A stretch of DNA of 26,554 nucleotides, from IMG/VR virus record IMGVR_UViG_3300025154_000349, positions 1-26,554 of that record; one strand, given 5' to 3'. Below the pieces are notes generated by a model that was not told the origin of the DNA, made no database searches, and saw only the letters and a program-made list of their open reading frames with translations. This document shows positions 1 to 26,554 of the stretch, one piece after another. Origin of the DNA: a virus. A program made the translations under genes and the position numbers. The first letter of the stretch is position 1, and each line of letters begins with the position of its first letter.

Positions 1-219
1 TCCAGGTCCAGTCATACCTCGAGGTCCTTGTCTACCTGCTGGACCTTCTGGACCTGGATCACCTTTGTCACCCTTATCACCGGTTATGCCATGGTGCCCT
101 TGTGGGCCGCGTTCCCCTTCAGGTCCCCTGTCTCCAACTCTACCAGGAGGTCCTTCAACCACCCGGAGGTCTGGATTCCAGAAAGGACAAGCTGAGTCAC
201 ATGTTCTAGTTGTTGCCAT
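1..219 (-). CDS. Collagen-like phage fibre protein (3' end outside the window)
   Basis: The gene starts at 219 on the minus strand after a GAGGTGA ribosome site and stays open for 73 codons to the window edge, so only its N-terminus is visible. After about 30 non-repetitive residues (MATTRTCDSACPFWNP...) it enters Gly-X-Y triplets such as GDKGDKGDPGPEGPAG, the hallmark of collagen-like triple helices in phage tail or head fibres. It lies last in the visible late operon, after other fibre and adhesin genes, which fits a surface fibre or receptor-binding role. Any C-terminal receptor-binding head would be outside the window. The collagen repeat is seen directly; the fibre role is inference from family and context. 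Confidence 0.8.
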   Translation of the reverse strand, partial: MATTRTCDSACPFWNPDLRVVEGPPGRVGDRGPEGERGPQGHHGITGDKGDKGDPGPEGPAGRQGPRGMTGPG

Positions 220-247
220 ATCATTCACCTCATAATATTAATAGGAA

Positions 248-266
248 GGGGAGAGTTTCACTCCCC
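248..266 (-). terminator. Hairpin after the 115-aa protein gene
   Basis: GGGGAG (248-253) and CTCCCC (261-266) form a perfect 6-bp stem with a 7-nt loop just past the stop of the 274-621 gene. On the minus strand it is followed by a pyrimidine-rich tract (TTCCTATT), so it is a weak intrinsic terminator or an mRNA 3' stabiliser between that gene and the collagen-like gene. Confidence 0.5.
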
Positions 267-273
267 CAGTGGG

Positions 274-621
274 TTAGCCTCCCCAGGTTGCAATTGCTGC
301 TCTCTTCCATGTGTCTGTAGCTACACACACATAGATGTAGTCTGCATCAATACAAATATCACCTTTGGTTCCGGTTGCATTCGCCGCTGCGGGAGTTTTG
401 AATGTTGGAAGTTCAAGTGTATCTGTAGGGATATCAAGCTTGTCTTCGAGGGCAAGCAAAATATTTGCGATACCTTCGTCTTGCTCATCATTCGTAAAAT
501 CAACTACTGTGAGATGCTCATCCATAGCTGAGTCAGCTATTTCGATTTTTGCAATGAGTCCATCTGCTGTGATGTTTGGGTAAAGCTTCGCATCACGGGG
601 GTCTGTCGGTGTTGAATCCAT
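274..621 (-). CDS. Small phage structural protein with fibre-type C-terminus
   Basis: A 115-aa protein with start at 621 behind a clear AAGGAGG site. The acidic N-terminal two thirds (residues 1-75) is not recognised. The C-terminus, about residues 85-115 (GDICIDADYIYVCVATDTW...), matches a short beta-rich ending I recognise from many phage head-fibre and tail-fibre-associated proteins, where it usually follows a variable segment. It sits between an adhesin-like gene and a collagen-like fibre gene, with a hairpin after its stop. A virion decoration or fibre-accessory role is likely but inferred; there is no enzymatic motif. Confidence 0.65.
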   Translation of the reverse strand: MDSTPTDPRDAKLYPNITADGLIAKIEIADSAMDEHLTVVDFTNDEQDEGIANILLALEDKLDIPTDTLELPTFKTPAAANATGTKGDICIDADYIYVCVATDTWKRAAIATWGG

Positions 622-634
622 AATACATTCCTCC

Positions 635-682
635 TTAAATTGTATTTACTTTCACGGGTGTTACCCCGTTTACTTTTAACAT
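635..682 (-). CDS. Possible 15-aa micro-ORF echoing the preceding protein's C-terminal repeat
   Basis: After the stop of the 686-1660 gene the same frame continues as a proline codon and then ATG, giving MLKVNGVTPVKVNTI and a stop. This resembles the C-terminal repeat of the gene just upstream (GVTPAKVY, ITPAKIYGV). It could be a separately translated micropeptide, or repeat units cut off by a stop codon. Two small inverted repeats (654-669 and 681-696) overlap it and could instead mark an mRNA 3' end. Confidence 0.3.
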   Translation of the reverse strand: MLKVNGVTPVKVNTI

Positions 683-685
683 GGG

Positions 686-1660
686 TTAAACCCCATATAT
701 CTTTGCAGGTGTAATGTTGTATACTTTCGCAGGTGTGACTCCATAAATTTTATGTGCATACCCTGCAGGTACAAACGTAACAGTTGTAGTTTGAATTGCT
801 GCCACGTTGTTGATTGTCAGAGTATTTGTGCTTGTGTTGTAGCTTCCATTACCTGATATAGAGCCAAACTCATATCCTGCTGTTGGATTAATTACCCAAG
901 ATACAGAACCGTTCCAGTTTACTACCTTTGTTGCAGGTGCTGTTACTGATCCATTTACTGCGGCTGCTGTTACGTTGTAGGTATCAATTACAAAGTTTAC
1001 AGTTGAAGTCTGCTGTGCCTGAACATTTGTTATGGTTAGTACGTTGGCCGCCCATGACCCATTACCTGTAATGGAGCTGTAATGATAGTGTGCGTTTGGT
1101 GTTACCGGAAAAGTTACAGTTGCTCCTTGCGCTACGCTTTTTGTAGTTGGAGCGGTGACAACACCGTTGCTTGCTGCGGCAGTTACGTTATAATTAACTG
1201 GTAATGGGGTATAGTCTACTACTATCCATACTGCATCAAGAGACGCAGTGAAACCGTCTTCTTCACGATATGCTTGAACTTCTAGGACTAGGCCAGAAGT
1301 GGTATTAAGATTGATATTCGACAGAGACCACGTTCCGCAAGACGTATTCACTGTTTCATCGGTAGTTGGAGGAGTATAATCTACCAATAATGATCCGATT
1401 GCAGATGCTCCGAATCTAGGCTGCAATCCTAACTCCGCATAAGCAGCGGATGTACTTATTTTCCATTTAGCATATGCCGTAACACTATTAATTGTAGCAC
1501 CAGCAGGAACAGCACACTGAAAGTTATAGAACTTTACTATGCTATTTGTATACAAGCCTGGTGCTACTGTGGCATACACTCCATTGTTAGAGTAAGCATT
1601 AGTAGGATTAGTCCACGCACTGGCTGTATACGATTGAGGGTACTTGGTTATTGTTGCCAT
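686..1660 (-). CDS. Adhesin-like virion protein with two InlB-like beta repeats
   Basis: A 324-aa protein. Residues about 5-150 form a beta-rich N-terminal domain (ATITKYPQSYTASAW...VDAVW-type strands). They are followed by two roughly 70-aa repeats (about 157-224 and 228-297). Each begins YNVTAAA-NG-VTAP and ends in TITNV or TINNV followed by TxTVxFV, resembling InlB B-repeat or Listeria-Bacteroides-type beta-grasp repeats used as stalks in surface proteins. The C-terminus carries short tandem units GVTPAKVY / ITPAKIYGV. It lies among fibre genes in the late operon, so host-surface binding or a stalk is the best guess. The exact structural position is unknown. Confidence 0.65.
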   Translation of the reverse strand: MATITKYPQSYTASAWTNPTNAYSNNGVYATVAPGLYTNSIVKFYNFQCAVPAGATINSVTAYAKWKISTSAAYAELGLQPRFGASAIGSLLVDYTPPTTDETVNTSCGTWSLSNINLNTTSGLVLEVQAYREEDGFTASLDAVWIVVDYTPLPVNYNVTAAASNGVVTAPTTKSVAQGATVTFPVTPNAHYHYSSITGNGSWAANVLTITNVQAQQTSTVNFVIDTYNVTAAAVNGSVTAPATKVVNWNGSVSWVINPTAGYEFGSISGNGSYNTSTNTLTINNVAAIQTTTVTFVPAGYAHKIYGVTPAKVYNITPAKIYGV

Positions 1661-1678
1661 AGTTTATCTCCCGTGTGC

Positions 1679-2125
1679 TTATATCTCTACTATTGCGTAA
1701 TTAGGATAAAAGAATATTGTATCCGCATCAATTACATACCCAATGCATTGTCTCCATTTACCCACAGTTACAGGTGGAGTTTGTGTGATCAATCCTGCGG
1801 TAGCATCTGAAACCCATAATAGTCCAGAAAATCCTGATGCGGGAGTCCAGTTCCATGCTGTATTTCTTATGGGACCAAATGTGTGGATTTCTCTTTCACC
1901 GGTTCCGGTCTCATTACATATGGCAACACAAGGTAATGTCGCTACTGCATCTGCTTTAGCTTTGTTATAGCCTGTAGAGGACATGTACAAAGCATCTCCT
2001 ACGGTGCACGACACAGCCATGGTACCTTTCATGGCTATGCCATCTTTGTCACCATTCACCATTTGAGATATTGTGGATATTAGTTTAAATCTGCCGAATG
2101 CAAAAAATCCACCTAGTATATTCAT
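1679..2125 (-). CDS. Beta-rich phage structural protein
   Basis: A 148-aa protein with no signal peptide or membrane segment. Residues 23-70 (NGDKDGIAMKGTMAVSCTVGDALYMSS...) and the ending (residues 125-148) look like small beta-rich decoration or fibre-cap domains in which a GDALYMS strand is followed by turnover of exposed loops. It overlaps no neighbour and lies 9 nt downstream of the fibre gene that precedes it in the operon, which suggests co-expression. The function is not recognised with certainty; a decoration or fibre-associated protein is inferred from fold appearance and position. Confidence 0.55.
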   Translation of the reverse strand: MNILGGFFAFGRFKLISTISQMVNGDKDGIAMKGTMAVSCTVGDALYMSSTGYNKAKADAVATLPCVAICNETGTGEREIHTFGPIRNTAWNWTPASGFSGLLWVSDATAGLITQTPPVTVGKWRQCIGYVIDADTIFFYPNYAIVEI

Positions 2126-2134
2126 AGGTTACTC

Positions 2135-3277
2135 CTATCCGATTACTACGACTCTGTATTGTGCTGCGGTTGGAGCTGTTGCAAACAGGAGTGTTATGGT
2201 ATTCACGCTGGTTATCTGGATATCACATTCCACAACATCATATGTCGAAGCGACCGTATGAAGCTGTACAATAACATCTGTTGAGTTCAAGTTGTGTGTT
2301 ACAACGATTGAAGTCGCAGAATTATCACCTACGTTAGCTGCATATTTCTTAGGCGGTGTGTAACCAAGACCTGCTACGATATGAGCATTATCAAGAGCGT
2401 CAAGGAAAGCTGCCTGTTTGGTAGCATCTGAGGTGTTATCAACATTCCCAAGACCTACATGAGCTTTTGTTAAACCAGTAGGTGTACCGGTGAAGGCTGG
2501 GTTTGCAGCATTGGCTTTAAGATCAAGAGCAGTCTGCTGAGCTGTAGATACTGGCTTTGCAGAGTCAGCTGTGTTATCAACGCTGCCTAGGCCAACCATT
2601 GCTTTGGTGATACCGGCTACAGTCCCTGTGAATGTAGGGTTGGCTAATGGTGCTTTAAGTCCAAGGGCTGTTGCCATCGTTGTGGAAAAGTTTGCATCGT
2701 CTCCTAATGCTGCGGCCAATTCGTTTAAAGTATCAAGTGCAGCAGGAGATGTGTCAACAAGAGCCGCAATCGCCGCACTGATATCAGCTGCGGAAGCTTT
2801 AGCATTCCATGTGGTTTTCTCAGCATCAGTTACAAAACGATTTGTTGCGTCCTGTGAGATTATTGCCGGAGGATGGTTTGCAGGATGCGTATAGTTGTTA
2901 GCATTAGCTGCGATACCATCTAACTTATTCTTTAATGCTGTAGTGAATGCTTGCTCTATAGCATTTAATTCTGCTATGTTTGCATGAGCGTGTTTCTTAG
3001 TGATAGCATCATTCACAGCTGCAGAGAGGTTGTTATCTTCAAGGATGCCAGCAGATGCATTGATTTCTGTTACCATTTGTGCGCCAGTATATGTGCTACC
3101 TTGATTCGTCATATCCGTCCATGCTGAGCCATTCCATACATAGGTCTTATGATCTGTGCTATTATGATATGGCTGTCCTTCTACCGGAGTTGCTGGTGCG
3201 CCGGCTAGTGTGTGGAAACGCATGTTTTGAACTTCGTTTTTACCCATATCTAATGGGACTAAAATTCTTCTTGCCAT
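2135..3277 (-). CDS. Phage tail-fibre-like protein with VGLGNVDNT repeats
   Basis: A 380-aa protein. The N-terminus (MARRILVPLDMGKNEVQNMRF) is the virion-attachment-type start seen in fibre proteins. At least two repeats near residues 210-285 contain the pattern KAxVGLGxVDNTxDxxK followed by an STAQQ-like linker, a classic phage tail-fibre repeat. An alanine-rich, probably coiled-coil region precedes them (about 90-205). The C-terminal 75 residues contain VTHNLNSTDVIVQ, related in pattern to VTHNLNRYPSVTV at the end of the neighbouring 263-aa protein, so the two share a small beta-rich terminal domain. Fibre assignment is firm from the repeats; the receptor is unknown. Confidence 0.8.
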   Translation of the reverse strand: MARRILVPLDMGKNEVQNMRFHTLAGAPATPVEGQPYHNSTDHKTYVWNGSAWTDMTNQGSTYTGAQMVTEINASAGILEDNNLSAAVNDAITKKHAHANIAELNAIEQAFTTALKNKLDGIAANANNYTHPANHPPAIISQDATNRFVTDAEKTTWNAKASAADISAAIAALVDTSPAALDTLNELAAALGDDANFSTTMATALGLKAPLANPTFTGTVAGITKAMVGLGSVDNTADSAKPVSTAQQTALDLKANAANPAFTGTPTGLTKAHVGLGNVDNTSDATKQAAFLDALDNAHIVAGLGYTPPKKYAANVGDNSATSIVVTHNLNSTDVIVQLHTVASTYDVVECDIQITSVNTITLLFATAPTAAQYRVVVIG

Positions 3278-3293
3278 TTAAATCACTCCTTTT

Positions 3294-4085
3294 TTAATTG
3301 AAGAATGCTCGCCCTGAGAAGGCGGCACTGAACTGTATCCTTACTACATCTAGTGAAAGGTAAGTTATCTCACCCATTACTACACTGTCACCACTATCTA
3401 CAACAGTTACACTAGGGTATCTGTTGAGATTGTGGGTAACTTGCCAGGTTGCTGAAGGAACTTGCTGGGCAAATATAAACGGTTCGATATCTCTACCGTC
3501 TCGTCCAGGATCGCCCTTTTCACCCCTAGGACCTTGTTCTCCAGGTGGTCCTGCAACTGGTATCAATTGTGATTCGATATGGGGGCCTTCACAAACCTCA
3601 ATGACTATCTCTGTAGTAGAGCATTCTGTTTCGGCGATATCATCGCAATAATACTCAGCTTCGCAAGTATCGCCGTCTGCGAAAAAACCCTGCCCACCTA
3701 CGGAAAATTCTGAAGGTATTTGCATTGTGTAATCCCTCTGCATAAGGAAAAGGGCTTGAGCATACTCCTTCTGAAGTATAGGTGCTGACATAGCTCCTTC
3801 TTCGTCTACTACATAAAATTTATAAGCTGCTCCAACGAGCACAACTGATCTTATATATTTATCTATGAAGAAGTCGTAGTTTGGGTATACATGTGCTCCT
3901 TCAACAGGAGGTTCTGAGACTGGGTAGGCTTCTTCTGTAAAATCTGAAAATGCTGGGAAACAGGAATTCATGGCTGTGTTGATATCATCGATAACTGCGT
4001 CGAGGTAAGGCAACATAGCAGTATACATCAGCTGTTCACCAGCTAACTTGCTATTGACTCCTATTACTATATTATTTAAAAGCAT
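3294..4085 (-). CDS. Virion protein joining a helical N-terminus, a collagen-like segment and a beta C-terminus
   Basis: A 263-aa protein. Residues 1-130 are helical and unlike the rest (MLLNNIVIGVNSKLAGEQLM...), resembling head-tail connector-associated proteins. A Cys-rich acidic stretch follows (about 138-170), then a short Gly-X-Y collagen-like segment (about 180-200, GPPGEQGPRGEKGDPGRDG). The C-terminal beta domain contains WQVTHNLNRYPSVTVVDS. This modular build suggests a head fibre or connector-anchored fibre. It follows the phosphoesterase gene by 9 nt. Domain boundaries are seen directly; the virion location is inferred. Confidence 0.65.
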   Translation of the reverse strand: MLLNNIVIGVNSKLAGEQLMYTAMLPYLDAVIDDINTAMNSCFPAFSDFTEEAYPVSEPPVEGAHVYPNYDFFIDKYIRSVVLVGAAYKFYVVDEEGAMSAPILQKEYAQALFLMQRDYTMQIPSEFSVGGQGFFADGDTCEAEYYCDDIAETECSTTEIVIEVCEGPHIESQLIPVAGPPGEQGPRGEKGDPGRDGRDIEPFIFAQQVPSATWQVTHNLNRYPSVTVVDSGDSVVMGEITYLSLDVVRIQFSAAFSGRAFFN

Positions 4086-4094
4086 ATTGTCACC

Positions 4095-4859
4095 TCATAA
4101 AACAATATTCATCTTTCTGGTATACCCGTCGAGGATAAGCTTGTTAGGTTTTATTGCAGTTGGTTTGTACATCTTTCGTTCTGCGTAATCTTCGTTTTCC
4201 ACCCAGCTTGTTCCTACAAGGATTGCAACATGTTTGGTATCTAGTGTTTTGTGTGCAGCATTATAGGTAGGTTTATTGATGAACTTCCCTATGGGTTGAT
4301 GGTTATGCCCTGAGATGATTCCGTCTAGATTCTCATAGGCACTTATAAAAGCTTCAACCTTTGCTACATTGCTTGTGCCGTGGGTCCCGCAGATAACATA
4401 GTTGACATACTGATCTGCGTGATAGTCATATTTTCCAAACGATAATTTAAGGAAACCTAGGCCGCCAAGATACCTACCCTCAAGACCAAGCTGTTCCATA
4501 ATCTCTTGGGTAATGTGTAGGTCTACTTCTTTAGCTGAGCGATCTTCATGGTTACCGTCCGCTGCTGCTACAATTCTGCCTTCTGCAGCTAGGGGCTTTA
4601 ACATTTCAATCATTTCTTTTTTCTGTACGCTGGGCGTAATTACTTCTTGATATACATTGGTCTTGCTACTTTTTACGCCATTATTGATTAAGTCACCTAC
4701 AAGGAAAAAATGTGCATGTTTATCTTTTAAGAGAAATTTGATATAATCTTTAAACAGTGGGGTATTGCTTCCTCGGGCTCCATGATGCACATCTACTATG
4801 GGATGTAAGTCTACATAATCAAGTGAACGGCTAAGCTTCACTTCGATTAGCGAGCTCAA
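4095..4859 (-). CDS. Calcineurin-like metallophosphoesterase
   Basis: A 254-aa protein with the ordered metallophosphoesterase motifs: VDVHHG (D-x-H) near residue 24, GDLINNG near 56, GNHED near 102, CGTHG near 155 and SGHNHQP near 183. Together these form the two-metal site of the family, which hydrolyses phosphodiester or phosphomonoester bonds. It is encoded within the late structural operon, directly after a hairpin terminator that follows the capsid block. Its substrate is unknown; phage members of this family may act on DNA ends, RNA or nucleotides. All metal-binding motifs look intact, so it should be active. A second, unrelated-length member lies in the early arm at 17095-17625. Confidence 0.88.
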   Translation of the reverse strand: MSSLIEVKLSRSLDYVDLHPIVDVHHGARGSNTPLFKDYIKFLLKDKHAHFFLVGDLINNGVKSSKTNVYQEVITPSVQKKEMIEMLKPLAAEGRIVAAADGNHEDRSAKEVDLHITQEIMEQLGLEGRYLGGLGFLKLSFGKYDYHADQYVNYVICGTHGTSNVAKVEAFISAYENLDGIISGHNHQPIGKFINKPTYNAAHKTLDTKHVAILVGTSWVENEDYAERKMYKPTAIKPNKLILDGYTRKMNIVL

Positions 4860-4884
4860 TAAGTGTACCTCCTAAATAAAGATA

Positions 4885-4906
4885 GGGCGGGATTTTACTC
4901 CCGCCC
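4885..4906 (-). terminator. Hairpin terminator after the capsid block
   Basis: GGGCGGG (4885-4891) and CCCGCCC (4900-4906) are a perfect 7-bp GC-only inverted repeat with an 8-nt loop, in the gap between the 128-aa gene and the phosphoesterase. T-rich tracts flank it on both strands (TATCTTTATTT on minus, TTTGTCTTT on plus), so it may work in both directions. It probably trims capsid-operon transcripts before the fibre genes. Confidence 0.75.
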
Positions 4907-4913
4907 TTTGTCT

Positions 4914-5300
4914 TTAAAAAAGTTTTAGTTCTCCGGGAGCACTCTCGAAGTTAGATTTGATATTTGCCATTCTATTCTGTTTTGTGATAGTGGCATCTAT
5001 CGCCAATCTCTTCGATACTATATCATCTGCGAATGTCTGAGGCACCATCTGAGTACTACCGTCTACCGAAAAGGAAACGTGGATACCGTTGATATAAACC
5101 GTCATAACATTACCAAGATAAGGTCTATACATAGGTGAGAGGTACATTGGTACTAATGGCTCTTCCCTGTATATCTTCAACAATTCTTTGCGCCTGTTTT
5201 GGGCGAGTGCTACCTGACTGTTGAAGACTTTTACTGCATCTTTGGACGTAGCGATTGCTGCTTCCAGAACCGCTACGTTTTGAGCTTTTGCTGCTGGCAT
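4914..5300 (-). CDS. Small capsid-linked phage protein, unknown function
   Basis: A 128-aa protein encoded 18 nt downstream of the major capsid gene. The N-terminal 45 residues are helical (alanine- and lysine-rich, MPAAKAQNVAVLEAAIATSK...). The middle contains beta-prone VMTVYINGIHVSFSVDG, followed by basic and polar helices. There are no cysteines and no membrane segment. Position right after the capsid gene and before a terminator suggests a capsid accessory, decoration or head-completion role, but I do not recognise the family. Confidence 0.65.
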   Translation of the reverse strand: MPAAKAQNVAVLEAAIATSKDAVKVFNSQVALAQNRRKELLKIYREEPLVPMYLSPMYRPYLGNVMTVYINGIHVSFSVDGSTQMVPQTFADDIVSKRLAIDATITKQNRMANIKSNFESAPGELKLF

Positions 5301-5318
5301 GGAATTTCCTCCTTTAGA

Positions 5319-6551
5319 TTATATTACGTTGACCTGTGTAGGAACGCAGATATAATCAACAACAGCTTCAAGCCTGGTGCAACCAAACCCTACTGAATTT
5401 ATTTTGAATCCGATGGACTGTCTCTGATCGATAGGATCGAGAACACCGGTGGAACCCTTAGCTTTGACATACATCTTGGTCTGACCTTCCCCTGTGAGGC
5501 CGGTACGAACAAGAGCGTCTTTGCCTATGACGAGGACGTGCTGAGCTTTGAACTCGAACCAGTCATTCTCGCCAGGGAGGACATTAGCGGCATTCCATGC
5601 ATCCAAATCCCATACCTTCTGGTTAGGAATATAGGAAGCGTCATCGCCGGTTCTACCATCTTTGACCCAACCGTTGACAGTCGAAACTACAGGAACTGGA
5701 CCTATCGTCGCGTCTTCTGCTATATCAGCATAGTCATAGTCTGTGTCGGGGAGGATGCTTACACGATACATTCTTTTGGTCGGTTTCGCTGCGGTCACAT
5801 AATCAGATGCGGTCGGAACGAGCATGTGCTCATAGAACTCCATGTCGAACATAGGGACAAGCATTCCATCGTCATACATGGTCTTCGTGGTGTTGTTGAA
5901 GGTCATGTATTTTTCAACTATCGGATCGGCGATCATGTCATAGTAAAACTCCGGAGAGCCTATTACATGGTATCTACCGTTGCTTCTCGGTTTTACGAGA
6001 GCTTTCTTCAGAGACAATACGATCAACCTGAGGTCAACCATATTAGGAACTGAAGCAGGAGTCAAAGCTGCGAAGTTTGCAGCGCCATTAGCGTAGTATT
6101 TCTGAGCGATGGAGAACAGGGTCTCTCTGGCAAGCAGATCGAGAGTTTCCATAGCAACGAGAGAATACTCTTTGCTGTAATGGGCCACTATCGGGTCAAC
6201 TGCGGCGAAGTCCACTTTGTCAGTGAATTCCATGTAGCGACCGTACTGGAAGGCGTTCATTTCATACTTCTCAACCGAACCTTTATCAGACTTAGGCGGG
6301 ATGCCTTCATCTAACGGTACAGTGTGAGCTTGCAATGGAGCCCATCTACGAACTTGCAGTTTGTCAGCTTTCTCCTGGATAGGCATCTCATCTGCGAGTC
6401 TGAAGTATATATACTGAGATGCGTCATACCTGATAGTGTCCAAAAGCTGCTTCGAATAAAACAGTTCGGGATTGATTACGCCGACTCCGGCGTTGTTGGC
6501 CATTTCGATATAGGTTGCTATATCTGCGGTTGCATTTAACATCAATGCCAT
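5319..6551 (-). CDS. Major capsid protein, N4-gp56 type
   Basis: A 410-aa protein with the length and sequence character of the N4-gp56 family of HK97-fold major capsid proteins: an early helical segment with NPELFYSKQLLDTIR, then RRWAPLQ, DEGIPP, QYGRYMEFTDKVDF and the central GRYHVIGSPEFYYDMI region. The ATG at 6551 is preferred because AAAGGAG lies 10 nt upstream; an in-frame GTG at 6560 would sit only 1 nt from that ribosome site. It follows the scaffold gene by 21 nt and forms with it a capsid transcription unit starting at the promoter near 7433-7461. Family assignment is from recognition, not a search. Confidence 0.88.
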   Translation of the reverse strand: MALMLNATADIATYIEMANNAGVGVINPELFYSKQLLDTIRYDASQYIYFRLADEMPIQEKADKLQVRRWAPLQAHTVPLDEGIPPKSDKGSVEKYEMNAFQYGRYMEFTDKVDFAAVDPIVAHYSKEYSLVAMETLDLLARETLFSIAQKYYANGAANFAALTPASVPNMVDLRLIVLSLKKALVKPRSNGRYHVIGSPEFYYDMIADPIVEKYMTFNNTTKTMYDDGMLVPMFDMEFYEHMLVPTASDYVTAAKPTKRMYRVSILPDTDYDYADIAEDATIGPVPVVSTVNGWVKDGRTGDDASYIPNQKVWDLDAWNAANVLPGENDWFEFKAQHVLVIGKDALVRTGLTGEGQTKMYVKAKGSTGVLDPIDQRQSIGFKINSVGFGCTRLEAVVDYICVPTQVNVI

Positions 6552-6572
6552 AAAGTTCACGCTCCTTTAAAA

Positions 6573-7328
6573 TTATTTGCCTCCACTTAAGAAGGCTTCA
6601 AGTTCTCTTTGTGTGTTAATCTTTGCCGGGTCTCCGCTACCCTTTCCATCTTTTGAGGATGGTGTAGTGCCATGGTCTCTTGCGGTCTTAGCTCTTTCCT
6701 GCTCCGCTCTCACTCCATCGTCGTAGGCTTTTTGTTTTAATGCTTCGAAGTTCTGAAGCTTATAAACAGCTACTACATCAACGGGGGTTTCGAACGGATT
6801 TACTCCATGAGCTACTAACGTATCGGCAAAAGCGTTAAGGGCTGTGTCGTCCAAGCCAAAGGTTTCTTTAACCTTCTGAAATCCTACCAAGGCGTTCTGG
6901 CGAATCTCCTTAAGACTTGCTTCCTGTTGGTACTGTTTCAACTGCTGCATTTCTTTCAAGAACTCCGGAGGCAGATTTTGCTGTTTCGCTTGCGCGGCTA
7001 TAATCTGAGCCTGGATAGCCTCTTGTATTTTTGCAGGATCGTCCACATTAGTTATACCTAAGACCTCTGCGACACCTTTAAGTGTTTTCTCCAACTGACT
7101 TTTCTGTATTCGCATCTGAGCAAAGGCTTCTGCGGCTTTGTTGTCTACAGGTTTTTCAACCGGTGTAGCTACAGGTGTGGTTACAGGTGTGGTTTCAGTT
7201 GGGGGAGTTTCTGTTGGTGTGGTTTCCGGTGTTACTACCGGTGGTGTGTCCTCGATTGGTGCCGGTGTACTTATACCGAATTCTGCGAGGAAGTCTACAT
7301 TGCTGATTGCTGGATCGTCTAATGTCAT
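6573..7328 (-). CDS. Putative capsid scaffold protein
   Basis: A 251-aa protein when started at 7328 (MTLDDPAISNVDF...). Residues 20-70 are a low-complexity Pro/Thr/Val linker (TTPTETPPTETTPVTTPV). Residues 75-210 are a long, charged, Gln-rich helical region (FLKEMQQLKQYQQEA), and the tail is basic and Ser/Gly-rich. That composition, plus a place between portal and major capsid protein, is typical of phage scaffolds that fill the procapsid and are later released. An in-frame upstream extension to 7394 exists but lacks a ribosome site; AAAGGAG and AAAGGTAG precede the chosen start. Confidence 0.75.
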   Translation of the reverse strand: MTLDDPAISNVDFLAEFGISTPAPIEDTPPVVTPETTPTETPPTETTPVTTPVATPVEKPVDNKAAEAFAQMRIQKSQLEKTLKGVAEVLGITNVDDPAKIQEAIQAQIIAAQAKQQNLPPEFLKEMQQLKQYQQEASLKEIRQNALVGFQKVKETFGLDDTALNAFADTLVAHGVNPFETPVDVVAVYKLQNFEALKQKAYDDGVRAEQERAKTARDHGTTPSSKDGKGSGDPAKINTQRELEAFLSGGK

Positions 7329-7432
7329 ATCTACCTTTTGATCTCCTTTCTGTATATACAGGCGAATATATACGGAGTGGCAAGATTTACACACAATTAG
7401 AGGTTTGCGGAACCTTATGTCTTGCTACTTTC

Positions 7433-7461
7433 ATTGTAATGCATAAATATACAACTGTCAA
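7433..7461 (-). promoter_or_regulatory. Sigma-70 promoter of the scaffold-capsid operon
   Basis: On the minus strand, TTGACA (plus 7456-7461) is followed after exactly 17 nt by TACAAT (plus 7433-7438), a near-consensus promoter driving the scaffold and capsid genes. The 17-nt spacer almost entirely consists of a TGCATAAATATACA operator-like palindrome half (7440-7453), so a bound protein would block polymerase. Confidence 0.8.
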
Positions 7462-7504
7462 TATATTCCTGTATATTTATGCAAAATAAATGTATAAGTA
7501 TACA
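7440..7504. promoter_or_regulatory. Triple operator-like cluster, TGTATA-N2-TATRCA
   Basis: Three related 14-nt sites occur: TGCATAAATATACA (7440-7453, inverse orientation), TGTATATTTATGCA (7470-7483) and the perfect palindrome TGTATAAGTATACA (7491-7504). The first two form an inverted repeat across a 16-nt interval. A related 12-bp palindrome CTGTATATACAG lies at 7350-7361 near the scaffold start. The same core, TGTATATTTATACA, recurs at 14716 and 15004 in the early arm, so a common DNA-binding protein is inferred. Confidence 0.65.
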
Positions 7505-7511
7505 TGTGCAT

Positions 7512-7534
7512 AAAAAGACCCACTTTCGTGGGCC
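7512..7534 (-). terminator. Strong intrinsic terminator after the portal gene
   Basis: On the minus strand GGCCCAC, loop GAAA, GTGGGTC, then TTTTT: a 7-bp stem with a stable tetraloop and U-tract. It lies 33 nt past the portal stop and upstream of the capsid promoter, so terminase-portal and scaffold-capsid form separate transcription units. Confidence 0.9.
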
Positions 7535-7566
7535 AATTATAGGGGGAAAATGAGGAGGTAAGCATA

Positions 7567-9438
7567 TTAAATTGGCATTGGCATTCCTGGGTTCGGCATC
7601 GGTGCGCCGCCTCCCGTTGGAGCTCCACCCATAGGAGTACCACCCATAGGCATCCCTCCCGGAGCGACACCGGGTACTGGGCCTGTTTGTGGGGGCATTC
7701 CCATCTGGGTTTCTTTCAGAGAGTTAGCTGTTGCCAAGATAGCATCGTCCGGGGTCATACCTTGCTTAACAAGATTAGCATACTGGAACAATACTTGAGA
7801 TACTTGCTCTGTTGCGTCAGTAAGTCTTTGCATACCCATACGCTCAAGCATGAACTCTTTATTAGGAAGGTCTTGCATAGAGAGCCACTCTTCTTCATTA
7901 ATAAGCTGGATAGAGCTACCTTCCTGTTTATATTGCATCTGTTTCTCCATGAGCATATCAGCTTTAGCAGCAATACGCTGTTTAGAATTAGGAAGCTCAG
8001 AGGATACATCGATACGATAGTTAAACAAGGTCTTATTATCAATGTGTGGGAAGTCTACTTCAGAGGTCAACCATTCTGTAGCATTGGGCTTCTGGTAGAA
8101 GTACTTCCTCTTGGGGGAATGTTTAATGAAGTTTGCCATGACTAACTGGGTAAGCTTCATACAGTAGTTCTGGTAGAGTAAGATTTTAGGCGTGTCAATT
8201 GTGGTTACACGATTGAGCATCTCTTCAGTACCACCTGTGGTAATGATAGACCCTGTATCTCTACCTGTATATTTGCGATCAACACCGGTGATCCGCTCAG
8301 AGGCATACTGGAGGGTTTGCTTAAGAGCGGTTAGGGCTACCGGCGTATCTGGAAACTGGTGATAGTAAACAGCTTTGTTTGCATCTCCGGAAACTACGAA
8401 GGTTTTATTTGCTTCATCACCGTGGTCAACAAACGATTTGATGTTGATCCCGGATTGCTGGTTGATAAACTTCGGAGGGTTCTGGTTCTTATACATATTA
8501 GTAAAGGCCAGAGAATCTATGATGTTTGTTACGATAACGTTTGAAAGTATCTTAGCAGGTTCTGATGTTCCGATTAAGGCACCCGCCGGATCATTACAGT
8601 ATAACTCTGCAAAAGGGTAGGAGCTGGGGTAGATATCGTGTTTAGTAGCAAGAATCTCTTCAAAGTTAACTGTATGAATCTCATGGAACTTATTGCCTTC
8701 TTTGATCCAGAATACACACCATAGGTAGTAATCTTTTGCAGCTCCCATAGGAGGAGCTATTGCAAGGTTCGGCACTGAGATACATGGGGTATCTTTATGC
8801 TTAGCTGCATAAGCTGCAAAGGTATCTTTGTAAAGTGGGTTTTCCTCAAAGACCGATTTATGATACCAGTCATAGGTGCAACAGTAACCGGCTGAATCAA
8901 GGTCTGTGGAGAACGGATCACGCATGAACTTCATTGGGTCTACGTTCTTAACCGTTACGTTACCCTGATAGAAGCCATCTCCGGAACCGGCGGTAAGCTC
9001 ATCATTCCAACCTACCTGGGTAAGCCCGAGGTTTAAGAGCGCAGCCCGGTCGCCGGCTTTGAACTGATACATACCTATCTTAGATAGATTCCAGATTTGT
9101 TCTCTGGCAATGTTTAGGTTCATTACGATAGACTTATCCTTCTCGGATGTGGGCTGGATATCTGCGGACTTCATTATAGTATATATAGAAGCAACTAAGT
9201 TACTCTTTACATACGCAATGTCGTTGGTATCCGGGAGCAGTTGGTACTTAGGAAAAGACTGTTTGACAGCTTTCCAGAAATCACCTCTGTCCATCATATC
9301 AAGGAGTCGCATCTTCTTATGCTCAGGACCGTAGTACTGAAGCATGATGTCCCAATACTCTTTAAGCTTGGCTATAGTTGGGAGCTTATTCTCCTTGCTG
9401 TCTTTGTCCTGCTTCTTGGTTTGTTCTAACAGCGCCAT
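7567..9438 (-). CDS. Phage portal protein
   Basis: A 623-aa protein, the usual size for portals of the podovirus/crown-rich type. The N-terminal half contains LKEYWDIMLQYYGPEHKKMR and KYQLLPDTNDIAYVKSNLV. A central region, DPMKFMRDPFSTDLDSAGYC, precedes long helical segments that would form the stem and wing (about 340-560). The C-terminal 45 residues are Met/Gly/Pro-rich low complexity (GGMPMGGTPMGGAPTGGG), as often found at portal ends. It is flanked by large terminase and scaffold, the canonical portal position. It forms the dodecameric DNA-packaging vertex. The call is from size, order and overall pattern. Its start overlaps the preceding 84-aa gene by 53 nt. Confidence 0.82.
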   Translation of the reverse strand: MALLEQTKKQDKDSKENKLPTIAKLKEYWDIMLQYYGPEHKKMRLLDMMDRGDFWKAVKQSFPKYQLLPDTNDIAYVKSNLVASIYTIMKSADIQPTSEKDKSIVMNLNIAREQIWNLSKIGMYQFKAGDRAALLNLGLTQVGWNDELTAGSGDGFYQGNVTVKNVDPMKFMRDPFSTDLDSAGYCCTYDWYHKSVFEENPLYKDTFAAYAAKHKDTPCISVPNLAIAPPMGAAKDYYLWCVFWIKEGNKFHEIHTVNFEEILATKHDIYPSSYPFAELYCNDPAGALIGTSEPAKILSNVIVTNIIDSLAFTNMYKNQNPPKFINQQSGINIKSFVDHGDEANKTFVVSGDANKAVYYHQFPDTPVALTALKQTLQYASERITGVDRKYTGRDTGSIITTGGTEEMLNRVTTIDTPKILLYQNYCMKLTQLVMANFIKHSPKRKYFYQKPNATEWLTSEVDFPHIDNKTLFNYRIDVSSELPNSKQRIAAKADMLMEKQMQYKQEGSSIQLINEEEWLSMQDLPNKEFMLERMGMQRLTDATEQVSQVLFQYANLVKQGMTPDDAILATANSLKETQMGMPPQTGPVPGVAPGGMPMGGTPMGGAPTGGGAPMPNPGMPMPI

Positions 9439-9640
9439 CTACATTCACTCCAATCATATCGTAATATCCTGCTAGTATATTATTAAAGTCTGCTTCAGGG
9501 GTTTGGTCTGTATCTTGCGGAGTTGTTTTAGCTACTATCTGGGGCTGTTCATACTTATGGGAAATCTCAATCTTGAAGGTCTTGTTAAAGGCCATTCCAA
9601 TTGCTACCATTGCTAGGCATACTGCTATGATGATATCCAT
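9386..9640 (-). CDS. Small single-pass membrane protein in the packaging operon
   Basis: An 84-aa protein with an N-terminal hydrophobic segment (MDIIIAVCLAMVAIGMAF, residues 1-18) that could anchor it in the membrane with the polar C-terminus in the cytoplasm, or act as a signal anchor. Its start shares one nucleotide with the stop of the preceding gene (TAATG) and its 3' end overlaps the portal start by 53 nt, so translation is coupled. The function is not recognised. Confidence 0.6.
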   Translation of the reverse strand: MDIIIAVCLAMVAIGMAFNKTFKIEISHKYEQPQIVAKTTPQDTDQTPEADFNNILAGYYDMIGVNVDGAVRTNQEAGQRQQGE

Positions 9641-9903
9641 TATTCATTACCTCGATAAGTCATGTTAGGTTCGGCTGCACCAGATATCAATCTGTTATAT
9701 ACGATATCTGCTTGCATGATCTTGATCTTTAATTCTTTAATATTAAGTTCCTCTGCAAGGGCACATGGGTCATCTTGTTTGGGGTTAACTTTAGGTGAGA
9801 TTTTTTCATGGAGTCTATCGTTAGCCTCTCTAAGAAACCTGATTTCTCTATCTCTGTCATCAATTACACTTAATAAAAATTTCTCTCTGACTTTGTCTCT
9901 CAT
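9640..9903 (-). CDS. Small coiled-coil protein between terminase and portal
   Basis: An 87-aa highly charged protein. Residues 1-35 (RDKVREKFLLSVIDDRDREI...) and 48-70 (LAEELNIKELKIKIMQADIV) have heptad-like spacing and are likely coiled coils. It is encoded directly after the large terminase (12-nt gap) and coupled by TAATG to the next gene. Proteins in this slot are often packaging accessories, but I do not recognise the family. Confidence 0.6.
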   Translation of the reverse strand: MRDKVREKFLLSVIDDRDREIRFLREANDRLHEKISPKVNPKQDDPCALAEELNIKELKIKIMQADIVYNRLISGAAEPNMTYRGNE

Positions 9904-9915
9904 GTTAATTCTCCT

Positions 9916-11568
9916 TTAGAATTCATAATCAACTACGACTCTATCATTGTCCCGGTCTGGTTCGTCGAACAATGTTAGGACGCGATACTCCTCTTCGATA
10001 TCTAGTTCTTCATAGGTCTCACTGATCTTCCTACCACCTGAGTACGCCCCATGTATCAGATTACGAGGATCAGCGGGAAGTTCCATTGTCATCCACTCCA
10101 GACAGTTGATGCAGTGGTTGTTCTTATCTACGGGCTTATCAGAGAACCCGTCATTAATATCTGATTGACTTGCAAATTTGTAACTCTTTAGTTCCTTTAC
10201 AAGAACCGGGCAGGTCTCCCCATATATCCGTATCTTGCCTGATTCAAGATAGGTATTGAGGCGGTATATCCTTGCATCTAGGTTGATATGCCCTGGTTTA
10301 AAGACCAACCCGTAGTCTATGAAGTGATCTGCCAGGGTTTTCTTGTCATAATCCCGCTTAGGTGCGGATTTTGGGTCTATTAATGGCTGACATACCCAGT
10401 TACCCGGGGGGATATCCTTGGCTCCCTCGTGAAATAGCTTAGCTAGTTCTTCAACTGACTTGTTATTTGTAACGATTTCCTTATATATAACAAGGAGGTT
10501 CTCTTTTTCGTCTATTGCCCCGAAGAGGAAGACCGAATTATCTGCAAGACCGTAGTCAAAGGCCACTATCCTACGCCATCTCTTCTCAGGCTCCTGGGCT
10601 TTTACCACATATTTCATAGCACTGGGGTAAATCAACCCCTCTGCGTATAGGAAGCTACCGTGTATGAACTTATTTATCCACCATGCCGGCCTATTTTTCT
10701 TAAGAGAGTCTAGGAAGTTAGGTGGAAGGTACTGATTAGCGTCTGATGCTGTGATATGGCTTGAGATATCTTTATCTCGTTCTGTTTCTAAGATTGCGAA
10801 CTTGTCTAAGACCTTACCATGTTTGTGTATTTCGTCGGAGTAGTCCAGTAAATCTGTTTTAATCCAACCCGGGTCCGGATTTGACTCCGAAATTCCCTTA
10901 CACCAGTCATGGTCTATGACCGGAACGAGCTCACCTTCTGTAGTCTTATGATAAACGATATCGCCATTTTCATCTAAGAGCGGTGTAGTAGCAGCTAAAG
11001 ACCTGAGACGAGCTTTTAACTGGATGTAGGCTTCCGGTTTGATTTCAGAAGCCTCTACCGCAACCCACATGCTTAGCGTATATGACCGGATTTTACCGGC
11101 ATCATCAAACGGACGGTACATTACCCTATGCCCATTAACGAAATTCACATGTTGCTTTTGAGCTGACCAGTCGGCTATGAACTCTTCAGGTATGTCTGCC
11201 TCTATATCCCGTTTAATAGTAGCCTCATACTGTGACGCAACGTTCGCGCCTATTAGGGTATTACCCTTGGGCGTAAGGAAAATGTGTTTGAAGACCTCTT
11301 CCCGGGATGTGTAGGTTTTGCCTGAGCCATAACCGCCAAAGTTACCTACTATGCGATGTGGGTCACGGTGAACGGCTGCCTGATGAGCCTGAGGTACATA
11401 GGTATTGATGTAGGTATTACATCTTGTACACTCACGCCAAAACTCTGACGGTGCTCCTGAGTGAGACTTCGAGATTTCAGTTACCGACCCGCAACGTGGG
11501 CAGTGGGTGAAATCACGACGTAGCTTTTTGGTTTCTAAGCTTGTCGGAGTTTCTCTTGATAATGGCAT
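9916..11568 (-). CDS. terL: Terminase large subunit
   Basis: A 550-aa protein that packages DNA at the portal. An N-terminal zinc-ribbon-like segment has CPRC (C23, C26) and CTRC (C47, C50). The ATPase Walker A motif is NFGGYGSGKT (76-85), and a Walker B-like strand ending in acidic residues is MWVAVEASE (167-175). The C-terminal nuclease begins at VAFDYGLADNSVFLFGAID (about residue 340), with the catalytic Asp pattern of RNase H-fold terminase nucleases. The start at 11568 is fixed by GGAGG 6 nt upstream and overlaps the preceding gene by 56 nt. The extra N-terminal zinc ribbon is a notable addition to the basic family layout. Confidence 0.93.
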   Translation of the reverse strand: MPLSRETPTSLETKKLRRDFTHCPRCGSVTEISKSHSGAPSEFWRECTRCNTYINTYVPQAHQAAVHRDPHRIVGNFGGYGSGKTYTSREEVFKHIFLTPKGNTLIGANVASQYEATIKRDIEADIPEEFIADWSAQKQHVNFVNGHRVMYRPFDDAGKIRSYTLSMWVAVEASEIKPEAYIQLKARLRSLAATTPLLDENGDIVYHKTTEGELVPVIDHDWCKGISESNPDPGWIKTDLLDYSDEIHKHGKVLDKFAILETERDKDISSHITASDANQYLPPNFLDSLKKNRPAWWINKFIHGSFLYAEGLIYPSAMKYVVKAQEPEKRWRRIVAFDYGLADNSVFLFGAIDEKENLLVIYKEIVTNNKSVEELAKLFHEGAKDIPPGNWVCQPLIDPKSAPKRDYDKKTLADHFIDYGLVFKPGHINLDARIYRLNTYLESGKIRIYGETCPVLVKELKSYKFASQSDINDGFSDKPVDKNNHCINCLEWMTMELPADPRNLIHGAYSGGRKISETYEELDIEEEYRVLTLFDEPDRDNDRVVVDYEF

Positions 11569-11857
11569 TCTCTGCCTCCAATATTGCGTCTACTGTGAGG
11601 TGAGGACGCATTTCAATTTCAGGTGCGAACATGTTTAAGGTAGAAGATGCTACGGCGTTGTATTTATCATAGAGGTCTTCTTTAACCTCAACCTTCGCTT
11701 CTTCCGGGGCATTCTTTACAATGGATAGCATTGCGGTAAGGATTGCGATATTGGTAGCTTCAAGAAACTCCGTAAAAGTAATCGGGTTTTTGTGAGATAC
11801 CTTCACAAGATTATCCTTAATATTAAAGTAAATTTGGTTGTCTTTTATGTTTGACAT
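11513..11857 (-). CDS. Possible terminase small subunit
   Basis: A 114-aa, mostly helical and acidic protein; first gene of the late minus-strand operon, directly downstream of a sigma-70-type promoter. The coding region overlaps the large terminase by 56 nt, a common small/large terminase arrangement. Residues 20-55 are helical and the end (EAENAIIKRNSDKLRNQK) is basic. No helix-turn-helix is obvious to me, so the small-terminase call rests on position, size and overlap only. Confidence 0.5.
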   Translation of the reverse strand: MSNIKDNQIYFNIKDNLVKVSHKNPITFTEFLEATNIAILTAMLSIVKNAPEEAKVEVKEDLYDKYNAVASSTLNMFAPEIEMRPHLTVDAILEAENAIIKRNSDKLRNQKATS

Positions 11858-12153
11858 TTTGATCGTACCCCCATGGAATTATTTTAGCATAATTTTCCAG
11901 AAAAGACAATAGGCTCATTTAAATTTCAACTTTATCATTTTAAAAAATTTGATCAAATTGTTTAGGGGGAAGGGGAGGTAAGTTTAGGAAGGAGGTATTT
12001 TTATTTGTTTACTAGAAAAATTAAAAGAAGAAGAGATTCTTAATATATTATATATATCGTATATACCTTTATGAGCAAATTTTAAACCCTACCCCCTACC
12101 TTACTGCACACAGTAGTGTTTAAGTTTGTATCTAATACACAGGAGGCAATACA
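11858..12153. other. Divergent intergenic region between late and early arms
   Basis: No convincing gene. Besides the late promoter (11881-11909) it holds a perfect 14-bp palindrome AATTTGATCAAATT (11946-11959), a purine-rich tract with two AGGAGG-like sites (11970-11996), and an AT-rich run (12040-12065). A clear consensus promoter for the early plus-strand genes is not visible; the palindrome is a possible operator at the divergence point. Confidence 0.6.
11881..11909 (-). promoter_or_regulatory. Sigma-70 promoter of the terminase-portal operon
   Basis: Minus strand: TTGTCT (plus 11904-11909), a 17-nt spacer ending in TATGC, then TAAAAT (plus 11881-11886). The TG one base before the -10 makes it an extended -10 promoter. 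The -10 element ends 23 nt upstream of the first late gene, giving a short leader of roughly 18 nt. Confidence 0.75.
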
Positions 12154-12351
12154 ATGAACAGCAACATGACAAGGTACTTGGCAAGACTACTCACAGGTAA
12201 GACAACAGCCAGCTTCACAGTACTAGACGAGTACGAAGTGTACAGAGGCACAACCGGATGGACCATCAGAGACATGGACCTAGACATGGTAGTAACACAC
12301 GGACTCAGATCAGACGAAGTAGTTAAGTTCTTCAACTCACTGGCAGCATAA
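12154..12351 (+). CDS. Small early phage protein, unknown
   Basis: A 65-aa protein, first clear gene of the plus-strand early block, starting after CAGGAGGC. The sequence is a mix of helical N-terminus (MTRYLARLLTGKTT) and a beta-prone centre (SFTVLDEYEVYRGTTGWTIRD), ending in a short helix (DEVVKFFNSLAA). This could be a small alpha/beta regulator or host-takeover protein, but no family is recognised. A 28-aa gene follows it. Confidence 0.65.
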   Translation: MNSNMTRYLARLLTGKTTASFTVLDEYEVYRGTTGWTIRDMDLDMVVTHGLRSDEVVKFFNSLAA

Positions 12352-12371
12352 CACACAAAGGAGGCAACATC

Positions 12372-12458
12372 ATGTACGAGAACGGGAACATCATAGTAGT
12401 ATTCATTCTAATTGGACTTTTGTATCTTAAGTCAAGAAACATCCGGAGAATTAGGTAG
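12372..12458 (+). CDS. 28-aa single-pass membrane peptide
   Basis: ATG follows GGAGGCAACATC and encodes a peptide with hydrophobic residues 7-19 (IIVVFILIGLLYL) and a basic tail (KSRNIRRIR), the classic positive-inside profile of a tiny inner-membrane protein. The ribosome site resembles that of the preceding gene (GGAGGCAA). The function is unknown. Confidence 0.5.
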   Translation: MYENGNIIVVFILIGLLYLKSRNIRRIR

Positions 12459-12567
12459 GCACATAGGGTGCTCGTATTACACTCATTGAAAGGAGTGATG
12501 CTTATGTCCTGATATACCGTAGTATAAATTACCGGTAGTTAACTAAATCACACAGGAGGAATAAACC

Positions 12568-13839
12568 ATGTACGTTGTAAAACACGTTAGTGGAATCCTG
12601 GAGTCTGACTCAATATGGTTCATTAATATGTTCATGTTGAAGAAGAAGAGTGCTGTAGGAGCAAAAGTTGTGTATGACCTTAAAGAAGAACTACAGGCAT
12701 ATACAGACTCAGCACCAAGTCTCATTAGAGTATACGCAGTATCCAGTGTTGCCCAAAGCTTCACAGGAGTACTAGGTATGTTCAGTGCTCGTGGCACAGC
12801 TATTGAGATGATCTCACCAGACAACAGAAGATTCCGGATTGAAAACAAGTATCCTAAAGATTGGTTAGGGTACTATTATGCACCATTTGCACTGGAAGAT
12901 TTCCCTGATTGGGACGGTTGTACGAATCCTCAACTCATAGACCTCGTTAAGAACTATAACGATTATATGCGTAGTGTTGTATTCAATCAGCCTAAAGATT
13001 GGGGATATCTAGAGAAGTTCTATAGGTTATTCGTGTTAAAATGCAGGGAAATAGGCATAACAACCTCAACACCCAGCGCGAAAGTCAACACGGAAATCTA
13101 TTACAACGATATCTACGAGCGAGACATTGCAGCTAAAACATTCCTTGATCCAATATCAGGCAGAACCACTTATCTAACACCGGCAGAAATAGCAGAACTC
13201 AGAGATAATGGCCCTGTCTATGAGAGGAATTACCCTATGTTGGCTAGAAAACTTAGCTTCTGGAAGACCCGTAGTGGATGTGCTCAATTCAGTGAGAGGT
13301 TATTCGGATTCGATAAGGATCATGCAGCCTCTGCTCAATTCTATGCTTATTCATCAGAACGTTACAAAGACTCCAAGCAGAAAAGAGCGGAAGCAAGAGA
13401 TAACCAGGAACGAAATGCGCTCTATGCAGCAAGCATTAAGCGAATATTTAAGGACGAAGACCAACCCGATAACTTCTATATTCCAGCCGTCTTTAAATTA
13501 GAGTCTAGACCAGAGGTAGTAGAGCCGTCTGAAGGTATGTTGTTAGACACTTATGAAGAATATTCATGGTTCACTCAACACACCGGAGCTGTTCTATTAG
13601 AGACCACGGAAGGTCAAAGCTATGTAGAAACAGAAGAAGACTTGTTCAACTGTGACTACAAGAGATGCCCTGAATGTGGCTCAGTCTACAAGATAACCGA
13701 GGGTTGCTATGATACAGAGTATGACATATATCATGAGTACCCAGTCCAGTTTGTGAACTACGAAGATGCACTATCAGCGGCTGACGAAAAACAGCTAGCA
13801 AAACTAATGGGAAAAAGGAGATATACAGATGGCGATTAA
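12568..13839 (+). CDS. 423-aa early protein with C-terminal CPxCG motif, unknown
   Basis: A 423-aa soluble protein starting after CAGGAGG. No family is recognised. The N-terminal 90 residues look alpha/beta. Residues 95-260 are rich in aromatic and charged residues (YYYAPFALEDFPDWDGC). Residues 262-300 are strongly charged and helical (RYKDSKQKRAEARDNQERN). Near the end CPECGSVYKITEGC (about 366-379) could hold a metal or be half of a zinc ribbon. Its 3' end overlaps the macro-domain gene by 11 nt, so the two are translationally coupled and may share a pathway. Confidence 0.65.
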   Translation: MYVVKHVSGILESDSIWFINMFMLKKKSAVGAKVVYDLKEELQAYTDSAPSLIRVYAVSSVAQSFTGVLGMFSARGTAIEMISPDNRRFRIENKYPKDWLGYYYAPFALEDFPDWDGCTNPQLIDLVKNYNDYMRSVVFNQPKDWGYLEKFYRLFVLKCREIGITTSTPSAKVNTEIYYNDIYERDIAAKTFLDPISGRTTYLTPAEIAELRDNGPVYERNYPMLARKLSFWKTRSGCAQFSERLFGFDKDHAASAQFYAYSSERYKDSKQKRAEARDNQERNALYAASIKRIFKDEDQPDNFYIPAVFKLESRPEVVEPSEGMLLDTYEEYSWFTQHTGAVLLETTEGQSYVETEEDLFNCDYKRCPECGSVYKITEGCYDTEYDIYHEYPVQFVNYEDALSAADEKQLAKLMGKRRYTDGD

Positions 13840-14479
13840 AGACACACAAAAAGCTAAGTTGGATTCACTGGTTGCCGATTACAAAATAACCGTGGACTTC
13901 GACAAAATTACAACTGCTCCCAAGGCAGATGCTAAGATCATTGAGATTTTAGATGCAATCATATCCGGTAAGGTCAGAACCAGGGCTCAGGCAGCTGTAG
14001 ATGCTAAAGGACTAACCGAAGTCTATGGCAACGCTTGGAAACTTCTGGAGACAGGAGATTACACCGCGCTCTGCATACTCACTAACGGCTCAGTCAATAA
14101 GTACGGCGAAGCAGTTATGGGTAGAGGCATTGCCTACGAAGCTACCTGGAAGATACAGGGCATTCAAGCTATACTCGGTGCTAAGATCAAAGAGTCTGGT
14201 CACATTGTCAGGCCTATCTGCAAGTACAAGGATAAGATGTTGGTATCCTTCCCGACTAAGATCACCTGGAATACCGATGCCGATCTCGATCTCATCAAGA
14301 GGTCCTGCGTACAACTCATGGAGAAGCTTACACCGACTTCAAAAGTGTTGCTTCCCAGACCTGGATGCGGTAATGGCAAGCTCGATTGGGCTATTGTCAA
14401 AGAAGCTATCAAACCGTTATTAGATAGCAGAGTCACCATAGTGGCTTACGAGAAAGACCAGCCGGTAGTTATAGGCTAA
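13829..14479 (+). CDS. Macro-domain protein (ADP-ribose binding or hydrolysing)
   Basis: A 216-aa protein. Residues 1-75 are a helical N-terminal extension. Residues 80-212 fit a macro domain: the strand CILTNGSVNKYGEAVMGRGIA (split here as CILTNGSVN and KYGEAVMGRGIA, 82-102) forms the first ligand loop, with an Asn after the strand and a Gly-rich turn. LPRPGCGNGKLDW (175-187) forms the second, phosphate-binding loop. KVLLP and VTIVAY are core strands. Macro domains bind ADP-ribose and many remove it from proteins, RNA or 1''-phosphate. In a phage this could reverse host ADP-ribosylation or process NAD-derived signals; which one is not shown by the sequence. Confidence 0.8.
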   Translation: MAIKDTQKAKLDSLVADYKITVDFDKITTAPKADAKIIEILDAIISGKVRTRAQAAVDAKGLTEVYGNAWKLLETGDYTALCILTNGSVNKYGEAVMGRGIAYEATWKIQGIQAILGAKIKESGHIVRPICKYKDKMLVSFPTKITWNTDADLDLIKRSCVQLMEKLTPTSKVLLPRPGCGNGKLDWAIVKEAIKPLLDSRVTIVAYEKDQPVVIG

Positions 14480-14499
14480 ATTAAAATCACTGGCAGAGT

Positions 14500-14522
14500 G
14501 AGAGGGACTCCACATCCCTCTC
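14500..14522 (+). terminator. Stem-loop after the macro-domain gene
   Basis: GAGAGGGA (14500-14507) and TCCCTCTC (14515-14522) form a perfect 8-bp stem with a 7-nt loop, 20 nt past the stop codon. There is no U-tract, so it is either a weak terminator or an mRNA 3' stabilising hairpin. Confidence 0.5.
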
Positions 14523-14546
14523 TATGTGGTGGTTATAGGAGGTATC

Positions 14547-14630
14547 ATGCACATCTTATTACTAATCTTATTTCTTTTCTATCGCAGCTGTTGCAGTCGC
14601 ACAGGCGACAAGCACACTACAATTTGTTAA
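14547..14630 (+). CDS. 27-aa hydrophobic peptide
   Basis: ATG with an ideal TAGGAGG site 6 nt upstream encodes MHILLLILFLFYRSCCS and then a polar tail (RTGDKHTTIC). The first 12 residues form a short membrane segment, followed by Arg and a CC pair. It could be a small membrane peptide or a leader; it sits alone just before the AT-rich region. Confidence 0.4.
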   Translation: MHILLLILFLFYRSCCSRTGDKHTTIC

Positions 14631-14637
14631 AATTTAC

Positions 14638-14770
14638 CATTTATACTTACAGTATATATCTATATATTATATATATTATATTATATTATTATTTATATAT
14701 TTATTAATATTATTATGTATATTTATACATTTTCATTTTTTTCAAATTTGTGTTTTTTTTAAAATTTTTT
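14638..14770. repeat. Very AT-rich low-complexity tract (possible unwinding element)
   Basis: About 130 bp made almost only of A and T, with alternating TATATA units and long T runs. It contains no gene and lies immediately upstream of four iteron-like repeats. The pairing of an easily melted tract with iterons is the usual layout of initiator-dependent replication origins; that role is inferred. Confidence 0.55.
14716..14729. promoter_or_regulatory. Operator-like palindrome, TGTATATTTATACA
   Basis: A perfect TGTATA-TT-TATACA inverted repeat inside the AT-rich tract, identical to the site at 15004 and near-identical to those at 7440-7504. Repetition in otherwise unrelated contexts suggests a protein-binding site. 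Confidence 0.55.
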
Positions 14771-14808
14771 TTTGGACTCTTCAAAATAGACTACTTTATT
14801 TCTCCCAA

Positions 14809-14930
14809 GTAGAACAAAAACTTTCACTTTGGTAGAACAAAAACGTTCTCACATCAAAATATGCCTTGAGAAAGAAATTATTCTACCACGGGGAACAAAA
14901 ACTTTCTACTTTGGGGAACAAAAAGTAGTA
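14809..14930. repeat. Iteron-like repeats, GNNGAACAAAAAC x4
   Basis: Four direct copies: GTAGAACAAAAACTTTC (14809), GTAGAACAAAAACGTTC (14832), GGGGAACAAAAACTTTC (14890) and GGGGAACAAAAAGTAG (14913). They form two pairs, each with a start-to-start distance of 23 nt; the pairs start 81 nt apart. Inverted GGTAGAATAA lies between the pairs (14877-14886). Regular spacing near two helical turns is typical of iterons or cooperative operators. It is not a CRISPR array: the units are too short and lack constant spacers. Confidence 0.7.
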
Positions 14931-15003
14931 ACTTTTGACTGTTTCAAAAATTACAAAATCAAAAATCGGCCTTTTTACCCTTATGTATAAACGATGCATA
15001 GAC

Positions 15004-15017
15004 TGTATATTTATACA
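15004..15017. promoter_or_regulatory. Operator-like palindrome next to the first 23-nt promoter element
   Basis: TGTATATTTATACA, identical to the site at 14716. It ends only 6 nt before the 23-nt element at 15024-15046, so a bound protein could repress or activate that promoter. It links this early gene to the capsid promoter, whose spacer carries a variant of the same site. Confidence 0.6.
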
Positions 15018-15023
15018 TTTTAA

Positions 15024-15046
15024 TAAAAAGTATTTATTATTTGTGT
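15024..15046 (+). promoter_or_regulatory. 23-nt phage promoter-like element, copy A
   Basis: TAAAAAGTATTT then ATTATTTGTGT. It is the first of five gap-free copies of a 23-nt element (consensus TAAAAARTAGTT then ATANWTWGTGT), each 24-58 nt upstream of an early gene start. This copy is the most divergent and precedes the 96-aa gene by 32 nt. Confidence 0.7.
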
Positions 15047-15078
15047 TATAAAAATATTTTGAGAGGAGTATCGCTATC

Positions 15079-15369
15079 ATGGTTAGTACTTTCTATAATC
15101 CAGTTTTAGGCAAAGTCTCTAAAGTCAACAACACACAATCAGAAGTCCTCATCACCTTGGACGGAGACACCGAAGTTTATGTAGTCTCTATTCCAAAAAC
15201 AAAACGTTATCCCTTTATCAGAGGTATGACTGAGATCGAACTTCAACTCGGTTGCTCATTCGCCTTTGACATCGAACCATCACCAATGCTAGAGTTTCTT
15301 CAGAGCAAAAAGCCAACCCTGCTGCTGAGGTCTCCATTCATTAACCTTGTATCATCCAGATCGTACTGA
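15079..15369 (+). CDS. 96-aa early protein, unknown
   Basis: Start after GAGAGGAG. The first 60 residues are beta-rich (VSTFYNPVLGKVSKVNN, SEVLITLDGDTEVYVVSIP) and could be a small barrel such as an OB or SH3-like fold; the last 35 are less ordered. It has its own promoter-like element and an operator-like palindrome upstream and lies next to the iteron region, which would fit a replication or regulatory role. No family is recognised. Confidence 0.6.
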   Translation: MVSTFYNPVLGKVSKVNNTQSEVLITLDGDTEVYVVSIPKTKRYPFIRGMTEIELQLGCSFAFDIEPSPMLEFLQSKKPTLLLRSPFINLVSSRSY

Positions 15370-15382
15370 TTCCGCTTTGAAA

Positions 15383-15405
15383 TAAAAAGTAGTTATAGTT
15401 TGTGT
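15383..15405 (+). promoter_or_regulatory. 23-nt phage promoter-like element, copy B
   Basis: TAAAAAGTAGTT then ATAGTTTGTGT, 46 nt upstream of the 157-aa gene at 15452. It matches the consensus at every conserved position, and it is followed by an A-rich ATAAAAAATATT stretch, as in the other copies. Confidence 0.8.
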
Positions 15406-15451
15406 ATAAAAAATATTTGTGTAGCGTTTCGACGCAGAAATGGAGTGTATC

Positions 15452-15925
15452 ATGGCTTTAACAAATCAGGAATTGATGGCAGCTTTTCGTAAACCGGTAG
15501 CACCAGACCTGCAGGAGGGTGTGTACAATGCAACAATCAAAGGCATTGAGTGCCCAGCAGCCGATGCAGCAGATCAGAAAATTGTAGTATTGCTTGAGCT
15601 TGAAGGCGGCAGAGTCGTTCGCAAGTTCATGTCATCCGAGAAAAACTTCGAAGTCGCAGGGGCTCAACTCAAAAGACAGTTCGGCCTTGGTGACAGAGCA
15701 GACCTCGGATTCGCAGACGTAGCTTACGAATGCATGGCCAAATTCGACAAGAAGGGCAAAGAAATCAAGCCCGCAGCACCGGTCAAAGTATTCGTATCCT
15801 TCGCAGATAACCCGGGAGGCGACCGTCCTTTTCCAAACTTCGATTTCGAAAAGACAGCCCCGCGTAAAGCAACAACCGGCACAGTACAAGCTGTCGCAGC
15901 TGCTGATGACGAGAAGATCGCATAA
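15452..15925 (+). CDS. Putative single-stranded DNA-binding-like early protein
   Basis: A 157-aa protein. The ATG at 15452 is chosen because GGAG lies 6 nt upstream; an in-frame ATG at 15440 overlaps that site. The body (about 20-125) is beta-rich with alternating strands (EGVYNATIKGIEC, QKIVVLLELEGGRVVRKFM, YECMAKFDKKGKEIK, PVKVFVSFADNPGGDRP). This is the pattern of phage OB-fold nucleic-acid-binding proteins. The tail is flexible and ends AAADDEKIA, mildly acidic as in SSB tails. It has a strong promoter-like element and two downstream terminators, so it is probably highly expressed. The SSB-like role is inference. Confidence 0.5.
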   Translation: MALTNQELMAAFRKPVAPDLQEGVYNATIKGIECPAADAADQKIVVLLELEGGRVVRKFMSSEKNFEVAGAQLKRQFGLGDRADLGFADVAYECMAKFDKKGKEIKPAAPVKVFVSFADNPGGDRPFPNFDFEKTAPRKATTGTVQAVAAADDEKIA

Positions 15926-15948
15926 TTAACTATTCCTTCCTATCTCTT

Positions 15949-15988
15949 GGGGAGTTCCGAGTTCAGACTCTGGAGCTTCCCTTTTTTT
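15949..15988 (+). terminator. Intrinsic terminator after the SSB-like gene
   Basis: A long imperfect stem, GGGGAGTTCCGAGT paired with GACTCTGGAGCTTCCC, followed by seven T. It lies 24 nt past the stop codon. Confidence 0.88.
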
Positions 15989-16063
15989 GCCACGCCCATA
16001 AGACCAAGTTCAATTAATGACCCAAGATCAAAGATCAAACTACAAAATACCGGTGATCCCCCT

Positions 16064-16088
16064 AGATCGATCTACGATCTTTTTTTTT
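16064..16088 (+). terminator. Second intrinsic terminator
   Basis: AGATCG, loop ATCTA, CGATCT, running into nine T (the last stem base plus eight). It backs up the terminator 80 nt upstream. The rest of 15989-16167 shows no gene. Confidence 0.82.
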
Positions 16089-16167
16089 AATATTTGCCCG
16101 GAGGACGTGCATTACCCTCATTATAATACATAAACTTATATACAATATATGCCAAAATTGGTATAAT

Positions 16168-16190
16168 TAAAAAATAGTTTAAAGTTGTGT
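16168..16190 (+). promoter_or_regulatory. 23-nt phage promoter-like element, copy C
   Basis: TAAAAAATAGTT then TAAAGTTGTGT, 30 nt upstream of the gene at 16221 and downstream of two terminators, as expected for a promoter starting a new operon. Confidence 0.8.
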
Positions 16191-16220
16191 TTATAAAAAA
16201 TAATATAGGAGGTACTGTCT

Positions 16221-16400
16221 ATGTCTAGACCCAAGTGGTGTGTACTCATCCCAAGCAAGGTGCCTAATCCTTACACAACTGCTCACTCAAAGAAACAACA
16301 TCATATGCATGAGCTTATTGTTCAACAGCATAACTTTGAGCAACTCACATTTTTACATAGGTACATTGAGATCATGCGTTACACTAAGACAGGGGGATAA
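16221..16400 (+). CDS. 59-aa His-rich small protein
   Basis: First gene of a tight operon of small proteins, starting after TAGGAGG. It contains several histidines (HSKKQHHMHELIVQQHNF, residues 22-39) that could bind metal, but with no recognised motif spacing. Its stop is followed 1 nt later by the ATG of the next gene. The function is unknown. Confidence 0.6.
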   Translation: MSRPKWCVLIPSKVPNPYTTAHSKKQHHMHELIVQQHNFEQLTFLHRYIEIMRYTKTGG

Positions 16401-16401
16401 A

Positions 16402-16518
16402 ATGGTTAACCCAGAAGATTTACTATGTGCAATGATTGTTATGTTCGTTATCGGAATGTTTGTAGGAAGCTTAATAGCTTACCTCGACTATAAAAACTTA
16501 AGGAGGAAACAGAAATGA
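16402..16518 (+). CDS. 38-aa single-pass membrane protein
   Basis: Starts 1 nt after the previous stop, with AGGGGGAT as ribosome site. Residues 8-27 (LCAMIVMFVIGMFVGSLIAY) form one membrane helix containing a GxxxGxxxA-like face that may dimerise. The tail is basic (KNLRRKQK), placing the C-terminus in the cytoplasm. The last codons overlap the next start by 4 nt (ATGA). Confidence 0.6.
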   Translation: MVNPEDLLCAMIVMFVIGMFVGSLIAYLDYKNLRRKQK

Positions 16519-16733
16519 AACTGTTCAACATCTTCAAGAAGAAACGCAAGGTAGTCCGACATTACAGTGCAACAAAAGAAGGTAAAGCAATCTTCTTAGC
16601 ATCTCACCCTACATACAACCCCAAAGATGTTAAGATCAAACCTTATCCTGCACGACCTGTTAAAACCCGCGAACAAAAACTCATCAACATCGCCCGCTCA
16701 AAGAATATACTGAAAGCTCTTAAAGCAAGATGA
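16515..16733 (+). CDS. 72-aa strongly basic protein
   Basis: Rich in Lys and Arg throughout (MKLFNIFKKKRKVVRHYSAT at the N-terminus, SKNILKALKAR at the end), with no cysteine and no membrane segment. Such composition suggests nucleic-acid or membrane-surface binding. It overlaps both neighbours by 4 nt, so the operon is translationally coupled. Confidence 0.6.
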   Translation: MKLFNIFKKKRKVVRHYSATKEGKAIFLASHPTYNPKDVKIKPYPARPVKTREQKLINIARSKNILKALKAR

Positions 16734-16927
16734 TTCAGTATTGTGCCTCCTGTCACAAAAAGTTTATGCGGGATGCGGCTAAGCCTCTTAATAAAGTATA
16801 TGTTTCATACGTTACTGAGAGGCTTCGGCCTTTTTGGAATCACAACGATATCATTTTATATTTCTGCAGTACATGCTTTGCAAAATTTATCCCAACGAAG
16901 GAGATGCGAGATAATGAAATATGTTAG
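16730..16927 (+). CDS. 65-aa zinc-finger-like protein
   Basis: Two CxxC pairs, CASC (residues 5-8) and CSTC (about 46-49), 37 residues apart, form a probable treble-clef or zinc-ribbon site. It overlaps the upstream gene by 4 nt and the downstream membrane-protein gene by 14 nt. Small phage zinc proteins of this type often bind host RNA polymerase or DNA; no specific family is recognised. Confidence 0.65.
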   Translation: MIQYCASCHKKFMRDAAKPLNKVYVSYVTERLRPFWNHNDIILYFCSTCFAKFIPTKEMRDNEIC

Positions 16928-17108
16928 AATAGCAGCACAACTTTTTATCTTTACAATGGCAATTTACTTTTACTTCCTAGCCTTTACATACAATAACTTC
17001 TGGTCCTGCATTGCTACGATATTTATAGCCTGTGCGTTAATGTGTTTTCTCGGGGTCACGTTAGAGTATCAACTAAATCATGAGGAGGAAGATGATGACA
17101 AAAGCTGA
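16914..17108 (+). CDS. 64-aa two-helix membrane protein
   Basis: The start at 16914 follows AAGGAG. Two hydrophobic stretches (about residues 8-26 and 30-49) predict two membrane helices, and the tail is very acidic (NHEEEDDDKS). It could be a holin-like or superinfection-related small membrane protein, but it lies in the early region away from lysis genes, so function is left open. It overlaps the phosphoesterase start. Confidence 0.55.
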   Translation: MKYVRIAAQLFIFTMAIYFYFLAFTYNNFWSCIATIFIACALMCFLGVTLEYQLNHEEEDDDKS

Positions 17109-17625
17109 TAATGCCTGGGTGATAGCTGATACACACTTCGGGCATAAGAACATTATAGATTATGCAGATCGTCCATTTAAAGATGTACAAGAAATGAATG
17201 ATGAAATGATCTACAGATGGAACAAAACTGTACTACCCGGTGACCAAATCTATATCCTAGGTGACTTTGCATTAACTGATAAAGCAACCTTAGAGAACAT
17301 CTTAGGTGTATTGAACGGTCGTAAGTTCCTAATCGTGGGGAATCATGATAAAGGTATTCATCAAAAACTATGGTTTAGTATGGGAATAGAACTTATCAGT
17401 CCCTTTCCTATTATAATAGATCAGTTCTTTATTCTTTCTCATGAGCCTATGTATATTAACAATCATATGCCTTATGCTAATATCTATGGCCATGTACACA
17501 GTGATGCAACTTATAAAGATGTAACCAAACAATCATTCTGTGCATGTGTCGAACGTATCAACTATACACCTATATGTTTGGGAGAAATTAAACGAAGAAT
17601 GGAGAAAGCTGATGAAAGCAACTAA
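17095..17625 (+). CDS. Early metallophosphoesterase
   Basis: A 176-aa compact enzyme with the family's metal-binding motifs: ADTHFGHKN (11-19), GDFALTD (56-62), GNHDKG (82-87), SHEPMY (about 115-120) and YGHVHSD (about 133-139). The D-x-H...GHK layout and size match the small phosphoesterases related to YfcE and the phage-encoded hydrolases. AGGAGG at 17083-17088 gives 6-nt spacing to the ATG at 17095; ATGs at 17080 and 17092 are less favourable. The substrate is unknown: nucleotides, 2',3'-cyclic ends or DNA are all possible. Confidence 0.87.
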   Translation: MTKADNAWVIADTHFGHKNIIDYADRPFKDVQEMNDEMIYRWNKTVLPGDQIYILGDFALTDKATLENILGVLNGRKFLIVGNHDKGIHQKLWFSMGIELISPFPIIIDQFFILSHEPMYINNHMPYANIYGHVHSDATYKDVTKQSFCACVERINYTPICLGEIKRRMEKADESN

Positions 17626-17794
17626 AGCAATACTGTTCGCAGCAAATACTGCTCGTGAAATCAATACTCACATTGAAGAGTATCTCAAAACTAACCCAAC
17701 ATATTGTATTATATCAGCCACAACAATCTGTACAGCTAATCAATACAAAGGTGAGTATTATGTCTGCACCTGTATTGTAGAAAAGGAACAATGA
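17612..17794 (+). CDS. 60-aa small protein, unknown
   Basis: Starts inside the end of the phosphoesterase gene (14-nt overlap) after GGAGAAAGCTG. Helical first half (KATKAILFAANTAREINTHI), beta second half with four cysteines spread over 30 residues (CIISATTIC, CTC) but no clear zinc spacing. Coupling to its neighbours suggests a shared operon role. Confidence 0.5.
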   Translation: MKATKAILFAANTAREINTHIEEYLKTNPTYCIISATTICTANQYKGEYYVCTCIVEKEQ

Positions 17795-17795
17795 T

Positions 17796-17984
17796 ATGAC
17801 ATCATTTCATTTTACTATGGATTTACCAACCCCAACGATCCGAACATTTATGGACGATAATGGCAGAGTTTATCTAAACAAAGATATCCGTCATGCTATG
17901 GACTTATTCCCAGGAGTTCAATTTGAAATACAGACCACACCAGATACAATTACTCTGAAGATAATCAAGCCAAAGGAGAAATAA
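17796..17984 (+). CDS. AbrB/SpoVT-like DNA-binding protein
   Basis: A 62-aa protein whose residues 16-60 fit the swapped-hairpin AbrB-type fold: R-x3-DDNGRVYLNKDIRHAMDL is the beta-turn-helix part with the conserved D-x-x-GRV-x-L-x-K-D-x-R pattern, followed by PGVQFEI and DTITLKIIKP strands. Family members bind DNA as dimers or tetramers and often repress early or stationary-phase genes. This is the only clear transcription-factor candidate in the window, so it is a possible binder of the TGTATA-N2-TATRCA or GAACAAAAAC sites; that link is speculation. Confidence 0.65.
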   Translation: MTSFHFTMDLPTPTIRTFMDDNGRVYLNKDIRHAMDLFPGVQFEIQTTPDTITLKIIKPKEK

Positions 17985-17985
17985 T

Positions 17986-18225
17986 ATGCGTGGTAAAGTT
18001 ATCGAAGTAGACATACATCATGATATAATTCTTATTCGTGTGCAAAAAAGTGATGCCATACATTTATTAGAATGTTACTCAAGCTACGGTAACGGACCAG
18101 AATATGCCTACAATTTAACAAAATTTAATGAACAATTAAACACAAGGTACGAGAGTTTATGGGAACTATTAAAGACATGCCCCACCTTAACATTTGATAG
18201 CCCATTTATTCAACAACTCTATTAA
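17986..18225 (+). CDS. 79-aa small protein, unknown
   Basis: Last gene of the small-protein operon, starting after AAAGGAG. The first 30 residues are beta-prone (GKVIEVDIHHDIILIRVQ), followed by a helical part (TKFNEQLNTRYESLWELLK). No motif is recognised. It starts 1 nt after the stop of the AbrB-like gene. Confidence 0.55.
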   Translation: MRGKVIEVDIHHDIILIRVQKSDAIHLLECYSSYGNGPEYAYNLTKFNEQLNTRYESLWELLKTCPTLTFDSPFIQQLY

Positions 18226-18273
18226 AAAACCGGCCCCCTGAAAATTTAAACAAATAACAGGCTTGACCGGTCT

Positions 18274-18302
18274 TGACAACACTTTTCTAGTATAATATAA
18301 TT
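18274..18302 (+). promoter_or_regulatory. Perfect consensus sigma-70 promoter
   Basis: TTGACA (18274-18279), exactly 17 nt, TATAAT (18297-18302). Upstream lies a palindrome GACCGGTC (18266-18273), and GGTAGAATAA occurs on the minus strand over the expected start point (18301-18310). It drives the 146-aa gene and perhaps the downstream ubiquitin-like locus with host polymerase, while the 23-nt element 38 nt further down may take over later. Confidence 0.88.
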
Positions 18303-18339
18303 ATTCTACCCCAACAACAGTAAATTATACCTATAAAGT

Positions 18340-18362
18340 AAAAAATAGTTATATATAGTGTA
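18340..18362 (+). promoter_or_regulatory. 23-nt phage promoter-like element, copy D
   Basis: TAAAAAATAGTT then ATATATAGTGT, identical over all 23 nt to copy E (18826). It lies between the consensus sigma-70 promoter and the 146-aa gene, so this gene has two stacked promoters of different type. Confidence 0.82.
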
Positions 18363-18385
18363 AAATAAAAATAATAAAGGAGTTG

Positions 18386-18823
18386 ATGCCATTGATGGAT
18401 CAAGAAACCTTCGAACGCCTCATTGTTAAGTATCGAACCAATGATGAACTTCGAAGAACTACTATCGACGCTATCGCCAGTGCATTGTTGGAGAAGCCGG
18501 ACTTAAGCACAGAGAACGAAGAAATAATAGGTGAACTGCAAGAAATCGTTGAGAAAATATTACATCTTTATGGTGCATTTATGCTCAAGTGGGTAGCTTC
18601 ACTGCCGGACCCAACACCTGAACCAAAATTGCCTGACCCAATCAAATTACGTCGAGTAGAAACGGTCCAAACGATTATGTGTAAATACGATGAAGTGACT
18701 GATACCGTAACAATCTTAGGTGACGAAGGCACAGTGCCTAAAGAAACAATTGAAATGATTCTGGAGGCAAAAGGCCTTAACAAAAACACTCGTGTAAAGT
18801 TTGTACCAAACAAGAAACATTAA
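18386..18823 (+). CDS. Early helical protein, unknown
   Basis: About 142-145 aa. The start is uncertain: GGAG at 18379-18382 is 3 nt from the ATG at 18386, 9 nt from a TTG at 18392 and 12 nt from the ATG at 18395. The N-terminal half is acidic and helical (DQETFERLIVKYRTNDELRR, EEIIGELQEIVEKILHLYG); a Pro-rich linker (LPDPTPEPKLPDP) separates a small alpha/beta C-terminal part (TVTILGDEGTVPKETIEMIL). It has two stacked promoters and directly precedes the ubiquitin-like locus, but its role is unknown. Confidence 0.6.
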   Translation: MPLMDQETFERLIVKYRTNDELRRTTIDAIASALLEKPDLSTENEEIIGELQEIVEKILHLYGAFMLKWVASLPDPTPEPKLPDPIKLRRVETVQTIMCKYDEVTDTVTILGDEGTVPKETIEMILEAKGLNKNTRVKFVPNKKH

Positions 18824-18825
18824 AA

Positions 18826-18848
18826 TAAAAAATAGTTATATATAGTGT
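18826..18848 (+). promoter_or_regulatory. 23-nt phage promoter-like element, copy E
   Basis: TAAAAAATAGTT then ATATATAGTGT, identical to copy D. It begins 3 nt past the 146-aa gene and lies 57 nt upstream of the 129-aa gene, so it is the entry promoter for the ubiquitin-like locus. Confidence 0.82.
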
Positions 18849-18905
18849 TAAAATAAATATAATTAGGGATACCCTATTTATAAATAAGAAAGAGGAGAGA
18901 TTATC

Positions 18906-19295
18906 ATGTCAAAAATCAAAACACTGGGAGACGCAATGGTTCTCACCAGCACAGTCAAGCTCGAGGACATCATGCAGCTTGCGAAGTACAATCCAAAAGC
19001 CTTGGTTATAGTGGAGCCTAAAACTGAGGACGAAATCTTCAGAATAACACCAAGCTTCAAACCATCCTTCGGAAAAGCCGGCGCAGCATTTAACACTGCA
19101 AACGCAGATGGTTTTGCTGAAATGACGATCCTACTTCCTGCAGGTTTATCCAACGAAGAGAAACTGACTTGGATCAAGGAATGCTATGGCGTAGGCTTAC
19201 TCGAACTGAATAAGATCGAGACAACTATCGCAAGTGCAGTCGCCGAACTGAACGGTAAGTTCGACACCATGACCGAAAGCATCACCATCGGCTAA
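18906..19295 (+). CDS. 129-aa protein leading the ubiquitin-like locus, unknown
   Basis: Starts after AGAGGAGAG. Composition is mixed alpha/beta: KTLGDAMVLTSTVKLEDIMQL, then ALVIVEPKTEDEIFRITPSF with a strand, and a helical end (ELNKIETTIASAVAELNGKF). The C-terminus is GKFDTMTESITIG, ending in a single Gly. It has its own strong promoter element and is separated from the Ubl gene by a hairpin. Placement suggests a partner or target of the pathway, but this is inference only; no family is recognised. Confidence 0.6.
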   Translation: MSKIKTLGDAMVLTSTVKLEDIMQLAKYNPKALVIVEPKTEDEIFRITPSFKPSFGKAGAAFNTANADGFAEMTILLPAGLSNEEKLTWIKECYGVGLLELNKIETTIASAVAELNGKFDTMTESITIG

Positions 19296-19314
19296 ATCCC
19301 ATCAAAGCCCGGAC

Positions 19315-19364
19315 AAGGTTGCGAATCAATACAGGGCGTTGATAATACAATCGTAACCTTTTAA
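19315..19364 (+). terminator. Long stem-loop between the 129-aa gene and the Ubl gene
   Basis: AAGGTTGCGA (19315-19324) pairs with TCGTAACCTT (19351-19360), 10 bp with one G-U, and encloses ATCAA/TTGAT (19325-19329, 19339-19343). Four T (19359-19362) follow. It is probably a partial terminator or processing hairpin that separates expression of the flanking genes. Confidence 0.55.
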
Positions 19365-19393
19365 CTTTTCAACAAACCTGAGGAGGTTTACAC

Positions 19394-19621
19394 ATGATTT
19401 CAGTAACAGTTGGTAGTGGACTGAGCAGAAAAGCATATTCAGTTGATCCAGAAAGAACTCTCAAGTCAGTCCTTGATGAGCATCAGATCAATTATTCAGT
19501 AGCACCGGTTCATCTTGACGGTTCGTCAGTTTCATCCGCAGAACTTAACAAAACATTCACGGAAATGGGAGTCGTAGATAGCTGCTACCTTATCGCTGTC
19601 GTAAAGAGCGACAACGCCTAA
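19394..19621 (+). CDS. Ubiquitin-like (beta-grasp) small protein candidate
   Basis: A 75-aa protein, start after GAGGAGG. Predicted order is beta-beta-alpha-beta-beta: ISVTVGSG and SRKAYSV strands, helix LKSVLDEHQ, then APVHLDG, the VSSAELNKTFTEMG segment, and the final strand CYLIAVV. That is the ThiS/MoaD/ubiquitin fold order at the right length. It ends VVKSDNA without a C-terminal GG, so either conjugation uses another terminus, processing is needed, or it acts without conjugation. The call rests on fold order plus adjacency to E2-, JAMM- and E1-like genes. Hairpin terminators on both sides suggest it is made in excess. Confidence 0.65.
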   Translation: MISVTVGSGLSRKAYSVDPERTLKSVLDEHQINYSVAPVHLDGSSVSSAELNKTFTEMGVVDSCYLIAVVKSDNA

Positions 19622-19632
19622 TCTCTCAACAA

Positions 19633-19667
19633 GGGGCATCATACAGAGTATGGTGTCCTTTTTTTTT
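19633..19667 (+). terminator. Intrinsic terminator after the Ubl gene
   Basis: GGGGCATCATAC, loop AGA, GTATGGTGTCC, then nine T. It would stop most transcripts before the E2-like gene, so the enzymes would be made at lower levels than the Ubl. Confidence 0.88.
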
Positions 19668-19690
19668 AAACTTTAGAAAGGAGTAAAGTT

Positions 19691-21295
19691 ATGTTTGTAA
19701 ATGGTTCATATACTTGCGAGGGTTATAGCCTAGACCCACGCTTAGAAAAACTCAAAAGAGATTTATCAGAATGGCTAGATGTAGGTACACAATCTTTTAA
19801 ATATCGCAGCAGTACTAAAGAATCTAGCAGATGTGTCATAGACAATCCGGCACGAGTAATGATGAGCTTAATTAATTATTACAGAAACGACCTAGTTGGT
19901 GTAGATAACACAATAACTATCGAACATAATGTAGTAGAATACCCACCTAGTCACACAACTTACCAATATGATTGGCAAATAAATCCACCTGTAGGCTTTA
20001 CACCAAACAGACGTTCAAGCCCAACTAACAATGTTATTAAATTTGTACATGTCGCTAAATCATCAATTGGCATGTTTCAAAAATTTGATGAATATTTTGC
20101 AGATGAAAAGCATATCTCAACCGGGCTACAAACCAGCTCTCAACATCGTATCCGTGTATATAAACCCCTGGCGTGGGGAAGTCATGCCCTCCTTGTGGTG
20201 ACTAACACCTATACCTGGGAGTTATACAGGCAAGTGGTTGCTCTTCTTCCTTTAATATTCCCTGACTTACTAGGAGATAAATTCGAAGAAGTCAAAGAAA
20301 TATTTGAAGCTTATGGTGCATCTGACTTTGGTAAATGGATTGATGGTATCAATACATGGATTACTTCCAGAGACTTAGTATCCTATTATAAAAGAGCATT
20401 ATTAATCAAATGCTTTCAAAGCACTCAGGAGCGTAGGATCAGAATATACACAGATAGTGAAGTTGCTGCTCAACGTAAAATAAGAGAATATGAAGACACA
20501 CTCCGAGGACTTCAAAACAACTTACGAGACCTTCAATATACCCTTCTTGGCATCAGGGCTACTCCAGCACAAGACAACGAAGAAGTTGTAAATTACATCT
20601 TAAATCATAAACATATTACAGCTGCAGAGAAAATCGACTCAATAATTATACTAGATATTGAAACCCCTCTAGAATACTGGGACGATGAACCTTTAAATAT
20701 GTACTTTAAAAATCCACAATCAAGTTTAAACACAATACCCCAACTTGGTTGGATATTCAAAAAGATATTTAAAGAACGAGTGTTAAAAATACAAACTCAT
20801 ACCCGAGTTCATATCGATCTCTCTACCAATAAAATCAACGCAGAGTCTTGGTCACATGTTGAAACTTCCCAATTTGACTATAATGCTATAATGCAACCAC
20901 ATTTAATGCGCTATAATTGCTGGGGAAATAACAGAATTAACATTGAAAGACTATTAACTTCAGGTGATTACATCGAAGCAATTGAACAAATTCTTGCAGC
21001 CTGTAAAAATTTAAATTTCGTAGACTCAACTGTTGTAAGTCATCTTATAAGCACAATAAACAACACATATCTTGTAAACCCATTTGTCTTTGATCCGGCC
21101 TCAAAAGAATGGTACAATAAAGAACAACTTTATACACTATATAAACAAGAAAAAGAGGAGAAGAAAGCACATGAAGCCAATCAAGCTAACCCCGGAACTT
21201 CAAGCCCAACTAATGAAACAGTTCGAAGAGTTCCTGATAACGGAGAGAATGCAGTCGGACAAACTGAAGTTCGAAACGACCCTGACCTCTACTAA
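19691..21295 (+). CDS. E2-like (UBC-fold) protein of the Ubl pathway
   Basis: A 534-aa protein, start after AAAGGAG. Residues 1-245 are not recognised; 250-292 are a likely coiled coil (QRKIREYEDTLRGLQNNLRD). Residues about 315-460 resemble prokaryotic E2/UBC domains: a strand-rich part (VLKIQTHTRVHIDL) is followed by QPHLMRYNCWGNN (402-414), with an HPN-like QPH and candidate catalytic Cys410, then ERLLTSGDYIEAIEQILAA as the C-terminal helix. The order of Ubl, E2, JAMM and E1 genes supports a conjugation role. The last 42 codons are low complexity and overlap the JAMM gene in another frame. Confidence 0.65.
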   Translation: MFVNGSYTCEGYSLDPRLEKLKRDLSEWLDVGTQSFKYRSSTKESSRCVIDNPARVMMSLINYYRNDLVGVDNTITIEHNVVEYPPSHTTYQYDWQINPPVGFTPNRRSSPTNNVIKFVHVAKSSIGMFQKFDEYFADEKHISTGLQTSSQHRIRVYKPLAWGSHALLVVTNTYTWELYRQVVALLPLIFPDLLGDKFEEVKEIFEAYGASDFGKWIDGINTWITSRDLVSYYKRALLIKCFQSTQERRIRIYTDSEVAAQRKIREYEDTLRGLQNNLRDLQYTLLGIRATPAQDNEEVVNYILNHKHITAAEKIDSIIILDIETPLEYWDDEPLNMYFKNPQSSLNTIPQLGWIFKKIFKERVLKIQTHTRVHIDLSTNKINAESWSHVETSQFDYNAIMQPHLMRYNCWGNNRINIERLLTSGDYIEAIEQILAACKNLNFVDSTVVSHLISTINNTYLVNPFVFDPASKEWYNKEQLYTLYKQEKEEKKAHEANQANPGTSSPTNETVRRVPDNGENAVGQTEVRNDPDLY

Positions 21296-21791
21296 AGACA
21301 CACAAATCATACGACCACTAATTAAATTTACTGCTACAGCTTATCTGAAGATGACAAATCTGATGATGACCACAGCTACAGAAATTGGTTGGCATGGTAC
21401 AATCATCCGAGAGGATAGTGTCTACACCGTCACAGATATCTTCATGTATCCACAAATTGTTACAGCAGCAACCGTAGAAACTGATGAGGCTGACTATGTA
21501 AAATGGTGTATGGAACTTCCTGATGATGTTATTAATTCTCTACGCTTTCACGGACATAGCCACGTTAATATGGCTGTAAATCCATCCGGAATAGACAATA
21601 CATTTTACGGTAAACTCTTACAACAAATCCCTGAGGATGATTTCTATATCTTTATGATTAGGAATAAATTAGGTTCTGTAAACGTATGGTTATATGACCT
21701 AGCTACTAATTGTTTATATGACAGTGCAGATATTGATATTGAGGTTGAACTAGATGCCGAGACATCTTTAGCTGAATGGACCAGAGATTAA
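21171..21791 (+). CDS. JAMM/JAB metalloprotease (deubiquitinase-like)
   Basis: A 206-aa protein as terminated here. The start at 21171 follows GAGGAG; a longer upstream frame without ribosome site is rejected. It has the full JAMM zinc site: Glu71 in TEIGWHGTI and H129-S-H131-x7-S139-x2-D142 in HSHVNMAVNPSGID. The family hydrolyses isopeptide or peptide bonds at Ubl C-termini, so it may mature the Ubl or remove it from targets. The N-terminus overlaps the E2-like gene by 125 nt. An in-frame TAA at 21789 ends it, yet the frame stays open for 90 more codons. Confidence 0.85.
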   Translation: MKPIKLTPELQAQLMKQFEEFLITERMQSDKLKFETTLTSTKDTQIIRPLIKFTATAYLKMTNLMMTTATEIGWHGTIIREDSVYTVTDIFMYPQIVTAATVETDEADYVKWCMELPDDVINSLRFHGHSHVNMAVNPSGIDNTFYGKLLQQIPEDDFYIFMIRNKLGSVNVWLYDLATNCLYDSADIDIEVELDAETSLAEWTRD

Positions 21792-22064
21792 AAAACAGAG
21801 TTTATCACCTTACCTCCGGTAAAAACATTTGGAGCAACTCAACCAAACACCGGAACAACTACACTAACTGATCCTCCAAAGATAAAAAGAACAGGAACAG
21901 AAACGGGAGAATACCGTTATAACAAAAAAACAAAAAGAGATGAATGGCATCCCTACACCACTAAAGAAATGCTCGACAAAGAAATAGAGGCTCTTAACAA
22001 TCAAATGAAAGGGTACACCGAGGAAGAATACGAAGCTCATTATGGAAGGAGATGCTATACATGA
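21792..22064 (+). pseudogene. In-frame C-terminal extension of the JAMM protein behind a TAA
   Basis: After the TAA at 21789-21791 the same frame runs on for 90 codons (KTEFITLPPVKTFG... to ...EEEYEAHYGRRCYT) and stops in an ATGA overlap with the E1 gene. There is no start codon or ribosome site near its beginning; the first ATG in frame comes about 58 codons in. It has a Pro/Thr linker, a basic part (RYNKKTKRDEWHPYT) and a helix (KEMLDKEIEALNNQM). A nonsense mutation, stop readthrough or a sequencing error would each explain it. Confidence 0.65.
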
Positions 22065-22729
22065 ATCTAAATAAACATATGGATTACTTCAATCCATTAA
22101 CTGATTTAAAAGGTACAGTGCACATCATCGGCTGTGGAGCAATAGGCTCTACAGTAGCTGAAATGCTTACACGCATGGGTATCCCGGATATTCGCTTATA
22201 TGACTTTGACATGGTTACACCACACAATATTGCAAATCAAATGTTTACCAACAATCAAATTCATACAGCAAAAACAAAGTCACTGAAAGATTTATTACTT
22301 TCAATCAATCCGGAAGTTCAAATCAAAACTCATGATGAAGGTTATACAAACGAAGGACTATCAGGCTATATATTCTTATGTGTAGATAACATCGACTTAA
22401 GACGAAAAATTGCAGAAGACAACAAATTTAACCCTTACATCAAAGCGATGTTTGACTTCCGCATGAGATTAACAGATGCTCAACACTACGGAGCTGACTG
22501 GGCTAACAAAGAATCTATCAAAGCATTCATAGCATCTATGCAATTCTCCCATGAAGAAGCAGTAGAAGCTACCCCGGTATCAGCTTGCGGAACAACCTTA
22601 AACATTATAACCACAGTACGACTTATTGTCTCAGCAGGACTGAGCAACTTTATAAACTTTGTGAAAGGAAAACCTATTAAGAAGCTAATTCTGGTAGACT
22701 CAGAAAACTTCTTTATAGAAAGTTACTAA
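22061..22729 (+). CDS. E1/ThiF-like Ubl-activating enzyme
   Basis: A 222-aa protein. The ATG at 22061 is chosen: AAGGAG at 22045-22050 is 10 nt away, against 1 nt for the ATG at 22052. HIIGCGAIGS (21-30) is the Rossmann-type ATP loop. RLYDFDMV (45-52) gives the acidic Mg site, followed by NIANQ (56-60), K71/K73 and CVDNIDLRR (107-115). TPVSACGTT (171-179) holds Cys176, a candidate catalytic cysteine. Family members adenylate the C-terminus of ThiS, MoaD or ubiquitin-like proteins. The length is near that of single-domain ThiF/MoeB, without a separate Cys domain. Overlaps the JAMM extension by ATGA. Confidence 0.85.
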   Translation: MNLNKHMDYFNPLTDLKGTVHIIGCGAIGSTVAEMLTRMGIPDIRLYDFDMVTPHNIANQMFTNNQIHTAKTKSLKDLLLSINPEVQIKTHDEGYTNEGLSGYIFLCVDNIDLRRKIAEDNKFNPYIKAMFDFRMRLTDAQHYGADWANKESIKAFIASMQFSHEEAVEATPVSACGTTLNIITTVRLIVSAGLSNFINFVKGKPIKKLILVDSENFFIESY

Positions 22730-23118
22730 TCTTACCGCACGATTAAACCAATACCCTCTTTCAGTGTTACTAAAAGTTCGACTAGACTAGAAACACATCT
22801 ACCAGGTTCGGTAAGAATCAACAAATTACGACGGATTAATCTAATGAAAATTAGGTTGCTTCCAGTATTACTGAAAGTACACATAGAGTAGAATGAAATA
22901 GCCCATCCAGGATCAAGAAGGCATCCGGTGGTCCCAACCAAAGCGGCGTTAATCCAACTTCCATAAAATCCAACCCGCGTCGCCTCCGCTGCAGACCCCC
23001 AATCTACTCAGCTTACCAGATGAGCCAACCAGCTAACAACGTCAAACCAACATCTACAAACACTTGAGCTAAAGGCCGGCCGTCTTCCCATATACACCTT
23101 AAGGTCGTAATCATTAAC
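22730..23118 (+). ncRNA. Structured non-coding region upstream of the reverse transcriptase
   Basis: About 390 nt without a plus-strand gene, beginning right at the E1 stop. Structures seen: an outer stem TCTTACCG (22730-22737) with CGGTAAGA (22809-22816); hairpin CTTTCAGT-GTT-ACTAAAAG (22758-22776); AATCTAAT-GAAA-ATTAGGTT with a GNRA tetraloop (22838-22857); and hairpin CTTCCAGT-ATT-ACTGAAAG (22859-22877). The second half (22900-23100) is less AT-rich, with GGCCGGCC at 23073. The region is a candidate RT template or cofactor RNA. Ends and strand are not defined; the GAAA loop favours plus, two hairpins pair better as minus RNA. Confidence 0.6.
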
Positions 23119-23131
23119 GAAAGGAGAAGTT

Positions 23132-24283
23132 ATGTATTTCACATTTAAAACATCAAACAAAGAATTTGAACAATTAACCTTTGAAGACTTCTTCAGAAAT
23201 TTTGGAAGAATAATCGAAAGAAAACAATCATCAAAAAGCAGTAACTATTACAACACCAAAACTCTATTTATTACAGACCAAAACCTTTTAAGAAATGCTT
23301 TTGAAAAACATAAATTTACTAATAACATAATCGATATAGCTGGAGCAATAGAACGTATGAATGAGGCTTTACCTAATCCGTTAGAATCTTATTATGAAAC
23401 CTTTCAAATTCCTAAACATTCTGGAGGTATGCGAGAAATCAACGCACCAACAGGACCATTAAAGGTAATGCAATATAAGATGCTTACGTTACTTCAGGAT
23501 AAGTTTATGTCACTACCACACAATTCAGCTTATGCATATGTCCCCGGAAGATCGACAAAAGATGCACTAGAAGTTCATCAGAAAAATAATTCTAAATGGT
23601 TTCTGCATCTAGATATCAAAGACTTCTTCCCAAGTTGTAACCAAGCGTTTGTACAGCAACAGCTTAAACAAATATTTCCTTACGGTTATTTAACTAACCA
23701 AGCATTTGACGGAATTATGGAGCTCTTAAAAGTATGTTTCTTAAACGATGCCCTACCTCAAGGAACTCCGGTTTCACCATTTCTCACAAACTTAATAATG
23801 CTTCCTATAGATGATGTATTATCTAAACACTTTAAAGATTTTGCAGGACAAAACTTCGTATATACTCGTTATGCAGATGATATTATTCTATCTTGTAAAT
23901 ATGCATTTGATTATTTGCTGGTAGAAAACACAGTAGATATTTTATTTACAACACTTAACACTCCTTTTAAACTGAAGAGAACAAAAACTCATTATGGTTC
24001 TTCAGCAGGACGCAATTGGAATTTAGGGCTTATGCTCAACAAAGACAACAATATTACTATCGGCTACAAAAAGAAAGAACGTATCCGAGCTACACTTCAT
24101 GCTTTCATAATGGATTTGAAAAATGGAAATCATTGGAGTATAATAAGGATACAGGAGATGCAAGGTTTATTCAGTTACTACAGTAAGATTGAACCCGAGT
24201 TTGTTAAGGATTTGTTTGCTAAATATTCAACAAAATTCGAGTGCAATGTTAAGCAACTGCTTAAACAAGAACTGAAAAGATAA
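23132..24283 (+). CDS. Reverse transcriptase of uncertain class
   Basis: A 383-aa RNA-directed DNA polymerase, start after AAAGGAG. Motifs in order: FQIPKHSGGMREINAP (91-106), AYAYVPGRSTKDALEVH (133-149), LHLDIKDFFPS with catalytic Asp161, LPQGTPVSPFLTNLIM (208-223), YTRYADDIILS with Asp249/Asp250, and NWNLGLMLN (295-303). The C-terminal about 65 residues are a helical thumb-like region. QG-x3-SP matches retrons and group II RTs and differs from the SQ form of diversity-generating RTs; the retron VTG motif is replaced by NLG. No maturase or endonuclease domain is visible. It lies between two related structured regions, so use of a dedicated RNA is likely. Confidence 0.92.
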   Translation: MYFTFKTSNKEFEQLTFEDFFRNFGRIIERKQSSKSSNYYNTKTLFITDQNLLRNAFEKHKFTNNIIDIAGAIERMNEALPNPLESYYETFQIPKHSGGMREINAPTGPLKVMQYKMLTLLQDKFMSLPHNSAYAYVPGRSTKDALEVHQKNNSKWFLHLDIKDFFPSCNQAFVQQQLKQIFPYGYLTNQAFDGIMELLKVCFLNDALPQGTPVSPFLTNLIMLPIDDVLSKHFKDFAGQNFVYTRYADDIILSCKYAFDYLLVENTVDILFTTLNTPFKLKRTKTHYGSSAGRNWNLGLMLNKDNNITIGYKKKERIRATLHAFIMDLKNGNHWSIIRIQEMQGLFSYYSKIEPEFVKDLFAKYSTKFECNVKQLLKQELKR

Positions 24284-24504
24284 TCAACAATAGCCATTTC
24301 CCGTATGAGGCTAAACTGAAACAAAGGACGTATGCGCCCCAAACTTCAGACTGTCCCTCTTAGGAGCTCTCAGTCTTACTGGAAGTACAGAAATGTTTAT
24401 AACCATCTTATTGACCTGAGATGGCAGAGACAATGCAAGCATTCTCTCAGCCATCCCTGGACAATAAGATTTATGGATTAGTATTGTTGATAAAAGGAGT
24501 GAGG
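24284..24504 (+). ncRNA. Structured non-coding region downstream of the reverse transcriptase
   Basis: Contains TAGCC/GGCTA (24291-24313), a 32-nt repeat of the upstream region (24360-24391) with hairpin CTCTCAGT-CTT-ACTGGAAG (24369-24387), and a long hairpin at 24405-24470. That hairpin stacks ATCTTATTG/CAATAAGAT, GATGGC/GCCATC, AGAGA/TCTCT and ATGC/GCAT around an AA loop, 24 base pairs in 66 nt. It overlaps a potential ATG at 24421 of the next gene that has no ribosome site, which argues that this stretch is RNA or DNA structure and not protein. Confidence 0.6.
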
Positions 24505-24918
24505 ATTATAGACACACTTACCGAAGCACGATGGCTCGAAATACAGTTCTACTATATCTGCATTGATGTCTTAAACTTAAGAAACGATATGATGGACGTA
24601 ATGGACTTCATAGACAATCTTAGATTATTTGGAGATTACGATGTAGAAACATTAAAACAAACAGCACAAATCATCATTACTTCTCAGCATCATAAACCAC
24701 GTCGAGAAGAATTCTGTGTAATGGCTCAAATATTCGAAGTACCTATTCGTACAATCAAACGAGTCACTAACATGCACAACAAAACATACTACGCCCTAAA
24801 ACATACCGAAGGGCAGAATCCTCGAATGTTTTACCCTCGCTGTACAGCTGAGCAACGAGAAGGTATTGCAAATTTCTTAACATGTTTTGAAAAACTGAAG
24901 AAAGTAGGCTTATCATGA
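24505..24918 (+). CDS. Unknown helical protein, probable ATT start
   Basis: The frame is open from an ATG at 24421, but that ATG lacks a ribosome site and lies inside a strong hairpin. AAAGGAG at 24493-24499 is 5 nt from an in-frame ATT at 24505, giving 137 aa; ATT is a rare but known start. The protein is mostly helical (LTEARWLEIQFYYICIDVLN, then DVMDFIDNLRLFG). The stretch MAQIFEVPIRTIKRVTNMHN looks like a helix-turn-helix. It ends in an ATGA overlap with the next gene. It could be a regulator or an RT accessory protein; no family is recognised. Confidence 0.55.
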   Translation: MIDTLTEARWLEIQFYYICIDVLNLRNDMMDVMDFIDNLRLFGDYDVETLKQTAQIIITSQHHKPRREEFCVMAQIFEVPIRTIKRVTNMHNKTYYALKHTEGQNPRMFYPRCTAEQREGIANFLTCFEKLKKVGLS

Positions 24919-25331
24919 CTGACGCAATGAGAAGAGAATTATGGAAAATCTTCAAAGGTCTGGAACTTATGGCTTTAACACTGAGCCATTATGATCTTGC
25001 AAGATTACCGGAAAGTATGGACAACGACTTCGGACCAGATGTTTGGAAACAATTCATCATGGAACCTGAAGTACAAGAATGGCTCAGGTCTGAGAGTAAA
25101 GTTATGCAGACTAATGAGTTAAACAAAGCTTTAAATGGAATCAGTAAAACCAGGTCTGTAGGGCAAGGACAAATCCTAAACGCTCTAGCTAAACTCTCTC
25201 AAGAAACAGTAGAGAAATCCGGACCAATCTTTATCTACACATATGTTCCTCTTAATCCAGAACAAGAATATGCACCTAATGTACAGAAACTTCCTTTTGA
25301 CCCGTTCCTAAAGGAGGCCACCCCTACATGA
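24915..25331 (+). CDS. Unknown protein coupled to the SNF2 helicase gene
   Basis: A 138-aa helical protein overlapping both neighbours by 4 nt (ATGA at each end). Contains a charged N-terminal helix (MRRELWKIFKGLELMAL), the segment KTRSVGQGQILNALAKLSQE (about 79-98) and a beta-prone end (GPIFIYTYVPLNPEQEY). Tight coupling to the helicase suggests a helicase partner or DNA-replication accessory. I do not recognise the family. Confidence 0.6.
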   Translation: MTDAMRRELWKIFKGLELMALTLSHYDLARLPESMDNDFGPDVWKQFIMEPEVQEWLRSESKVMQTNELNKALNGISKTRSVGQGQILNALAKLSQETVEKSGPIFIYTYVPLNPEQEYAPNVQKLPFDPFLKEATPT

Positions 25332-26554
25332 GTTCGCTACGACCATATCAGATTGAAGATGTAAACTTCCTGACTAAATTTAATACAGCAGGATGTTTCA
25401 ATGAACAACGTACCGGAAAAACACCTACAGTTTTAAAAGTACTGGAACAAAAACACTGCCAAAAAGTGCTGATAATATGCCCAGCCTCAGCAATATATCA
25501 ATGGTCTGAAGAATATGTAAAATGGATAAATCAACCGTGTATGCCTGTTACTGGCTCTAAAAGTCAGAAAGATTTAAAAGTGTTAGCGTGGCAACATGGC
25601 TTAGTCGTATCTTATGACTCTCTAAAACCAACACAAAGATCAGATGGATTACTCGATCTGGTATTATCGATGGAACCTGATGCCGTAATTTTAGACGAAG
25701 CGCACCGTATTAAAGACTCAAAGTCTGCAGCAGCTCGGGCGGCGTTTAAACTTATGGCTATTCCTACGAGATACGCATTGACAGGCACTCCATCACCAAA
25801 TAAACGAGAAGAAGTATATCCTATTCTTTACTGGTTATTTCCTAAAGATTTCCCTAGTTACTGGAACTTTGTCGGGGAGTATTTTCATCAATACAGACGT
25901 TCAGCAGGGTCCCATAGCTTCATAGATATTGGAGACTTTAAGAAAGGTAAAGAAGAACAACTTCAAAATTACCTTGCAGAACACACCACTCAACGTAAAC
26001 GTAAAGAAGTCATGCCCTGGCTACCTGAGAAAGATTACACCCGGATAAAACTGCCTTGTACTAAAGAACAACAAAAATACCTGAGTGAATTAAGTGACTT
26101 CTTTGAAACAGAAACTGTAGTTACTCAAGGTATCCTAGACAGACTTATCCGCTATAGACAGATATGTTTACACCCAGCCCTATTAAATTTAAAAGGTACA
26201 TCTCCTAAATTAGACTGGCTGAAAGACTATATGCAGGATTACCCAAATACGTCAACCATCATCTTCACAAAATTTACGAGCTTCATAAAAATTCTAGAAA
26301 AAGAATTGAATATGGAAAACGTTGGTGTTATAATTGGAGATACCCCAATTCAAGAACGGAATGAAATAAAAAATAGTTTTCAGAATGGTGATATAAAATT
26401 TTTACTTTTAAATATCGACGCTGGAAAGGAATCTCTGACCCTTGATAAGGCTGAAACGACCATTTTTCTCGATAAGTATCCACCCGTGGGAGACATTATG
26501 CAAGCAGAAGATCGCTTTGTATCTACCACAGAAGATAAAGCTGACAAACCCCAT
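25328..26554 (+). CDS. SNF2/DEAH-type helicase, 3' end outside the window
   Basis: 409 codons are visible and the frame is open at the window edge. The start overlaps the previous stop (ATGA) and has AAAGGAGG 10 nt upstream. Domains: RPYQIEDVNFL (Q-motif-like), Walker A NEQRTGKT (25-32, Lys31), ICPASAIYQW (motif Ia), DEAH (123-126, ILDEAHRIKD), and LTGTPSPN (motif III, 151-158). The C-terminal RecA domain follows with IIFTKFTSF, VGVIIGDT, NIDAGKESLTL (motif V) and QAEDRF (start of motif VI). Phage SNF2-like proteins remodel DNA-protein complexes or aid replication and recombination. Confidence 0.9.
   Translation, partial: MSSLRPYQIEDVNFLTKFNTAGCFNEQRTGKTPTVLKVLEQKHCQKVLIICPASAIYQWSEEYVKWINQPCMPVTGSKSQKDLKVLAWQHGLVVSYDSLKPTQRSDGLLDLVLSMEPDAVILDEAHRIKDSKSAAARAAFKLMAIPTRYALTGTPSPNKREEVYPILYWLFPKDFPSYWNFVGEYFHQYRRSAGSHSFIDIGDFKKGKEEQLQNYLAEHTTQRKRKEVMPWLPEKDYTRIKLPCTKEQQKYLSELSDFFETETVVTQGILDRLIRYRQICLHPALLNLKGTSPKLDWLKDYMQDYPNTSTIIFTKFTSFIKILEKELNMENVGVIIGDTPIQERNEIKNSFQNGDIKFLLLNIDAGKESLTLDKAETTIFLDKYPPVGDIMQAEDRFVSTTEDKADKPH

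What the first reader, a model, noticed from the sequence alone, without database searches (positions are those of the whole stretch)
22730..24504. Unclassified phage reverse transcriptase bracketed by two related structured non-coding regions
An intact RT (Asp161, YADD 247-250) lies between about 390 nt and 220 nt of DNA that hold no supported gene but are full of stems. The RT has QG-TPVSP, unlike diversity-generating RTs, and NLG where retrons have VTG. Known retrons and DRT-type defence RTs usually carry the RNA on one side; here homologous elements lie on both sides. The cassette sits in an early phage region beside a ubiquitin-like locus, so defence against competing phages, or a cDNA-based regulatory role, is conceivable but not shown.
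Basis: partly seen in the sequence, partly recalled or inferred. Interest (0 to 1): 0.85.

Follow-up and report, generated by a model that had tools for sequence, protein, structure and literature searches.

The report
Phage retron-like enzyme with RNA arrays
A gut-type bacterial virus carries a retron-like DNA-copying enzyme flanked by several different RNA elements that share one docking structure, a layout that recurs in many related viruses and whose purpose is still unknown.

Summary
The RT (23132-24283) is intact. By profile, fold and tree it lies inside the retron radiation, as a separate clade with NLG where retrons have VTG. Both flanks are filled by ncRNA elements, three in this window: A (22730-22816), B (22825-23111), C (24283-24491). 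Across relatives they follow a retron-like plan: end repeats a1/a2, a G, hairpins hp1 and hp2, then a private payload. The hp2 stem covaries strongly. Of 76 RT loci with detected elements, 49 have them on both sides; copies reach seven or eight per locus. Sister handles match in 127 of 211 pairs, sister payloads in 1 of 202. Long payload hairpins are commoner downstream, as here. No effector gene is constant. The RT usually follows a ubiquitin-like E1/JAB cassette. Best reading: one retron-type RT copies several cognate RNAs into different msDNAs. Against it: both retron sequence marks are changed, most payloads are no more structured than random DNA, and no cDNA is known. Function is open; counter-defence is my lead. 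I rate it a new variant of a known kind: retron-like, but outside the described retron types tested.

The parts
23132..24283 (+). retron-like reverse transcriptase, 383 aa; Asp161, YADD 247-250; NWNLG at the place of retron VTG
22730..22816 (+). element A: short copy, end repeats TCTTACCG/CGGTAAGA around an hp2-like hairpin, no payload; starts at the base after the ThiF stop
   Evidence: fold z -1.0, not better than chance
22825..23111 (+). element B: a1 22825-22832 ATTACGAC, a2 23104-23111 GTCGTAAT, hp1 about 22838-22857, hp2 22858-22878, payload about 22900-23103 without a long hairpin
   Evidence: R1 25.4 bits, E 3.7e-4, B being in the training set
24283..24491 (+). element C: a1 24283-24292 ATCAACAATA, a2 24482-24491 TATTGTTGAT, hp2 about 24367-24386, payload hairpin 24405-24470
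   Evidence: R1 only a partial match, 15.7 bits, E 0.41
22052..22729 (+). ThiF/E1-like protein directly upstream, usual neighbour of this RT family
21084..21791 (+). JAB-like protein (name recalled from its HGHSHVNMAVNPSGID stretch; no profile match), usual neighbour
19691..21295 (+). 534-aa protein without a profile match, usual neighbour

Best explanation
A phage-borne, retron-like system in which one RT serves several separate ncRNAs. Each ncRNA is closed by its own a1/a2 repeats. It carries a handle (G, hp1, hp2) that the RT recognises and a private payload that is reverse transcribed from the a2 side, primed by the G next to a1. The phage would thus make a set of different msDNAs instead of one. 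Shown: RT kinship, shared handle, a1/a2 pairing, hp2 covariation, copies on both sides, arrays, dissimilar payloads. Inferred: that the RT uses all copies, that priming is at the G, and that the payload is the template. Function is weakly held: as no effector gene is constant, the RT-msDNA particles may be the active product, for instance decoys for host defence proteins. I give about 0.7 to the biochemistry and about 0.3 to the counter-defence role.
For: RT: PDB profile search gives retron Ec83 first (1.7e-39), then Ec78, Ec67 and Ec86; group II intron RTs 3e-15 at best, DRTs 2e-12 at best. AlphaFold pLDDT 89.8; the 12 best entries by Z are retron RTs, Eco7/Ec78 at 25.3, the next a group II RT at 20.3. 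The family is one clade, 99/99, with one GenBank phage RT inside it. Handle: hp2 pairs in 95.5% of cells against 74.4% shuffled and at most 47.7% slid; covariation 0.724 against 0.275. a1/a2: of 129 handle hits outside the repeat-selected training set 52.7% score 9 or more and 27.9% score 11 or more, against 11.7% and 1.9% with swapped partners. hp1 stem in 56% of 201 against 8% shuffled. 235 of 236 R1 matches lie on the RT strand. Elements on both sides in 49 of 76 loci. Eight handles in L030, seven in L127. Sister handles match by blastn in 127 of 211 pairs, sister payloads in 1 of 202.
Against: The retron marks VTG and NAxxH are both changed. Payloads in general do not fold better than chance: median z -0.80 against -0.68 for random windows, n 199. 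18 of 96 RT loci give no R1 match, as do 7 of 13 further RT-bearing loci, and window element C scores only E 0.41. The conserved G is partly built into the search. No RNA, cDNA or host data exist here. The link with the E1/JAB cassette may point to another role.
Confidence: 0.62

Rival explanations
1. A retron-like system whose effector arm is the ubiquitin-like cassette: msDNAs act as sensors, and the E1/JAB cassette modifies rival phage or host proteins when they are perturbed.
For: 75 of 80 ThiF relatives kept (of 123 confirmed) have the RT downstream; two of the other five are cut by a contig end. JAB-like and ThiF proteins lie upstream in 71 and 66 of 96 RT loci, on the RT strand.
Against: The ThiF query came from RT-bearing loci, so the link may be shared phage descent. 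L199, L210 and L232 have the ThiF without the RT. 30 of 96 RT loci show no ThiF, some being cut. Only ThiF has profile support.
Confidence: 0.2
2. The payloads are donors for recombination or diversification of phage or host genes.
For: A shared handle with differing payloads resembles a library; retron DNA can serve as a donor (known engineering use).
Against: 0 of 199 payloads match elsewhere in their own locus at E 1e-3. The L030 array matches nothing else in its 98.8-kb record but its own upstream handle. No match of the L127 array in 50,697 phage records. Payloads are 96-100% kept between close relatives. Host genomes were not searched with payloads.
Confidence: 0.06
3. The elements are regulatory or RT-binding RNAs and are not templates for DNA.
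For: B and C end just before AAGGAG-type stretches that may be ribosome-binding sites. Upstream payloads lack long hairpins and payloads in general are not unusually stable.
Against: Array members lie up to about 12 kb from the RT. End repeats, G and hairpins match the retron plan, and the RT is of retron kind.
Confidence: 0.12
4. An ordinary single-copy retron with duplicated, decaying msr-msd copies.
For: Element A is short and may be a relic.
Against: End repeats and hp2 pairing are kept across copies, and the both-side layout recurs in 49 of 76 loci.
Confidence: 0.05

Closest known systems
Retrons of types I-A and II-A (Ec78/Eco7, Ec83, St85 group)
   Same: Nearest RTs by profile and fold; an ncRNA closed by complementary ends, hairpins, then a template region
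   Different: The standard layout has msr-msd upstream of the RT (PMC6868368, passage); here several elements on both sides. VTG and NAxxH changed. No retron effector found. 190 bits to PADLOC RT_II-A, where four reference RTs (L131, L161-L163) score 347-425 to their own I-A or II-A model; 205 bits to NCBIfam St85, below its cut-off of 235
Retrons carried by phages (Pf phage OR863250, Vibrio inovirus PQ189325)
   Same: Phage-borne retron RT
   Different: Each has a gene annotated or noted as a retron effector part beside the RT
DRT2, DRT3 and DRT9 systems
   Same: RT with an ncRNA (DRT2 abstract in the listing; others recalled)
   Different: Much weaker sequence matches: 9e-8, 2e-8 and 2e-12
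Diversity-generating retroelements
   Same: RT with an RNA template in phages (recalled)
   Different: Best fold Z 18.2 against 25.3 for retrons; no payload match elsewhere in the own locus

Membership tests
Retron | RT of the retron clade | tested here: met
   profile, fold and tree, as a separate branch; the tree warns of long branches among some rows
Retron | VTG triplet opening region Y (14 of 16 validated retrons, PMC6868368) | tested here: not met
   NLG in the window; L298 and G299 invariant in 38 rows
Retron | NAxxH in region X (14 of 16 validated, PMC6868368) | tested here: not met
   DNAKIH of Ec83 aligns with DAxxxH of the family
Retron | msr-msd closed by complementary repeats | tested here: met
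Retron | G beside a1 for 2'-5' priming | tested here: inconclusive
   G in 41 of 53 elements outside the training set, but the model was built from rows chosen to have G there
Retron | ncRNA upstream of the RT as the standard layout (PMC6868368) | tested here: not met
   both sides in 49, upstream only in 19, downstream only in 8 of 76 loci
Retron | msDNA is made | not testable with these tools
   needs expression
Retron defence system | effector gene with the RT | tested here: inconclusive
   no gene found only downstream recurs in more than 16 of 96 loci; one acidic-protein cluster on either side in 26. Of 10 neighbour proteins tried only a SNF2-type helicase matched PADLOC. The upstream cassette is not excluded
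Retron type I-A / II-A | scores like members of the type | tested here: not met
   190 bits (II-A) and 152 (I-A) against 347-425 for L131 and L161-L163
DRT | RT of a DRT family | tested here: not met
   Drt2 45 bits with cut-off 390, Drt3a 40 with 200; no other DRT reached the limit there
Rfam family | matches a described RNA family | tested here: not met
   no element reached a gathering score in the window or in 8 loci, which gave only tRNAs and a tmRNA

The most novel reading that the evidence does not exclude
A new kind of viral retroelement: one RT driving an array of two to eight different ncRNAs with a common handle and private payloads, in two payload classes (open, mostly upstream; long hairpin, mostly downstream), making a mixed set of msDNAs as a multi-target counter-defence kit, functionally tied to a phage ubiquitin-like conjugation cassette.
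Probability: 0.3. Interest if true: 0.92.

Novelty: new variant of a known kind. Interest (0 to 1): 0.8.

Why it matters
Retrons typically comprise an RT, a template ncRNA and a toxic effector that protect bacteria (PMC12548924, abstract). Here a viral family appears to keep one RT with a battery of distinct RNAs and no constant effector. If the RT copies them all, it is a natural factory of several msDNAs at once. That would make it possible to test what viruses do with msDNA, and would offer a compact RT that serves many templates.

Tried and rejected
Rfam at loose thresholds gave hits far below gathering score in the window (best a miRNA family on the minus strand of the C hairpin, 31.9 bits with cut-off 80) and one chance hit for L127/L094.

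Sigma-70 promoter and terminator scans of 22500-24700 found no more than shuffles (7 against 6.7; 1 against 1.3).

DNA searches of the left flank and of the L127 array in 50,697 phage records: no match.

Fast change of payloads: not seen. Of 15 locus pairs tried, 6 had handles that could be paired. Close relatives keep payloads (0.96-1.0 in L026/L031, L096/L097, L109/L110). At about 77% RT identity (L014/L015, L020/L092) handles keep 82-92% and payloads 53-68%. L099/L124 run the other way: handle 0.69, payload 0.83.

A first measure of payload similarity used free end gaps and is unreliable: within-genome payloads averaged 0.52 against 0.36 for shuffles, with 23 of 201 pairs above the shuffles' 99th percentile. 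I replaced it by blastn among sisters: 1 of 202 payload pairs, 127 of 211 handle pairs.

A contrast between ThiF loci with and without RT is weak: L199 and L232 (no RT) have no handle and L210 (no RT) has one match, but only 6 of 13 RT-bearing loci in the same call had a match.

PRTRC kinship of the upstream cassette: only a weak ThiF match (23.6 bits, cut-off 144.75); none for the other proteins. A second covariance model for hairpin-payload elements was considered and not built. In one search only 150 candidates were scored for each of 9 large bacterial assemblies, so their counts are lower bounds. RTs of kinds not among the listed PDB rows are not thereby excluded.

Literature: nine searches on retron layout, phage retrons, ncRNA arrays, RT-linked RNA motifs and anti-retron decoys and one on ubiquitin-like phage loci showed no description of such arrays in their listings. 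The held library lacks most subscription journals. I saw listings and starts of abstracts, and passages of PMC8934634, PMC1779556, PMC12548924 and PMC6868368; no paper was read whole.

Full report
What is there. The window is a 26,554-base virus record. The RT runs 23132-24283 on the plus strand. The stretches before and after it are taken up by three elements with inverted ends: A, B and C. A begins at the base after the ThiF stop. B ends eight bases before GAAAGGAG, a likely ribosome-binding site of the RT. C begins on the last base of the RT stop codon and ends just before AAAAGGAG; the start codon of the next gene is uncertain. All three carry CAGTNTTACTNNAAGTNC, found at no other place in the window and in none of 100 shuffles. 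No ORF in the flanks has a Pfam match; the 5' extension of the next gene keeps that gene's weak PHROG match.

Kin of the RT. A first scan gave nine relatives. A profile scan confirmed 379 stretches as RT relatives at a loose limit, of which 80 were kept; some of the 379 may be other RTs. A further 38 came from bacterial and archaeal assemblies, mostly labelled Clostridia or families of that class. By a motif rule 96 distinct RTs were read; 16 of 129 records gave none. The first nine share NWNLGxMLNKDN. One GenBank record, the human faecal phage MT835544, lies inside the clade (NWCLG) and has one handle upstream of its RT.

Class of the RT. PADLOC gives RT_II-A best at 190 bits; four reference RTs score 347-425 to their own I-A or II-A models. 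NCBIfam retron_St85_RT gives 205 bits, below its cut-off of 235. PDB profile search puts Ec83, Ec78, Ec67 and Ec86 RTs ahead of group II and DRT RTs. The AlphaFold model (pLDDT 89.8) is nearest to Eco7/Ec78 and Ec83 RTs (Foldseek 3e-18 at best; Z 25); its first 50 or so residues are barely covered. In a 68-row tree the 36 family rows and L159 form one clade with 99/99 support, apart from the other references; the tree program warns of some long branches, L008 among them. VTG and NAxxH, each present in 14 of 16 validated retrons (PMC6868368, passage), are replaced. I therefore call it retron-like.

The elements. Inverted ends near the RT were sought by rule, giving 82 distinct candidates, of which 74 were aligned. 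The hp2 stem pairs in 95.5% of cells and covaries far above shuffled and slid controls, though the number of pair types alone does not exceed the shuffles (21 against 20.6). A model of the handle, R1, found 236 matches at E up to 1 in 112 sources, all but one on the RT strand. I used 201 matches at E up to about 0.01, in 85 loci. Of these, 129 had not been chosen through their ends; their a1/a2 repeats pair well above swapped controls (52.7% against 11.7% at score 9). Of 76 RT loci with matches, 49 have elements on both sides, 19 upstream only and 8 downstream only; 20 have one, 25 two, 24 three and 7 four or more. 18 of 96 RT loci gave no match, L011 among them, although by eye it carries three elements, so R1 misses divergent ones. 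Of 29 whole records 26 have matches; within virus records they lie near the RT, the furthest about 12 kb away. L127 has seven in tandem that alternate between two handle subtypes; L030 has eight.

Payloads. Among sisters in one locus, 127 of 211 handle pairs but only 1 of 202 payload pairs match by blastn at E 1e-3. None of 199 payloads matches elsewhere in its own locus. As RNA, payloads are not in general more stable than random windows (median z -0.80 against -0.68), which speaks against a uniform msd hairpin. Long hairpins exist and lie unevenly: scores of 12 or more in 21 of 95 downstream flanks, 2 of 93 upstream and 1 of 95 shuffled. The window follows this: B has none, C has one with 32-nt arms.

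Surroundings. Upstream of the RT, on its strand, lie a 467-534-aa protein (74 of 96 loci), a JAB-like protein (71) and a ThiF E1 (66). Of 80 ThiF relatives kept, 75 have the RT downstream; two of the other five are cut there. No gene confined to the downstream side recurs in more than 16 loci. An RNase H cluster occurs in 10 of 96 loci, once between array elements. This fits the known dependence of retron termination on host RNase H1 (PMC8989520, title and start of abstract), but is far from general.

How it probably works. The RT would bind each ncRNA by its handle, prime at the G beside a1 and copy the payload from the a2 side, giving several msDNAs. Each of these steps is inferred. With no constant effector, the particles themselves are a likely product. 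Decoys or blockers of host defences would fit the many payloads, but nothing here tests it. The link with the ubiquitin-like cassette is the main rival lead.

Verdict. Real, recurrent and unusual; a new variant of the retron kind. The layout is well supported, the biochemistry likely, the function open.

Noticed in passing
window 18906-22729: A run of genes upstream of the RT resembles a phage ubiquitin-like cassette: 129 aa, 75 aa, 534 aa, JAB-like, ThiF E1. Only ThiF has a clear profile match; a weak PRTRC_ThiF match is far below its cut-off.
   Followed up: partly
L030 7777-8244: RNase HI gene between array elements; an RNase H cluster in 10 of 96 loci.
   Followed up: partly
L033 2446-4340: A tmRNA and 12 tRNA matches between the RT and downstream array elements; phage tRNAs have been linked to retron evasion (PMC11555353, start of abstract only).
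   Followed up: no
L127 394-2620: Two handle subtypes (TTTTGTAAT and ATTTGCAAT kinds) alternate in tandem; close downstream pairs also occur in L094, L027, L042 and L045.
   Followed up: partly
L007 4488-5858: RT with an insertion of about 77 aa near the start of the RT domain.
   Followed up: no
L013 7440: Payload with a 28-bp hairpin (z about -13).
   Followed up: no
L160 889-3220 and L164 521-2825: Staphylococcus jumbo phages carry a retron-like RT with a hypothetical gene directly downstream, on a long branch of their own.
   Followed up: no
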